A stretch of DNA of 64,000 nucleotides, taken from positions 62,001 to 126,000 of the forward strand of contig CADAGX010000007.1 of the NCBI GenBank assembly GCA_902787575.1. The letters are read 5' to 3'. Numbering within the stretch: the stretch's first letter is position 1; each line of letters opens with the position of its first letter. Below, in pieces: positions 1 through 64,000 of this stretch. The DNA comes from an uncultured Bacteroidales bacterium (GTDB lineage Bacteria; Bacteroidota; Bacteroidia; Bacteroidales; Bacteroidaceae). Under the pieces are notes generated by a model. It was not told the origin of the DNA. It was given only the letters and a program-made list of their open reading frames with translations, and made no database searches. A program made the position numbers and the translations under genes.

Positions 1-34
1 GTGCCACCACAATGGCCAATGAATTCTTCTTCAT
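1..34 (-). CDS. N-terminus of a truncated leftward gene
   Basis: The left edge cuts this gene. Read leftward from an ATG at 34 it begins MKKNSLAIVVA, the charged-then-hydrophobic start of a signal peptide or membrane anchor. An in-frame ATG at 43 would add three residues (MQD). A Bacteroidetes -7 box lies at 65-72 with CAAT (ATTG on the minus strand) at 93-96, so a short-leader transcript is likely. Function cannot be judged from 11 to 14 residues. Confidence 0.6.
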   Translation of the reverse strand, partial: MKKNSLAIVVA

Positions 35-64
35 ATCTTGCATAGTTTTTATCGTTTTCGGCCG

Positions 65-96
65 CAAAGGTACACCGATTCCATGGTTCTCGCAAT
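65..96 (-). promoter_or_regulatory. Bacteroidetes-type promoter for the truncated gene
   Basis: Minus-strand TACCTTTG at 65-72 fits the TAnnTTTG -7 element. ATTG at 93-96 lies exactly 20 bases upstream, the usual -33 position. The start codons at 43 or 34 follow closely. Confidence 0.65.
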
Positions 97-222
97 CCTC
101 ATTTGTGAGGATATTTAGGGTAGCCCCTCCCCCCCGGCCCCTCCCGAGGGAGGGGCGTAATATCATTTACTGATTTACTCATTTACTCCGTCCCCTCTCG
201 GAGAGGGGTTTGCGGTGAGACT

Positions 223-254
223 AAAAAAAAGGAGGACTCGCGCCCTCCTTTTTT
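223..254 (-). terminator. Intrinsic terminator of the outer-membrane protein gene
   Basis: A GGAGG/CCTCC hairpin with an actcgcg-type loop is flanked by an A run at 223-230 and a T run at 249-254. It can work in both directions. It sits just beyond the leftward stop codon at 276. A second short hairpin (cccctctcggagagggg, 191-207) lies farther out. Confidence 0.75.
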
Positions 255-275
255 ACGATTCTATGGAAAGAATGC

Positions 276-971
276 TTAGAACGTCCAACCAAGACGGATG
301 GCGGGCTCGCAGTAGAAGCCGCCGTCCATGTCGCGGTTTGCACCCTTAACCTTAGTCTTTGTGGTGGTCGTGCCAGCCTTCACTTCTCTCTCCCAGTCAT
401 TCTCGCTGGAGCTCGTCACTTTCAGACCAAGCTCTGCACCGCAGTACAGACCCTTCCACAGGTACACGTCAATGCCCGTGAACACGCCTGCCGTGAAGCC
501 AAAAGAAGCGAAGTTACCCTGATTGTCGGCACCAGAATAAGTGGTCTCCATAATGCCACCGACACCGTCGGGAGCCTCTTCCTTTGCACTGGCAAAGAAC
601 TTAATGATACCCAGCTGAGCACCTGCATAGAGGTCGATGCGGTTGGTCATGTTGAAGTGACGCTCGTAGCCCAGATTCAGGCCGAAGTTGCCTCTTCTCC
701 AGTGGCTCACATATTCCTTCGAAGCAACTTCCGTCGTGTTCTTGCGGCCATCCACATTAAAGCCAACATTCAAGCGAAGAGCGTCAGCATCCGAGAGGAA
801 GTAACGAACCTTGACGCCATTAATCAGGTCGAACGTGTTGTAGTTGTTCGAGAAGGGATTGAAACCAATCTCCACACCGAAATCACCCTGCTCAGGCATG
901 TAAGACTCCTTCTGAGCGTTCACACTGGTGGCAACGAAAACAGCAGCCACAGCAATCAAAAATTTCTTCAT
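276..971 (-). CDS. Outer-membrane beta-barrel protein (hypothetical, OprF/OmpW-like size)
   Basis: A 231-residue protein. The start at 971 is chosen because MKKFLIAVAAVFVATSVNAQ is a clean signal peptide ending in an AQ cleavage site; the longer reading frame upstream has no plausible N-terminus and would overrun the promoter. The mature part has alternating hydrophobic strands (for example FGVEIGFNPF, LNLGYERHF, DLYAGAQLGI) and ends in RLGWTF, with the terminal Phe preferred by the outer-membrane assembly machinery. This fits an eight-stranded porin-like barrel. Ligand or role is unknown. It is transcribed alone, with its own promoter and terminator. Confidence 0.8.
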   Translation of the reverse strand: MKKFLIAVAAVFVATSVNAQKESYMPEQGDFGVEIGFNPFSNNYNTFDLINGVKVRYFLSDADALRLNVGFNVDGRKNTTEVASKEYVSHWRRGNFGLNLGYERHFNMTNRIDLYAGAQLGIIKFFASAKEEAPDGVGGIMETTYSGADNQGNFASFGFTAGVFTGIDVYLWKGLYCGAELGLKVTSSSENDWEREVKAGTTTTKTKVKGANRDMDGGFYCEPAIRLGWTF

Positions 972-1017
972 AACGTTTTTTTTTGTTGTTAAACTATGTT
1001 TGTTGTTAAAAACAATG

Positions 1018-1049
1018 CAAAGATAGTGAAATAATACGAAACATGCAAG
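1018..1049 (-). promoter_or_regulatory. Promoter of the beta-barrel gene
   Basis: Minus-strand TATCTTTG at 1018-1025 and CTTG at 1046-1049, separated by 20 bases. The transcript would have a leader of about 40 bases before the ATG at 971, which supports that start. Confidence 0.7.
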
Positions 1050-1114
1050 AAAAACAGACAAAATATTACATCTGCACCCACAAAATATACGCAAACAGGC
1101 CGCCAGCGAGAGTG

Positions 1115-1245
1115 CCACACATGGTGAAAAAACAGCCATGCGTCGCATCGCTCACAGCGACGCGTCGCGTGAACGAAAACTACACGTCGCGTGAGCCCAT
1201 GCGACGCGTGGCGTGAAACAGCATTCAGCGTAGCGTCGGAAGACC
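1115..1245. repeat. 22-bp dyad repeat array A
   Basis: Five 22-base units at 1136-1157, 1158-1179, 1180-1201, 1202-1223 and 1224-1245, with a degenerate 21-base unit before them from 1115. The best conserved part of each is CNACRYGTSGC. The first unit overlaps the unused upstream reading frame of the beta-barrel gene but not its likely coding part. The same repeat occurs at 16648, 39627, 49003 and 57834. Confidence 0.8.
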
Positions 1246-1382
1246 TCTGCGGCTAGGTGACAAACGAGGCAGCAAAATATCAGATAAGGCTGCAGGATGT
1301 CAACTTTCCCAGGAAAAAGGGCGTCAACAAATTTAGCAAAAGCGCAAAAAACTGTCAATCGGCTCAGGGAGAAACCCGCCGT

Positions 1383-1676
1383 TTTGCATTTTGCATTTTG
1401 CATTTTTGCAAATTTGCATACATGGGGAAGTATAAGCCCATTTTGGACGAAAAAAAATCTCAAAAATCGAGAAAAAAAATGACGTAATTTCTATATATTT
1501 ATTAAAAAGATTATTTAATTAACTAATAAGTTAATTAAATAATCTTATATAACCAAATATTCTGATATATTTTTTCATTCCCGTAGGGTTGGGAAGTAAC
1601 CCCCTACCCCCTTAAAGACGAAGCCTCACACACTGCAGCGTGCAAATTTGCAAAAATGCAAAATGCAAAATGCAAA
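1383..1676. repeat. MITE-like element: 36-bp inverted ends around an AT-rich core
   Basis: The arms 1383-1418 and 1641-1676 are perfect 36-base reverse complements. They are built from a 7-base GCATTTT repeat. Between them, 1507-1523 and 1530-1546 form a second perfect 17-base palindrome with the loop taataa. No transposase and no obvious target duplication is visible. No convincing coding frame lies between the arms. It sits in the otherwise gene-free stretch 972-1764. Confidence 0.7.
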
Positions 1677-1764
1677 GACAGCCCCTAACTCTGTCTTTTC
1701 CGGACTGCACACAAAAGGCCTGTTCCTCCCAAGGCCACATATCCGCCACAGGAGGCAAGGGCGC

Positions 1765-2382
1765 TCAGATTTCCTCCACCCGGACGTAACCGTTCAGAAT
1801 GGCATAGACAGTAAGGCCCGAGAGAGACTTGATGCCGGTCTTCTCCTGCAAGTTCTTGCGATGCGTGATGACCGTGGTGGGACTGATGTTGAGCTGGCGG
1901 GCAATCTCCTTGTTGATAAGCCCCTTCACCATGAGGCAGAGCACCTCCACCTCGCGGGCCGACAGTTCGGGCTGCAACTGGGGGCTGTGCGGCATACGAC
2001 GCGTGCCGTAGTCGGGGCCGTGGAAAGAGCCCGCTGCATGGTTGCCACCCATCTGGCGCAGCTGCATAATCTGCCCGGCAAACTGCGCCTCGGGCAGGCT
2101 GACATTGAGCGCCGGCAAGTGGACACGCTGCAGCTGCTCGGCATTCTGCACCAGCAGGATGACCCGAGGACCCAACTGTTGGAAAAACTCCACTTGCTGG
2201 AAGTAGATGGAATAGGACACGAAATAATATACGAAACCGAAGGGCGTATCTCTCATCAGGTCGGCAAAAGAAGAGAATACACGCACCGTAGCCTCGGGCA
2301 AAAGCTCTTGCAACAGAGACCTCAAACCGATGCAAGCCAGCGTGTTGCTGTCGATGACGGCAAGTTCCACCTCTCGTTTCAT
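1765..2382 (-). CDS. LuxR-family response-regulator-like transcription factor
   Basis: A 205-residue DNA-binding protein. Residues 4-125 look like a receiver-type domain (ELAVID at the start). A phospho-acceptor Asp is not evident after the third strand, so control by phosphorylation is doubtful. Residues 140-200 are a LuxR/FixJ helix-turn-helix (LSAREVEVLCLM, then NKEIARQLNISPTTVITHRKNL). The start at 2382 begins the receiver fold directly; alternatives at 2418 and 2430 would place the promoter inside the gene. It is divergent from the FAS1 lipoprotein at 2511 with about 130 bases between them, so it may control that gene. This link is inference only. Confidence 0.85.
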   Translation of the reverse strand: MKREVELAVIDSNTLACIGLRSLLQELLPEATVRVFSSFADLMRDTPFGFVYYFVSYSIYFQQVEFFQQLGPRVILLVQNAEQLQRVHLPALNVSLPEAQFAGQIMQLRQMGGNHAAGSFHGPDYGTRRMPHSPQLQPELSAREVEVLCLMVKGLINKEIARQLNISPTTVITHRKNLQEKTGIKSLSGLTVYAILNGYVRVEEI

Positions 2383-2386
2383 GCGG

Positions 2387-2394
2387 CAAAGGTA
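2387..2394 (-). promoter_or_regulatory. -7 box almost touching the regulator start codon
   Basis: Minus-strand TACCTTTG lies only four bases upstream of the ATG at 2382. With the usual distance to the transcription start, the mRNA would begin at or very near the start codon. No clear -33 element lies 20 bases away. Confidence 0.5.
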
Positions 2395-2438
2395 AAAAAA
2401 ATATTCGTCAAAACGCATTACAATACACAAGAAAGTTG

Positions 2439-2446
2439 TATCTTTG
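2439..2446 (+). promoter_or_regulatory. -7 box for the FAS1 lipoprotein gene
   Basis: TATCTTTG, facing rightward, about 65 bases before the ATG at 2511. No good -33 match is present at the usual spacing, so it may need an activator. The divergent LuxR-type regulator is the nearest candidate. Confidence 0.5.
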
Positions 2447-2510
2447 CAAAAAAACTACAAGAAGAGGTCGCCAAGACCACAAAAACGACATCGAAAGACA
2501 GACAAAAAAG

Positions 2511-4619
2511 ATGAAACAGAAGAGTTGGCTCGCCATATTGGCATTTGTGTTTCTGGCAACGGCTTGTCACGAAAAGATAGACACCACGGCACGTTACGTT
2601 TTTAAGGAGAACACCATCATCAGCTACCTCGAGAAGCACAAAGAGGACTACGGCGCGTATCTGGACATACTCTATCGCGTACCGGTGAGCACGGTCAGCG
2701 CCACCACTCTGGGCCAGCTGCTGTCGGCACGCGGACACTACACCGTCTTTGCACCGACGAACGAGGCCATCGAAGCATATCTGGACACGCTGGCAAGCGA
2801 GGGCATCATCGAATACGCCTCGTGGGAAGCGTTTAAAGACAGCACCGTACTCGACTCCATCCGTCAGGTGATAGCCTACAACAGCATTATCGATTGCGGC
2901 GACACAGACCACGCCTTCGAGACGCACGACTTCCCCGGCACGCAAGGTGCAGAAATCACCATAGCGAACATGTACGACCGCAAGTTGCCAATCTACTACG
3001 TGCCGGGCACCGACACTATCCGCATCTTCAACCAGTATGACATCCACGAACGCAACCGCGACATCCTGGTGCTGAACGGAGTCATCCACCAGATGAAAGA
3101 CGTCATTGCGCCGCGCAGCATCACAGCCGCCGTATATCTGCAAGACGTCATCGACCACCAGCGCGAAGGCTATCTGGTGATGGCACGCGCCATACTGGCC
3201 TGCGGCCTGAAGGACACGCTGAATGCCATACGCGATGAAGTGTACGAAACCAAATACAAGAACGGCGACATCCCCGACCTGCAAGGCATGGGCGACCTCG
3301 GCTTCGATGCTACCGCCTGCTACGCTCCGCAGCACCGCAAATACGGCTTCACCATCTTTGCCGAGCCGGATGAGTTCTGGCGCAGCCAAGGCTTAGACCC
3401 GACGGCACCCGACCTGCTGGAGAAACTCGTGCAATGGATACAGGACAACCACCAGTATGCCCAGGAAGACGTCTTTACGACCAGCACCGACTACGCCAAC
3501 CCGAAGAACCTGCTCTACCAGTGGACCACCTATCACATCCTGCCCATGCGACTGGCGGCCGACAAGTTGGTGGCTCACTACAACGAGATTGGCTACAGCC
3601 CGTCGAACCCGTGGAACCTCTCGATTGCCGTCTATGACATCTACACCACCATGGGACAGCGACGCCTGCTGAAACTCTACGAGAGCCGCGAGAGCAACGG
3701 AGTCTTCCTCAACCGCTTCCCGAACCTCGACAACAAGCGCACGGGCACCTATCACGAAATCTCGTGCGACGCAGACAAGACGGGATGCAAGATTGGCAAC
3801 GAAGACACACGAGCCGTCTTGAGCGACATCATCAACTGCAACATCTTTCCCATCGACAAGCCGCTGGCATACACAGACGACACCCGCAACAACCTGATGC
3901 GCCAACGACTGCGTTTCGACGGGCAGAGCCTCTTCCCCGAATGTGCAAACAATGACATCCGCCTCAACCCGAGCACCGACAACAAGAAGAAATACACCTA
4001 TGCGCCTCGCGATGTCATCTACCGCTACTTCGACAACATGTGGCAAGGCGACGACACCTATGTCTGCTTCTTCAACTATGCAGGCGGCAACCCCAGCCTG
4101 AACGCAGACGAGATAAAAGCCGGAGGCCGCTACGATGTCACCATCAAGCTGCCACCCGTGCCCAAACGCGGCACCTACGAGCTGCGCTACGCCTGCCTGA
4201 ACCGAAGCTACCGCGGCGTCTGCCAAGTCTACCTCGGCACGGACCTCAACAAACGCGTCATCACCGGCATCCCCATAGACATGACCAAGAACCTGTGGGG
4301 CTTCGACTCGGGATACGAGCGCGACACGGACGACCAAGACTACAATGCCGAAGTGGACAAGCGCATGAGGAGCCTGGGATACATGAAGGGATGCATGTCC
4401 TACGGAGCATCGGGCAACCCCTCGCAGGCCATGCGCATCAACTCGAGCTATTCGTGCATGAGGCAGATTATCGTGCGCCGCACCATGGACCCGTCTGAGA
4501 CGTACTACCTGTCGTTCAAGAACGTGCTCGACAACTTCAAGGAACTCTATATCGACTACTTCGAACTCTGCGCCAAGGAAGTGTACGACAACCCGATGGA
4601 GCCGGAGGACATCTGGTAA
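2511..4619 (+). CDS. Two-FAS1-domain lipoprotein (paralogue of 46809-48941)
   Basis: A 702-residue lipoprotein. The start at 2511 gives the signal sequence MKQKSWLAILAFVFLATAC with lipidation at Cys19. The first fasciclin (FAS1) domain covers roughly residues 30-205 with the signature GHYTVFAPTNEA near 75-86. A diverged second one covers roughly 210-470 (FTIFAEPDEFW at 280-290, then WTTYHILP). The last 220 residues look like a beta-sandwich (RGTYELRYACLN) and end in PEDIW. FAS1 domains mediate adhesion or sugar and protein binding at surfaces; the ligand here is unknown. The protein at 46809 has the same plan and the same ending, so they are paralogues. It is transcribed alone, divergent from a LuxR-type regulator. 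Confidence 0.85.
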   Translation: MKQKSWLAILAFVFLATACHEKIDTTARYVFKENTIISYLEKHKEDYGAYLDILYRVPVSTVSATTLGQLLSARGHYTVFAPTNEAIEAYLDTLASEGIIEYASWEAFKDSTVLDSIRQVIAYNSIIDCGDTDHAFETHDFPGTQGAEITIANMYDRKLPIYYVPGTDTIRIFNQYDIHERNRDILVLNGVIHQMKDVIAPRSITAAVYLQDVIDHQREGYLVMARAILACGLKDTLNAIRDEVYETKYKNGDIPDLQGMGDLGFDATACYAPQHRKYGFTIFAEPDEFWRSQGLDPTAPDLLEKLVQWIQDNHQYAQEDVFTTSTDYANPKNLLYQWTTYHILPMRLAADKLVAHYNEIGYSPSNPWNLSIAVYDIYTTMGQRRLLKLYESRESNGVFLNRFPNLDNKRTGTYHEISCDADKTGCKIGNEDTRAVLSDIINCNIFPIDKPLAYTDDTRNNLMRQRLRFDGQSLFPECANNDIRLNPSTDNKKKYTYAPRDVIYRYFDNMWQGDDTYVCFFNYAGGNPSLNADEIKAGGRYDVTIKLPPVPKRGTYELRYACLNRSYRGVCQVYLGTDLNKRVITGIPIDMTKNLWGFDSGYERDTDDQDYNAEVDKRMRSLGYMKGCMSYGASGNPSQAMRINSSYSCMRQIIVRRTMDPSETYYLSFKNVLDNFKELYIDYFELCAKEVYDNPMEPEDIW

Positions 4620-4705
4620 GGCGAACAAAACGTAAGTTTCCCGACCCGATTTATATCAATTTAGCCTTTTACTTATTCCAAATTTCCACGTGCAGCGGTC
4701 TGCGA

Positions 4706-4737
4706 TTTGGAGATTTGGAATATTTTTATTACCTTTG
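4706..4737 (+). promoter_or_regulatory. Strong promoter of the purM-lpx-miaA gene run
   Basis: TTTG at 4706-4709 and TACCTTTG at 4730-4737, exactly 20 bases apart: a near-ideal Bacteroidetes housekeeping promoter. It precedes purM, and no comparable promoter is seen in the short gaps through to 16620. Confidence 0.8.
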
Positions 4738-4764
4738 CGCCCAAATAAATATATTAAAACGAGA

Positions 4765-5931
4765 ATGGGTAACCAGCGCTACATGATGCGCGGCGTAAGC
4801 GCAGCAAAAGAGGACGTCCACAAGGCCATCCACAACATAGACAAAGGCATTTTTCCGCAGGCATTCTGCAAAATCATACCCGACATACTGGGCGGAGACC
4901 CGGAGTACTGCAACATCATGCATGCCGACGGAGCCGGCACTAAGAGCAGCCTCGCCTACATGTACTGGCGCGAGACGGGCGACCTCGGCGTCTGGAAAGG
5001 CATTGCACAGGATGCACTCATCATGAACACGGACGACCTGCTCTGCGTGGGTGCCGTAGACAACATCCTCGTCTCCTCGACCATCGGCCGCAACAAGATG
5101 CTCATCCCGGGCGAAGTAATCAGCGCCATCATCAACGGCTCGGAAGAACTGATGAGCGAGATGCGCCAAATGGGCATCGGCATCTACGGCACGGGCGGCG
5201 AGACAGCCGATGTGGGCGACCTGGTGCGCACCATCATTGTGGACTCTACCGTCACCTGCCGCATGAAGCGCAGCGATGTCATTGACAACGCCAACATCCG
5301 ACCGGGAGACGTGATAGTGGGACTCAGCAGCTCGGGACAAGCCACTTACGAGAAAGAGTACAACGGAGGCATGGGCAGCAACGGACTGACCAGCGCCCGC
5401 CACGATGTGTTCTGCCACCTGCTGGCCGAGAAGTACCCCGAGAGCTACGACCACGCAGTGCCCGAGGAACTGGTGTACAGCGGCACGTGCCGGCTCACCG
5501 ACCAGATAGAAGGCTCGCCACTGACGGCCGGCAAGCTGGTGCTCTCTCCCACTCGCACCTACGCTCCAGTCATCAAACGACTGCTCGACGAGATGCGCCC
5601 GCAGATTCACGGCATGGTGCACTGCACGGGCGGTGCGCAGACCAAGGTGCTGCATTTTGTCGGCGACAACTGCCATGTGGTGAAGGACAACCTCTTCCCG
5701 CTGCCACCACTCTTCCGCCTCATCCAGGAGCAGAGCGGCACAGACTGGGACGAGATGTACCGCGTCTTCAACATGGGACACCGCATGGAGATTTACGTGG
5801 CACCCGAGGATGCAGAGAAGGTGATAGCCGTCAGCAAGAGCTTCAACATTGACGCTCAGATAATCGGCCGCATCGAGGAAGGACGAAAGAGCCTCACCAT
5901 CAAGAGCGAGTTCGGAGAGTTTAACTATTAG
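4765..5931 (+). CDS. purM: Phosphoribosylformylglycinamidine cyclo-ligase (AIR synthetase)
   Basis: A 388-residue cytosolic enzyme that closes the imidazole ring of FGAM to AIR with ATP, the fifth step of purine synthesis. Family signs are the glycine-rich DGAGTKSSLAY near residues 54-64, the GIYGTGGETADVGD segment near 147-160 and VGLSSSGQATYE. The sequence has the longer Bacteroidetes form of PurM. The start at 4765 follows the promoter by a normal leader; an upstream in-frame ATG at 4690 precedes the promoter and is discarded. It leads the gene run and sits next to prfA and pyrF, a grouping typical of Bacteroidales. Confidence 0.93.
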   Translation: MGNQRYMMRGVSAAKEDVHKAIHNIDKGIFPQAFCKIIPDILGGDPEYCNIMHADGAGTKSSLAYMYWRETGDLGVWKGIAQDALIMNTDDLLCVGAVDNILVSSTIGRNKMLIPGEVISAIINGSEELMSEMRQMGIGIYGTGGETADVGDLVRTIIVDSTVTCRMKRSDVIDNANIRPGDVIVGLSSSGQATYEKEYNGGMGSNGLTSARHDVFCHLLAEKYPESYDHAVPEELVYSGTCRLTDQIEGSPLTAGKLVLSPTRTYAPVIKRLLDEMRPQIHGMVHCTGGAQTKVLHFVGDNCHVVKDNLFPLPPLFRLIQEQSGTDWDEMYRVFNMGHRMEIYVAPEDAEKVIAVSKSFNIDAQIIGRIEEGRKSLTIKSEFGEFNY

Positions 5932-5980
5932 CCTCGCCCCGGCTTCCTCAGGAAAGGAAGAGAGAAAACGAAATTCGGCA

Positions 5981-6184
5981 ATGAAAGAAATAAAGATCTA
6001 CACCACTCGCGACTGGGCTCGCCAAATGTGCCTCATGATGTGCTACATGGCATTGCTGATGGCATGCTTCCGCTGCGCAATGGCTGGCAAATGGCTCTAC
6101 GCAGCCGGTTTCCTGCTGGGAGCGATTGGATGGATTATCCTCTACATCATCGACCGGAGAAAGATAGAGGAGAAGAACAAATAA
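5981..6184 (+). CDS. Small two-helix membrane protein, unknown
   Basis: A 67-residue protein with two hydrophobic segments (about residues 17-33 and 38-56) and a charged tail, RRKIEEKNK. It sits between purM and prfA, with about 50 and 36 bases of spacing, in the same direction. The start ATG follows a short non-coding gap. I do not recognise a family. Its position inside a tightly packed run of known genes makes it likely to be real. Confidence 0.65.
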   Translation: MKEIKIYTTRDWARQMCLMMCYMALLMACFRCAMAGKWLYAAGFLLGAIGWIILYIIDRRKIEEKNK

Positions 6185-6220
6185 GGAGGGATGGGCGTCT
6201 CTCCACTTTGACAAGTTAAA

Positions 6221-7333
6221 ATGATAGAAAATAACAACCTACTCAACAAGCTGGACGGCCTCGTGGCACGCTACGAAGAGGTCAGCACACTGATTACCGA
6301 CCCGAACGTAATCGGCGACCAGAAGCGCTACGTCAAGCTCACGAAAGAATACAAAGACCTGGGCCGCATCATGGAAGCGCGTCGCGAGTACATGGGCTGC
6401 CTCCAGAATATAGCAGACGCCAAGGAGATGCTGGCCGCGGAAGACGACGCCGAAACCAAGGAGATGCTGCGCGAGGAAATGGCCGAGAGCGAGAAACGCA
6501 TCCCCGAACTCGAGGAGGAAATCAAATTGCTGCTCGTGCCAGCCGACCCCGAAGACGACAAGAACGTCATCATGGAGATACGAGGCGGCACAGGAGGCGA
6601 CGAGGCAGCGCTGTTTGCCGGCGACCTCTTCCGCATGTACTCGAAGTACATCGAGATGAAAGGCTGGAAGATGGCCGTGAGCAGCTTCAGCGAGGGAGCC
6701 GTAGGAGGATACAAGGAGATTATCTTCAGCGTGACGGGCGAAGGCGTCTACGGCATCCTGAAATACGAATCCGGCGTCCACCGAGTGCAGCGAGTTCCGG
6801 CCACCGAGACACAGGGTCGCGTTCACACCAGTGCTGCCACAGTGGCCGTGCTGCCCGAAGCAGAGGAGTTTGATGTGGAAATCAACGAAGGCGCCATCAA
6901 GTGGGACACGTTCCGCTCGAGTGGAGCCGGCGGACAGAATGTGAACAAGGTGGAGTCCGGAGTGAGGGCTCGCTACATGTGGCGCAACCCAAACACGGGA
7001 GTGGAGGAGGAAATCTTGGTGGAGTGCACCGAGACGCGCGACCAGCCGAAGAACAAGGAACGTGCCTTGGCCCGACTGCGCACCTTCATCTACGACAAGG
7101 AGCACCAGAAGTATATCGATGACATCGCCTCGCGACGCAAGACAATGGTCTCCACTGGCGACCGCTCGGCAAAGATTCGCACCTACAACTACCCGCAGGG
7201 ACGCATCACCGACCACCGCATCGGGTACACCATCTATAATCTGGCCGCCTTCATGGACGGCAACATACAGGACTGCATCGACCACCTCATTGTGGCCGAG
7301 AACGCCGAAAGACTTAAAGAGAGCGCATTGTAA
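6221..7333 (+). CDS. prfA: Peptide chain release factor 1
   Basis: A 370-residue class I release factor that ends translation at UAA and UAG. It contains the universal GGQ motif in [17 protein letters not shown] (about residues 230-246), whose glutamine is methylated in the mature factor and triggers peptide release. The PAT-type anticodon loop region and the long N-terminal helical hairpin have the usual length. It is followed after six bases by the DUF4153 gene, so the two are surely co-transcribed. Confidence 0.95.
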
Positions 7334-7339
7334 AGAAAC

Positions 7340-9052
7340 ATGAGACTCACAGACATTCTATCCAGCGCTGCCCGCTCGTGCCTCCAGCGATTCCCTGTCC
7401 CAGCGGCCTTCATCACCGCTCTGACAGTGTTCGCTGTCTGTGTCATTCTGGTCGAGCCAGAGTCGGAGCGGCTGGTGGGTTCTGTGGCCTACTTCCTTGG
7501 CATAGGATTCCTGCTCGCGCTGTCGCTGAAGCTTTGGAGCGAGGAACGGACGTGGTCGAAAAAAGAATTGGCCGTTCATGCCGTCGCCTACCTCATTCTT
7601 CTCCTCGACAGCATCTATCTCTATTGCATCAACTTCGGCCAAGGCGGCCGAGGCACTGAGACATTCCTCATGCACGCCTCTGCCATTCTGGCGCTCACGC
7701 TGACGGTTTTCTTCCTCTCGTTCCGTGGCGAACGAACGGACATCCCTTGGTGGAACTTCGCGCTGCGTGTGGTCACGAGTGCCGTAGTCTGCGTCCTTAT
7801 CGGTGGCATCCTGTGGGGCGGCCTCAGCCTGCTACTGAAATCCATGGACTGGCTCTTCCACATTAAGTTGGGCTGGAAGTGGTACAGCATCACGGGGCTG
7901 CTCGTGGCTGGTTACCTGCCGGCACTACTCTTCCTCGGCCGCATCCCCAGCGGCGCAGAGAAGCACGACAGCGAGCCGCTGCGCTCGGGATTCCTGGCCG
8001 GCGTCTTCCGCTACCTCTTCTTGCCGCTGGAAGCGCTGTACATTGTGGTGCTATATGTCTATGCGCTGCAGATTCTCCTGCGCTGGGAACTGCCGAACGG
8101 TCAGGTGTCGTGGCTCATCATTGCTTCGATGGTTGGCCTCATCGCTCTCGAGATTGGGCTCTATCCCACCCGTCACGCCGAAAACCGTCGCTTCGACCAC
8201 ACAGTAGCTCGGCTGCTGCCGCTCGTTCTGACTCCGCTCCTGTTGCTGATGACCGTAGGCATCATCCGCCGCTTCAGCGACTACGGCATCACCATAGCGC
8301 GCCTCTACCTCATTACGCTCAACGCGTGGTTTTATGCCGTTTGCATCGGGCTGTTCCTCACTCGGGCGCGACGTATCAACTGGATACCCATTACCTTTGC
8401 GGCACTGTTCCTACTGACGTCGGCTCTGCCGCTGAACTACACCAACCTCACCCGCCATACGCTGCTCAGGGAAGTGAAGCAAGCATTCGCAAAAGCAGAA
8501 GTAACGAACCTGCCACTCGATGCAGACCATTATCAAACACTCATGCAGAGACTCACACAGGAGGAGCGGAATCGCATCAGTTCGATACTCGCTTATCTCG
8601 AATCTACCTTTAACACCCAGACGATAGAGCCACTCGTGACGCAGCAAAAGAAGCCCATCTATTTTGGAGAATTCATCAACATAGAACGTGACAGCGTTGA
8701 AACCGTTTCCACCCACGAATATTATGCTGTCGCAAAACTCAACCACCTCCACATCCCAGAGGGCTACACTGAGCTGTATGCCGAGGTGAACAGCCACGAC
8801 GAGTTCTGCGCCGACCGTCTGCAGGACACAGTCGAGGTGCCAGTCAGCAATACCGAAATATCAGATACAGTAATTGTCAGCCTCGAGGCGCTGAAGGCAT
8901 TGGACGAACGAATGGACACGTTTGTTACCCTGCCCACCAAATCCTCCGGCAACCGCTACTTCCTCCAGAGTTTTTCTCTCATTTCCAATGAAGATACCAC
9001 CTCACATCTTACTCTGAATGGTTATCTGCTGACGAAAGAAACAAAAGAATAA
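7340..9052 (+). CDS. DUF4153-type multi-spanning membrane protein
   Basis: A 570-residue inner-membrane protein. About ten hydrophobic helices fill residues 15-375 (for example ALTVFAVCVILV and LIALEIGLYP). A soluble C-terminal half of about 180 residues follows (from TRHTLLREVKQAFAKAE). The membrane part resembles the DUF4153 family, whose role is unknown. It starts six bases after prfA and ends about 20 bases before pyrF, so it is an operon member. Confidence 0.75.
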   Translation: MRLTDILSSAARSCLQRFPVPAAFITALTVFAVCVILVEPESERLVGSVAYFLGIGFLLALSLKLWSEERTWSKKELAVHAVAYLILLLDSIYLYCINFGQGGRGTETFLMHASAILALTLTVFFLSFRGERTDIPWWNFALRVVTSAVVCVLIGGILWGGLSLLLKSMDWLFHIKLGWKWYSITGLLVAGYLPALLFLGRIPSGAEKHDSEPLRSGFLAGVFRYLFLPLEALYIVVLYVYALQILLRWELPNGQVSWLIIASMVGLIALEIGLYPTRHAENRRFDHTVARLLPLVLTPLLLLMTVGIIRRFSDYGITIARLYLITLNAWFYAVCIGLFLTRARRINWIPITFAALFLLTSALPLNYTNLTRHTLLREVKQAFAKAEVTNLPLDADHYQTLMQRLTQEERNRISSILAYLESTFNTQTIEPLVTQQKKPIYFGEFINIERDSVETVSTHEYYAVAKLNHLHIPEGYTELYAEVNSHDEFCADRLQDTVEVPVSNTEISDTVIVSLEALKALDERMDTFVTLPTKSSGNRYFLQSFSLISNEDTTSHLTLNGYLLTKETKE

Positions 9053-9074
9053 CCACACATAAATCGACATAAGC

Positions 9075-9896
9075 ATGACAAGACAGGAACTATTCGACAA
9101 TATCCGGCGCAAGCAGACATTCCTCTGCGTGGGCTTGGATACTGACATAAAGAAAATTCCGCCGCACCTGCTGCAGAAGGAAGAGCCTATCTTCGAGTTC
9201 AACAAGGCCATCATCGATGCCACTGCACCCTACTGCGTGGCCTACAAGCCCAACATTGCCTTCTACGAAAGTATGGGCACCAAAGGCTGGACGGCACTGG
9301 AGAAGACGGTGGCCCACATCCGACAGAACTACCCCGACCAGTTCATCATTGCCGACGCCAAGCGTGGCGACATTGGCAACACCAGCGCCATGTATGCCCG
9401 CACATTCTTCGAGGCGATGGATGTGGACGCAGTCACCGTGGCTCCCTACATGGGCGAAGACAGCGTTACACCCTTCCTTGGTTACGACAGCAAGTGGGTC
9501 ATCCTGCTTGCACTGACAAGCAACAAGGGCAGCCTCGACTTCCAGCACCTGAAGACCGAAGACGGCGGAAAACTCTACGAGGAAGTCCTCAAGAAGAGCC
9601 AGCAGTGGGCCAGCGAGGAGCAGATGATGTACGTAGTGGGCGCCACACAAGCCGAGGCGCTGCAAGGCATTCGGCAGCTTGTGCCCAACCATTTCCTGCT
9701 CGTACCAGGCATCGGTGCGCAAGGAGGCAGCCTCGCTGAGGTTTGCCGCCATGGCATGAACGACACATGCGGCCTGCTGGTGAACAGCAGTCGTGCCATC
9801 ATCTACGCAGACAGCTCGGCCGACTTTGCAAAGACCGCTGGCGAGAAAGCACGCGAAGTGCAGCAACAAATGAAAGAAGAATTGAAACGCATATAA
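9075..9896 (+). CDS. pyrF: Orotidine 5'-phosphate decarboxylase
   Basis: A 273-residue TIM-barrel enzyme that decarboxylates OMP to UMP, the last step of pyrimidine synthesis. The catalytic stretch [11 protein letters not shown] (about residues 95-105) holds the Lys and Asp pair of the active site. VGLDTD near residue 17 and [10 protein letters not shown] near 210 are also family hallmarks. The length matches the longer type-2 form of the enzyme. It is followed by lpxD after 20 bases. Confidence 0.95.
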
Positions 9897-9916
9897 CAAC
9901 AAACACCCAATACGAT

Positions 9917-10975
9917 ATGGAATTTACAGCCGAGATGATAGCAGGCATGGTGCAAGGCACCGTGGAGGGCAACCCCAAAGCCATCGTAAACAACTTCGCA
10001 AAGATTGAGGAAGGCCGCCCCGGATGCATCAGCTTCCTTGCCAATCCCAAATACGCTCATTACCTCTACGAGACACAGAGCTCCGTAGTGCTCGTGAATC
10101 GCGACTTCAAACTCGAGGGCGAGACGAAGGCCACGCTCATCCGTGTGGACAATGCCTACGAGACAGTGGCCAAACTGCTTACCCTCTACGAAAGCATGAA
10201 GCCGAAACGCACGGGCATAGACCCGCTGGCCTTCGTGGCTCCCACAGCAAAGATTGGTAAGGACGTTTATCTGGCTCCTTTCTCGGCTGTGGGCGACAAC
10301 GCAGTCATCGGTGACGGAGCACAACTTCATCCCCATGCCACGGTCGGAGCCAACGCTTCAATCGGTGAGAACACCATCATGTACAGCAACTCAGTGGTAT
10401 ATCACGACTGCAAAGTGGGCAACCGCTGCGTCCTCCATGCCGGATGCGTCATCGGTGCCGACGGCTTCGGTTTTGCTCCCACCGAAAACGGATACGAGAA
10501 AATCCCGCAGATTGGCATCGTCACCATAGAAGACGACGTAGAGATTGGCGCCAACACCTGTGTGGACCGCAGCACCATGGGCAGCACCTATGTGCGCAAA
10601 GGAGTCAAGCTGGACAACCTCGTTCAGATTGCCCACAACTGCGAAGTGGGCGCCAACACGGTGATGTCGGCTCAAGTGGGAGTGGCAGGCAGCACTAAGA
10701 TTGGAGAGTGGTGCATGTTTGGCGGTCAAGTGGGCATTGCCGGACACGCACACATCCCCAACCGCACGATGGCCGGTGCCCAGTCCGGCATCCCCAATTC
10801 CATAAAGAAGGAAGGACAGGCACTGCAAGGCTCGCCAGCCATCGAAGGAAAACTCTTCTGGCGCGCCGCAGCCATCTACAAGAACCTGCCAGACATGTGG
10901 GCCGACATGAACAAGATGAAAAAGCAGGTGGCAGAACTGCAAGCGCAACTGCAAGAACTGAAAGAAAAACAATAA
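9917..10975 (+). CDS. lpxD: UDP-3-O-acylglucosamine N-acyltransferase
   Basis: A 352-residue enzyme that adds the second acyl chain in lipid A synthesis. The N-terminal UDP-binding domain ([14 protein letters not shown] on) leads into a left-handed beta helix of hexapeptide repeats (about residues 100-300). [10 protein letters not shown] carries the catalytic His. A C-terminal helix ([21 protein letters not shown]) closes the protein. The start at 9917 fits the family N-terminus; an earlier ATG at 9743 lies inside pyrF. It is followed by lpxC-fabZ and lpxA, so three steps of lipid A synthesis are made together. Confidence 0.95.
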
Positions 10976-11001
10976 TACAGCCCCAAACCCGAAAGTAAGC
11001 A

Positions 11002-12387
11002 ATGTCTAAGCAAAACACTCTGAACGGGAGTTTCTCCCTGAAAGGGAAAGGCCTGCACACAGGACTCAACTTAACCGTCACATTCAATCCGGCCGAGGAG
11101 AACCACGGCTATAAGATACAACGCATCGACCTTCCCGACCAGCCCATCATCGAAGCGGTGGCCGAAAACGTCATCGACACGCAGCGAGGCACAGTCCTGG
11201 CTAAAGGCAACGCACGATGCAGCACAGTGGAGCACGCCATGGCAGCTCTCTACGCTCACGGAGTGGACAATGTGTTCATACAAGTGGACGGACCGGAGTT
11301 TCCCATCCTCGACGGAAGCGCCGAGCTGTACGTAAAAGAGATTCAGCGTGTGGGACTCCGCGAGCAGACGGCACCGAAAGACGCGTTCATCATCACCAAG
11401 AAGATGGAGTTCCGCGACGAGGACACCGGCGCCTGCATCACCTTGTTGCCCGACGAGGAATTCTCCATCACCAGCATGATTTCGTTCCCCAGCAAGGTGC
11501 TCAACAGCCAGTTCGCCACGCTCGACAGCATGGAGGCGTTCGACCAAGAGATTGCTGCCGCACGAACTTTCGTTTTCGTGCGCGAGATAGAACCGCTCTT
11601 GATGGCCGGCCTCATCAAGGGTGGCGACCTCGACAATGCAATCGTCATCTACGAGCATCAGACCACACAGGACAAACTCGACAAGCTGTGTCAGCTCACG
11701 CACGCCGAACATCACAATGCCAACGAACTGGGCTACATCCAGCACAAGCCTTTGGTCTGGGAGAACGAGCCGGCTCGACACAAGTTGCTCGACATCATCG
11801 GTGACATGGCACTCATTGGGCGACCCATCAAAGGCCGCATCATTGCCACACGTCCCGGACACACCATCAACAACAAGTTCGCACGCATGATGCGGAAGGA
11901 AATCCGCAAGCACGAGATACAGGCACCGAACGCCGACCTCAACAAAGAGCCAGTGCTCGACGTGAAGCAGATTCGCAGCCTCATGCCGCACCGCTACCCC
12001 ATGCAGCTAGTGGACAAAGTGCTGGAGATTACAGACAAGCACATCATAGCAGTGAAGAACGTCACAAGCAACGAGCCGTTCTTCCAAGGGCATTTCCCTC
12101 AAGAACCCGTAATGCCCGGTGTGCTGCTCATCGAAGCCATGACGCAGGCCGGCGGCCTCTACGTGCTGAACAAAATGGACGTGCCCGAACACTGGAGCAC
12201 CTACATACTGAAGATTGAGAACGTGCGATTCCGGCAGAAAGTCGTTCCGGGCGACACCCTCGTCTTCAAGGTGGAGCCGCTGACACCACTCTCGCACGGC
12301 ATCATCACGATGCAGGGCTTTGCCTTCGTGGGAGAAAACTGCGTGGCCGAAGCCACCGTCACCGCACAAATCGTAAAAAACATTTAA
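11002..12387 (+). CDS. lpxC-fabZ: Bifunctional UDP-3-O-acyl-GlcNAc deacetylase / 3-hydroxyacyl-ACP dehydratase
   Basis: A 461-residue fusion typical of Bacteroidetes. Residues 1-310 are LpxC, the zinc deacetylase that commits precursors to lipid A; the zinc ligands are His79 in STVEHAMAAL and the His and Asp of ARHKLLDIIGD near 258 and 262. Residues about 318-461 are FabZ, the hot-dog-fold dehydratase of fatty-acid elongation, with MPHRYPMQLVD and GHFPQEPVMPGVLLIEA holding its active-site His and Glu. The fusion ties the balance between lipid A and fatty acids to one polypeptide. It is followed after four bases by lpxA. Confidence 0.96.
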   Translation: MSKQNTLNGSFSLKGKGLHTGLNLTVTFNPAEENHGYKIQRIDLPDQPIIEAVAENVIDTQRGTVLAKGNARCSTVEHAMAALYAHGVDNVFIQVDGPEFPILDGSAELYVKEIQRVGLREQTAPKDAFIITKKMEFRDEDTGACITLLPDEEFSITSMISFPSKVLNSQFATLDSMEAFDQEIAAARTFVFVREIEPLLMAGLIKGGDLDNAIVIYEHQTTQDKLDKLCQLTHAEHHNANELGYIQHKPLVWENEPARHKLLDIIGDMALIGRPIKGRIIATRPGHTINNKFARMMRKEIRKHEIQAPNADLNKEPVLDVKQIRSLMPHRYPMQLVDKVLEITDKHIIAVKNVTSNEPFFQGHFPQEPVMPGVLLIEAMTQAGGLYVLNKMDVPEHWSTYILKIENVRFRQKVVPGDTLVFKVEPLTPLSHGIITMQGFAFVGENCVAEATVTAQIVKNI

Positions 12388-12391
12388 GCGT

Positions 12392-13165
12392 ATGAGTAAG
12401 ATACACCCCTTGGCTTGCGTACATCCCGAAGCCATCATCGGAGAGAATTGCGAGATTGGACCATTCTGTTTCATCGACCGCAACGTAGTAATTGGCGACA
12501 ACAACACGCTGATGAACAGCGTGACGGTGCTCTACGGCGCCCGCATCGGTAACGGGAACATCTTTTTCCCCGGAGCCGTCATCAGTGCCATTCCTCAAGA
12601 CCTGAAATTCTACGGCGAAGAGACCACAGCCGAAATCGGAGACAACAACAAGATACGCGAGAACGTAACCATCAACCGCGGCACCGCAGCAAAAGGCAAA
12701 ACCGTGGTAGGCAGCAACAACCTGCTCATGGAGGGAATGCACGTGGCTCATGATGTCTGCGTCGGCAACGGCTGTATCATTGGCAACAGCACCAAGATTG
12801 CAGGCGAAGTGGTGATAGACGACAACGCCATCCTCAGCGCCAACGTGCTGGTTCACCAGTTCTGCCGCATCGGAGGCTACACAATGGTGGGAGGCGGCAC
12901 GCGCACCAGTCAGGACATCCCGCCCTACAGCCTCATCGCTCGCGACCCGGCTGCCTTCTGCGGCCTCAATACTGTGGGACTGAAACGGCGAAACTTCGAT
13001 CGCGAAGTCATCAACAACATCCATCAGGCCTACCAAATCATTCTGCAAGGCACGGGCAAGCTGAACGACCTGCTGGCACGCGTCGAAGAAGAGATTCCCA
13101 TGAGTCCTGAGATACAATATATTCTTGACTTTATTCGCTCCAGCAAGCGAGGATTCATCAGATAA
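12392..13165 (+). CDS. lpxA: Acyl-ACP--UDP-N-acetylglucosamine O-acyltransferase
   Basis: A 257-residue trimeric acyltransferase, first enzyme of lipid A synthesis. Residues 5-190 are hexapeptide repeats of a left-handed beta helix. MEGMHVAHDVCVGN has the catalytic His, and GLNTVGLKRRNF is the family signature where the helix ends. The C-terminal part is helical. The gene is four bases after lpxC-fabZ and two bases before the next gene. Confidence 0.96.
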   Translation: MSKIHPLACVHPEAIIGENCEIGPFCFIDRNVVIGDNNTLMNSVTVLYGARIGNGNIFFPGAVISAIPQDLKFYGEETTAEIGDNNKIRENVTINRGTAAKGKTVVGSNNLLMEGMHVAHDVCVGNGCIIGNSTKIAGEVVIDDNAILSANVLVHQFCRIGGYTMVGGGTRTSQDIPPYSLIARDPAAFCGLNTVGLKRRNFDREVINNIHQAYQIILQGTGKLNDLLARVEEEIPMSPEIQYILDFIRSSKRGFIR

Positions 13166-13167
13166 CC

Positions 13168-13698
13168 ATGACACAGAAAATAACTCTTTTCAGTCAGGAA
13201 GTGGAAGACTTCGTGCTCGAACTGAAGATTGACGCCGATGCCACCTTCCTCGACTTGCACAAGCTGATACAGGAAGCCTGCGGATACGACGACAGGCAGC
13301 GACACAGCTTTCTGATTTGCGACGACGAATGGCGCGTAAGGACGCACATCCGCCAGTCGGACACAGGCAATGTGGGCATAGACGAAGACCTCTATCTCAT
13401 GGAGGATACGGCACTGGGCAACTTCCTCGAGGAGGAAGGCCAGCGCCTGGCTTACATCTTCGACCCGGAAGGCAAACGCTTCTTCCTGATGGAACTCACC
13501 GAGAACATTTTCGGGCAGCCGCAGCCCACTCCCATCGTCAGCCGCAGACACGGACAAGCGCCGGCACAGACACAGACGACAGACGAAGCGGCGCCCGTAC
13601 AGGAGACAAAGGTGGAGACGGAAGAGAACTTCTACGGCGACGAAGGATTCGAGGAGGGAGAACTGGACATGGAAGGGTTCGAAATCAGTGGCGAGTGA
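13168..13698 (+). CDS. pRiA4b ORF-3-like protein
   Basis: A 176-residue cytosolic protein. Residues 1-110 resemble the plasmid pRiA4b ORF-3 domain (VEDFVLELKIDADATFLDLHKLIQEACGY, then a strand-rich part). The tail is acidic and low in complexity (EEGELDMEGFEISGE). The biochemical role of the family is not known. It is inserted between lpxA (two bases) and miaA (three bases), an arrangement common in Bacteroidales, so it belongs to the same transcript. Confidence 0.8.
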   Translation: MTQKITLFSQEVEDFVLELKIDADATFLDLHKLIQEACGYDDRQRHSFLICDDEWRVRTHIRQSDTGNVGIDEDLYLMEDTALGNFLEEEGQRLAYIFDPEGKRFFLMELTENIFGQPQPTPIVSRRHGQAPAQTQTTDEAAPVQETKVETEENFYGDEGFEEGELDMEGFEISGE

Positions 13699-13701
13699 GG
13701 C

Positions 13702-14601
13702 ATGACGCTTTTTATTCTGCTTGGGCCCACAGCCGTGGGCAAGACGGCGCTGGCGCTGAAAATCGCAGCGCAGCTCGGTAGCCCCATACTGAACTGCGAC
13801 AGCCGCCAGCTGTTTCGCGGCATGACCATCGGAACAGCTGCTCCCACCCAAGAAGAACTCGCACAAGCCGAACACTTTTTCGTAGGCACCCTCGAACCCA
13901 ACGAATACTACAGCGCAGCGCAATACGAGAAGGACGTTTTGCAACTCCTGCAGCGTCTGGCGCCCACGCACCCGAACGTCTTGCTCTCGGGCGGCAGCAT
14001 GATGTACATCGATGCCGTCTGTCAGGGAATAGACGACATCCCCACCATAGACAGCGATGTGCGCAGCCTACTGAAGGAGCGCTATGCCGCTGAAGGACTG
14101 GAGCCGCTGCTGCAAGAGCTGAGACTCATGGACCCGGAGTATTATCGCATCGCAGACCTCAGGAACCCCAAGCGCATAATCCATGCACTGGAGGTGTGCT
14201 ACACCTCGGGCAAGCCTTACACTTCGTTCCGCACACGCAGCACCAAGGAGCGGCCGTTCCGCATCGTAAAGATTGGGCTGAGGCGCGACAGGGCAGACCT
14301 GTTCGAGCGGATAAACAGACGCGTGGACGAGATGATGAGGCTGGGACTGCTCGACGAAGTGCGCTCGCTGCGCCCACTCCGCCACGAGAACGCCCTCAAC
14401 ACCGTGGGCTACAAAGAACTCTTCCGTGTGCTCGACGGCGAATGGACACTCGAGATGGCCGTAGAACGTATAAAGAAGAACACGCGCGTGTACGCGAAGA
14501 AACAGATGACTTGGTTCCAGCACGACCAGAGCATACGTTGGTTTCATCCCGACGAAGAGGAGGCAATCATGCGCTTCGTCGAACAGAACGCAACGCGGTA
14601 A
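13702..14601 (+). CDS. miaA: tRNA dimethylallyltransferase
   Basis: A 299-residue enzyme that adds the isopentenyl group to A37 of tRNAs reading UNN codons. The P-loop GPTAVGKT is at residues 7-14. CDSRQLFRGMTIGTA near 33-47 is the DSxQ catalytic signature. The prenyl-donor and tRNA-binding parts (TVGYKELF near 234) are in place. The start is the only ATG in front of the P-loop with the right spacing; the gene begins three bases after the previous stop. Confidence 0.95.
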   Translation: MTLFILLGPTAVGKTALALKIAAQLGSPILNCDSRQLFRGMTIGTAAPTQEELAQAEHFFVGTLEPNEYYSAAQYEKDVLQLLQRLAPTHPNVLLSGGSMMYIDAVCQGIDDIPTIDSDVRSLLKERYAAEGLEPLLQELRLMDPEYYRIADLRNPKRIIHALEVCYTSGKPYTSFRTRSTKERPFRIVKIGLRRDRADLFERINRRVDEMMRLGLLDEVRSLRPLRHENALNTVGYKELFRVLDGEWTLEMAVERIKKNTRVYAKKQMTWFQHDQSIRWFHPDEEEAIMRFVEQNATR

Positions 14602-14613
14602 ACAGCTTTCGCT

Positions 14614-16620
14614 ATGAAGGACGCAGACATAGACATTTCAACGCCCGAATTTCAGAACGCGCTCTCGCTGGTACGCTTCACCAATCAGTCAATATTTTTG
14701 ACCGGAAAAGCAGGCACCGGAAAAAGCACATTCCTGAGATACGTATGCCGCGAAGTAAAGAAGAAACACGTCGTGCTCGCGCCCACCGGAATCGCTGCAA
14801 TAAACGTGGAAGGCAGCACATTGCACAGTTTCTTTAAGCTGCCTTTTCACCCGCTTTTGCCCGACGACCCGAAGTTCTCTCCCAAGAAAATTCGCGATAC
14901 GCTAAAGTATAGAAAAAATCACATAAAACTACTCAACGAAATACAGCTCATCATCATCGATGAGATATCGATGGTGAGGGCCGACATCATAGACTTCATC
15001 GACCGTGTGCTGCGCATCTACTGCCACAACATGCGCGAGCCCTTTGGCGGCAAGCAACTGCTGCTCATCGGCGACGTGTACCAACTGGAGCCGGTGGTGA
15101 AGGCCGACGAATGGGAAATCCTGTCGCACCACTACCCCAACCCATACTTCTTCTCGGCGCACGTGTTTCAGGACTTCAGCCTCGTCAGCATCGAGCTGAA
15201 AAAGGTATTCCGCCAGAAAGACGCAGGCTTTATTGCAGCACTCGACCACATCCGCTGCAATCAGGTGTCGGACCTCGAACTGCGCCTGCTCAATAGTCGT
15301 TACAGAGAAGGGCCGCCGCAGAAAGCCGAAGGACACATCAACATCCTGCTCGCCACCAGACGCGACAATGTGGACTTCATCAATCATCAAGAACTCGAGA
15401 AGCTGCCCGGCGAGACGGTGCGGCTACGAGGAGTGATAGCCGGCGAGTTCCCCGACACAGCCCTGCCGACGCTGCTCGAACTGGAGCTGAAAGAAGGCGC
15501 GCAGATAATTTTCATCAAGAACGACCCCGAGAAACGTTGGGTGAACGGTACGCTGGGCACCGTCTCCGGCATCAACGAGGAGGAATACGAATTGTATGTC
15601 GTCACCGAAGACGGGAACGAGGTTTGCGTACAGCCCGAGCGATGGAGCAACACACGCTACACCTACAACGAGCGGGAGAAGAAAATCGAAGAGAAGGAAT
15701 TGGGCACATTTACCCAATACCCCGTCCGGCTGGCGTGGGCCATCACCATACACAAGAGCCAAGGCCTCACCTTCCAGAACGTGACAATCGACTTCAGCGG
15801 TGGCACTTTCGCCGGCGGGCAGGCATACGTGGCACTGAGCCGATGCACGTCGCTCGACGGCATCACACTGTGCAAACCCCTCACGCGTTCAGACGTTTTC
15901 ATCCGCCCCGAAGTGGTGGAGTTTGCCAAACGGTTCAACAACGAGAGCGACATGCAGCGCGCCCTGCTCATCGCCAAGGCAGACAGCGAATACATGGCCT
16001 GTGCAAAAGCATTCGACCAAGGCGACATGGATGAATGCCTGAAGCACTTTTTCGTGGCCATCCACACACGATACGACATCGAGAAGCCCAACGTGAAACG
16101 CCTCATACGTCGCAAACTCGGAGTCTTCCGCCAGCTGCGCGACGAACGCGACCGTATGAAGGAAAAGCTCGACGCGCAAAACCAGAAACTGCGCAAGCTG
16201 GCCGAAGAATATCTGGCCATGGGCAACGAATGCGTCACTCAGGCGCACAACAGCAAAGCGGCGCTGGCCAACTACGGCAAGGCGCTCGAGCTGTGCCCCA
16301 CCCTGCTCGAAGCACGCATCCGACGCGGCGTCACATACCTCGACATGCGCCAGCCACAGGAAGCACTCTCCGACCTGAACGAAGCCGTTAGCCTCTCGCC
16401 ACGCTCGTTCAAGGCCGTTTACAATCGCGGACGCGTCTTTCTGTTCATGAGCCTGCCCGACGAAGCCATCAACGACCTCACGCGAGCCACGAGCCTAAAG
16501 TCCGACCACGCAAAAGCACACCAGCTGCTCGGCGACGCCTACGCCATGAAAGGCGACGAGGACACAGCAGCCATGTATTGGGAACTGGCCGAGCAATTGC
16601 GCAAGAAGGCCGGCAATTAA
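14614..16620 (+). CDS. Pif1/RecD2-like helicase with C-terminal TPR domain
   Basis: A 668-residue fusion. Residues about 20-440 are a superfamily 1B helicase with Walker A GKAGTGKST (near 31-39), APTGIAAINV (motif Ia), Walker B IIIDEISM, GDVYQLEPV (motif III) and a C-terminal VALSRCTSLDGI motif typical of Pif1/RecD-like enzymes. After a coiled-coil stretch (RQLRDERDRMKEKLDAQNQK), residues about 540-665 form three or more TPR repeats (ALANYGKALELCPT and YNRGRVFLFMSLPDEAINDLTRAT). TPRs bind proteins, so a partner is likely. The gene closes the lpx-miaA run. Confidence 0.88.
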   Translation: MKDADIDISTPEFQNALSLVRFTNQSIFLTGKAGTGKSTFLRYVCREVKKKHVVLAPTGIAAINVEGSTLHSFFKLPFHPLLPDDPKFSPKKIRDTLKYRKNHIKLLNEIQLIIIDEISMVRADIIDFIDRVLRIYCHNMREPFGGKQLLLIGDVYQLEPVVKADEWEILSHHYPNPYFFSAHVFQDFSLVSIELKKVFRQKDAGFIAALDHIRCNQVSDLELRLLNSRYREGPPQKAEGHINILLATRRDNVDFINHQELEKLPGETVRLRGVIAGEFPDTALPTLLELELKEGAQIIFIKNDPEKRWVNGTLGTVSGINEEEYELYVVTEDGNEVCVQPERWSNTRYTYNEREKKIEEKELGTFTQYPVRLAWAITIHKSQGLTFQNVTIDFSGGTFAGGQAYVALSRCTSLDGITLCKPLTRSDVFIRPEVVEFAKRFNNESDMQRALLIAKADSEYMACAKAFDQGDMDECLKHFFVAIHTRYDIEKPNVKRLIRRKLGVFRQLRDERDRMKEKLDAQNQKLRKLAEEYLAMGNECVTQAHNSKAALANYGKALELCPTLLEARIRRGVTYLDMRQPQEALSDLNEAVSLSPRSFKAVYNRGRVFLFMSLPDEAINDLTRATSLKSDHAKAHQLLGDAYAMKGDEDTAAMYWELAEQLRKKAGN

Positions 16621-16647
16621 CCGTCCCCAAGCAAAACCCAAAACCCG

Positions 16648-16823
16648 CCACACATCGTTTTCCGAAAAGCCACACGTCGCATGAGCTCAAGCCAAGCGTC
16701 GCATGAGCTCACGCCAAGCGTCGCGTGAGCTCACGCCACACGTCGCGTGAACGAAAACCACGTGTGGCGTGAAAGCAAACTACACGTCCTGCGAAAGAGA
16801 ACAACACATGGCGAGAACGGAAA
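16648..16823. repeat. 22-bp dyad repeat array B (eight units)
   Basis: Eight contiguous 22-base units from 16648 to 16823 with no spacers. Units two to five are the best kept (core CACGTCGC or AGCGTCGC followed by RTGA). Later units decay. It fills much of the 417-base gap between the helicase gene and the large FAS1 gene. The rest of the gap is AT-rich and holds the promoter at 16956. Confidence 0.85.
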
Positions 16824-16955
16824 TTTCGTGCAGTTTGAACAAAAACAGCCTGCATTTTCGCATTTCCGAAACATATTTTCACGCCATAATGTTAATTTTA
16901 CTTAAAATACACGCCTTTTATACGCGCAAGCGACATGTATTCTTCAAAAAAAAGC

Positions 16956-16963
16956 TAAATTTG
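16956..16963 (+). promoter_or_regulatory. Probable -7 box for the FAS1-SusC/D block
   Basis: TAAATTTG lies about 75 bases before the ATG at 17038. No NTTG element sits 20 bases upstream, which suggests a weaker or activator-dependent promoter. It is the only good candidate before the 17-kb block. Confidence 0.5.
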
Positions 16964-17037
16964 CTTTGATTTGTGAATAGAAACAGGCAAAAAACAACTG
17001 TCAAAACATAAAAATCAAACTAAAATAACACTTAATT

Positions 17038-20000
17038 ATGCGTATGAGAAAACGTTTTAGCAAATGGAGCAGACAATCCACACGGATGGCATGTCTGCTG
17101 GCAGCTTGCGGACTTTTGTATGCATGCAAGGACGAATTCAAGCTCGACGACGAAAAGCCGACTTGGCTGAACTCCAGCATCTACGAAAGCCTACAAGAAG
17201 GAATCACCAGGAGTGACGACGGCAAGCACCTTACGTTCAACACGTATCTGCGCTTGTTGGCCGACAAGGACGTCAATCCCGAAAACGTTCGCCCGCTCAC
17301 AGACGTGCTGAACCGTACAGGTTCGAAAACCGTCTTCGTGGCCGACGACGAAGCATGGGACCAGTTCTTCAAGCAGAACGCCCTACTCCCAGAGACCGAT
17401 CCGTGGCACACTGCCACCAGTTATGAGAACCTGAGTGTGTCGCAGAAGAAACTGCTCATCCACACCAGCATGCTCAACAATGCCATCGTGATGGAGAACC
17501 TTGCCAGCAGCGAGGCTTCGAACAACACGACTCCCGTACGCGGAGAGTACATGCGTCGCTTCACCGACGTAGAGCTCACCGACTCCGTGGCCTTCGACAC
17601 ACCCGACAAGCTGCCTCACAGCTACAGCGGAGTGGACAAAGACTACTGGGCACGTTTCCGCGAGGAAGACAAAGGCGGCATCTACTTGGTGAAGGACAAC
17701 ACCCCGTCCATGATGCTCCACTTCACGAGCGAACACATGCGCCGCAACGCTGTGACAGACGAAGACTTCGCCATCATCATGGGGCGTGAGCGCGTGACCA
17801 GCGACGTACACATCTACGACGCACTCCTCGTGGAGAAAGACCAAGTTTGCGAGAACGGATACGTAAACGTCACAGAGAAGGTGCTCAAGCCGCTGGCCAA
17901 CATGGCAGAAGTGATTCGCGAAAACGGACGCACCAACATCTTCAGCCACATTCTCGACCGCTTCTGCGCTCCCTTCTACGAGCCCGACGTAACACTGGCA
18001 TACAAAAACGTGCTCAAAGCGCGCGGCATCGAATGGAACGATCGCGACTCCGTATTCGTGAAGCGTTACTTCTCAGACCTCAGCTACGGTCACGGCGGTT
18101 GGGGTGTGGAGCCCGGCCCCGACGGTACCGTGCTGCCCTACATGCCCTACAAGGACGAGTCGAGCAAGGACATTATCCCATCGCTGAAATTCGACCCGGG
18201 ATGGAACGGATACTACGCCGACGTACGGCAAGAGAAAGACATGGCAGCCATCTTCGCTCCCAGCGACGAAGCACTCTGGAAATACTTCACCGAAGGCGGT
18301 GGCTTGCAGCTTATCGAAACGTACGGCGACCCCACCAAGACCTACAACAGCGTGGAGGACCTCTACCAGAACATCGACCAGATTCCTCTGGGAACGCTAT
18401 ACGCGCTCGTCGGCAACCACATGCAGCGTAGCTTCGTTACAACCGTGCCCAGCAAGATGACAAAAATCCTCGAACCCGTCACACAGGATCAGATCTTCTA
18501 TGCAGAAGACATCGACAAGATAGACACCTGTCTGCTCGCTTGCAACGGCGCTGTCTATGTGATGAACGGCATCTACGCTCCCGGCGACTACACCTCCGTG
18601 ACGTCTCCCGCCTTCATCAGTACTACTAATAATATTATGAAGTGGGCCATCTACAACGGCTCGAAGGACACCAAAGTCGAAGCGGACTACATGGGACTTA
18701 ACTACTATGCATACCTGAAGGCCATGCAGAGTGAGTTCACCTTCTTCCTGCCCAGCGACGAGGCCATGAAATATTATTACGACCCGACATCCTTCAAGAG
18801 TACCACGAAGCGACTCATCCAGTTCGGCTACAAGAACCAGGCATTCCCCATCACGTCGAAGTGTATCAACTACGACCCCGCTACGGGAGTAATTGGTCGT
18901 GCCATCACGGGACAGGGCGCTGCCATTTCTACTGGTACCGGCAGTGAGACGACCAACCGTCTGAAGGATATCCTGGAGAGCCACACAATCGTACACAACA
19001 TCGACAGCGGCCAGGACAACATCCGCGGAGAGAATGAATATTTCCTGACAAAGAACGGCAACGCCGTGAAGGTTGTCCGCGATGCCGAAGGCCACATCGT
19101 TCAGGCACTGGGTGGTTTCCAGTTGGAGAACCAGCGCCAGAACATCACCAGCGAGCATCCCGGTATCGAGACTTGCAACATCACCAAGGCATTCGAAGGA
19201 CTGAAGAACGGACAGACCTACATTCTGGACGCTCCGCTGATTCCTACCTATCGCAGTGTTTACAGCATTCTCACCAACGATGAAGGCTATCAGGGCAAGA
19301 CCGACGAAGAGTGGTATGCCGAAGACCCATATGCAAAGTTCTTCCAGCTCTGCGAGTGCGACGAAAACATCGTCTACAGATGTGGTCTGGTGCCCCTGAA
19401 AGACCCCACTACGGGCCAGAACACCAGCACCAGCGAGAGAAACAGCGGTATCAAGAAGTTCAGAATCTTCGGCGATGCATCCAGCGGTCTGTTTGGTCTG
19501 GACAAGAACGTACAGTTCTTCAACAACTATCACTACACCGTATTTGTGCCGACGAACGAAGCTGTTCAGGCTGCCATCGACAACGGCCTGCCCACATGGG
19601 AAGAGATTGCCGCCGACGACTCAGCCATGCAGGTCGTAACAGACCAGCTCGACTCACTGAGAGCAGTCCTCGACGCTCCCGATTATGTGCCCACCGCTGC
19701 CGACTCTGCACTCTACAACACCTTGTTCCCGCAGGCACAGAAAGACAGTGTAATGCTGCAAGCCAAGATTACGTATCTGACCAACTTCATCCGCTACCAC
19801 TTCTTCGACAACACCGTATTCCTCGATAAGATGGCAATGGAAGAACGCGAATTCGTGACATCCAGCTACGACAACGAGAATGGCCTCTTCTGTAAGGCAC
19901 ACGTGAAGCGCGTGAAGGAAGGCGGCCAGTCGGTGCTCTACGTCTGCGACGACGCAAGACAGCTTGACGCCAACGGCAAAGAGACATCCACACTCATTCA

Positions 20001-20259
20001 CAACTGGATTCCCACCACAGGCGAGCCGAACGTCATGGCACGCGACATCATCTGCTCCAGCACACCTGTCGGAGTACCCATGTCTACATCTTCTAAGAAG
20101 ATTACATTGGATGCATCCAGTACGGCAGTCATCCACAGCATCGGACAGACCCTCAACCACACAGCGTTGGTGGGTGGCCGTCACGATAGCCAGTGGGCAA
20201 CCACGGGTGCCGCCAAGAAATATTTGAAGAGATTTGGAGTGATACGAGATACGCACTAA
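17038..20259 (+). CDS. Large surface lipoprotein with four FAS1-like domains
   Basis: A 1073-residue lipoprotein. The signal sequence ends in LLYAC with lipidation likely at Cys30; the next residues, KDE, match the lipoprotein surface-export signal described for Bacteroidetes, so it should be on the cell surface. Four FAS1-type signatures are seen: TVFVADDEAW (about 98-107), AAIFAPSDEALW (about 402-413), FTFFLPSDEAM (about 566-576) and YTVFVPTNEAV (about 832-842). No enzyme domain is recognised. SusC follows after 17 bases, so the protein probably works with that transporter as a surface binding protein. The substrate is unknown. Confidence 0.85.
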   Translation: MRMRKRFSKWSRQSTRMACLLAACGLLYACKDEFKLDDEKPTWLNSSIYESLQEGITRSDDGKHLTFNTYLRLLADKDVNPENVRPLTDVLNRTGSKTVFVADDEAWDQFFKQNALLPETDPWHTATSYENLSVSQKKLLIHTSMLNNAIVMENLASSEASNNTTPVRGEYMRRFTDVELTDSVAFDTPDKLPHSYSGVDKDYWARFREEDKGGIYLVKDNTPSMMLHFTSEHMRRNAVTDEDFAIIMGRERVTSDVHIYDALLVEKDQVCENGYVNVTEKVLKPLANMAEVIRENGRTNIFSHILDRFCAPFYEPDVTLAYKNVLKARGIEWNDRDSVFVKRYFSDLSYGHGGWGVEPGPDGTVLPYMPYKDESSKDIIPSLKFDPGWNGYYADVRQEKDMAAIFAPSDEALWKYFTEGGGLQLIETYGDPTKTYNSVEDLYQNIDQIPLGTLYALVGNHMQRSFVTTVPSKMTKILEPVTQDQIFYAEDIDKIDTCLLACNGAVYVMNGIYAPGDYTSVTSPAFISTTNNIMKWAIYNGSKDTKVEADYMGLNYYAYLKAMQSEFTFFLPSDEAMKYYYDPTSFKSTTKRLIQFGYKNQAFPITSKCINYDPATGVIGRAITGQGAAISTGTGSETTNRLKDILESHTIVHNIDSGQDNIRGENEYFLTKNGNAVKVVRDAEGHIVQALGGFQLENQRQNITSEHPGIETCNITKAFEGLKNGQTYILDAPLIPTYRSVYSILTNDEGYQGKTDEEWYAEDPYAKFFQLCECDENIVYRCGLVPLKDPTTGQNTSTSERNSGIKKFRIFGDASSGLFGLDKNVQFFNNYHYTVFVPTNEAVQAAIDNGLPTWEEIAADDSAMQVVTDQLDSLRAVLDAPDYVPTAADSALYNTLFPQAQKDSVMLQAKITYLTNFIRYHFFDNTVFLDKMAMEEREFVTSSYDNENGLFCKAHVKRVKEGGQSVLYVCDDARQLDANGKETSTLIHNWIPTTGEPNVMARDIICSSTPVGVPMSTSSKKITLDASSTAVIHSIGQTLNHTALVGGRHDSQWATTGAAKKYLKRFGVIRDTH

Positions 20260-20276
20260 TTAAAAACATTTTGACC

Positions 20277-23200
20277 ATGAACAAATCTATAAAGATCATA
20301 TTGCTTTGGGTCGCTGCTTTGATGGCACTGCCCATTAGCGCACAGCAACGGCGTATCTCAGGTACCGTATCTGACGACATAGACGTCATCATGGGAGCCA
20401 ACGTCGTTGAGAAAGACAAGAACAACCGTATCGTAAGCCAGACAATCACCGATATGAATGGTAACTTCACCATGAATATCAAGGACCCCAACAACACGCT
20501 GGTTGTCTCCTTCATCGGCTATAAGACCTTCTCACAGAAACTTGGCGGCAAGTCGGTTTACAAGATTACGCTTTCCGACAACACCAAGATGATGGACGAA
20601 GTGAAAGTAACAGGAAAGAAACTGGCAGCCACCACAGGTCTGGAGATTCCGGCCCGCGAGTTGGCCGGTGCCGTGCAGAAGTTTGATATGGCCGACATGG
20701 AAGGTCTTGCCTTCGAGTCGGTAGACCAGGCACTGCAGGGACAGATTGCCGGTCTCGACATCGTGCCCAACTCCGGTAACCTGGGAGCTGGTACGACCAT
20801 GCGTCTGCGTGGTACCAGCACCATCAACGGTAACGCACAGCCTCTGATTGTCGTGAACGACCACATCTTCGAACTTCCCGAAGACGCTCAGGACATCAAC
20901 TTCGAAACGATGGACAACGAGGAACAGTTCTCTACCCTGCTGAACGTGAACCCCGAAGACATCGAGAGCATCACCGTCCTCAAGGACGCTTCCACTGCAG
21001 CCAAGTGGGGTGTGAGAGGTTCTAACGGTGTAATCGAAATCAAGCTCCGCCGTGGTCACCGCGGTCCCACCAACGTGACATTCAGCTACAAGTTCACTGG
21101 CAACTGGAAGCGCGACGGATACAAGATGCTGAACGGCGACGGATACACCATGATGCTGAAGGAGGCTTACTACAACCCCTATCAGGTGCCCACAAGCCTG
21201 CCCGAGTTGGACTACAACCAGGAGTTGCCTTACATCTATAATCACTACAGCCACAACACAGACTGGGTGGACGAGGTAACACACTTGGGTAAGCAGCACA
21301 AATACTACGTGACACTCTCCGGTGGTGGTGAGAAAGCCACCTTCCGTGTCAGCGCCGGTTACGACAAGAGTACGAACTACGTCATTGGCCAGAAACTCGA
21401 CCGTTTCACCGTGGCCTCTGCACTCGACTACTACGTCAGCGACCGCATCACGTTCCGCAGCAACATCGGTTTGACCTTCACGGACAACAACAAGAACTAC
21501 GGTAACGATATATATGGACGCGCGCGTAAGGCAATGCCCAACATGAGCGTCCTCGAGTACGATGCTGCCGGCAACCCCACAGGCAACTACTTCAACATGC
21601 TTCCGTTGGCAGCCACCCTCGGACGTAATAACACATACAGCAGAAGTAACAACGGTATGATGACTTCCTACGACCTGCGCGACATGTTCGCAAACGGCAA
21701 CCCCGTGGCTCGCGCCATGAGGGCTTGGAACAAAGAGAAGCAGTACAACCTCACACCGCAGTTCGACGTTGAATACAAGTTGCTCGGCATCGACGACAAC
21801 CACCATCGCCTCAACTACAAGGGCGACGTGCAGGTGAACATCTACAACACCAGCAGCGACGAGTACTGCCCCAGCGAACTGAAGACAATGCCTTGGGTTT
21901 GGGGTGGCGACTACACGGCAGACGGTGTGGGTGCCAACGAACGTAACTACGTGGAGAACTGGGAGTACAAGTCACTCGAGTTCACCACACGTCACGACCT
22001 GAAGTACTATTCTGCCTTCAAGAACAAAGACCACAGCCTTATGGCCATGGCTCGCTTCGAGATGGCTATCGGAAACAGCAGCACCCAGACACTGGGCCTC
22101 TGGAACGTGCCCGACGGCATCACAGACCCCACCGTGGTGGCCCTGCTCCGCGCAGCCAGCGCATCGAACAACGACTGGCGCAGCCAGAGCTTCTTCGAGC
22201 AGATTCACTACTCCTACAAGACAAAGTACTCTCTCGACGCAACTCTCCGTACCGACGGTAGCACCAACTTCGGCCGCGGTCACAAATACGGCCACTTCCC
22301 CTCTGTGGGTGCTCGTTGGAACATCATCGAGGAGAAATGGATGCAGTGGTCTCGCCCTGTGCTGAGCGAACTTTCGTTCCGTCCCACTTGGGGTATCACC
22401 GGTAACACGGGCGGCGGCAGCTACAACCAATATAATAGGTACGCCTCCAGCGGTTACTACAACGGACACTCCGTAGTACTGCCCGAGAACCTCTCGCTGA
22501 CCGAAATCCGTTGGGAGAAGACAAAGCAGTGGAACCTCGGTTTCAACGCCAACTTCTTCGACAACAAGTTCGAGATGCAGCTCGAAGTTTACAACCGCAA
22601 GACCACCGACCTGCTGATGGACAACCTGCGCATCCCCAGCGCCAATGGCTACAGCTACTTGGCCAAGACGAATGCCGGTATCCTCCGCAACAAGGGATGG
22701 GAGTTGAACGGTTCTACAAGCCGCGACCTCATCAAGAAGGGTAAATTCTCCATGAAGATTCGTGCCAACATCGCACAGAACTTCAACGAAGTGGAAGAAA
22801 TGAACCCGCTCATCCTGGAAGCCCTCAACGGTTCCGAGACTTATCAGCCCGGCAACTTGAGCTACAACAAGCGCGTACAGATTGGCAACGCCTTGGGTTC
22901 CATCTACGGACTCCGCTACAAAGGCGTCTTCCGCTACGACTATGAGCACAACGGCTTCACACCCTCTTCTATCAATTCTTACGGCTACGCCGAAGTGGAC
23001 GCCAACGGAAACCTGATTTCCGAAAGCGGTCTCCCCGGCACCGGCTACGACAGAAAGGGCAACCCCATCAATACCGCAGCTGCAGCACAGCGCCGTGGTG
23101 AGAACTTCACCTGCCCCATCGCTTACGATGCCGACGGCAACATGCTGACAGACGCCAAGGGTATTCCTCTGAACCTCTACTATTGCTACAACGAGAGCTA

Positions 23201-23798
23201 CCGCTACAAGTTCCAGGGTGGCGATGCCATCTACGAAGACGTGAACCACGACGGACAGATCGACCGCTACGATATGGTTTACCTCGGCAACTCGAACCCC
23301 AAGTGCAATGGTGGTTTCGGTTTCCAGATGTGGTACGGCCGCTTCTCTATCAACACTGGCTTCAACTTCCGTATGGGCAACAAGATTGTGAACATGGCCC
23401 GCATGGAACTCGAGAGCATGCGTAACAACGATAACCAGAGCTTCGCCACCACATGGCGCTGGCGTAAGAACGGCGATGAGACAGTCATCCCGCGCGCACT
23501 GAGTACTGTACACGGCTACAGAAGCTACAACTCTCTGCCCAGCGACCGCTACGTAGAGGATGGTAACTACCTGCGCTTCCAGTATCTTCAGGTGTCCTAC
23601 GAATTCGACCCGAAGAAACTCAAGAAGTACGGTATCCGCAATCTGAAACTGTTCGCCTCTGTGAACAATATTTGGGTATGGACGAAGTACACGGGTATCG
23701 ACCCCGACGTTTCTCCTCAGGGATTCGCCATCTGTATGGATAACTCCCGTACGCCCCGTGACAAGTCATTTACGTGCAGTATCAACCTCGGCTTCTAA
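20277..23798 (+). CDS. SusC/RagA-family TonB-dependent outer-membrane transporter
   Basis: A 1173-residue importer. The start at 20277 gives the signal MNKSIKIILLWVAALMALPISAQ. Then come a carboxypeptidase-like regulatory domain (residues about 28-110, RISGTVSD to TLSDNTK), a plug domain (about 120-250, with VDQALQGQIAGLDIV and MRLRGTSTI typical of SusC) and a large 22-strand barrel. The last residues are INLGF, with the usual terminal Phe. It pairs with the SusD gene 11 bases downstream and is likely co-transcribed with the FAS1 lipoprotein upstream. Energy comes from TonB, which is not encoded here. Confidence 0.93.
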   Translation: MNKSIKIILLWVAALMALPISAQQRRISGTVSDDIDVIMGANVVEKDKNNRIVSQTITDMNGNFTMNIKDPNNTLVVSFIGYKTFSQKLGGKSVYKITLSDNTKMMDEVKVTGKKLAATTGLEIPARELAGAVQKFDMADMEGLAFESVDQALQGQIAGLDIVPNSGNLGAGTTMRLRGTSTINGNAQPLIVVNDHIFELPEDAQDINFETMDNEEQFSTLLNVNPEDIESITVLKDASTAAKWGVRGSNGVIEIKLRRGHRGPTNVTFSYKFTGNWKRDGYKMLNGDGYTMMLKEAYYNPYQVPTSLPELDYNQELPYIYNHYSHNTDWVDEVTHLGKQHKYYVTLSGGGEKATFRVSAGYDKSTNYVIGQKLDRFTVASALDYYVSDRITFRSNIGLTFTDNNKNYGNDIYGRARKAMPNMSVLEYDAAGNPTGNYFNMLPLAATLGRNNTYSRSNNGMMTSYDLRDMFANGNPVARAMRAWNKEKQYNLTPQFDVEYKLLGIDDNHHRLNYKGDVQVNIYNTSSDEYCPSELKTMPWVWGGDYTADGVGANERNYVENWEYKSLEFTTRHDLKYYSAFKNKDHSLMAMARFEMAIGNSSTQTLGLWNVPDGITDPTVVALLRAASASNNDWRSQSFFEQIHYSYKTKYSLDATLRTDGSTNFGRGHKYGHFPSVGARWNIIEEKWMQWSRPVLSELSFRPTWGITGNTGGGSYNQYNRYASSGYYNGHSVVLPENLSLTEIRWEKTKQWNLGFNANFFDNKFEMQLEVYNRKTTDLLMDNLRIPSANGYSYLAKTNAGILRNKGWELNGSTSRDLIKKGKFSMKIRANIAQNFNEVEEMNPLILEALNGSETYQPGNLSYNKRVQIGNALGSIYGLRYKGVFRYDYEHNGFTPSSINSYGYAEVDANGNLISESGLPGTGYDRKGNPINTAAAAQRRGENFTCPIAYDADGNMLTDAKGIPLNLYYCYNESYRYKFQGGDAIYEDVNHDGQIDRYDMVYLGNSNPKCNGGFGFQMWYGRFSINTGFNFRMGNKIVNMARMELESMRNNDNQSFATTWRWRKNGDETVIPRALSTVHGYRSYNSLPSDRYVEDGNYLRFQYLQVSYEFDPKKLKKYGIRNLKLFASVNNIWVWTKYTGIDPDVSPQGFAICMDNSRTPRDKSFTCSINLGF

Positions 23799-23809
23799 GA
23801 CATTACGAC

Positions 23810-25753
23810 ATGAAAAAGTATATAAATATATTCAAATCCGCCTGCTTGCTGGGTGTTATGACTGTGACCACCACGTCTTGCGAAGACTGGCTGACCACCT
23901 ATCCTCAGAACCGCGTGGTTGAAGAGCAGTTCTGGGAGGACAAGAACGACCTCGAGGGCGTGCGCTACGCAGCCTACAAGCAGATGTGCTCAACCGTATC
24001 CGACTTTGCTGTGTGGGGCGACTTGCGTTCAGATACCTACGTGCTGAACCCCACCAGACACAGCGATCAAAAAAACCGCGACACTTACGAGGAGATCATG
24101 CAGGGTATGCCAGACTCCAGTATGTCACAGTTCGAATGGGATGGTGTGTATAAGACCATCAACTTCTGTAACAAGGTGCTGCAACACGGCGCCGAAGTAT
24201 TGGCCCGCGACAAACAGTTCACCACTGCTGAGTGGCAGCAGATGCGTGCCGAGATTACAGCTCTGCGCGCGCTGAACTATTTCTATCTGATTCGCGCATT
24301 CAAGGATATTCCCTACACCACCAAGGTCATCAACAACGACACGGAAGTAGAGAAATTCGGACTGACGAACCAGTTGGTAGTGCTCGACTCCATCATTCTG
24401 GATTGCGAACGCGTGGCCGGACAAGCCCGTGTACGTTTCACTTCGCTGAGAGACACGAAGGGCATGATTACCAACAGTGCCATCTACGCCATGTTGGCCG
24501 ACATGTATCTCTGGCGTGCCTCGCTGCGCCAGGGACGTTTCGGAAAGACCGCAACGGATACCGTCATGGCAGACACCGGTGCAGTGGCACACTCTGTAAT
24601 GGGCGACTATCAGCTCTGCTCCGACTATGCAGACAAGGCATTGGCTTCTCTGGCCAGGCAGAACGAAGAGGCGAACCGCGGCTACGGACGCACGCTTCTT
24701 GAAACAAAGAGCTACAAGCTGCCCAACTGCGACATGATTGCCAACAAGTTCGAAGGTGCGAACCAGAACACACAGCCTCAGCTCATAGCTCAGGCCAACA
24801 TCTTCGCCGGCTCATACAGCACGGGAAGTGATGTTGGAGACCTAATGGGACAGAACAGCTACGAAAGTATCTTTGAGCTGCAGTTCGACGGCGGCGACAA
24901 CAGAGAGAACAAAGTGGTGAACAGCCTGTACGGACAATCCAACGGCACACACCTGGCAGTAAGCCAGGATGCCATTGGTGCCATCTTCGACGGTGCCGGA
25001 ACCGACGACTATCTCTTCGACACCCGCACATGGTTTGGTGCACAGAACAGAATCAGACCACGTGGCTCCAGCGGAAGTTCGAGCACCCTGAGTGGTTGGT
25101 ACTGCGTCAAGTACATGCGCCCGGCTGCAGATCTGAGCGAAGGTGCCCAGAAGGAAGTTACGGTTTACACAACCAGCTACGCATTCAACAACTGGATTAT
25201 CTACCGTATGACCGATGTGATGCTGATGAAGGCTGAGGCCAAAGCTTGCCTTGGCACCAGAACCGACGTCGAAGAGTGTCTCGAGTACACAAATGCCGTA
25301 CACCGCCGCTCCTACTGCGACTTCAAGAACGGTATTGCAGTATCTGAGGACGTAACGACAACGCCTACCACATGGAAAAAGGGCGACGCCATCCGCACGG
25401 GTACCGACTACGTGAAGATGGTAATGAACGAACGTCAGATTGAGCTCATCGGTGAAGGCAAACGCTGGTTTGACCTGGTACGCTGGGCCGAGCGCAACGC
25501 AGATTCCACAAAGGAAACCGCCGACGAGAGAGAAAGCACCGACGAACAGTTCGTAGGAAACGGACAGACAGGTGTGGAACTGATGGTGGAGACATTCATG
25601 CAGAAGACTTATGCCAAGCTCTACAAGGTTCTGAAGAACCGCTTCAAGAACCGCTACGGCCTCTACTGCCCCATCTACTACATGGAGGTGAAGGCAAGCG
25701 ATGGCAAGATAACGCAGAATCCTGTATGGAACAAGTCTAAGTACGACAACTGA
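23810..25753 (+). CDS. SusD/RagB-family nutrient-binding lipoprotein
   Basis: A 647-residue surface lipoprotein that should cap the SusC transporter encoded just upstream. The start at 23810 gives a signal ending TTTSC, lipidated at Cys24; the earlier ATG at 23774 lies inside susC. The N-terminal helical TPR-like scaffold includes ALRALNYFYLIRAFKDIPY, and the SusD_RagB C-terminal region includes NERQIELIGEGKRWFDLVRWAE, both family signatures. The ligand is unknown. Confidence 0.93.
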   Translation: MKKYINIFKSACLLGVMTVTTTSCEDWLTTYPQNRVVEEQFWEDKNDLEGVRYAAYKQMCSTVSDFAVWGDLRSDTYVLNPTRHSDQKNRDTYEEIMQGMPDSSMSQFEWDGVYKTINFCNKVLQHGAEVLARDKQFTTAEWQQMRAEITALRALNYFYLIRAFKDIPYTTKVINNDTEVEKFGLTNQLVVLDSIILDCERVAGQARVRFTSLRDTKGMITNSAIYAMLADMYLWRASLRQGRFGKTATDTVMADTGAVAHSVMGDYQLCSDYADKALASLARQNEEANRGYGRTLLETKSYKLPNCDMIANKFEGANQNTQPQLIAQANIFAGSYSTGSDVGDLMGQNSYESIFELQFDGGDNRENKVVNSLYGQSNGTHLAVSQDAIGAIFDGAGTDDYLFDTRTWFGAQNRIRPRGSSGSSSTLSGWYCVKYMRPAADLSEGAQKEVTVYTTSYAFNNWIIYRMTDVMLMKAEAKACLGTRTDVEECLEYTNAVHRRSYCDFKNGIAVSEDVTTTPTTWKKGDAIRTGTDYVKMVMNERQIELIGEGKRWFDLVRWAERNADSTKETADERESTDEQFVGNGQTGVELMVETFMQKTYAKLYKVLKNRFKNRYGLYCPIYYMEVKASDGKITQNPVWNKSKYDN

Positions 25754-25826
25754 TATTATATATAATAAGGTATAACGTACATTCGAGAACCTTCAGAGTA
25801 AAACATCTTAAAAACATTGTCAATGC

Positions 25827-25843
25827 CTATCCTCTTCGGATAG
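25827..25843 (+). other. Short hairpin in the gap before the second FAS1 gene
   Basis: CTATCC/GGATAG arms with a five-base loop in the 161-base gap between SusD and the next FAS1 lipoprotein. There is no T run, so it is not a standard terminator. It could be an RNA processing or stability element. Nothing else stands out in the gap. Confidence 0.3.
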
Positions 25844-25914
25844 AGATTGCAAGCGAGAAGAAACAGACAAGAGACAATTTCAAATCCGAAGAAGGAACAA
25901 ACAATATCAAAGAT

Positions 25915-27933
25915 ATGGCTAAGAAAAGATTAAACATGTACCTCGGAGCATTCACCGTTGGCGTGGCACTTTTGGCCACCCAAGGATGTTCCGACAGTTG
26001 GGACGAGCACTACAGTCCAGAGGGTTCCTCCAACTCCGAGGTCACCGAGACACTTTGGGATGTAATCAAAAACAATCCCGACCTGACGCGCTTCGCAGAC
26101 ATTCTGGAGCACGCCAGATACTACAGAGACGAGAAGCACCGCGCAGAATATGTAGATGAGAGCGGCAAGACCGTGACCTACACTTATGCAGACATCTTGA
26201 AGAGCGGACAGGTGACCACCGTATGGGCACCCGTGAACAGCGCTTTCACCGAAGACGAATACAAGGACTGGTTACAGAGATGCGAAACCGATGGTTACAA
26301 CGTACAACAGCAGTTTTGCACCAACCACATCGCACTCTGGCGCCATCCTCTCTCGGGCTCCGAGATAGACACCATCAAGGTGATGAATGGCAAGAACCTG
26401 ATATTCGACAAGGGCGCAGCCACATTCCAGAGCGTTCAAATCGACACGCGCGAAGGCATGTGCAACATTGCAGCAGCCAATGGCACCCTGCATTGCCTGA
26501 AAGGTGTTGCTCCGTTCAACTTCAACCTCTACGAGTATGTGAAGTTCAGCGGCGACCTGCCCCTCTTCCAGGAGTATATGATCAGCAAGGACACCACATA
26601 CTTCTATGAAAAAGAAAGTATCGAGGGCAAACCTGACATTTACGGTAATCCCACGTACGTGGACAGCGTTTACAGAATGTCCAACCAGCTTGTTAATAAA
26701 AGCTACCTGCCTCAGAGCACCGACTACGATAAGTTCCTGACGAACCAACTCGGCTACAATGCTCACGTCGAGGCTGAAGACTCCATGTTCATCATGATTA
26801 CGCCCACCGACGCAGGCTGGAACGCAGCTTACGACAAGCTGAAGTCATTCTATGTCTATGCCGACAAGTATGAGAACAAGGTGAAAGGCAACTCTGGTAC
26901 CACCGAGTACATCGAAGAGTATCAGGCCGACTCCGTACAGGAGCAGGGTATCAAGCAGAACATCATAGCTCCGCTGGTATTCAACATCCACAAGCAGCCG
27001 AAGATTGGCGGCATACAGACGGGAACTCCTTGGACGCTGGAGTATTTCATCAAGACCGCAGGAGCTGAAGCCGAATACTTCCTCAACATGCGTGGCGATA
27101 CACTTCGCTCACTCGACACATGGGACAAGACGACCCTCTTCAACGGCACGCCCAAGAAGATGAGTAACGGCTACGCCTACGTGTCGGACGAATGGAACTT
27201 CCCCGTAGAGTACTACAAGCCCGATGTGCATGTTGAAGTCAATGGTCTGCACCTGTTCTACAAGACAAACGATGCACAGAGCTTCAAGGGAAGAGGTAGC
27301 ACACGTTCCTTCAACAACACCGCATTTGCCGAAGTGACCGAAAGATATGGTAAGGTGAGCAAGAACAACTTCTATCTGCTGGAGCCGTCGGGTACCACAA
27401 ACCCGCAAGGCGAAATCAGACTTCAGGGTAACCTGAACGAAGCATACGTTCCCAACGCAAGAGTGATGAGCGGAACCTACGACGTCAAACTCGTCTTGGT
27501 ACCCTACTGGTACAAGCTCCTCTCCGATGCCGGAAGCTGGAAGAACTACTACTGCGCGACTTACAGCGTAGACCCCGAGGCTTACGATACGCTGGGCATC
27601 GACACCACCTTTATGATGCACTACATCGACTCCATCTCTAACTTGGAGAAGAACAAGTTCACGGCGCAGGTACGTTATGCCAATAATGCCAAGAACGGCA
27701 AGGACGTTCTCTTCCCGACATCTCCCAAGGCCATCGAGTATGATGCCAAAAAGGTGGATACGGTGACCGTCATCGAGAACTTCACCTTCCCGTATTCGTA
27801 CAAAGATGTACGCAATAGCTATCCCACACTGGTTCTCGTAGGAAAGCCCTCTGCACAGGAAGTGAGAAAAGGCTATATCCGCGAAATCTGTATCGACCGG
27901 ATTATACTCGAGAGCAAAGAGAAGAACCAGTGA
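25915..27933 (+). CDS. Two-FAS1-domain lipoprotein of the SusC/D block
   Basis: A 672-residue lipoprotein with signal ending ATQGC (lipidation at Cys25). The first FAS1 domain lies at about residues 40-205 (VTTVWAPVNSAFTEDEY near 100). A second lies at about 205-390 (MFIMITPTDAGWNAAYDKL near 290). The C-terminal third looks like a beta-rich domain (SGTYDVKLVLVPYW). It differs in sequence from the 702/710-residue pair but has the same order of parts. It sits between two SusC/D pairs, 161 bases after the first and 33 before the second SusC, and may serve either. Confidence 0.83.
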   Translation: MAKKRLNMYLGAFTVGVALLATQGCSDSWDEHYSPEGSSNSEVTETLWDVIKNNPDLTRFADILEHARYYRDEKHRAEYVDESGKTVTYTYADILKSGQVTTVWAPVNSAFTEDEYKDWLQRCETDGYNVQQQFCTNHIALWRHPLSGSEIDTIKVMNGKNLIFDKGAATFQSVQIDTREGMCNIAAANGTLHCLKGVAPFNFNLYEYVKFSGDLPLFQEYMISKDTTYFYEKESIEGKPDIYGNPTYVDSVYRMSNQLVNKSYLPQSTDYDKFLTNQLGYNAHVEAEDSMFIMITPTDAGWNAAYDKLKSFYVYADKYENKVKGNSGTTEYIEEYQADSVQEQGIKQNIIAPLVFNIHKQPKIGGIQTGTPWTLEYFIKTAGAEAEYFLNMRGDTLRSLDTWDKTTLFNGTPKKMSNGYAYVSDEWNFPVEYYKPDVHVEVNGLHLFYKTNDAQSFKGRGSTRSFNNTAFAEVTERYGKVSKNNFYLLEPSGTTNPQGEIRLQGNLNEAYVPNARVMSGTYDVKLVLVPYWYKLLSDAGSWKNYYCATYSVDPEAYDTLGIDTTFMMHYIDSISNLEKNKFTAQVRYANNAKNGKDVLFPTSPKAIEYDAKKVDTVTVIENFTFPYSYKDVRNSYPTLVLVGKPSAQEVRKGYIREICIDRIILESKEKNQ

Positions 27934-27966
27934 TAAATGTTGTTGCCTCTTAAAACATACAAGAAT

Positions 27967-30900
27967 ATGAAAAATCGTATCAATAATACATTCCTGCACA
28001 AAGTGCTTGGCACAGGTTTGTGCTTCATAATTCTCTTTGGCATGAACATCGAAACGGTGACAGCACAAGGAGAAGGTGACAGCACAGACGGAGCCGTGCG
28101 CCAAATCGTCAAATCCCGCAAGAAAGGGAAGGAATATGAGACAAAGACCGTGCAAGGCACCATCACAGATGATGCCACGGGCGAAGCTATGGGTGGTGTG
28201 CGCATCCAGGCTCTGGGATTGGAACAGTATTCTACGCTGACCGAGGAAGACGGAACCTACAAACTCGACATTCCCACTTTCTCAGACGCTGTCTATGTGT
28301 ACGCCGAAGGCTACACTCCCCTGCAGATTGCAGTGAAGGACGGGAAAGCAGACGGAAAGATGATTTCCACCCACTTCAACAGTTTCTACACCGAAGGTAC
28401 AAGCATCACTTCGCAGCGTACCGTCACACTGGACCAGACAAGTGGCATCACCCTTCAGCCCGAAATTGAAAATCATCTGGCTGGTGACATCCACACTACC
28501 ATGCGTAGCGGTGTTCCCGGTGTGGGCAGCTACATGACCATCCGTGGTGTGAACTCCATCAACGCAAATGCGCAGCCACTGGTTATTCTGGATGGCAACA
28601 TGATTGACTCGCAGTACGACAGAACCACGCTTCACGAAGGTTTCTACAACAACATTCTGGCTGGCATCGACCCCGAGAACATCGAGAGCATCCAAGTCAT
28701 TAAGAATGCAACGGCACTCTACGGAGCAAAAGGTGCTAACGGAGTCATCATCATTACCACCAAGCGCGGTAAGAGCATGGCCACGAAGATTAACGTACGC
28801 GTTTACGGCGGTGTGGAACTCACTCCCAAGAAACTCGACATGCTGAACGGCGACCAGTACTCCACCTACCTGAGCGACTTCGCAAGTACGGTGAAGAATG
28901 TTACCTCGAGCAAGCTCAGCAGCTTCCAGTTCCTGGACAAGAGCCCGAGCAACTACTATCGCAATGTGTTCAGCAACAACACCGATTGGCAGAAGGATAT
29001 GTACCGCACTGCTTTCACCCAGAACTACAAGATTGGCGTGGAAGGTGGTGATGAAATCGGTATGTACGCCCTCTCGCTGGGCTATGCCAAGAGTCAAGGC
29101 ACTGGCGAAGGCACCGACATGGACCGCCTGAACCTGCGATTCAACACAGACATCAAGGTGTTCAGCAAGGTTCACACCGGACTCGACATTGCCTTCAACC
29201 AGACAAGCTACAATATTCTGGACAACGGTTGGAGCGAGAACTACGACATGCAGAACATCGGTTCCACAAATGTGCTGGGTGTAGTTTCTGCACCGTTCAT
29301 CAGCCCATACGCATACTACTACGACGAGACCTCCACGGCACCGATTTCGGCCGACCGTCTGGTTCTCTCGAGAGAATATGCCGGCAAGTACGCCAGCAGT
29401 GGTGGCACATGGGTTCAGAACCCCTTCTGCTTCCCCTCAGAATTCCAGAGCAGCAACGTCAGAATCAACGAGTCGCTTCGTAACCCCTACTGGATTCTCG
29501 AGAACGGAAAAGGCAAGAACAAGAACTATGCACAGTCCACGTCAATCAACCTGAACGTCAGCCCGACCTACCAAGTCACAAAGACATTCAGCATCAGCGA
29601 CCGCTTCAATTATGGTTTGGTACGTAACAACGAGAAGTACTTCCTCCCGATTGCCGGTACGACGCAATACTATCTGCAAGACCTCGGCAATATCACCAGC
29701 GTACTGAAAACCCTCTTTGCAAAGGAGACCACCATCAACAACGACTTCCGCCTGAACTGGAAGAATACCTATGGTGCACATACAATCGACGTGATGGGTG
29801 GATTCCGCTACAACAACTATTCGTACTCGTACAACTACATGCGTGGTTACAACAACGAGAACGACAAGTTGCCCAACCTGAGCAAAGACATGAAGTACAT
29901 CAACTACGACGGAGCCAACGACAACTGGATTGACATGGCATACTATCTGAATGCCAACTACAACTACAAGAATCGCTACTTCGCCGAGTTCACACTCAGC
30001 AGTCAGGCCAGCAGCCGCTTCGGTGACGATACGGATGACGGCCTCCACATCGGTGGCGTTAGCTGGGGCCTCTTCCCCTCGCTTCAACTGGGTTGGCTCA
30101 TCAGCAACGAGAAGTGGTTCAAGACAGGCAAGGGCATCCAGTACCTGAAACTTACAGCTGGCGTAGACCAGAGCGGTAACGACGACCTCGACTACTACGC
30201 AGCACGTACCTACTGGGAGAGCCAGATGGTGACACACAACACTGTGGGTCTTGTGCTGAAGAACATCGAGAACAGCACCGTGCAGTGGGAGACCACCACG
30301 AAGTACAACGTGGCCCTGCAGGGAAGCTTCCTCAACAACCGCCTGCAGGCTGGCGTAGATCTATTCTGGCATAAGACGGACGACCTGCTTACCTACAAGC
30401 AGCTGAGCTACGCTTCCGGTTTGCAAGACAACTATTGGACCAACGAAGGTGCACTGACCAACAAGGGCTTCGAGTTCAACGCCAACGCTGCACTCATCAA
30501 CAAGAAGAACTGGAAATGGGAAGTAGGCGCCACATTGGGTCACTACAACAACAAGATTACCGACCTGCCCAGCAGCAACCGCATCGAGCTGGCCGACGTA
30601 AACGGCAACGGCCAGCAAGTAATCAACGGCTATACCAACAGCATCTTTGGAACAGACAACATCCTCACGGCTGTGGGACATGCAGTTGGTAGCTTCTATG
30701 GCTGGCAGACCGACGGCATCATTGCCAACGACGCAGAAGCCAGCACGGCTTACAACGGCGTCGATTATCTGAAATATCCGACAGGACTGGCTGACGCAGC
30801 CAAGAAGTACGCCAACTTCAAGAGCGGCGACGTTCGCTTCATCGACCAGAACGGCGACGGAGTCATCGACAATGCCGACCGCGTTGTTATTGGCAATCCC

Positions 30901-31401
30901 AACCCCGACATCTACGGAAACATCTTCACCAGCCTGACATGGAAAGACCTTCGCCTCGACGTGAACTTCAAGTACAATCTGGGCAACGACATCTACAACT
31001 ATCAGCGTTCCATTTTGGAAAGTCTGAATACGACTTACAACCAGACCAGCGCCGCCCTGCGCCGTTGGACCTACGAAGGCCAGAAGACCGACCTGCCGAA
31101 GGCTTGCCACAGCAGCAGCGAAGACTGGCGCAACAACGAGCGTATGTCTGACCGTTGGATAGAAGATGGCAGCTACTTGAAGCTGAAGAATGTTCGTCTC
31201 ACCTACCGCATCCCCTATAGCAATACCTGGCTGATGGGTCTGAAGGTTTGGGCCGAGGCAAACAACCTGTTCACCATAACCAAGTATCTTGGCACCGATC
31301 CCGAAATGAGTTCACGCAACGGCGTGCTCTATCAAGGCATCGACACAGGACTTATCCCCTGTAGCCGTAACTTTAACGTTGGTGTTTCTATCAACTTGTA
31401 A
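27967..31401 (+). CDS. SusC/RagA-family TonB-dependent transporter (second copy)
   Basis: A 1144-residue outer-membrane importer. The start at 27967 gives MKNRINNTFLHKVLGTGLCF; the ATG at 27937 adds ten residues and is less likely. Residues about 60-145 are the carboxypeptidase-like domain (TVQGTITDDATGEAMGG). The plug holds GVPGVGSYMTIRGVNSIN and VIKNATALYGAKGANGV. The barrel ends NVGVSINL. An extra charged stretch of about 25 residues (DSTDGAVRQIVKSRKKG) lies between the signal and the first domain. It is not a close copy of the first SusC. It pairs with the long SusD downstream. Confidence 0.92.
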   Translation: MKNRINNTFLHKVLGTGLCFIILFGMNIETVTAQGEGDSTDGAVRQIVKSRKKGKEYETKTVQGTITDDATGEAMGGVRIQALGLEQYSTLTEEDGTYKLDIPTFSDAVYVYAEGYTPLQIAVKDGKADGKMISTHFNSFYTEGTSITSQRTVTLDQTSGITLQPEIENHLAGDIHTTMRSGVPGVGSYMTIRGVNSINANAQPLVILDGNMIDSQYDRTTLHEGFYNNILAGIDPENIESIQVIKNATALYGAKGANGVIIITTKRGKSMATKINVRVYGGVELTPKKLDMLNGDQYSTYLSDFASTVKNVTSSKLSSFQFLDKSPSNYYRNVFSNNTDWQKDMYRTAFTQNYKIGVEGGDEIGMYALSLGYAKSQGTGEGTDMDRLNLRFNTDIKVFSKVHTGLDIAFNQTSYNILDNGWSENYDMQNIGSTNVLGVVSAPFISPYAYYYDETSTAPISADRLVLSREYAGKYASSGGTWVQNPFCFPSEFQSSNVRINESLRNPYWILENGKGKNKNYAQSTSINLNVSPTYQVTKTFSISDRFNYGLVRNNEKYFLPIAGTTQYYLQDLGNITSVLKTLFAKETTINNDFRLNWKNTYGAHTIDVMGGFRYNNYSYSYNYMRGYNNENDKLPNLSKDMKYINYDGANDNWIDMAYYLNANYNYKNRYFAEFTLSSQASSRFGDDTDDGLHIGGVSWGLFPSLQLGWLISNEKWFKTGKGIQYLKLTAGVDQSGNDDLDYYAARTYWESQMVTHNTVGLVLKNIENSTVQWETTTKYNVALQGSFLNNRLQAGVDLFWHKTDDLLTYKQLSYASGLQDNYWTNEGALTNKGFEFNANAALINKKNWKWEVGATLGHYNNKITDLPSSNRIELADVNGNGQQVINGYTNSIFGTDNILTAVGHAVGSFYGWQTDGIIANDAEASTAYNGVDYLKYPTGLADAAKKYANFKSGDVRFIDQNGDGVIDNADRVVIGNPNPDIYGNIFTSLTWKDLRLDVNFKYNLGNDIYNYQRSILESLNTTYNQTSAALRRWTYEGQKTDLPKACHSSSEDWRNNERMSDRWIEDGSYLKLKNVRLTYRIPYSNTWLMGLKVWAEANNLFTITKYLGTDPEMSSRNGVLYQGIDTGLIPCSRNFNVGVSINL

Positions 31402-31420
31402 TATCAATCTCACGTCCTCC

Positions 31421-31441
31421 CCTCTCCGCTCGTCGGAGAGG
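31421..31441 (+). other. Hairpin between SusC and SusD of the second pair
   Basis: CCTCTCCG/CGGAGAGG arms with a five-base loop in the 77-base gap after susC. There is no T run after it, so read-through is expected. Such hairpins can fix different mRNA levels for the two products. Confidence 0.45.
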
Positions 31442-31478
31442 CGGCAGGAAAAGAGAGAAAAAGAGTATAACAATACAA

Positions 31479-33866
31479 ATGAAAAAGAATATGAAACTTT
31501 CATCAACAATAAAGAAAATCCTCTCCAAAGGGAGAGCATGGGTGGCGCTCACACTCATCTTCTGCATGGGTTTCGGCATGGTGACCACCTCGTGTGAGGA
31601 CATGCTCCAGCCCGACAGCGAGCGTCACGCCTACACCGTGGCTCAGGATACGCTCTATTCCTATTGGGGCGTGCTGAAGTCTCTGCAAGGTATTGCCGAG
31701 CGTTACGTCGTTCTCAGCGAATGCCGTGCAGACCTCTTGACTGGTACGAGCAGCGTCAGCGACACCATCGCCGCCATACTGAACTTCGGCCAGAATGGTT
31801 ATCAGGACAAATATCAGGACGGCTCCTGCATGTATCTGAAGGCAAGCGACTACTATCATGTTATCAACAGTTGCAATGCCTACATCGCACGCTGCGACAC
31901 CATGCGCACCACTGGCATGGACGAGAAATACATGATTAAGGAGTATGCTCAGGTAGAGGCCATCCGCGCATGGGTTTACATGCAGTTGGTGCTGGCTTAC
32001 GGCGAAGTTCCCTTCTACTTGGATCCCAAACTTACGTCCGACGACATCAATAAATTCATGAACGACCCCAACCATCAGACAGCCAATGCCAACAACTTGG
32101 CCGACCTGCTGGCTGACCGTCTCATTCCGATGGAGTACGTCGAGAAGCGTTATGAGTATCCTCAGTACCTCTCCTATGGTCAGACGAACGCTGTTTGCCA
32201 CAGCGAGAAGTGCATGTTCCCCGTCAGCATCGTGCTGGGTGACCTGTATCTGATGAAAGGCGACGACGCTTCGTGCGCCAAAGCTGCTCAGTGCTATTAC
32301 AATTACCTGAACACCAAGCGCGGCGGCCCGATTATTTCCGACAACTACTATTGTCGTGGATACCTGAGCGAAAACGAAGACGAACCTTTCTACAGAAATT
32401 CAGGAACACCGTGGACTGAGACGGGTGCTGTAACCAAGAGTACCGAAGCCATCACTTGCATCCCCAGCAACAGAGGTAAGTTGGATGGCCGTGTCTTCAC
32501 CAGCATCAACCGCCTCTTCGGTTTCGAGGCAAGCCTTTCTGTAAGCACCGTGACGAACGACGATGTGGAGGGCGACAACAGGTCTTACATCAGCCTCACG
32601 CGCAACTTCGACCGCGAGCTGGTAGCAAGTAAGGGTTACGAGGCTCTCTGCGACTCTCAGAAGTATGAGGTTTACCTGCACGGAACGTATAACGACCCCA
32701 TGGGACTTCATACAGACGAGAACGGAAACCAGGTTCCCACCATTGCCGTACTTCCCGATGTTGGCGATGCACGCCAGTATTGGAACGTGATGTACTCCGA
32801 CCGCGTTGGCGACGACACCTTCTACGGACGTTTCGTCACGAAGCAGAACCCCAACGGCGGCTACACCACAGTGTTCCCCATGATTTACCGCAAGGCTACC
32901 ATTTGGCTGCGCTTTGCCGAGGCCATCAACCGCGCCGGCTTCCCCAGCTATGCATTTGCCATCCTGAAGAACGGTCTCTGCAACAACGATGCATGGTTCC
33001 CCGATTCGGATAATCCATACGAAATAGTAGATGACACACTCTTCTTCGACACCACATTTGTAAACAGTTACGCTGTGAAGTCAACGAAGTTCGTTTATGT
33101 AAAAGACAGCACTGACATGTGCAACGAAGGTGGAGTGAAAGTGGGTGTCAAGTACACCATGGCATATCAGGCCGACACGAAGGAAGACCTGCAAGCCATC
33201 TTGGATGCCAAACTGGCAGCAGGCGACATCGACACCATCATCGCCGCCCAGATTATCGAATACCCCACGGCGTTCAACAATCGTCCTACCGACGACTGCC
33301 AGGCCATTTGCTACTATCTGAACCGTCGTGAGGTGGCAGACGCCGAGAACACACCATACCTGAACTTCAATACGCTCTATCTGCGTTCCAACATTATGAA
33401 TTATCCGATAGACTACAAGCAGGAGATGTATGACAGACTTGTAAATAACTCGCGTTACCCGCAGGCTACGACAGACTATTACATCACCACTGGTATCCAC
33501 TCTCGTGGTTGCGGTCGCCTGGCATACAACGAGCGCTACGGCAGCTACAATTACGTGGAACAGGTAATCAAGAAGGTGAAAGAAAACACTGGAACTGACA
33601 TCACCGAAGATGTTATCTATCAGGATACGCCCGATCCTCGCGTTATCGAAGCTGTGGAAGACCTCATCGTAGACGAAATGGGTCTGGAACTGGCCTTCGA
33701 AGGTACGCGCTTCTTCGACTTGAGCCGCGTTGCTCGCCGTCGTAACTCTCCCGCCTACTTCGCAAAGCATGTGGCTAAGCGCAACGGCGAGATGGATATG
33801 ACGCTCTACAACTACCTGAGCCAAAGCGAAAAGAATTGGTACCTGCCTCTGCCCAAGAACCAGTAA
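31479..33866 (+). CDS. SusD/RagB-family lipoprotein, unusually long
   Basis: A 795-residue surface lipoprotein; common SusD proteins are about 500-650 residues. The signal ends VTTSC, lipidated at Cys39; an ATG at 31491 would also serve. SusD marks are VEAIRAWVYMQLVLAYGEVPFYLDP near the middle of the N-terminal scaffold and DEMGLELAFEGTRFFDLSRVARRR near the C-terminus. The extra length comes mainly from an insertion in the second half (about residues 510-660). It is the last gene of the block and is followed by a terminator. Confidence 0.9.
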   Translation: MKKNMKLSSTIKKILSKGRAWVALTLIFCMGFGMVTTSCEDMLQPDSERHAYTVAQDTLYSYWGVLKSLQGIAERYVVLSECRADLLTGTSSVSDTIAAILNFGQNGYQDKYQDGSCMYLKASDYYHVINSCNAYIARCDTMRTTGMDEKYMIKEYAQVEAIRAWVYMQLVLAYGEVPFYLDPKLTSDDINKFMNDPNHQTANANNLADLLADRLIPMEYVEKRYEYPQYLSYGQTNAVCHSEKCMFPVSIVLGDLYLMKGDDASCAKAAQCYYNYLNTKRGGPIISDNYYCRGYLSENEDEPFYRNSGTPWTETGAVTKSTEAITCIPSNRGKLDGRVFTSINRLFGFEASLSVSTVTNDDVEGDNRSYISLTRNFDRELVASKGYEALCDSQKYEVYLHGTYNDPMGLHTDENGNQVPTIAVLPDVGDARQYWNVMYSDRVGDDTFYGRFVTKQNPNGGYTTVFPMIYRKATIWLRFAEAINRAGFPSYAFAILKNGLCNNDAWFPDSDNPYEIVDDTLFFDTTFVNSYAVKSTKFVYVKDSTDMCNEGGVKVGVKYTMAYQADTKEDLQAILDAKLAAGDIDTIIAAQIIEYPTAFNNRPTDDCQAICYYLNRREVADAENTPYLNFNTLYLRSNIMNYPIDYKQEMYDRLVNNSRYPQATTDYYITTGIHSRGCGRLAYNERYGSYNYVEQVIKKVKENTGTDITEDVIYQDTPDPRVIEAVEDLIVDEMGLELAFEGTRFFDLSRVARRRNSPAYFAKHVAKRNGEMDMTLYNYLSQSEKNWYLPLPKNQ

Positions 33867-33895
33867 GTCGGCAGTACACAATTAAACGCTAATAT

Positions 33896-33940
33896 CATCG
33901 CCCTCGGACATCAAAGTTCCGAGGGCGATGTTGTTTTATT
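33896..33940 (+). terminator. Terminator of the FAS1-SusC/D block
   Basis: A perfect 13-bp stem (33896-33908 with 33918-33930, CATCGCCCTCGGA and its complement) is followed by a T-rich run (TTGTTTTATT). It lies 30 bases after the susD stop. Confidence 0.9.
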
Positions 33941-34010
33941 TGGTTTCGGGAGATGAAAAGGAAGATGAAGACGGCTCCACAACCGAAATGTGTACACACG
34001 CCCCATGGTG

Positions 34011-34194
34011 CGGCATTTGACAAGCAAATTCCCTACAGCATGAAGCGTTTATAGGAAGTTCACATCACGGGTAGGGCATTTGCTTGTCAAATGCCGAAGC
34101 CTCCCCAGTGTCATCCCGACAAAGGAGGGATTTTAATTCGTGCACGTGACTTATCTGCGGAATTTGACAAGCAAATTCCCTACAGCATGAAGCG
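34011..34194. repeat. Intergenic hairpin-repeat island (three copies)
   Basis: Three copies of a small hairpin: 34011-34047 (direct), 34069-34096 (inverted) and 34158-34194 (direct). The core is GGAATTTG-ACAAG-CAAATTCC, and the inverted copy pairs GGCATTTG with CAAATGCC. The two direct copies share the following CTACAGCATGAAGCG. A TGTCATCCCGACAA motif lies at 34109-34122. The same two motifs recur at 57958-58012. The 416-base gap from 33867 to 34282 otherwise holds only the two terminators. Confidence 0.8.
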
Positions 34195-34224
34195 TACTCA
34201 GGAACATCAAACAATGCACATAAC

Positions 34225-34265
34225 AAAAAGCGACGGGGAATATGACACGTCACATTCCCCGTCGC
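34225..34265 (-). terminator. Terminator of the beta-galactosidase gene
   Basis: Perfect 12-bp stem, 34230-34241 with 34254-34265 (GCGACGGGGAAT and its complement). On the minus strand it is followed by a T run (34225-34229). It lies 18 bases beyond the leftward stop codon. Confidence 0.88.
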
Positions 34266-34282
34266 AAACCGTATAAAATCGC

Positions 34283-37465
<3,183 letters not shown>

Positions 37466-37517
37466 TTAGTTTTGTTTCTGTCACAGCCAAAAGCACGACT
37501 TCTGCCTGTTTCTTTTG

Positions 37518-37525
37518 CAAAGATA
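37518..37525 (-). promoter_or_regulatory. -7 box of the beta-galactosidase gene
   Basis: Minus-strand TATCTTTG about 70 bases before the start at 37447. No clear -33 element at 20 bases. A rightward TATCTTTG at 37569-37576 serves the divergent gene. Confidence 0.55.
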
Positions 37526-37568
37526 AACTTTTTCGCCCGAAATGCCCAACATTTCCTTCCTTTTTGCT

Positions 37569-37576
37569 TATCTTTG
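37569..37576 (+). promoter_or_regulatory. -7 box of the DUF6057/PD40 gene pair
   Basis: TATCTTTG about 30 bases before the ATG at 37608. It is divergent from the beta-galactosidase promoter, with 43 bases between the two boxes. Confidence 0.55.
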
Positions 37577-37607
37577 TACGTAAAAAGCACCGTATCTCGC
37601 ATAAAAT

Positions 37608-39446
37608 ATGCCACGTCTCAACTCCTACAAGTCGATTCTCCTGCCAGCCTGCGTGCTTGCAACGTTTTTGGCCACAGCAGGTGTCTTGCTGTTTCGCAGC
37701 GAGGCCGACATGCTTTTCCGCGCACAGGAATTGAGCCTCTTCTTGCCCACTCGCACGTTCTACCACACGCTGGCTATCTACCCTGGCGGCACGCTCTCCT
37801 TTGCAGCGTGCTATTTCACCCAGTTCTTCTTCCACCCGTGGCTCGGCGTGCTGTGGCTGACATTGTTCTGGTGGTTGGATGCGTGGCTCGTGACACGACT
37901 GTTCCGTCTGCGCGGCGCATGGTCGTTGCTGGGGCTGCTGGTGCCGCTGGCGCTGCTGGCCTGTCTCACACAGACGGGATACTGGATTTATTATCAGAAG
38001 CTCGACGGCCATCTGTGGGTTCCCACCCTCGGCATCACGTGCTCTCTGCTTTCGGCGCTCGTGTATCGGCGGCTGCCCGAGCGGTGGTGGCTGCGCCTCG
38101 CATGGATGACCGTGTGGGGTGTCGTGGGCTATCCGCTGTGTGGCGCCTACTCGTTTGCCGGCACTGCACTGATGATGCTACCCGCTGAGTGGGAACGCAC
38201 GAAGTGGCAACGCCACCTGCTACCGCTGCTATGGGGTGCAGCTCTCATACTGCTGGTGCCGCAGGCTGCTTATTACTGCTATTCGCAGGTGGAGCAGGCT
38301 CAACTCTACCGCGCTGCAATGCCCGTCTTCGGCATTGGTACGGAGGACTTCGCTCAGTATCGCCTACCCTACTACGCTTTGGCACTGGCGCTCGCTGTAG
38401 CCGCCGTCGGCTCATTCGCCGCCAAGCGGTGCAGTTCGTGGCCGCGCCTGTCGGCCGTCGTTCCCGTGCTGCTGGTGGCCGTGTCCTGCGTGGGCGTGAA
38501 ACGCATTTGGTACGTCGACACCAATTTCCACAAGGAAATCCGTATGCATCGCGCCATCTCGCAGCAGGATTGGGAACGTGTTCTGCAGATAGCACGCGAG
38601 CAGAGCGACGTACCGCCCTCGCGCGTCATTGTCATGTGTCGCAATCTGGCACTCTTCCGTCTGGGCCGTGCTGGCGACGAGGCATGTCATTACCTGGAGG
38701 GCGACACGCGGGGCAACGCGCCCTGGCTGGTACGCGTCTCGCAGGTGTGCGGCCGCCTGCTCTATTATCACTACGGAATGGAGAATTTCTGCTACCGCTG
38801 GTGCATGGAGAACGGAGTGGAGATGGGCTGGAACACCGAGGAACTCTGCCTCATGGCCAAAGCCAGCATCCTCAACGACGAGCCAGCCGTGGCGCGCAAG
38901 TATCTGCGCCTATTGGCCAAGACGCGCTATTACAAGGATTGGGCGGCACACTACGAGGCATACCTCGAGCACCCCGAGCTGATACGGCAAGACAGCGAGA
39001 TGGAGCCCATCACACATCTGCTGCCGGCCGCCAACCGCCTCGACACCGACAATGCCACTGCCGAGACGTACATCCTCGACAGCTTTTCCACCGCCGAAAG
39101 CACCGACACACTCTGTCAGGAGCTGACGCTCTTCTGCGCACTGCTGGTGCGCGACATCAACCTCTTCTGGCCGCGTTTCTTCGCCTATGCACGCCTCCAC
39201 GAGGGACAACACATTCCGCGCCACTATCAGGAAGCGGCCTACCTCTACGGCCATCTTGAGGACCGCGTGGACATCAGCCACATGCCGTTCGACCCAGAGG
39301 TACGACAGACGTACGACGAGTTCATGCGCTTCAACGAACAGTGCGGGCCCATGAGTCTGGAACAACGAAAGGTGGCTTTCCGCCCGCGATTCGGCGGGAC
39401 GTTCTATTACTACTACTTCCTTGTACGCGGACTCCAAACATCCTGA
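37608..39446 (+). CDS. DUF6057-like membrane protein
   Basis: A 612-residue protein with about eight to nine membrane helices in residues 10-310 (for example LLPACVLATFLATAGVLLF and AALILLVPQAAYYCY). A soluble C-terminal half of about 300 residues looks helical and TPR-like (WERVLQIAREQSDVPP, AVARKYLRLLAKTRYYKDWAAHYEAYL). It resembles the DUF6057 family of Bacteroidetes; function unknown. It is followed after two bases by the PD40/CxxCH lipoprotein, so the two products likely act together. Confidence 0.7.
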   Translation: MPRLNSYKSILLPACVLATFLATAGVLLFRSEADMLFRAQELSLFLPTRTFYHTLAIYPGGTLSFAACYFTQFFFHPWLGVLWLTLFWWLDAWLVTRLFRLRGAWSLLGLLVPLALLACLTQTGYWIYYQKLDGHLWVPTLGITCSLLSALVYRRLPERWWLRLAWMTVWGVVGYPLCGAYSFAGTALMMLPAEWERTKWQRHLLPLLWGAALILLVPQAAYYCYSQVEQAQLYRAAMPVFGIGTEDFAQYRLPYYALALALAVAAVGSFAAKRCSSWPRLSAVVPVLLVAVSCVGVKRIWYVDTNFHKEIRMHRAISQQDWERVLQIAREQSDVPPSRVIVMCRNLALFRLGRAGDEACHYLEGDTRGNAPWLVRVSQVCGRLLYYHYGMENFCYRWCMENGVEMGWNTEELCLMAKASILNDEPAVARKYLRLLAKTRYYKDWAAHYEAYLEHPELIRQDSEMEPITHLLPAANRLDTDNATAETYILDSFSTAESTDTLCQELTLFCALLVRDINLFWPRFFAYARLHEGQHIPRHYQEAAYLYGHLEDRVDISHMPFDPEVRQTYDEFMRFNEQCGPMSLEQRKVAFRPRFGGTFYYYYFLVRGLQTS

Positions 39447-39448
39447 CC

Positions 39449-40942
39449 ATGAAACGCCTGCTACCTCTTCTGTTGCTCTGTCTGACAGCCTGCCACGAGG
39501 CGCGCCTTCCGCAAGATTACGTGGAAGACGACGTCCCACCACGCATCTATCCCGATTATGCCGATGTCACCGTCCCACCCAACATCGCACCACTGCATTT
39601 CGTGGTGGAGGACGCAGGACAGAATGCGACGTGTAGTTTTCAAAAAACTACGTGTGGCGTGAGCGATTGCGACGTGCAGTATGTGACGAAGGGACACGTG
39701 GCATCTCTCTCTGTCAAACGTTGGAAGAAACTGTGTGAAACGCCTGGCGACATCCGGGTGGACGTCTATACACAGGATGAGGAAGGTCGCTGGCACCACA
39801 AGCGCCCGTTCGCCATCCACGTCTCGCCCGACACCATCGACCCATACATAGCCTACCGCCTCATTGCGCCCTCGTATGTGACGTACGAAGACCTGACAAT
39901 CTGCCAGCGCCAGCTGTCATCGTTTCGCGAGACAGTCGTGTACGGCAACATGATAAACAGCCGCGAGGAGACGGGCCAGTGCATCAACTGCCACGCCTTC
40001 CAACAGGAAAATCCGCGCCGAATGCAGTTTCACGTCCGTCAACACATGGGCGGCACACTGCTCACTTACGACGGGCAGACAGAGAAGGTGGACCTCCGCA
40101 CAGACAGCCTCATCAGCGCCGGCGTTTACCCTGCGTGGCATCCCACTGAACCGCTCATTGCCTACAGCACGAACCGAACATTTCAGACGTTCCACACACG
40201 AGACGTACAGAAAGTGGAGGTGCAGGACGAACTGAGCGACCTCATTCTCTACGACATCACGCGCCACAAGGTGACACAGCTGCCGCACGAGGACGACTGG
40301 CTCGACTGCTTCCCCACGTGGAGCCCCGACGGCCGCTGGCTCTACTACTGCTCGGCGCACTACGAGCGCACAGACTCCGCCCTGCCACGTCAGGCCGACC
40401 TCATCCGACACTACGACCGGGTGCATTACAGCCTCTTCCGCCGGACATTCGACCCGTCGACGCAGACATTCGGGCCGCGCGAGGTAGTCTATAATGCGGC
40501 AGCCGAAGGCAAGAGCGCCACACTGCCGCGCATCTCGCCCGACGGCCGCTTTCTGATGTTCACACTTGGCAGCTTCGGCGTGTTCCACATCTGGCACACC
40601 GACGCCGACCTCCGACTAATGGACCTCACCAGCGGTGACATACGGCCGCTCGACGAACTCAACAGCCCGCAGACAGAGAGCTACCACTCGTGGAGCAGCA
40701 GCGGCCGGTGGGTGGTGTTCAGCAGCCGACGCGACGACGGCAACTTCACACGCCCGTTCTTTGCACACATCGATGCCGAAGGACACGCCTCGAAGCCTTT
40801 CGAACTGCCGTCCGACGATCCGCTTTATCACCGCCAGCTGCTCCGCAGCTACAACGTGCCGGAGTTCATCGGCGGTCCAGTACGCATCACGCCGCAGCAA
40901 CTGGCTCGCGTAATCCGCGGCAACGCCACAAAAGCACACTGA
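39449..40942 (+). CDS. PD40 beta-propeller lipoprotein with a CxxCH haem-type motif
   Basis: A 497-residue lipoprotein. The start at 39449 gives MKRLLPLLLLCLTAC (lipidation at Cys15). Residues 178-182 read CINCH, a c-type haem attachment motif. TolB/PD40-type propeller blades follow (YPAWHPTEPLIAYSTNR, FPTWSPDGRWLYYCS, LPRISPDGRFLMFT, YHSWSSSGRWVVFSSRRDD). Residues about 60-89 are encoded by the 22-bp repeat and hold three extra Cys. It follows the DUF6057 gene by two bases. Role unknown; haem binding is inferred from the motif only. Confidence 0.78.
   Translation: MKRLLPLLLLCLTACHEARLPQDYVEDDVPPRIYPDYADVTVPPNIAPLHFVVEDAGQNATCSFQKTTCGVSDCDVQYVTKGHVASLSVKRWKKLCETPGDIRVDVYTQDEEGRWHHKRPFAIHVSPDTIDPYIAYRLIAPSYVTYEDLTICQRQLSSFRETVVYGNMINSREETGQCINCHAFQQENPRRMQFHVRQHMGGTLLTYDGQTEKVDLRTDSLISAGVYPAWHPTEPLIAYSTNRTFQTFHTRDVQKVEVQDELSDLILYDITRHKVTQLPHEDDWLDCFPTWSPDGRWLYYCSAHYERTDSALPRQADLIRHYDRVHYSLFRRTFDPSTQTFGPREVVYNAAAEGKSATLPRISPDGRFLMFTLGSFGVFHIWHTDADLRLMDLTSGDIRPLDELNSPQTESYHSWSSSGRWVVFSSRRDDGNFTRPFFAHIDAEGHASKPFELPSDDPLYHRQLLRSYNVPEFIGGPVRITPQQLARVIRGNATKAH
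39627..39713. repeat. 22-bp dyad repeat array E, inside a coding region
   Basis: Units at 39627-39647 (21 bases), 39648-39669, 39670-39691 and 39692-39713 inside the PD40 lipoprotein gene. The frame stays open across it. The units share CGACGTG or CTACGTG starts with the intergenic arrays. Confidence 0.7.
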
Positions 40943-40945
40943 CAC

Positions 40946-41641
40946 ATGCCCAAACTCCGACAGTGGCTTTCCGACTTGGCCGACCTACTGCAACCCCGTT
41001 TCTGCCCAGTGTGTGGCAATCGGCTGGCAGGCAACGACTCGTTCATCTGTGCCGCCTGCAGCACACAATGGCCGCGCCTGCCCCTCGAACGATACGACGA
41101 CAACCTGATAGTGCGTGCCATGTGGGCTTCGGTGCCCGTGACTTACGGCGCCTCGCTCATCGTGTATCGGCACGAATCGCCCTTCCACGAGTTGCTGACA
41201 GAGATAAAATATCGCGGAGGCACCATGTTGGCACACGAACTGGGCCGCTGGGCTGTGCGCGAGCTGCAGGGCTCGGAGATGCTGGCAGCCGCAGACATGC
41301 TGGTGCCCGTGCCACTGAGCCGCCGCAAACTGATGGAGCGCGGCTATAACCAAGCGCTGATGATAGCTCAAGGGATGGCCGAGCAGAGCGGGCTTCCCGT
41401 CTGCGAAATTCTCAGTCGCCACGACCGCCTCAAGAATCAAGCCAGCCTCGGAGCAGACGAACGGCGCGACAACGCAGAAGATATCTACGAGGCACACATC
41501 GCCGAAGCAGACAGAGGCAAGCACATTCTGCTGGTGGACGACGTGATGACCACAGGCGCCACACTAATCGCCTGCACGCGAGCCCTTCTGAAAGCCGACC
41601 CAACGGCCGAAGTGAGCGTCTTCACCGTGGCACACTCCTGA
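40946..41641 (+). CDS. comF: ComF-family phosphoribosyltransferase-like protein
   Basis: A 231-residue protein. An N-terminal four-Cys zinc site (CPVCGNRL near 20-27, CAAC near 35-38) precedes a type I phosphoribosyltransferase fold with the PRPP motif LLVDDVMTTGATL (about residues 193-205). In competent bacteria ComF helps DNA uptake; in Bacteroidetes the role is uncertain. It starts three bases after the PD40 gene stop and is likely the third gene of that transcript. Confidence 0.88.
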   Translation: MPKLRQWLSDLADLLQPRFCPVCGNRLAGNDSFICAACSTQWPRLPLERYDDNLIVRAMWASVPVTYGASLIVYRHESPFHELLTEIKYRGGTMLAHELGRWAVRELQGSEMLAAADMLVPVPLSRRKLMERGYNQALMIAQGMAEQSGLPVCEILSRHDRLKNQASLGADERRDNAEDIYEAHIAEADRGKHILLVDDVMTTGATLIACTRALLKADPTAEVSVFTVAHS

Positions 41642-41698
41642 CGTCCGGCCCGAAACTCGAGAAACCAAACACAAGAGACGAAAACCTTAAAGAAAACT

Positions 41699-42844
41699 AT
41701 GGACAGAAGAAACTTCCTCAGCCAGTCGGCCATCAGCATGGCAGCACTGGGACTTGGCGTCAGCTGCACGCAAGGCAAGACAAAAAAGATTCCCGACCTC
41801 GGGCGTCAGACAGCTGAAGCAGAAATCGGCAACATACGCAGCCTGCTGCTGCACTTGGGCAGCAACATGTGGTGCGACTACCCTACCAGCCTGATGGGAG
41901 CGCCGGCAGCCGACAGCGCCGCCGACTTGGAACTGAAACCTGAGTTCAAACTGGTGTGGGCCGACGACGAGTGGCGCAAGACCACCGACCGCGCTGCGGC
42001 AACGGGAGTGAACATGATAGTCATCGACCTGGGCGAGGGACTCTTCTATCCGAGCCACCCCGAACTGGCCATCGAAGGCACGTGGAGCGTGGATAAGATG
42101 CAGGCAGAAATCCGTCGCCTGAACGCGCTGGGCATCGAAGTGGTACCGAAACTGAACTTCTCGACCACCCACAACGGCTGGATGGGCGACTATTCGCACA
42201 TGGTTTCGTCGCAGCCATATTACCGAATGTGCGAAGATGTGATTCGCGACGTGGTGGAAATCTTCGGTCACCCGCGCTTCTTCCACATCGGCTTCGACGA
42301 GGAACGGGCCCACTTCCAGGAGGCCGAGAAGTTTCAATACATCTGCGTCCGCAAGGGCGAGTACTGGTGGAAAGACTTTCTGCACATTGTCAGCAACGTA
42401 GAGAAGTACGGCGCCCGCGCATGGATGTGGAGCGACTATGCTTGGACGGCCGACGACTTTTACGAGCGCTGTCCCAAGAGTGTAGTTCAGCAAAACTGGT
42501 TCTACGACAGCGCCAACGGCGGCTTCGACATCGCCACGAACACGACACACGAGCTCGTCCGCCTGCAGACGTTCCTAAAACTGGACGAGGCAGGCTTCGA
42601 CCAAGTGCCTTGCGGCACCAACTGGCCTGGCGGCAACCGAAGGAAACTGGGTATCGGGGCAGACGATGTCATCGGACGACTGGTGAAGTTCGGACGCGAG
42701 AACATATCGAAGGAACATCTCATGGGCTTTATGATGGCCACATGGGAAATCTACTGCTGGCCCGTGTCGGGGCTGGCCGAGTACCGCCAAAAGATTCTGG
42801 ACGGCATCGACTTGTTTGGGAAAGCACTGAAAGGGGAGTTTTAA
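41699..42844 (+). CDS. Tat-exported GH20-like (hexosaminidase-type) protein
   Basis: A 381-residue exported protein. MDRRNFLSQSAISMAALGLGVSC has a twin-arginine motif (RRNFL) and a possible lipidated Cys. The body looks like a TIM barrel. FFHIGFDEERAHF near residues 195-207 resembles the His-x-Gly-x-Asp-Glu active-site strand of family GH20, with the Asp-Glu pair kept. A short N-terminal domain typical of true hexosaminidases is absent, so the activity is uncertain. It is about 57 bases after comF, with no clear promoter of its own. Confidence 0.6.
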   Translation: MDRRNFLSQSAISMAALGLGVSCTQGKTKKIPDLGRQTAEAEIGNIRSLLLHLGSNMWCDYPTSLMGAPAADSAADLELKPEFKLVWADDEWRKTTDRAAATGVNMIVIDLGEGLFYPSHPELAIEGTWSVDKMQAEIRRLNALGIEVVPKLNFSTTHNGWMGDYSHMVSSQPYYRMCEDVIRDVVEIFGHPRFFHIGFDEERAHFQEAEKFQYICVRKGEYWWKDFLHIVSNVEKYGARAWMWSDYAWTADDFYERCPKSVVQQNWFYDSANGGFDIATNTTHELVRLQTFLKLDEAGFDQVPCGTNWPGGNRRKLGIGADDVIGRLVKFGRENISKEHLMGFMMATWEIYCWPVSGLAEYRQKILDGIDLFGKALKGEF

Positions 42845-42975
42845 TCCGTAGCTCATCGTGCATTGTCCAAAGTCAAGATACTATGCAGTTCGCGCCTCAT
42901 TTCGAACAATCTCACTTGATATAAGTCAAAAATATTGCAATTTGAAACTTTTTTCGTGTTTTTGCTTATAAAAAG

Positions 42976-43006
42976 TTGCACGGACGTTGTTTTCTGCTTA
43001 CCTTTG
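42976..43006 (+). promoter_or_regulatory. Promoter of gdhA
   Basis: TTG at 42976-42978 and TACCTTTG at 42999-43006 with 20 bases between. The transcript would start about 40 bases before the ATG at 43049. Confidence 0.75.
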
Positions 43007-43048
43007 CGGCGAATAACGAACAAAGTTGTTTTAGTTAATTTTAAGCGT

Positions 43049-44386
43049 ATGAATGCAAAGCAAGTACTGGAGGATCTGAAACGCAGATTCCCGAATGAAC
43101 CAGAGTATCATCAGGCAGTGGAGGAAGTTCTCGGCACCATCGAGGAAGAGTACAACAAGCATCCCGAGTTTGACAAGGTGAATCTCATAGAGCGCCTGTG
43201 CATTCCCGACCGTGTGTATACGTTCCGTGTGAACTGGATGGACGACAAAGGAAACATTCAGACGAACATGGGATATCGTGTTCAGCATAACAATGCCATT
43301 GGCCCGTACAAGGGCGGAATCCGCTTTCACGCAAGCGTAAACTTAGGCATCCTGAAGTTTTTGGCTTTTGAGCAGACGTTCAAGAACAGCCTCACCACCC
43401 TTCCGATGGGCGGCGGCAAAGGCGGTTCGGATTTCTCACCTCGCGGAAAGTCGAGTGCCGAGGTGATGCGCTTCTGCCAAGCTTTCATGCTTGAGCTGAC
43501 TCGCCACATCGGTCCCGACACAGATGTTCCGGCTGGCGACATAGGCGTAGGCGGACGTGAAGTGGGCTACATGTTTGGTATGTACAAGAAGTTGACTCGC
43601 GAGTTCAGCGGCGTGCTCACCGGCAAGGGTCTTGAGTTCGGCGGCTCACTCATCCGTCCCGAAGCTACGGGATACGGCAACGTATATTTCCTCTGCGAGA
43701 TGCTTAAGACCAAGGGCATCGACTTGAAGGGCAAGACCGTGCTCATCAGCGGTGCAGGAAACGTGGCACAGTACACGGCCGAGAAGGTGCTGCAGCTGGG
43801 CGGCAAGGTGCTCACCATGAGCGACTCCGACGGCTACGTTTACGACCCCGACGGCATCGACCGCGAGAAACTCGACTACATCATGGAGTTGAAGAATGTT
43901 TACCGCGGCCGCATCAAAGAGTATGCCGAGCAGTATCCTACAGCCAAATATGTAGCTGGCCAGAAGCCTTGGTTTGAGAAAGCCGACATCGCACTGCCTT
44001 CTGCCACTCAGAACGAGTTGAACGAGGAGGCTGCCCGTGCACTGGTGGCCAACGGCGTGATTGCTGTCAGCGAAGGAGCCAACATGCCTTCCACTCCAGG
44101 CGCCATCCGCGTCTTCCAGGAGGCCAAGATTCTCTATGCCCCAGGCAAGGCTGCCAACGCAGGCGGTGTGAGTGTGAGCGGCCTCGAGATGTCGCAGAAC
44201 AGCGAGCGTCTGAGTTGGACGGCTCAGGAGGTGGACAACCGCCTGCACGCCATCATGGAGAACATCCACCAGAACTGCGTGAAGTACGGCACTCAGCCCG
44301 ACGGATATGTAAACTATGTGAAGGGAGCCAACGTGGCTGGCTTCATGAAGGTGGCCAAGGCCATGATGGCACAGGGTGTCATCTGA
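43049..44386 (+). CDS. gdhA: NADP-type glutamate dehydrogenase
   Basis: A 445-residue enzyme making glutamate from 2-oxoglutarate and ammonium, the main nitrogen entry route in Bacteroidales. The substrate-binding PYKGGIRFH (near 89-97) and the catalytic Lys in LPMGGGKGGSDF (near 120-131) are intact. The dinucleotide fold is marked by LISGAGNVAQYTAEK. The length fits the hexameric bacterial family. The start at 43049 follows the promoter; the ATG at 42935 precedes it and is rejected. A strong terminator follows, so it is a single-gene unit. Confidence 0.95.
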   Translation: MNAKQVLEDLKRRFPNEPEYHQAVEEVLGTIEEEYNKHPEFDKVNLIERLCIPDRVYTFRVNWMDDKGNIQTNMGYRVQHNNAIGPYKGGIRFHASVNLGILKFLAFEQTFKNSLTTLPMGGGKGGSDFSPRGKSSAEVMRFCQAFMLELTRHIGPDTDVPAGDIGVGGREVGYMFGMYKKLTREFSGVLTGKGLEFGGSLIRPEATGYGNVYFLCEMLKTKGIDLKGKTVLISGAGNVAQYTAEKVLQLGGKVLTMSDSDGYVYDPDGIDREKLDYIMELKNVYRGRIKEYAEQYPTAKYVAGQKPWFEKADIALPSATQNELNEEAARALVANGVIAVSEGANMPSTPGAIRVFQEAKILYAPGKAANAGGVSVSGLEMSQNSERLSWTAQEVDNRLHAIMENIHQNCVKYGTQPDGYVNYVKGANVAGFMKVAKAMMAQGVI

Positions 44387-44415
44387 TTCGGCCGAGCGAC
44401 CATAGACAGACAGAA

Positions 44416-44456
44416 ATCGGGGCAGCCTCCATTGCGGAGCTGCCCCGATACTTTTT
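44416..44456 (+). terminator. Terminator after gdhA, probably shared with the convergent gene
   Basis: An 11-bp stem (ATCGGGGCAGC, 44416-44426, with 44439-44449) is followed by CTTTTTAA. The convergent serine hydrolase gene ends at 44476, so it may serve both. Confidence 0.85.
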
Positions 44457-44475
44457 AAGCCTTTGTGCCAGACAC

Positions 44476-45699
44476 TTATTTCATTCTGCCCGTATAGGCG
44501 TCCACGCCTGAGCCGGCAATCGACTGGCTGAAGAACATCTCGGCGGCCTTTGCCACATCGCCGCTCCAAGGTTGTCCGCCGCCTGCGTTCTGCACCACCC
44601 AAAGTTTCAGCTGTTTCTTGTGCCAGTTTACCATGCAGTTGGTACCCCAGGCGCCGCCGTGTCCGAACCATGCATCTTCGCTGTCCTTCACAGGTGCCGA
44701 CAGACCGAGCGAGTAGCCGCCCATGCCTTCGGGACGAGTGGAGACAGCCAGTAGCCGCTTCACAGTCTCCTCCTTCAGGATGCGGACTCCGTTGTCGCCC
44801 AAGCCCAAGTTCATCAGCATCTTGTAGAACTTCAGCTGGTCGTTGGCCGTCGTCCAGAGTCCCGCTCCAGCCGAAGCAAAGACGTGCGAGTCGTTGTAGG
44901 GGCGCTGCTCCCAACCCATTTCCTCGCGCCACTCGGCAGGTGCATCTTTCTTTGTCTCGTAGAGTTCAATCTTCTTGCGCAGCTGCTTGTCGGTGGGCCA
45001 GAACCACGTATCCTTCATGCCCAGCGGGTCGAGTACTTCCTGCTTCAGATACTTCTCCCACTTCATGCCCGTCACGGCTTCCACCACAGCAGCGCCAATG
45101 TCGATGCCTGTATTAGAATAACGTTCGCGCGTGCCAGGCTCGAAGTGAATCGGCGCCTCAGCTGCCACCGAGGCCACTTGCCGGATGGGACATCCGCCCG
45201 ACCATCCGCCACCTCGCACATCACTGCGTTTGGCACTGATTTCGAACGGGAAGCCGCCCGTGTGATTGAGTACCATGCGGACCGTAAGTACATTCTTGGC
45301 CTTGCGCAGCGTTCTGGTGCTGTCCGTATTCCCGTCCAACACCCACAGCTCTTTGAATTCGGGAAGGTACTTCGAAACAGGGTCGTCCAACTGTATACGT
45401 CCCTCCTCCACCAGTTTGGCTATCGTCACACCGCAGAATCCCTTCGTCTGCGAGCACTGCATAAAGACGTTGTCCATCCTGATGGGCCGCTTCTTGGCCA
45501 CGTCGGCATAACCGATGCAACACGTTTCCTGCACCCCGTCCTTGTAAAACACACTGATGGCGCCAGCCAGTTGTCCCGACTCTACGTAAGGCTGCAAGGC
45601 CTCGCGTGCGAAACTGGTCCCAGACTCCTTGACTTTCGGTTTGGCTGCCGCTGCCAACGCGAGGGCTGCGAACAGCAGAATAAATGTTTTTCTCATCAT
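44476..45699 (-). CDS. Serine beta-lactamase-like hydrolase (class C / esterase fold)
   Basis: A 407-residue exported protein (signal MMRKTFILLFAALALAAAA). The catalytic SxxK is Ser83-Gln-Thr-Lys86 in CSQTKGF, and the YxN motif is Tyr194-Ser-Asn196. The HxG-like third motif is HGGAWGTN near the C-terminus. The family covers class C beta-lactamases, DD-peptidases and esterases; the sequence alone does not say which, and resistance should not be assumed. It is a single-gene unit with its own promoter. Confidence 0.85.
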   Translation of the reverse strand: MMRKTFILLFAALALAAAAKPKVKESGTSFAREALQPYVESGQLAGAISVFYKDGVQETCCIGYADVAKKRPIRMDNVFMQCSQTKGFCGVTIAKLVEEGRIQLDDPVSKYLPEFKELWVLDGNTDSTRTLRKAKNVLTVRMVLNHTGGFPFEISAKRSDVRGGGWSGGCPIRQVASVAAEAPIHFEPGTRERYSNTGIDIGAAVVEAVTGMKWEKYLKQEVLDPLGMKDTWFWPTDKQLRKKIELYETKKDAPAEWREEMGWEQRPYNDSHVFASAGAGLWTTANDQLKFYKMLMNLGLGDNGVRILKEETVKRLLAVSTRPEGMGGYSLGLSAPVKDSEDAWFGHGGAWGTNCMVNWHKKQLKLWVVQNAGGGQPWSGDVAKAAEMFFSQSIAGSGVDAYTGRMK

Positions 45700-45739
45700 A
45701 CTGATATTATATTAAAAGATTCGTCACGTAGTTTCACCA

Positions 45740-45771
45740 CAAAAGTACACATTTTTCGTACATCGTCCAAC
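45740..45771 (-). promoter_or_regulatory. Promoter of the serine hydrolase gene
   Basis: Minus-strand TACTTTTG at 45740-45747 and GTTG at 45768-45771, 20 bases apart. The leader would be about 35 bases. Confidence 0.7.
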
Positions 45772-45831
45772 GAAACAGCAGAAAATGTTCCTTTCCAGCG
45801 CAACGAGGTAGCAGGTTATTTGCACAAAATC

Positions 45832-45862
45832 TTGGAGAATTCAGACATAAAGCGTAAATTTG
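45832..45862 (+). promoter_or_regulatory. Promoter of the GIY-YIG gene
   Basis: TTG at 45832-45834 and TAAATTTG at 45855-45862, 20 bases apart, about 25 bases before the ATG at 45888. Confidence 0.7.
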
Positions 45863-45887
45863 CAACGAGAAGTACCATTTAAACGCT

Positions 45888-46760
45888 ATGGCAATACTAA
45901 CTGTATACACTAAACTACTCGACAAGACACTCACCGGCACACGCATCATAGACATGGGCAGTACGCGCACATGTCAGCTCTATGTGATACCTCGCGACCA
46001 ACTGGCACAAGTCAGCAAAGAGCAGGCGTTGCACCAATACTGTTTCTATATATTGCTGGGGCAGACGGCGAAGGGAGAGCCCAAAGCCTACATCGGACAG
46101 AGCAACGATTTCCTGCACCGCGTCAAAGACCACCAAAGCAAAAAAGACTTTTGGCATACAGCCCTCGTCTTTGTCTCGAAGGCAAACGAGATTTATGCCA
46201 GCGAGGTGTTCTTTCTGGAATACCTCGGCATCACAAAGGCAATGGAGAGCGCCACATACTCGCTCGACGAGAACAAGCAGATACCACAAAAGCCCAGCAT
46301 TGCGCCCGACAAGGAGAACGACATGGAACTATTCTTTGACGAGATTGAATTCCTGACCCGCTTCTACGGATGCACCATCTTCGAAAAGCCGCAACAAAAT
46401 GAGCCATCGCAAGATGCCAGTCACACCTTTCGTTTAGTGATGAAAAAGAAAGGAATCGATGCCACGATGCAATTCTTCCCCAGCAGCCAACGATACGTCA
46501 TAACGACAGGAAGTATCATTACGTCTTCCCACGAGAAGAGTTGCCCCAAGAGCATTGCAAAGCTTCGAGAAGAAGTCCTCAGCTCGGCCAAGACAGCCCT
46601 CCGCAAGGGCAACACTTACCAACTTTTGCAAGACATCGAACTTCCCTTCAACTCGCCTTCGGCCGCAGCCAGCTTCTGCACTGCTACCTCCATGCAGGGA
46701 ACGACTGCGTGGGTGGACAGTGAGGGGCAGACCTTTGCTGCCATCTTCAAAGCGCCTTAA
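45888..46760 (+). CDS. GIY-YIG nuclease-fold protein with a DUF4357-like tail
   Basis: A 290-residue cytosolic protein. Residues about 50-115 are a GIY-YIG domain: YCFYILLG (the GIY strand in altered form), AYIGQSNDF (YIG strand) and the Arg in FLHRVKDH. Residues about 245-288 resemble DUF4357 (LPFNSPSAAASFCTATSMQGTTAWVDSEG). Such proteins appear in many bacteria and their target is unknown; DNA cleavage is plausible. The first 45 residues are of unknown type. It has its own promoter. The FAS1 lipoprotein follows after 48 bases and may share its transcript. Confidence 0.83.
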   Translation: MAILTVYTKLLDKTLTGTRIIDMGSTRTCQLYVIPRDQLAQVSKEQALHQYCFYILLGQTAKGEPKAYIGQSNDFLHRVKDHQSKKDFWHTALVFVSKANEIYASEVFFLEYLGITKAMESATYSLDENKQIPQKPSIAPDKENDMELFFDEIEFLTRFYGCTIFEKPQQNEPSQDASHTFRLVMKKKGIDATMQFFPSSQRYVITTGSIITSSHEKSCPKSIAKLREEVLSSAKTALRKGNTYQLLQDIELPFNSPSAAASFCTATSMQGTTAWVDSEGQTFAAIFKAP

Positions 46761-46808
46761 ACACGACACTACTATTAATATATAAGACAACACAAGCTGA
46801 ACAACCCG

Positions 46809-48941
46809 ATGATGAAACTTTCCTTCCGGCACTTTTCGATAGCAGCTGCGACGGTGCTGTCGCTGCTATTCTGCAACTGCTCCGAGAACGTAGATACCTC
46901 CGACCGCTACGTCTATAAATTCGACCTCGCGCTCTCCTACCTCGAGAAGCACCCCGCCTACAGCCAGTACGTAGAACTCATCAAGCAGACCCCCTCGTCG
47001 CTGGTCAGCCAAAGCACTGTGGCACAGCTCATCGGAGCACGCGGCCACTTCACCGTCTTTGCGCCCACCAACGAGGCCATCGACACCTTCCTCATCGAAC
47101 TCTGCCAGCGCGAGCCGGACCTGCTCACCGAACCCTCGTGGGATGCCTTTGTCAGCACAGAGAAGCGCGACTCCATACGCCGCCTCCTCGTACTCAACAG
47201 CATCATAGACTCGGGCGACATGGATGAATGCTTCATGACGTGGGACTTCCCCACCACCGACAAGGCCGAGTTCCCCATTTCGAACATGAATGACCGCAAG
47301 CTCTCCGTCTCGCTCGGAGGTCTCGACACCATACTCATCAACGGCCACAGTCCCGTCAGCCTCACACAGCGAAACATACGTGTCACCAACGGAGTGGTAC
47401 ACCAAGTCCTGCGCGTGGTGGCACCCTCCGACATCAACGCTGCCACCTACCTGCGCGACCTCATCGACAAACAGAAAGAGGGCTTCCTGGTGATGGCCAA
47501 GGCCATCGAAGCATGCGGCCTGATGGACACGCTCTCCAAGGTGCGCGACGAAGTCTACGAGGAACTTTATCTGCGCAAGCTCATCCCAGACCACTACCAC
47601 CTCTACATCGACGGGCACAACGCCACGTGGGACAACTGGACACCCCGCCACCGCCTCTACGGCTTTACCATCTTCGCAGAGACAGACGACTTCTGGCGCT
47701 CTCAGGGCCTCGACCCCAAGGCGCCCCACTCGCAGCTGCTGCCCCAGCTCGTACAGTGGATAGAGCAGAACCACCAATACTCCGAGTCCGACCAGTTCAC
47801 CACCGCCGGCACCGACTACGACTCGCCCTCGCACCTGCTCTACCAGTGGGTCACCTACCATATACTGCCCTTCCGCGCCTCGGCCGACCGTCTCGTGTTC
47901 CACATGAACGAGCTCGGCTACGACCTCCACAGCCCCTACAAGCTCTCCATCCCCATGTATGAAATATACCCCACGATGGGCAAGCGGCGCCTGCTGAAAA
48001 TCTACGAGAGCAAAGAGTCCGACGGCATCTACCTCAACCGATTCCCCGAGCTCGACAACGGCCGCCACGGCACTTACCACGAGACATCGTGCGACCCTGG
48101 CAAAGTGGGCTGCCGCGTGGACCGCGAATCCGACCAAGCCATACTCAACGAAATAGTGAACTGCTGCATCTATCCCATCGATGCGCCCCTCGCTTACACC
48201 GACCCCGTTCGCGACGACCTCGGCCGCCAGCGACTCCGTTTCGACGGCATGACCATGATGCCCGAGGCCATGAGCACCGAGATACGACTCAAGCGCTCCA
48301 CCAGTTGGGAGAACCAAGACGTCTACATCCCCTGCACCAGTATCTACAACTACTTCGAAAACATGCAGATGAACGACGAGACCGTCTTCATCTATCTCAA
48401 CGCTTACAACTACGGCTGGTGCAACCTCCATTCCGACGAGATGAAAGCCAAGGGGCGCTTCGAACTCACCTTCAAACTGCCGCCCGTGCCACGCCGCAAC
48501 ACCTACGAACTGCGATACAAGGTGCTCCCCAACGGTGACCGAGGCGTGCAGCAGTTCTACTTCGGCTCCGACCCCAACCACTTGCCTGCAGCCGGCATAC
48601 CTGTCGACCTCACAAAGGCCATCGGCAAAATGAACGTAGGCTACGAAGCCGACACAAACGATGACGACTACAACGCCGAAGTGGACAAGCAACTGCGCAA
48701 CAACCGCGTGATGAAGGGAGCACGCAGCGTACGCGGCAGCAGCGATAGCGACATCGAGCGCGACCGCGACACCAACCTGCGATACATCATCTCGCGACAG
48801 ACCATGGACCCCGACAAGACCTACTACCTCCGCATCAAGTCCGTCCTCGACTCCGACCAGAAAGAGTTCTACATGGACTACCTCGAACTCTGTCCCAAGG
48901 AAGTCTACGACAACCCCAACACACCCGAGGACATCTGGTGA
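46809..48941 (+). CDS. Two-FAS1-domain lipoprotein (paralogue of 2511-4619)
   Basis: A 710-residue lipoprotein with the same plan as the gene at 2511. The signal MMKLSFRHFSIAAATVLSLLF is followed by CNC, with lipidation at Cys22 or, more likely, Cys24. The first FAS1 signature GHFTVFAPTNEA is at residues 79-90; the second domain has FTIFAETDDFWRSQGLD and WVTYHILPF. The C-terminal beta-sandwich has RRNTYELRYKVL, and the protein ends PEDIW. Long shared stretches such as YNAEVDKQ show recent common descent. No promoter of the usual type lies in the 48-base gap upstream. Confidence 0.85.
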   Translation: MMKLSFRHFSIAAATVLSLLFCNCSENVDTSDRYVYKFDLALSYLEKHPAYSQYVELIKQTPSSLVSQSTVAQLIGARGHFTVFAPTNEAIDTFLIELCQREPDLLTEPSWDAFVSTEKRDSIRRLLVLNSIIDSGDMDECFMTWDFPTTDKAEFPISNMNDRKLSVSLGGLDTILINGHSPVSLTQRNIRVTNGVVHQVLRVVAPSDINAATYLRDLIDKQKEGFLVMAKAIEACGLMDTLSKVRDEVYEELYLRKLIPDHYHLYIDGHNATWDNWTPRHRLYGFTIFAETDDFWRSQGLDPKAPHSQLLPQLVQWIEQNHQYSESDQFTTAGTDYDSPSHLLYQWVTYHILPFRASADRLVFHMNELGYDLHSPYKLSIPMYEIYPTMGKRRLLKIYESKESDGIYLNRFPELDNGRHGTYHETSCDPGKVGCRVDRESDQAILNEIVNCCIYPIDAPLAYTDPVRDDLGRQRLRFDGMTMMPEAMSTEIRLKRSTSWENQDVYIPCTSIYNYFENMQMNDETVFIYLNAYNYGWCNLHSDEMKAKGRFELTFKLPPVPRRNTYELRYKVLPNGDRGVQQFYFGSDPNHLPAAGIPVDLTKAIGKMNVGYEADTNDDDYNAEVDKQLRNNRVMKGARSVRGSSDSDIERDRDTNLRYIISRQTMDPDKTYYLRIKSVLDSDQKEFYMDYLELCPKEVYDNPNTPEDIW

Positions 48942-49002
48942 GCCGTCCTCAGATTAGAGATTAGGAATTAGAAATCAGGGCAAGCCTAGACTATGCACTA
49001 TG

Positions 49003-49090
49003 CGACGCGTCGCATGTGCTCGAGCGACGCGTGGCAATCGATTCCGCCACACGTCGCATGTGTTCACGCCACATTAGGCACAACCAACCT
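49003..49090. repeat. 22-bp dyad repeat array C
   Basis: Four units at 49003, 49025, 49047 and 49069, each 22 bases, the last one decayed. The first three keep CGACGCGT or CCACACGT. It lies in the 807-base stretch 48942-49748 without protein genes, which also holds another repeat, the tRNA and its partial copy. Confidence 0.8.
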
Positions 49091-49131
49091 TGTCATTCTG
49101 AGGGAGCGAAGCGGAGGAAGAATCTCAAAGT
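49091..49131. repeat. Dispersed CATTCTGAGGGAGCGAAG-type repeat
   Basis: A sequence starting TGTCATTCTGAGGGAGCGAA and ending in GAATCTCAAAGTC. An inverted copy with one clear base change lies at 58041-58078. Both are intergenic, next to 22-bp arrays. Confidence 0.7.
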
Positions 49132-49355
49132 CATATTGTGTGAGATCCTGCCACCTTCGAGGCGTTTTTCTGCGTGGTGTTTCCCTTGCCATGCGGTCTT
49201 TGACAAGCCTTTCCCACCTTCGGGCTGCGCCCTCACCAATCGCTTGAACGCATAACGCGCGATTGCCCGAGGGGAGGGAGCCCTTGGGATTAGTGCACAG
49301 TGCATAGTTGTCTTTTCCTGATTTAGGTTGACAGTCGTTTTACTAAACAGGTTGA

Positions 49356-49409
49356 CACTTCCCTCCCCCGAGTGACTCCGTTGGGATTCAAACCCAAGAC
49401 CTTCAGAAC
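49356..49409 (-). pseudogene. Broken copy of the tRNA-Arg 3' half
   Basis: Bases 49356-49409 repeat 49460-49511 almost exactly: part of the terminator stem, the acceptor 3' strand, the T arm, the variable loop and part of the anticodon stem. The 5' half is missing. It is 104 bases downstream of the intact gene on the minus strand. It could be a decayed second tRNA or an attachment-site scar. Confidence 0.75.
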
Positions 49410-49437
49410 GTTTTTCTGGCCTCTGAAGCTAACCAAA

Positions 49438-49467
49438 GCAAAAAGGGAAGCACATGATGCACTTCCC
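49438..49467 (-). terminator. Terminator of tRNA-Arg
   Basis: GGGAAG/CTTCCC stem, 49445-49450 with 49462-49467. On the minus strand it is followed by TTTTTG. It begins eight bases after the tRNA 3' end. Confidence 0.75.
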
Positions 49468-49474
49468 TCTCGAG

Positions 49475-49548
49475 TGACTCCGTTGGGATTCAAACCCAAG
49501 ACCTTCAGAACCGGAATCTGACGCTCTATTCAGCTAAGCTACGGAGCC
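49475..49548 (-). tRNA. tRNA-Arg (anticodon CCG)
   Basis: A 74-base cloverleaf on the minus strand. Acceptor strands are GGCTCCG and CGGAGTC with one G-U pair and discriminator A. The D arm is AGCTTAGCTGAATAGAGC, the anticodon stem TCAGA/TCTGA with loop TTCCGGT (anticodon CCG), and the T arm TTGGGTTTGAATCCCAA. No CCA is encoded. It reads the CGG codon. Confidence 0.95.
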
Positions 49549-49558
49549 ATTGCGGCTG

Positions 49559-49590
49559 CAAAGGTACAACTTTAATTCTGAATCCGCAAT
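49559..49590 (-). promoter_or_regulatory. Promoter of tRNA-Arg
   Basis: Minus-strand TACCTTTG at 49559-49566 and ATTG at 49587-49590, 20 bases apart, 10 bases before the tRNA 5' end. Confidence 0.75.
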
Positions 49591-49678
49591 GCAAGACGAA
49601 GAGAATTTTCTATCTACGAACGAAAAAACGCAGAAAACAGAAGGCTGAAAAACGAGTTCACTTTTTTCGGCACGACGC

Positions 49679-49709
49679 TTGACCGAATGAATAAAAAGAT
49701 GTAACTTTG
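49679..49709 (+). promoter_or_regulatory. Promoter of asnA
   Basis: TTG at 49679-49681 and TAACTTTG at 49702-49709 with 20 bases between, 40 bases before the ATG at 49749. Confidence 0.75.
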
Positions 49710-49748
49710 CCGAGATTTTTGTCACCAACAGCAGTAAAAACGTAGAAC

Positions 49749-50786
49749 ATGAGTAAGCTATTGAAACCCGAAGGCTATCAGAGTGCCCTCGACCTGAAGC
49801 AGACAGAACTGGCCATCAAGAAGATAAAGGATTTCTTCCTCAGCAGCCTCAGCACTGAGCTGCGCTTGCGTCGCGTCACTGCACCGCTCTTTGTGCTCCG
49901 CGGACTTGGTATTAACGACGACCTGAACGGAGTGGAGCGCCCCGTATCGTTCCCCATAAAGGATATGGGCGAAGCAGTGGCCGAGGTGGTGCATAGTCTG
50001 GCAAAGTGGAAGCGTGTGACGCTGGCCGAGTATTCCATCGAGCCGGGCTTCGGCATCGTAACGGACATGAATGCCATCCGCGCAGACGAGGAGATGGACA
50101 ACCTGCACAGCCTCTACGTAGACCAGTGGGACTGGGAGCGAGTGATGCGCCCCGAGGACCGCAACATCGGCTACCTGAAGCGCATCGTAAGGAAGATATA
50201 CAGCGCTATCCTGCGCACCGAGTTCTTCATCAGCGAGACGTATCCGCAGCTGAGGCCCTTCCTGCCCGAGGACGTCTTCTTCATCCACAGCGAGGAACTG
50301 CGCCGCATGTACCCCGACTGCACGCCGAAGGAGCGCGAGGACCTCATCTGCCAGCAGCACGGAGCAGTCTTCATCATGGGCATCGGTGGCAAACTGGGAG
50401 ACGGCAAGGAGCACGACCTGCGAGCTCCCGACTACGACGACTGGAGCACGCAGAACGAGGACGGCTTCGAGGGTCTGAACGGCGACCTGCTGGTATGGTA
50501 CCCGCTGCTGGGACATAGCATTGAGCTCAGCTCGATGGGCATACGAGTGAATGCCGAGGCCATGTGTCGCCAGTTGAAGTTGCAGGGCAAGGAGGATCGC
50601 CGCGAGCTCTACTTCCACCGCCGCCTGCTCGAAGGCTCGCTGCCGCAGAGCATCGGAGGAGGCATCGGACAAAGCCGCCTCTGCATGGTGCTGCTGCAGA
50701 AGGCCCACATCGGAGAGACACAGTCCAGCATCTGGCCCGCCGACATGAGACGCGAGGCACAAAAGGCTGGCATGCACTTGATTTAG
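49749..50786 (+). CDS. asnA: Aspartate--ammonia ligase (asparagine synthetase A)
   Basis: A 345-residue enzyme that makes asparagine from aspartate and ammonium with ATP, using a class II aminoacyl-tRNA-synthetase fold. Family signs are FFLSSLSTELRLRRVTAPLFV near the N-terminus, VERPVSFPIKD, the substrate-site YVDQWDWERV and the motif-3-like GIGQSRLCMVLLQ near residues 311-323. Length agrees with bacterial AsnA. It has its own promoter and stands alone. Confidence 0.95.
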   Translation: MSKLLKPEGYQSALDLKQTELAIKKIKDFFLSSLSTELRLRRVTAPLFVLRGLGINDDLNGVERPVSFPIKDMGEAVAEVVHSLAKWKRVTLAEYSIEPGFGIVTDMNAIRADEEMDNLHSLYVDQWDWERVMRPEDRNIGYLKRIVRKIYSAILRTEFFISETYPQLRPFLPEDVFFIHSEELRRMYPDCTPKEREDLICQQHGAVFIMGIGGKLGDGKEHDLRAPDYDDWSTQNEDGFEGLNGDLLVWYPLLGHSIELSSMGIRVNAEAMCRQLKLQGKEDRRELYFHRRLLEGSLPQSIGGGIGQSRLCMVLLQKAHIGETQSSIWPADMRREAQKAGMHLI

Positions 50787-50867
50787 TTCATAGTCCATAG
50801 TCGATAGTTCTTAGTTGAAAATAGAAACGGGATAATAGTTATTCCGTAAATCTGTAAAACAAAAAAA

Positions 50868-52961
50868 ATGCACAACAAACGCAAGGAAAGAGCCGGTGCA
50901 CTGAAGTGGACACGCTTCGGGCACCACGGCTACTGCGCCTTTGCCAGCCTCAAGCGGGTGGTATGTATCGGCGTTCTGAGTGCGGCTACGCTGGGTGCAG
51001 CCACCCGGGCACAGGCCTCGCGCGAGGGAACGCAGATGCGCATCCAGCAACAGGAAGACGAAGAGCAGCAGGAGGAGCTGGACGAGGTGACCGTCTCGGG
51101 CACCCTAGCTCCGCTGACTGCACTGCAGTCGGCACGCATCGTGAGTGTGCTCAGCCGCGAGGACATCCAGCGGTCGGGAGCGCAGAGTATCAACGACCTC
51201 TTTAAGTTAGCCACGGGCGTGGACGTCCGCCAGCGCGGTGGCTTTGGTATTCAGACGGACATCAGCATCGACGGAGGCACCTTCGACCAAATCACACTTC
51301 TGCTGAACGGTGCCAACATCTCCAACCCACACACAGGCCACTTGGCCGCCGACTTCCCGGTCAGCATCAGCGACATCGAGCGGATAGAGATACTCGAGGG
51401 CGCTGCAAGCCGCGTATATGGAGCCACAGCCTTTGGCGGTGCCATCAACATCGTAACGCGACACGACACGGGCACCAACGTCTCGCTGGGCGCACGCGGC
51501 GGTTCGTTCGGCACGGGCGAAGGAGAGGCACGTGCCACACTGCAGACGGGCAACGTCTCGCAGCGACTCAGCGGTGGAGGCGGTCGCAGCGACGGAGGCA
51601 CCACCAACAGCGACTGGCGCAAGGGCCAGCTCTACTATCAGGGCGACTTCGCCAGCCACGACCTGCGGCTCGACTGGCAACTGGGCTACAGCCGCAAGTC
51701 GTACGGCGCCAACACTTTCTACAGCGCTGCCTACCCCGACCAGTGGGAACGCAACGAACGACTGCTGGCCAGCGTCTCGGCCGAAACGCTGGGCCGTTTC
51801 CACTTTACGCCCCGGGTCTACTGGAATCGCTCGTACGACAACTTCGAACTGGTGCGCGGTCAACGCTTTGGCGAGAACTTCCACCAGACTGACGTCTATG
51901 GTGCACAGCTGGGTGGACATTTCACATGGTTCGCGGGCCGCACAGCCGTCAGCTCCGAACTGCGGCAGGAAGGCATCCTCAGCACCAGCCTCGGCCACGA
52001 CCTCGACCCGACGAAGTACGTCGGCATCCGCGGCCAAAACGGCATCGACTACACACAATGCGACGACCGGACCGACGTTTCCTTCTCGCTCGAGCACAAC
52101 ATCCTGCTCAGCCGCTGGACGTTGAGTGCCGGTCTGCTGGCCAACATGAACACGGCCATCGACCACCGCTTCCGCCTCTACCCCGGTCTCGACATCGCCT
52201 ATCGGCCCACCTCGCACTGGAAGCTCTTCGCCTCGTACAACAAAGGCTTCCGCCTTCCCACCTTCACCGACCTCTATTACAAGAGCCCCACCCATATGGG
52301 CAACGCAGGCCTGCGGCCCGAGGTGAACCGCTCCACGCAGCTGGGCGTGCAGTACACTTGGTCGGGCCTCAGCGCCACACTGCGCGGCTTCTACCACCGC
52401 GGCCACCGCATGATAGACTGGGTGATGTACAATGCTGCCGACACCTATCATAGTGCCAACTTCAACCTCGGCAACCTCGGTCTGCAGACAGAGTTGCGCC
52501 TCTGCTTCCCCAAGCTGTGCGGCCACGACATCTTCCTGCAGCAGCTCACGCTCGGTTACACCCACATGCACCAGAAACGGTTCGACCACACGCCCATCTA
52601 CAAGAGCAACTACGCCATGGAGTATCTGCGCCACAAACTGGTATGCACGCTCCACCATCGCATCGTCTCGCGCCTCTCGGCCACTTGGCAGCTGCGATGG
52701 CAAGACCGCATGGGCAGCTACCTCCGCTACGAAGGTACCTACACCGACCCTGCCACTGGCTATCTGCGCGGGCAATCGACAGGACTACTCGCCGACTACA
52801 AGCCCTACGCCACGCTCGACCTTAAGTTACAGTGGACGGCACTGCGCTACCAGCTCTTCGTGCAAGGCACCAACATCACCGACCACCGCTACTACGACCT
52901 CGGCAACATCCAACAGCCAGGCATCTGCGTGTTGGCAGGTGTCAGTGTCAAGTTGAAGTAG
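50868..52961 (+). CDS. TonB-dependent receptor (BtuB/FepA-type, non-SusC)
   Basis: A 697-residue outer-membrane receptor. After an atypical charged start, a hydrophobic stretch (VVCIGVLSAATLGAATRAQA, about residues 29-48) acts as signal. The plug covers about 70-195, with ELDEVTVSG as TonB box, GVDVRQRGGFGIQTDISIDGG and RIEILEGAASRVYGATAFGGAINI. A 22-strand barrel follows, ending SVKLK. There is no carboxypeptidase-like domain and no SusD partner, so small ligands such as metal chelates or cobalamin are more likely than glycans. The ligand is not known. No cobalamin riboswitch was seen in the 81 bases before it. Confidence 0.85.
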   Translation: MHNKRKERAGALKWTRFGHHGYCAFASLKRVVCIGVLSAATLGAATRAQASREGTQMRIQQQEDEEQQEELDEVTVSGTLAPLTALQSARIVSVLSREDIQRSGAQSINDLFKLATGVDVRQRGGFGIQTDISIDGGTFDQITLLLNGANISNPHTGHLAADFPVSISDIERIEILEGAASRVYGATAFGGAINIVTRHDTGTNVSLGARGGSFGTGEGEARATLQTGNVSQRLSGGGGRSDGGTTNSDWRKGQLYYQGDFASHDLRLDWQLGYSRKSYGANTFYSAAYPDQWERNERLLASVSAETLGRFHFTPRVYWNRSYDNFELVRGQRFGENFHQTDVYGAQLGGHFTWFAGRTAVSSELRQEGILSTSLGHDLDPTKYVGIRGQNGIDYTQCDDRTDVSFSLEHNILLSRWTLSAGLLANMNTAIDHRFRLYPGLDIAYRPTSHWKLFASYNKGFRLPTFTDLYYKSPTHMGNAGLRPEVNRSTQLGVQYTWSGLSATLRGFYHRGHRMIDWVMYNAADTYHSANFNLGNLGLQTELRLCFPKLCGHDIFLQQLTLGYTHMHQKRFDHTPIYKSNYAMEYLRHKLVCTLHHRIVSRLSATWQLRWQDRMGSYLRYEGTYTDPATGYLRGQSTGLLADYKPYATLDLKLQWTALRYQLFVQGTNITDHRYYDLGNIQQPGICVLAGVSVKLK

Positions 52962-53011
52962 AGCCAATTACACGACTTCCGCCCTCTGCCGAAGGCAAAG
53001 CACGCACATAG

Positions 53012-53056
53012 CTCTCTCTTTTTCTGCATTTTTTTCGTAGAAAAAGAGAGAGTTTT
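53012..53056 (+). terminator. Terminator after the TonB-dependent receptor
   Basis: A 14-bp stem (53012-53025 with 53039-53052, CTCTCTCTTTTTCT and its complement) is followed by TTTT. It is 50 bases beyond the stop codon. Confidence 0.8.
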
Positions 53057-53069
53057 ATATATTTTTCTA

Positions 53070-53077
53070 TAAATTTG
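53070..53077 (+). promoter_or_regulatory. -7 box of the metallophosphoesterase gene
   Basis: TAAATTTG about 65 bases before the ATG at 53142, directly after the terminator. No -33 match at 20 bases. Confidence 0.5.
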
Positions 53078-53141
53078 CAGCGCAGGCATTACAAAACGAG
53101 CCTCAAAAACACTTTTTTAAAACTTTAATAACTAAACAAAG

Positions 53142-56100
53142 ATGAAAAGGAAACTTTTACTCTTCTTGCCGCTGCTGTGGTGCTTTGCCTTCACAGCAAC
53201 GAATGTGTTGGCGCAAAACGAAGGGCGCCTCGCGTTTGGAGTTATCTCCGACATCCACTTTGAGAACAATGTGGGCGAAGGGGCTATGGTGAAAGTACCG
53301 AATGCACTGAAGAACCTGACTTCGCACGGAGCTCTCGACGCGCTGGCCATCGTAGGCGACTTGGCCGACTCCGGCACCGCTGGGCAGTACGAAATGCTGA
53401 CAAGCGTCTTCACCGATGCTGCCAACTTCACGAACCCCGTGGGCACGTTCCTCTTTATGATGGGCAACCACGACAACAAGGCAGCCGACGGACAGCAGAA
53501 CTATCAGCAAGGACTGAAGGCCTTCAACGGCGGCGAGGACTATCCGCTGCATCAGTACAAGGTCATCAAGGGCTACCCCTTCATCACCATCAGCCAGATG
53601 AACTCGGCCTCGAACGATGTGTCCAATGCAGCGAACGGCACAGGAGCATATCCCGAGGAGGTAGTGCAGCAGTTGGACACATGGATGGCACAGGCCGCTG
53701 CCGAATGCCCGGGCAAGCCCATTTTCGTGTTCACACACATACCGCCACGCTGGTCGGTTTACGGCTCGTGGGTCGAGTACGAGACAGGCAACCCCTGGAC
53801 CATGAAGGTGCTCAACCCCGTGCTCAACAAGTATCCGCAGGCAGTAGTGTTTGCCGGACACAGCCACTATCCGCTGGGCGACCCGCGCAGCATACATCAG
53901 GGCGCCAATCCCAACTCCGAGCGCCAGAACTTCTACACGGTAATCAACACGGCCAGCACCACCTACTCGGAGGTGAACCCGGGCGCAGTGAATGCCGGCA
54001 TTCATCCCGAAGGCTATGCTTTTGTGACCGAAGGCATGATTGTGAGCGAACTGCCGAACGGCGACATCGACATTTGCCGCTACGACACGTATCGCAACCT
54101 CGAAATCGGCGCAGAGCACCATTGGGTGCTGAAGGCTCCGTTCGATGGTTCGATGTTTGAGTACGCCGACATCCGCGATGCAGACGACAATCCGCTGAAC
54201 GTTCCTCTCCGCGACGGACTGCCCGCTCCTGCCTTCACCAAGAGCGCAGAGATACAGGTGAAAGCATTGGCTTTCGAGGCCACGGCCCACATACCGCAGG
54301 CCACAGACAACGAGTGCGTATTCCGCTATCGCATTCGCCTCAGCCAGGACGGCTTGGTGCTCTCCGAGAAGTACATCTTCTCGCAGTTCTATCTCAACAC
54401 CGACACGCCCGACCCCATCTCTTACTTCATTTCGAACCTCACCTCCAACACGAAGTACGAGATTGAAGTGATAGCATACGACTCGTACGGCAACGCTTCG
54501 GAACCGCTCAAGAAAGCATTCAGCACGCCCGCTCCCGACGACAGCAACATACTGCCCGAACCAGACGGCAAGTGGACATTCGAGGACGCAGACAACCTGC
54601 TGAAGCCCGAGCAAGGCAGCATGACCATACTTCCCTATATCGTAGGCAAGAAGTCCATTTCGGAAGCCGAAAGTTTCGAAGCCTCAGGCATCGTGCCCGC
54701 CAGCGGACCGACCGACGACAACAAGGCCATCTTGGTGCCCCAAAATACGGCACTGAAGGTGAACCGCGTGACTGGTGGCGCCACACAGGACTACGCCATC
54801 ATGATGGACGTCAAGGTGGAGAACGCAGCACTTTACAACTCGCTGCTGCAGACCAACGCGTCCAACAACAACGACGGCGACCTCTTCATCTATCAGAATA
54901 AGATTGGCATGGGCGCCATGGGCGGCTATTTCGGCGAAATCAAGGATAATACGTGGTACCGCATCGTTATGGTGGCACGCGACGGACAGGTTTATGTCTA
55001 TGTAAACGGAGAACTTACCATCAAATGCGCCAGCCAGACGCGCTGGGAGTTAGACCCGTGGGGATTCTACTTCCTTTGCGACGAGGACGGCGAAATGACA
55101 GACACGGAAGTGGCTGAATTGGCCTTCTGGGAGAGAAGCCTCTCTGACAATCAGGTGAGAAAACTCTCGGGCCTGGACATCATCGAAGAACCGGTGGAGC
55201 CCACCGTAACGCTGAAGACTCCCATCGTGAAACTGATGGACGACGAGTTGGACTTCTCGGTGAAGGTGGAGACCAACGCACCCTTTGGTTTCGACTGCCC
55301 CGACTGGATTGAACCCGTGGATGTCGTTCCGTTTGCCGGCGAGAAGGCCTACACCTTCCGTGCACAGCCGATGGACTGGAGTGGCCGTCGCGAGGGCACC
55401 ATAGCCCTGACGGGCGAAGGCGTAGGCACACAGGAAGTGCAAGTGGTACAAGTCTTCATGGGCGAGGACATTCCCGACGCCCTGGGAGTCTGGACGTTCG
55501 ACGACACGTCCAATCTGCTGGAAAACAGCGGACTGACCTCTGTACTGTCAGGTGGCATCAAGGGGAGCGAAGGCCCTGAGCCGACACTCACTCTGGCCGA
55601 AGCCAACATCCTGCCCACCGCAGGTCCCACCGAGGAGAACGGAGCCATCAGCATCCCCAAGGACTCCTACCTCTGGCTGACACCCAACGCCGGCACCGAG
55701 ACGCTGACCGACTTCACCATCCTCTACGATATCAAGCCCTCCAACTTGGACGGCTACAAGTCGCTCTTCCAGAACGATGTTACGAACAAGGCCGACGCAG
55801 GTCTCTTCTTCAAGGGTAACCAAGTGGGACGAGGCGGTTCCTTCGGATATGTGAGCGAACTGCAACTCGACAAGTGGTACCGCCTCATCTTCGTAGTAAA
55901 GAACGGCTACGGCACGCTCTATCTCGACGGCAAGAAGATAGCCGAGAGCACCAACGCGCCAAACTATTGGCCCATCACCCTGCAGGCACTCCTCTTTGCC
56001 GACAATGACGGAGAAGAAGGACCGGTGGAGGTGGCCTCCATCCGCTTCTGGGACCTGCCGCTCTCTGAAGTCCAGGCCAAGCGACTGGGCGACGTTTACA

Positions 56101-57824
56101 AAGACGTGGAAGAATACTTCGTGGTCCACACCAAGGCTGTTCGCCTGCTCGAGAATAATGAGTTTGCCGTCACGGTGAACACCAACGTACCCTTCACCTT
56201 CGACTATCCCGAATGGATTGAGCCTGTGGACGTAGAGTTCGCCAGCGGCGAGAAGGCCTACACCTTCCGCGCTCAACCGCTCACTGAAGTAGGTCGTCGC
56301 AAAGGCACCATCAAAGTGAAGGCCGAATACTTCCCCGAAGAGGAAGTGAAGGTGGAACAAATCGTGCTGGGCGAAGACGTACCCGAAGCCACAGGCTGCT
56401 GGACGTTCGACGATCCGAACAACCTGATGGCCGGCGAAGGCATCTCCACGTTGCAACCAGCCTATAAGACCGAAGACGGACCAGCCATCACAGCAGACCC
56501 CGCAGAGGCTGGCATCACGCCCGTAGAAGGACCGCTAGAGACGAACGGAGCCGTCAGCATGCCCGTGGAAGGCTACCTGATGATGACCACCAACCTGGAT
56601 GCAACCGAACTGACTGACTTCACTGTCCTCTTCGACGTGAAGCCCGAGGCACTCCAAGGCTACCACGCACTGCTGCAGACCAACCCCAGCAACAACTCCG
56701 ACGGAGCCTTCTTCATCAAGAACGACATGGTGGGCCTCAACAACAGCGGCCTCGGATACAAGGGCCTCATGCAGCAGGGCAAGTGGCACCGCATCGTCTT
56801 CGTAGCGAAAGACGGCTTTGCATACACCTACATCGACGGAAAGCGTGTGGGACAGAGCACATCGGCCAACTTCCAGCTGTGGACCATGAAGGCACAGGCT
56901 CTGCTCTTTGCCGACAACAACGACGAGGACGGCTACAACGAGGTGGCTGAAGTACGATTCTGGGATGTGGCGCTCACAGACGCACACGTGGAACTTCTCG
57001 GCGCGGTGAAACAAGATTGGGATGACGACCCGATGGACGAGCCCGTCAGCGTATGGACATTCGACAATCCCGACGACCTGCTGGCAGGCACTGGTTCGGC
57101 CGTGCTGCGCGCAGCCGTCAAGGGAGAGGACAAGGCACCCGTTGCCACAGACGACCTGGCAGCAGCCGGCATCGTGCCCGCGACAGGTCCGACAAAGACC
57201 AACGGAGCCATCACCGTCCCCATCGACACCTACCTGCAGCTGGCTCACAACCAGGAAGGCGGCGACCAGAGAACCTTCACCTTCATGATGGATATCCGAC
57301 CCAAGCAACTCGGCATCTACAACGTGCTCTTCCAGAGCAACATGCTGAACAATACTGACGCCAGCCTCTTCATCAACAAGCAGAACAAGCTCGGCATCAA
57401 CACTGCCGGCCTGGGCTACGGCGGCGTCATCGAGGAAGGCAAGTGGCATCGCATCATCTTCGCAGTAGATGATTGCGTCATCACCACCTACATCGACGGA
57501 CAGAAGATTGGCAGCTCCACATCGGCCAACTCCGACAAGTGGATACTCCGCGACGTGGCTTACTTCTTTGCCGACGAAGACGGCGAGGAAGGCGTCGTAG
57601 ACATTGCCGAACTGCGCTACTGGAACGTAGCACTCGCAGGCATCTTCGTACAGGAACTGGGAGGCGTGGACACAGAGACATCCATCGCCGACATCCACCA
57701 GAGCCGCACCGCCGGAGCCATCTACGACCTCTCCGGACGCCGAGTGTCGAACGCCCTGAGCCCCAATACGAAGCTTGCCAAGGGCCTCTACATTGTGAAC
57801 GGCAAGAAAGTACTGATTAAGTAA
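53142..57824 (+). CDS. Secreted metallophosphoesterase with four LamG-like and two BACON-like domains
   Basis: A 1560-residue exported protein. The signal ends at VLAQ (residue 25). Residues about 30-330 are a calcineurin-like phosphoesterase with all metal motifs: SDIHF (36-40), GDLAD (72-76), GNHDN (108-112), THIPP (near 199) and GHSHYP (near 240). A fibronectin-like linker follows. LamG-like units start at about 475, 781, 1084 and 1302, each with W-TF[DE]D. BACON-like modules lie at about 690-773 and 993-1076 (FDCPDWIEPVDV, FDYPEWIEPVDV). The tail IYDLSGRRVS to GLYIVNGKKVLIK is the short C-terminal domain common on secreted Prevotella proteins. The modules suggest binding of polysaccharide or matrix while a phosphoester is cut; the substrate is unknown. 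Confidence 0.85.
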   Translation: MKRKLLLFLPLLWCFAFTATNVLAQNEGRLAFGVISDIHFENNVGEGAMVKVPNALKNLTSHGALDALAIVGDLADSGTAGQYEMLTSVFTDAANFTNPVGTFLFMMGNHDNKAADGQQNYQQGLKAFNGGEDYPLHQYKVIKGYPFITISQMNSASNDVSNAANGTGAYPEEVVQQLDTWMAQAAAECPGKPIFVFTHIPPRWSVYGSWVEYETGNPWTMKVLNPVLNKYPQAVVFAGHSHYPLGDPRSIHQGANPNSERQNFYTVINTASTTYSEVNPGAVNAGIHPEGYAFVTEGMIVSELPNGDIDICRYDTYRNLEIGAEHHWVLKAPFDGSMFEYADIRDADDNPLNVPLRDGLPAPAFTKSAEIQVKALAFEATAHIPQATDNECVFRYRIRLSQDGLVLSEKYIFSQFYLNTDTPDPISYFISNLTSNTKYEIEVIAYDSYGNASEPLKKAFSTPAPDDSNILPEPDGKWTFEDADNLLKPEQGSMTILPYIVGKKSISEAESFEASGIVPASGPTDDNKAILVPQNTALKVNRVTGGATQDYAIMMDVKVENAALYNSLLQTNASNNNDGDLFIYQNKIGMGAMGGYFGEIKDNTWYRIVMVARDGQVYVYVNGELTIKCASQTRWELDPWGFYFLCDEDGEMTDTEVAELAFWERSLSDNQVRKLSGLDIIEEPVEPTVTLKTPIVKLMDDELDFSVKVETNAPFGFDCPDWIEPVDVVPFAGEKAYTFRAQPMDWSGRREGTIALTGEGVGTQEVQVVQVFMGEDIPDALGVWTFDDTSNLLENSGLTSVLSGGIKGSEGPEPTLTLAEANILPTAGPTEENGAISIPKDSYLWLTPNAGTETLTDFTILYDIKPSNLDGYKSLFQNDVTNKADAGLFFKGNQVGRGGSFGYVSELQLDKWYRLIFVVKNGYGTLYLDGKKIAESTNAPNYWPITLQALLFADNDGEEGPVEVASIRFWDLPLSEVQAKRLGDVYKDVEEYFVVHTKAVRLLENNEFAVTVNTNVPFTFDYPEWIEPVDVEFASGEKAYTFRAQPLTEVGRRKGTIKVKAEYFPEEEVKVEQIVLGEDVPEATGCWTFDDPNNLMAGEGISTLQPAYKTEDGPAITADPAEAGITPVEGPLETNGAVSMPVEGYLMMTTNLDATELTDFTVLFDVKPEALQGYHALLQTNPSNNSDGAFFIKNDMVGLNNSGLGYKGLMQQGKWHRIVFVAKDGFAYTYIDGKRVGQSTSANFQLWTMKAQALLFADNNDEDGYNEVAEVRFWDVALTDAHVELLGAVKQDWDDDPMDEPVSVWTFDNPDDLLAGTGSAVLRAAVKGEDKAPVATDDLAAAGIVPATGPTKTNGAITVPIDTYLQLAHNQEGGDQRTFTFMMDIRPKQLGIYNVLFQSNMLNNTDASLFINKQNKLGINTAGLGYGGVIEEGKWHRIIFAVDDCVITTYIDGQKIGSSTSANSDKWILRDVAYFFADEDGEEGVVDIAELRYWNVALAGIFVQELGGVDTETSIADIHQSRTAGAIYDLSGRRVSNALSPNTKLAKGLYIVNGKKVLIK

Positions 57825-57833
57825 TCTCACACG

Positions 57834-57943
57834 CGACGCGTCGCAACGCTTCAAGCGACGTGTCGCAACTCTTCACGCGACGTGTCGCATGAGCTCATGC
57901 GACGCGTCGCATTTTTTATGCCACTGCAAGGCGTGAAAATCGC
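57834..57943. repeat. 22-bp dyad repeat array D
   Basis: Five 22-base units at 57834, 57856, 57878, 57900 and 57922, the last decayed. The third unit shows the two palindromes best: a CGACGTGTCG half and a perfect CATGAGCTCATG half. It starts ten bases after the stop codon of the metallophosphoesterase gene. No standard terminator is seen there, so the array may form the 3' end of the transcript. Confidence 0.85.
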
Positions 57944-57957
57944 TACGTGATGCTTTA

Positions 57958-58078
57958 CGGAATTTGACAAGCAAATTCCCTACAGTCGTCCCTTTTCTTG
58001 TCATCCCGACAACAGCAAGGTTCTAATCGCCGCATCGGACTGAGATTCTTCCTCCGCTTTGCTCCCTCAGAATGACAC
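57958..58078. repeat. Second hairpin-repeat island
   Basis: 57958-57986 is a fourth copy of the GGAATTTG-ACAAG-CAAATTCC hairpin. TGTCATCCCGACAA follows at 57999-58012. 58041-58078 is an inverted copy of the repeat at 49091. All lie in the 472-base gene-free stretch 57825-58296. Confidence 0.75.
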
Positions 58079-58121
58079 GACGTCGTGTTCCGTTTCGCTC
58101 ACCTTATATATAATAATGTAT

Positions 58122-58279
58122 ACGGCCCAAATTACTCACGCTCGGAAAAGGAAAGAAAATCTACGCTTTTCTTTTCGCCTATTCGCAACTTTGGCCTGAC
58201 GGCCCAAGTTACTCGCGCTCGGAAAAGGAAAGAAAATCTACGCTTTTCTTTTCTTTTCGCTCGCTTATTCGTAACTTTG
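58122..58279 (+). repeat. 77-bp tandem promoter duplication before the amidase gene
   Basis: Copy one starts at 58122 and copy two at 58199; both read ACGGCCCAARTTACTC, then CGCTCGGAAAAGGAAAG and a CTTTTCTTTTCG tract. Copy two ends with TAACTTTG (58272-58279), the likely -7 box of the amidase gene, 17 bases before its ATG. Copy one has CAACTTTG at the same place. Confidence 0.8.
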
Positions 58280-58296
58280 CAGGCAAAACGGACAAG

Positions 58297-59046
58297 ATGA
58301 AACGAACACTCACCCTACTGCTCGCGCTGGTGCTGTGCCTCGGCACACAGGCATTCACGCTCGTCATCGATGCAGGCCACGGCGGGAAGGACCCGGGAGC
58401 CATAGGCCGCAAAGGTAAGGAGAAGAACATCAATCTGGCCGTGGCGCTGGAACTGGGACGACTGGTGGAGAAGAACTGCCCAGACGTGAAGGTAGTTTAC
58501 ACGCGCAAGACGGACGTCTTCGTGGAACTGAACGAACGCGCACACATAGCCAACAAGGCGAAAGCCGACCTCTTTATCAGCATTCACGTGAACAGCACGG
58601 CGGCCAAAGTGGGGCCGCAAGGGACGGAGACATACACGCTGGGTATGCACCGAGCAGCAGAGAACCTGGAGGTGGCCAAACGAGAGAACAGCGTCATCAC
58701 GCTGGAGAGCAACTACGAGGAGCGCTACGAGGGCTTCGACCCAAAGAGCAGCGAGAGCTACATCATCTTTGAGCTGATGCAGGACCAGAACATGGAGAAG
58801 AGCGTGCGGCTGGCCAAGAACATACAGTCGCAACTGAAGGCGACGGCAAAGCGAGTGGACAAAGGCGTGTATCAAGCCGGCTTCCTGGTGCTACGCGCCA
58901 CGAGTATGCCCAGTGCACTGGTGGAACTGGGATACATCAACAACCCCACCGAGGAGCAATACCTGCTCTCTGCCGCAGGGCAGGCCGCACTGGCTAAGAG
59001 CATTTACAACGGATTCACACAATACAAAAAGAGCCTGACAAAATGA
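58297..59046 (+). CDS. N-acetylmuramoyl-L-alanine amidase (Amidase_3)
   Basis: A 249-residue periplasmic enzyme that cuts the bond between muramic acid and the peptide in murein, as in daughter-cell separation. The signal MKRTLTLLLALVLCLGTQAF is followed directly by the catalytic domain. Zinc ligands are His28 in DAGHGGKDPG, Glu42 in GKEKNINLAVA and the His in FISIHVNS; the catalytic Glu is in SALVELGYINN. No binding repeats are attached. The stop overlaps the next start by four bases (ATGA), so it is translated together with the MCE protein. Confidence 0.92.
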   Translation: MKRTLTLLLALVLCLGTQAFTLVIDAGHGGKDPGAIGRKGKEKNINLAVALELGRLVEKNCPDVKVVYTRKTDVFVELNERAHIANKAKADLFISIHVNSTAAKVGPQGTETYTLGMHRAAENLEVAKRENSVITLESNYEERYEGFDPKSSESYIIFELMQDQNMEKSVRLAKNIQSQLKATAKRVDKGVYQAGFLVLRATSMPSALVELGYINNPTEEQYLLSAAGQAALAKSIYNGFTQYKKSLTK

Positions 59047-59930
59047 AGATATCGAAAGAGACGAAGATAGGACTGACGGGAGTGGCGGCACTGGTGCTGC
59101 TCTTCTTCGGCATCAACTTCCTGAAGGGCGTGAAACTCTTCAGCACGCAGAGCACCTACTACATCAAGTTTGCCAACGCAAAGGCGCTGAGCAAGAACAG
59201 CACAGTCTATGCCGACGGCTACAACATCGGCATTGTGAGCAACGTACTCTACGACTACTCGAAGCCCGGACAAGTGCTGGTGGAGATATCGGTGAACAAG
59301 GGACTGCGCATCCCCAAAGGCAGCACAGCCAAGTTGGACGAGGCAGTGCTGGGCGGCTGCACGCTCAACCTGCTGCTGGTGAACAACCTCACCGAGGCAT
59401 ACGCGCCGGGCGACACGATACAAGGCTCCGACGGCTCGGGCCTGATGAGCAAGGCCGCCGACATGATGCCACAGGTGGAGCAAGTGGTGGCCCGCGTGGA
59501 CACGCTGATAGCCACTCTGAATCTGCTGGTGTCTAACCCCAACCTGCCCCTCATCATGCAGAACGCTGAGCAGGTGACGTCTAACCTGAACAAGAGCAGC
59601 GAGGAACTGAACAAGCTGCTAAGCAAGGACATACCACAGATGACAACGACCTTCAACAAGGCCGGCGAGAACGTGGTGACCCTGACAGACAACCTCAACC
59701 AGCTGAAACTGCAAGCCACCATGGACAGCGTGAACGCCGCCATAAGTAGCATTCACGAGATGATGGCTCAGATGCAAAGTCCCGACGGCACGCTGGGTAA
59801 AATGATGAACGACCCTGCGCTCTACAACAATCTGAACCATACCGTACAGAGCGCCGACAGCCTCGTCACCGACCTGAAAAAGAACCCCAAGCGGTACGTC
59901 CACTTTTCGGTCTTCGGGAAGAAGCAGTAA
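59043..59930 (+). CDS. MCE-family (MlaD-like) lipid-transport protein
   Basis: A 295-residue protein anchored by one N-terminal helix (KIGLTGVAALVLLFFGINFLKG, residues 7-28). One MCE domain (about 38-115) has the usual YIKFANAKALSKNSTVYADG and VLVEISVNKGLRIPKGSTAKL. The rest is helical, as in MlaD proteins that form rings carrying phospholipid between membranes. No ATPase or permease gene lies beside it here. The four-base overlap with the amidase gene is usual in Bacteroidales. Confidence 0.88.
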   Translation: MKISKETKIGLTGVAALVLLFFGINFLKGVKLFSTQSTYYIKFANAKALSKNSTVYADGYNIGIVSNVLYDYSKPGQVLVEISVNKGLRIPKGSTAKLDEAVLGGCTLNLLLVNNLTEAYAPGDTIQGSDGSGLMSKAADMMPQVEQVVARVDTLIATLNLLVSNPNLPLIMQNAEQVTSNLNKSSEELNKLLSKDIPQMTTTFNKAGENVVTLTDNLNQLKLQATMDSVNAAISSIHEMMAQMQSPDGTLGKMMNDPALYNNLNHTVQSADSLVTDLKKNPKRYVHFSVFGKKQ

Positions 59931-60207
59931 TACGACCTATTTAAAGTTTGTCCTAATTAAGAGAGCGCAAAAAAGGGACTGCGCGAATGCCACTTAAAAA
60001 GGTTATTTTACGCAAGTTAGACGCCCCACTGAAAATGCTGCACCCCGCAGGGTAAAAAGGAGATAACAAACTAAGAACCAGTAACTTGAAGTTAAGAAGG
60101 AGCACGCAACAAGAAACGCTTCAGCCACCTGCCACGGACGTTCTGTAATACAATATATTAGGGCTTTCTGCATATCGTTTTTTACAAACGTAAACAAACA
60201 AAAAAGA
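59931..60207. other. Gene-free stretch upstream of dnaA
   Basis: AT-rich spacer between the MCE gene and the dnaA promoter. I looked for DnaA boxes (TTATCCACA and close forms) and saw no cluster. A CCCCGCAGGG motif at about 60043-60052 is the only small palindrome noted. A replication origin is therefore not called here. Confidence 0.5.
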
Positions 60208-60239
60208 TTTTGCGGTTTCGCAGAAACTCCATACCTTTG
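60208..60239 (+). promoter_or_regulatory. Promoter of dnaA
   Basis: TTTG at 60208-60211 and TACCTTTG at 60232-60239 with exactly 20 bases between. It is one of the best matches in the window. The leader is about 60 bases. Confidence 0.85.
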
Positions 60240-60305
60240 CGGAACAAAACAGGCTAAAGCAACAACCTGCTTACCTTATTTAATATTTATAAGAAAGAGA
60301 CGTAA

Positions 60306-61721
60306 ATGGCAGATTCACCACAGATATTGTGGAAACGTTGCCAAGGGTTATTCCGCAGCAATGTGAACGATCAGCAGTACAAGACATGGTTCTTGCCGCT
60401 GAAGTTCAAGTCCTTCGACGAAGAGGCGAAGGTGCTGACGGTTTATATACCTTCGCAATTCTTCTTCGAATATCTGGAGGAGAACTACCGCAAGCTGGTG
60501 CATCTTGTCATCATGCGCGTCTTTGGAGCAGGCACACGCATTGACTATCAGGTGGAAGTGGTGAGTCAGGAGACTGTGACGCTGGAGAGCGACACGCTGA
60601 CGGCCGAGGAAGCACGTCCCGCCACACGTCCCGCCAACAAAGGGCCGCATATGCTGCAGGCCGTCGGACAAGCACAGGATCTCGACTCACAGCTTAACCC
60701 GAAGCAGAACTTCGAGAACTTTATCGAAGGCGACAGCAACAAGCTGCCACGCAGCGTCGGTCAGGCCATTGCACAGAATCCCAACCAGCAAGCCTTCAAC
60801 CCCCTCTTCATCTACGGCCCCAGCGGCGTGGGCAAGACACATCTGGTGAACGCCATCGGACAGCGCGTGAAAGAACTGCACCCCGAGAAACGCGTCCTCT
60901 ACTTGAGCGCCAACCTCTTTGAAGTACAGTTTACCGACTCGCGACGCTTCAACACGTTCAACGACTTCATGCACTTCTATCAGAGCATAGACGTGCTTAT
61001 CATGGACGACATACAGGAGTTGATGGGCGAGACGAAGAGCAAGACACAGTACGCCTTCTTCCACATCTTCAACCACCTGCGGCAGAACGGCCGGCAGATA
61101 ATACTGACGAGCGACCGCCCGCCAGTGGCACTGCAAGGCATGGAGGAGCGACTGCTCACCCGCTTCAAGTGCGGCTTGCTGGCAGAATTGGAACGCCCCG
61201 AGGAGAAACTGCGCCGCGACATTCTGCAAAGCAAGATTCGACACGACGGACTCAACATTCCGCAGGACGTCATCAACTACATCTCATCGAACGTGTCCGA
61301 CAGCGTGCGCGAACTGGAAGGTGTGGTACACAGCCTGCTCGCATACTCGGTGGTTTACAACCGCAACGTAGACATGGAGCTGGCACAGAAAGTACTGAAG
61401 CACAGCATCCGCGCCGAACGCGCTAAGCACATCACGATGGACCAAATCATCGAGACAGCGTGCGAGCACTACAACATCCGGCAGGAAGACGTTTACGGCA
61501 AGAGCCGAAAGGCCAACATCGTGCTGGTGCGGCAAGTGAGCATGTATCTGGCGCAGCACTACACGAAGCTCACCACCTGTAAGATTGGCACGCTGGTTGG
61601 TAACCGCAACCACGCAACCGTCATCCACAGCGTCAAGACAATCGAGAACCGACTGAAGTTCGACAAAGAGTTCAAGAAGAGCCTCGACGAATTAGAAAAC
61701 AAGATAAAGAACAAGCCATGA
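60306..61721 (+). CDS. dnaA: Chromosomal replication initiator protein
   Basis: A 471-residue AAA+ protein that binds DnaA boxes and opens the origin. The N-terminal domain I (LWKRCQGLFRSNVNDQQYKTWF) is followed by a linker, the AAA+ core with Walker A YGPSGVGKTHL (near 170-180) and Walker B LIMDDIQEL, and the C-terminal box-binding domain with the signature VGNRNHATVIHSVKTI (near 430). Length is normal. The last bases overlap the nitroreductase start (ATGA). Confidence 0.96.
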   Translation: MADSPQILWKRCQGLFRSNVNDQQYKTWFLPLKFKSFDEEAKVLTVYIPSQFFFEYLEENYRKLVHLVIMRVFGAGTRIDYQVEVVSQETVTLESDTLTAEEARPATRPANKGPHMLQAVGQAQDLDSQLNPKQNFENFIEGDSNKLPRSVGQAIAQNPNQQAFNPLFIYGPSGVGKTHLVNAIGQRVKELHPEKRVLYLSANLFEVQFTDSRRFNTFNDFMHFYQSIDVLIMDDIQELMGETKSKTQYAFFHIFNHLRQNGRQIILTSDRPPVALQGMEERLLTRFKCGLLAELERPEEKLRRDILQSKIRHDGLNIPQDVINYISSNVSDSVRELEGVVHSLLAYSVVYNRNVDMELAQKVLKHSIRAERAKHITMDQIIETACEHYNIRQEDVYGKSRKANIVLVRQVSMYLAQHYTKLTTCKIGTLVGNRNHATVIHSVKTIENRLKFDKEFKKSLDELENKIKNKP

Positions 61722-62956
61722 ACATCAAGACACGGAGAACGATTCGCAAATACACTCAGCAGCCCATTCCCGATGAGCTGCTGAATCAGTTATTGGAAGA
61801 TGCCGCCAGAACCCAGACAATGGGCAACCTGCAACTCTACAGCGTGGTGGTGACACGAGACGAGGAAAAGAAGCAGAAACTCGCTTCGCTCCACTTCAAC
61901 CAGCCCTGTGCCACAGGTGCTGCTGTGCTGCTCACCGTCTGTGCCGACTTCCGCCGCACCACCGACTGGTGCAACCAACGCGAAGCCACTCCGGGCTACG
62001 ACAATATGTTCGGCTTCCTCAACGCTGCCACTGATGCCCTACTCTACACGCAGACGCTCTGCAATCTGGCCGAAGAGGAAGGTTTGGGCGTTTGCTATCT
62101 GGGCACCACCATCTATCAGCCGCAAGACATCATCGAGGCACTTGGCCTGCCGCAACTCGTCTTCCCCGTAGCCACGCTCACCATGGGCTGGCCTGCCGAG
62201 AAACCGGCACAGACAGAACGCCTGCCGCTGGAAGCCTTCGTACACCAAGAAACGTACCAGCCATACACGGCCGAGCGCATCGACACGCTCTACAAGGCAA
62301 AAGAGAAGGCACGCCAAAACCAGAAATTCGTCAAGGAAAACAACAAGAGCACACTGGCACAAGTGTTTGCCGACGTGCGCTACACGAAGAAAGAGTTCGA
62401 GGCACTGTCGCAAAACATGCTTTGCACGCTGCTCCAACAAGGCTTCCTCAAGACAGCCGACCTGGCAAGTCCCATCACGCCCATGATAGAGACGCGTCCC
62501 GAAGTGCTCGACTGCGACGTGGTACGCTTCCAGAATCAGAAAGAGAAGTGGGTGGCTTTCGTGGGACTCATGGACAATCAGCCCTACGAAATCTTCACCG
62601 GCCTGATGGACGACGAGGAAGGCATCTCGCTGCCCAAGAGCGTGGTGCGCGGACGCATCATCAAGCACATCGACCGCGAAGGCCGCAAGCGCTACGACTT
62701 CCAGTTCGAGAACAAACGCGGCTACAAGACTACCGTCGAGGGACTGAGCGAGAAGTTCAACCCCGAATACTGGAACTACGCCAAACTCATCAGCGGCGTG
62801 CTGCGCTATCGTATGCCGCTCGACCATGTCATCCGGCTTGTCGGCTCGCTCGAGTTGGACAGCGACAGCATTAACTCGTGGAAGACCGGCGTGGCTCGCG
62901 CGCTGAAGAAATACATCCCTGGCGCTGCACCCGAAGAGGAAGAAACCAGCAACTGA
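61718..62956 (+). CDS. Nitroreductase fused to a ribonucleotide-reductase C-terminal segment
   Basis: A 412-residue protein in two parts. Residues 1 to about 244 are an FMN-dependent nitroreductase: RRTIRKYTQQPIPDELL, LEDAARTQTMGNLQLYSVVV and GVCYLGTTIYQP are flavin-site motifs, and the part ends in the usual LLQQGFL. Residues about 250-401 look like the C-terminal part of the B12-dependent (class II) ribonucleotide reductase of Bacteroidetes: PEVLDCDVVRFQNQKEKWVAFVGL, RYDFQFENKRGYKTT, GLSEKFNPEYWNYAKLISG and SINSWKTGVARALKKYI. The reductase core and its terminal Cys pair are absent. The gene overlaps dnaA and folB by four and one bases, so it is co-transcribed with them. The frame is intact, so it may be functional. 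Confidence 0.75.
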   Translation: MNIKTRRTIRKYTQQPIPDELLNQLLEDAARTQTMGNLQLYSVVVTRDEEKKQKLASLHFNQPCATGAAVLLTVCADFRRTTDWCNQREATPGYDNMFGFLNAATDALLYTQTLCNLAEEEGLGVCYLGTTIYQPQDIIEALGLPQLVFPVATLTMGWPAEKPAQTERLPLEAFVHQETYQPYTAERIDTLYKAKEKARQNQKFVKENNKSTLAQVFADVRYTKKEFEALSQNMLCTLLQQGFLKTADLASPITPMIETRPEVLDCDVVRFQNQKEKWVAFVGLMDNQPYEIFTGLMDDEEGISLPKSVVRGRIIKHIDREGRKRYDFQFENKRGYKTTVEGLSEKFNPEYWNYAKLISGVLRYRMPLDHVIRLVGSLELDSDSINSWKTGVARALKKYIPGAAPEEEETSN

Positions 62957-63321
62957 TGACTTACGAAATCCACATCGACCACTTGCGGCTCCATGCCTTT
63001 CACGGCGTGCAGCCGCAGGAACGGACGGTGGGTGCCGACTTTTTCGTCACCCTCCGCCTCCTTGTAGATGCCGACGAAAGCACTTTCACTCAAGACGACT
63101 TGTGCGGGACCGTCAGCTATGCCGACATTGCAGCGGCCGTCCGCAACGAGATGCAGACGCCCAGCCTGCTGCTGGAGCACGCAGCACACCGCATTGCCAG
63201 CCGTCTCCTCACGGACTTCCCTCGCCTCATCACTGTAGAGATTCTGCTCGAGAAACAGAATCCGCCCATCGGCTTGCAAGCCGAAGGCATTGGTGTGAAG
63301 TTGTCGCTCACTCGCCAGTAA
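62956..63321 (+). CDS. folB: Dihydroneopterin aldolase
   Basis: A 121-residue enzyme of folate synthesis that splits dihydroneopterin to hydroxymethyl-dihydropterin. The start at 62956 fits the family N-terminus ITYEIHIDHLRLHAFHGV-type, with the active-site region LHAFHGVQPQERTVG, the conserved SYADI and the substrate Glu in LLEHAAHRIA. Its ATG overlaps the previous stop (TGATG), so translation is coupled. The gene is the last of the dnaA transcript; leuB has its own promoter after 108 bases. Confidence 0.92.
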   Translation: MTYEIHIDHLRLHAFHGVQPQERTVGADFFVTLRLLVDADESTFTQDDLCGTVSYADIAAAVRNEMQTPSLLLEHAAHRIASRLLTDFPRLITVEILLEKQNPPIGLQAEGIGVKLSLTRQ

Positions 63322-63366
63322 GCCGACGCATTCCTACTCTTCCATTCATTTATTCGTGGTTGCCGC

Positions 63367-63397
63367 ATTGGAAATCACATTTTTCTTTGTACCTTTG
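63367..63397 (+). promoter_or_regulatory. Promoter of leuB
   Basis: ATTG at 63367-63370 and TACCTTTG at 63390-63397 with 19 bases between, about 30 bases before the ATG at 63430. Confidence 0.7.
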
Positions 63398-63429
63398 TCG
63401 CGGGAAAAATATATAATGATATAGCGGAT

Positions 63430-64000
63430 ATGAAACTGAAGATAGCAGTATTGGCCGGCGACGGCATCGGCCCCGAGATTATGGAGCAGGGCGTGGCAGT
63501 ATTGAGCGCTGTAGCACGCAAGTTCGGACACGAGGTGACGTACAAAGAAGCGCTGTGCGGTGCACATGCCATCGACGAAGTGGGCGACCCGTTCCCCGAA
63601 GAAACCTTCCAGACGTGCAAGGAGGCAGACGCGGTGCTCTTTGCCAGTGTGGGCGACCCGAAGTTCGACAACGACCCGACGGCAAAGGTACGCCCAGAGC
63701 AGGGCTTGCTGGCCATGCGAAAGAAGCTGGGACTCTATGCCAACATACGACCGGTGGAAACCTTCGACTGCCTGATTCACAAGTCGCCGCTCAAGGACGA
63801 GTTGGTGCGCGGTGCCGACTTCATCTGCATCCGCGAACTGACTGGCGGCATGTACTTCGGCGAGAAGAAAGAGGGCACCGACGAAGCCTACGACACGAAC
63901 TTCTACTCGCGCCCCGAGGTGGAGCGCATCCTGCGCGTGGCCTACCAGTACGCGCGCCAGCGCCGCCACCATCTGACGGTGGTAGACAAAGCCAACGTGC
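63430..64000 (+). CDS. leuB: 3-isopropylmalate dehydrogenase, N-terminal part (cut by window end)
   Basis: The first 190 codons of LeuB run off the right edge. The enzyme oxidises 3-isopropylmalate in leucine synthesis. The start [21 protein letters not shown] is the family opening. [11 protein letters not shown], the substrate-site [11 protein letters not shown] and [13 protein letters not shown] follow in the normal order. The rest of the protein, including the catalytic Asp residues, lies outside. The gene has its own promoter and may continue into other leucine genes that cannot be seen. Confidence 0.95.

Follow-up and report, generated by a model that had tools for sequence, protein, structure and literature searches.

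What a tandem repeat with a 22-bp period is doing at five separate loci in one stretch of a bacterial chromosome is the question raised by this locus. The window, that is, the whole stretch of 64,000 nucleotides that was analysed, corresponds to C7:62001-126000 of a 2.65-Mb draft genome in 34 contigs from a rumen-type member of the Bacteroidales. A first-pass annotation had offered three readings of the repeat: a binding platform for a dimeric protein, a cruciform-forming 3' end of RNA, or a mobile repeat family.

Five directional arrays in the window

All five arrays were recovered, at or very near the positions first reported (Table 1), and a two-unit model (42 nt) derived from the window arrays gave E-values down to 7.7e-13 within the window, which is far beyond chance. 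Array limits in the window were set by PWM, and the strand of each array is the direction found by EM.

Table 1. Arrays in the window (window coordinates) and HU-HIG genes in the same draft genome (contig coordinates)
Feature	Position	Strand	Structure	Context
Array 1	1130..1217	-	Four 22-bp units	Intergenic (predicted genes)
Array 2	16664..16773	-	Five units by PWM limits; decayed units on to about 16823	Follows a PIF1-like helicase/TPR gene (14614-16620 +), 43 nt from its stop
Array 3	39621..39707	-	Four units, two strong and two weak; one 21-bp interval	Inside the frame of a gene for a lipoprotein-like beta-propeller (39449-40942 +)
Array 4	48997..49062	+	Three units	Follows a fasciclin-domain gene (46854-48941 +), 55 nt from its stop
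Array 5	57828..57915	+	Four units	Begins 3 nt past the stop of a 1560-aa gene (53142-57824 +)
HU-HIG gene 1	C8:88656-89012			Array of the window motif upstream, three good units
HU-HIG gene 2	C14:1-243		Cut by contig start	Array of the window motif upstream, two good units
HU-HIG gene 3	C9:88924-89304 (L511:2925-3305)		One in-frame stop	Upstream array not found

The period had been described as strictly 22 bases, and this holds for 142 of the 154 intervals between units in this genome; of the others, eleven are 21 and one is 44, and none is 23. Likewise, the two alternating palindromes of the first description stand in part. The consensus core GCSACRYGTSGC is a good, near-perfect dyad, while the second palindrome, CATGAGCTCATG, is idealised. 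The linkers are usually ATTCGYTCAC-like and less palindromic than first thought, which makes the arrays directional, so that their sequence differs between the strands and the claim of an array reading the same on both has to be given up. The gain in likelihood from assigning a direction was 317 bits, as compared to 68-77 bits in five simulated symmetric sets. Nearly all units of the genome have CACG, CGCG or CGTG at the centre of the core. Among 191 units, AT is the central pair in a single one; independence of the two central bases would predict about 21.

In an alignment with 20 relatives, the reading frame that holds array 3 has 7 extra residues (21 nt) at this place relative to 18 of them, and 6 and 8 extra relative to the other two; the residues neighbouring this excess also differ from the relatives. 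Array 5 has a copy at C1:224 (L018) in the same genome, with flanks of 57 and 41 nt that are 89-93% alike, and has apparently been duplicated along with them. Two other short repeats were seen: a 7-nt tandem repeat, TTTTGCA, at 1382-1419, close to array 1, and an interspersed repeat of about 37-40 nt at 49091-49127, copies of which flank three arrays and are 92-97% identical.

A family of arrays across the genome

A profile search of the draft genome with the two-unit model bore out that the family extends far beyond the window. It returned 202 matches at E <= 1 (both strands counted), and at least 45 arrays with a minimum of two units were counted in 448 kb, consisting of the window and the stretches around matches. 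Three single-unit PWM hits are not among them. The number is a lower bound, further places having been seen with a broader search. The arrays contain 2-8 units with a mode of 4 (22 arrays with four units, 11 with five, 5 with three, 4 with six and one each with two, seven and eight).

Nearly all of the arrays are intergenic and they often follow directly after stop codons. Codirectional genes flank 21 of the 45, convergent genes 11 and divergent genes 9, and the remainder lie in frame (1) or at a contig end (3). Arrays between codirectional genes are mostly nearer to the stop of the upstream gene than to the start of the next. The direction of the array is independent of gene strand (6/6, 5/6, 5/4 and 5/5 for ++, +-, -+ and --, respectively). 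No functional enrichment was seen by eye in 37 array-adjacent proteins, with the exception of the HU-HIG proteins discussed below. Apart from a few duplicated neighbourhoods, the flanks share only short pieces, and most arrays are without a common leader or tail. In some regions (L051:5837-6080 on C22 of this genome, L099, L112, L124 and L127) two or three unrelated 22-bp motifs are clustered, and an EcoRI-type adenine methyltransferase gene adjoins an array at L020:5638-6684.

The period is kept and the sequence changes in relatives

A model of the motif in this genome (R1) matched 4 of 40 relatives, 24 of which belong to the same genus, or 5 of 41 genomes with its own included. We rejected the idea that this rarity means an absence of arrays in the relatives, because motif-free autocorrelation revealed 22-bp arrays of other motifs, such as CCCCTAGGSGAG in G002, TAACACGTTA in G008 and AACCAGTSACTGGTT in G017, and more. 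With a broader three-unit model, a related core was recognised in 31 genomes out of 121 in the genus, again including the genome studied here.

At a lag of 22 and with no motif specified, 37 arrays were found in 1.08 Mb from 47 genomes of the genus. These came from 11 genomes, most of the others being represented by just 3-14 kb each; no lag-22 array was found in the 129 kb sampled from G004. Twelve control lags gave 0-15 arrays each, the highest two being lags 21 and 24, both multiples of 3. In five genomes, the spacing between strong cores was 22 in 189 of 191 intervals and 21 in the other two. Outside the genus, 328 kb sampled from five genomes belonging to other families within the order yielded a single weak lag-22 match.

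The consensus sequences match at 14.9 of 22 positions within genomes, 10.4 between genomes and 10.3 after shuffling. Motifs are common to arrays within a genome and rarely shared between genomes, and the arrays of relatives in the genus have the same period and size. The first-pass annotation had named a genome with no other arrays, or relatives without the period, as the outcome that would speak against it; the opposite was observed, with the period retained and the sequence changed.

The density of arrays per 100 kb of intergenic DNA was 54 between convergent genes (7 arrays in 12.9 kb), 28 between codirectional genes (18 in 63.6 kb) and 9.5 between divergent genes (2 in 21.0 kb). At the threshold applied in these counts, the predicted coding sequence (656 kb) contained no array; the in-frame array 3 of the window falls below this threshold. 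In G002 and G017 taken together, only 1 of 36 arrays was divergent.

We also considered whether arrays are conserved at particular genes. A 22-bp array was present at the 3' end of the RNase Y gene in 5 of 29 relatives, with five different motifs, but compared to 30 of 469 background genes this gives a p-value of just 0.035, and positional conservation was rejected. At the U32 gene 1 of 29 relatives had an array; a second flag, L333 at lag 21, turned out to be a simple repeat. Homology among array-adjacent genes (4 of 12 as compared to 9 of 57 genes with hits) was not convincing.

HU-HIG genes are often preceded by arrays

When array-adjacent genes were grouped, one family was found beside arrays both in the genome studied here (G000) and in G017, and it corresponds to the Pfam family HU-HIG (PF18291). 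The HU-HIG protein of the present genome (167 aa) scores 78.1 bits against a curated cut-off of 26.2. Its AlphaFold model (pLDDT 90.4, pTM 0.65) gave as best Foldseek match the Bacteroides vulgatus structure 4fmr (4fmr_D, E 4.7e-05), followed mostly by HU/IHF entries, and the predicted fold is that of HU. A phmmer search of the protein against PDB sequences gave no match. Several HU-HIG proteins of relatives carry a C-terminal segment that looks winged-helix-like by eye; the Pfam family name includes "fused to wHTH", and no separate Pfam domain was reported for this segment. HU proteins are mostly weakly sequence-specific, which speaks against the binding platform proposed below.

Arrays of the window motif lie 57-58 nt upstream of the HU-HIG genes on C8 and C14 (Table 1), the flanks of which are 95% alike over 298 nt and hence were counted as one. 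The third gene, on C9, looks degraded from its sequence. In a first count over seven genomes, which left out five genes resembling ordinary HU (about 95 aa), a 22-bp array was located upstream of 15 of 25 HU-HIG genes and downstream of none. The survey was extended to 139 HU-HIG genes from 25 genomes of the genus, including this one. The same five genes and nine more matches that look like ordinary HU were kept out of the 139, and nine genes with less than 300 nt of upstream sequence were excluded, leaving 130.

A lag-22 array was present upstream of 61 of these 130 genes (within 600 nt), as compared to 20 of 465 ordinary predicted genes from seven genomes (within 500 nt; Fisher p 1.5e-29, which treats genes related by descent as independent). 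The fairer sample size is the number of protein clusters, and 29 of 53 clusters had at least one member with an upstream array; one cluster had arrays in all of its 15 members and the largest in 15 of 40. Control lags gave 0-5 arrays upstream of HU-HIG genes, and downstream arrays were found at 7 of 134 HU-HIG genes (600 nt) versus 30 of 469 ordinary genes (400 nt). This association, like the arrays themselves, their period and their placement at gene ends, was computed directly.

No upstream array was detected at the threshold used for the remaining 69 genes. Among them is the C14 gene, the array of which scores 25 against a threshold of 28; the C8 gene falls outside the 130 because its upstream stretch is too short. 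The draft state of the genomes may explain some of the missing arrays and matches. The upstream motifs vary widely and many are palindromic, such as TTGAATATACATGTATGTGCAA in G051, GGATAATTATCC with its flanks in G017 and AAAATCCACGTGTGGATTT in G068. The association as such could also have come about if gene and array travel together.

The motif follows the protein

Dispersed arrays resemble the arrays upstream of HU-HIG genes in the same genome. Over 22 genomes, the mean best match between the two sets was 16.94 of 22 positions, as compared to 14.54 (sd 0.24) when the pairing was permuted, and none of 5000 permutations reached the observed value. The genome's own HU-HIG set ranked first in 10 of the 22 genomes, with 1 expected (G000, G012, G017, G041, G052, G068, G074, G078, G121 and, tied, G051). 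This cognate match is thus computed for part of the genomes; in the other 12 the own set was not first, and it ranked 10th to 19th in G008, G005, G020, G069 and G100. Ten genomes contributed one dispersed array each, and two with more than 10 were sampled at 10. Dispersed arrays that had a 40-mer in common with any HU-HIG array were dropped, as were CTG-rich ones, and loci L036 and L043 of the present genome were excluded. The R2 loci had been picked for likeness to the core in this genome, which makes motifs look more alike between genomes and so biases the data against the test.

Furthermore, HU-HIG paralogs within a genome share a motif in only 2 of 102 pairs, whereas close proteins from different genomes do so in 46 of 162 pairs (still only 28%), and the remaining pairs in 22 of 1627. 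Since paralogs differ within a genome and close proteins across genomes often share, the motif goes with the protein and not with the genome.

Arrays in register with the promoter

The -7 box of the Bacteroidota is TAnnTTTG. In 22 of 62 HU-HIG operators this box is situated 120-159 nt after the start of the array, 11 of them at 138-143, so that the promoter comes immediately after the array. In another 10 of the 62 it is situated 1-40 nt before the start, which places the array over the transcription start. About 0.8 operators would be expected by chance in each range. A register was thus computed for about half of the operators, which are in part orthologs, and 30 of 62 had the box in neither range. 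The C8 gene belongs to the second kind, with the -7-like TAACTTTG directly abutting unit 1, and some 50 nt separate the end of its array from the ATG.

Alternative explanations and the spread of arrays

Whole-element copies in G017 and G002 show that arrays are copied as wholes, and the early suggestion of a mobile repeat family has to this extent been borne out. In G017, copies of one 82-bp element of four units, with the same unit order and a characteristic third unit, are located in unrelated contexts, with 14 places at 94-100% identity among the matches listed and older copies at about 80-92%. Five copies share about 192 bp including a leader and a tail, and three more share 134-159 bp; copies of the 192-bp element (L175-L182) are 90-98% alike and a transposase was not identified. 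A rigid 4-unit element in G002 gave 78 matches on both strands and 42 candidate places, 40 of which were scored, and the full frame is present in 23 of 38 distinct stretches scored. In these elements (L135-L141, L205-L234), linkers 1 and 3 are direct copies in 4 of 23 cases, with 1.4 expected. One hypothesis is that the arrays are selfish, non-autonomous REP/MITE-like elements that settle at gene ends, and that the HU-HIG gene is a source copy or hitch-hiker with no regulation involved. The array-free coding sequence would also suit such an element, but no target-site duplication was seen by eye in G017 or G002, and a purely mobile element predicts neither the promoter register nor a 22-bp spacing that is kept across unrelated motifs, so that we regard this explanation as unlikely. 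Mobilisation by a RAYT/REP system was rejected as a candidate, as Y1_Tnp (the RAYT family) was found once in the genome studied here and not in the array-bearing drafts G002, G005, G008 and G012. The sole match (G000:C1:149956-150246) is about 3 kb from an array at C1:146586-146716.

An element acting in RNA, either as a bidirectional terminator or as a hairpin at mRNA 3' ends, would account for the density gradient from convergent to divergent intergenic regions and for the rarity of divergent arrays in G002 and G017. The array ends in the present genome also tend toward an outward GCATTTT (TTTT in 20% of ends versus 6% of linkers), and in 9 of the 23 G002 elements linker 1 is the exact reverse complement of linker 3, with 2.2 expected. 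However, array direction in this genome is unrelated to gene strand, 9 of 41 arrays are between divergent genes, and the positions that would pair are mostly complementary at or below random (0.30 versus 0.43 at positions 8/15, and as random at 4/19, with a baseline that mixes array directions), all of which goes against the cruciform 3' ends proposed at the outset. Fold-back covariation, present in G002, was absent from 19 arrays of four units in this genome and was rejected. Most G002 array ends examined are without T runs, and Rfam has no family at the arrays, the only hit in the window to reach the gathering score being a tRNA at 49475-49548. We consider a role in RNA distinctly improbable. 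A functionless minisatellite grown by slippage could produce the identical neighbouring units that exist in several cases in L052 and three in L037, but not readily the same period despite unrelated sequences or the clustering of sizes at 4-5 units, and the association with HU-HIG genes already disfavours it; we find it scarcely credible. Both of these readings fit the data worse than a binding platform does. Palindromic phased units in register with a promoter would suit any dimer, and the platform might belong to another conserved dimeric regulator for which HU-HIG genes are merely frequent targets. One general regulator would give a single motif per genome, whereas the motifs of HU-HIG paralogs differ and are often common to close HU-HIG proteins of different genomes, and we hold this alternative to be very improbable.

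Comparison with known systems

In ParB/parS, MatP/matS and BldC with its direct repeats, the operators of a protein are clustered or its sites are dispersed over the chromosome. The arrays are similar in that a protein is matched by many phased or clustered sites, but differ in the several independent pairs per genome and the motif turnover between species. Within the HU/IHF superfamily, to which the partner protein is assigned by its score above the HU-HIG cut-off and its HU-like predicted fold, the difference lies in the phased palindromic arrays that are particular to each paralog.

REPs are short palindromes specific to a species, many of which have tens of copies, and those of the GTAG type are linked to a transposase gene with REP copies on its flanks (PMC3733652). 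The arrays share the first of these characteristics. Unlike REPs and REPINs, their units are direct tandem repeats with no loop and a rigid 22-bp period, and the associated protein is HU-like rather than a tyrosine transposase; Y1_Tnp was not found in several array-bearing drafts. A REP forms a hairpin with a loop and an unpaired GTAG/CGTC tag, whereas the array cores are loop-free dyads; those of the present genome hold CGTC within the dyad, and those of G002 (CCCCTAGGGG) and G017 (AACCAGTSACTGGTT) contain neither GTAG nor CGTC.

The nearest published repeat, judging from the available text of PMC4596501, is the BrickBuilt MITE of Porphyromonas gingivalis, which consists of spacerless, intergenic 23-nt tandem repeats in 19 copies of 1-22.8 units, with a leader, a tail and IS5-like TIRs (PMC4596501). 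Spacerless intergenic tandem repeats are a feature in common. Leader and tail segments are seen in some G017 copies, which share up to 193 bp with no clear TIR by eye, and most arrays of the genome studied here are without shared ones. The repeat is 23 nt there and 22 nt in the five genomes measured here. The same source mentions 22-nt repeats for P. gingivalis W83 (PMC4596501). BrickBuilt_14 (84 nt) of P. gingivalis ATCC 33277 is listed between PGN_0871 and PGN_0872, a gene on the - strand and one on the + strand, the latter given as "DNA-binding protein (PF00216)" (PMC4596501, Table 1). By analogy, its location upstream of an HU-type gene, in one of 19 elements, fits the arrangement of the HU-HIG operators described here; the available text of PMC4596501 does not comment on this neighbour.

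A putative operator system of HU-HIG proteins

Of the three original readings, a binding platform for a dimeric protein has the best support, and a candidate can now be named. We consider it probable that the arrays are tandem, helically phased operators of one autoregulated HU-HIG-type protein, to which it would bind, together with dispersed sites of the same kind. The protein encoded on C8 and C14, a member of the HU/IHF superfamily and presumably dimeric, would bind the array units with one dimer per unit, and neighbouring dimers on one helical face would cooperate. A spacing of 22 or 21 bp would be tolerated, and 23 was not seen in this genome. We infer that the protein may repress or tune its own promoter by way of the array of three units overlapping the -7 box. 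The other arrays, about 45 and mostly near gene 3' ends, could be dispersed sites that titrate the protein or anchor it at gene ends, with a roadblock, nucleoid anchoring or insulation of 3' ends as candidate roles.

Several such protein and array pairs may coexist in a genome, each HU-HIG paralog having its own array motif. From species to species, protein and motif would change jointly, with a rapid change of specificity, and the 22-bp spacing (about two helical turns) would be retained. More broadly, the findings might represent a new class of genome-wide system, in which sequence-specific proteins of the HU superfamily each have a private, 22-bp-phased palindromic array as operator and dispersed sites, the arrays spread within the genome, protein and motif co-diversify fast, and the geometry rather than the sequence is common to the species of the genus. 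This wider proposal is tentative, and we would give it slightly less than an even chance. A literature search retrieved no description of paralog-specific HU-HIG arrays, which is a weak sign of novelty as subscription journals were mostly outside its scope.

If the hypothesis is true, the HU-like HU-HIG proteins would gain a concrete and testable role with predicted target sites, and a large class of 22-bp tandem repeats would be explained as protein platforms. The arrays would then also allow the joint change of DNA specificity and of many sites at a fixed spacing to be followed in a natural series.
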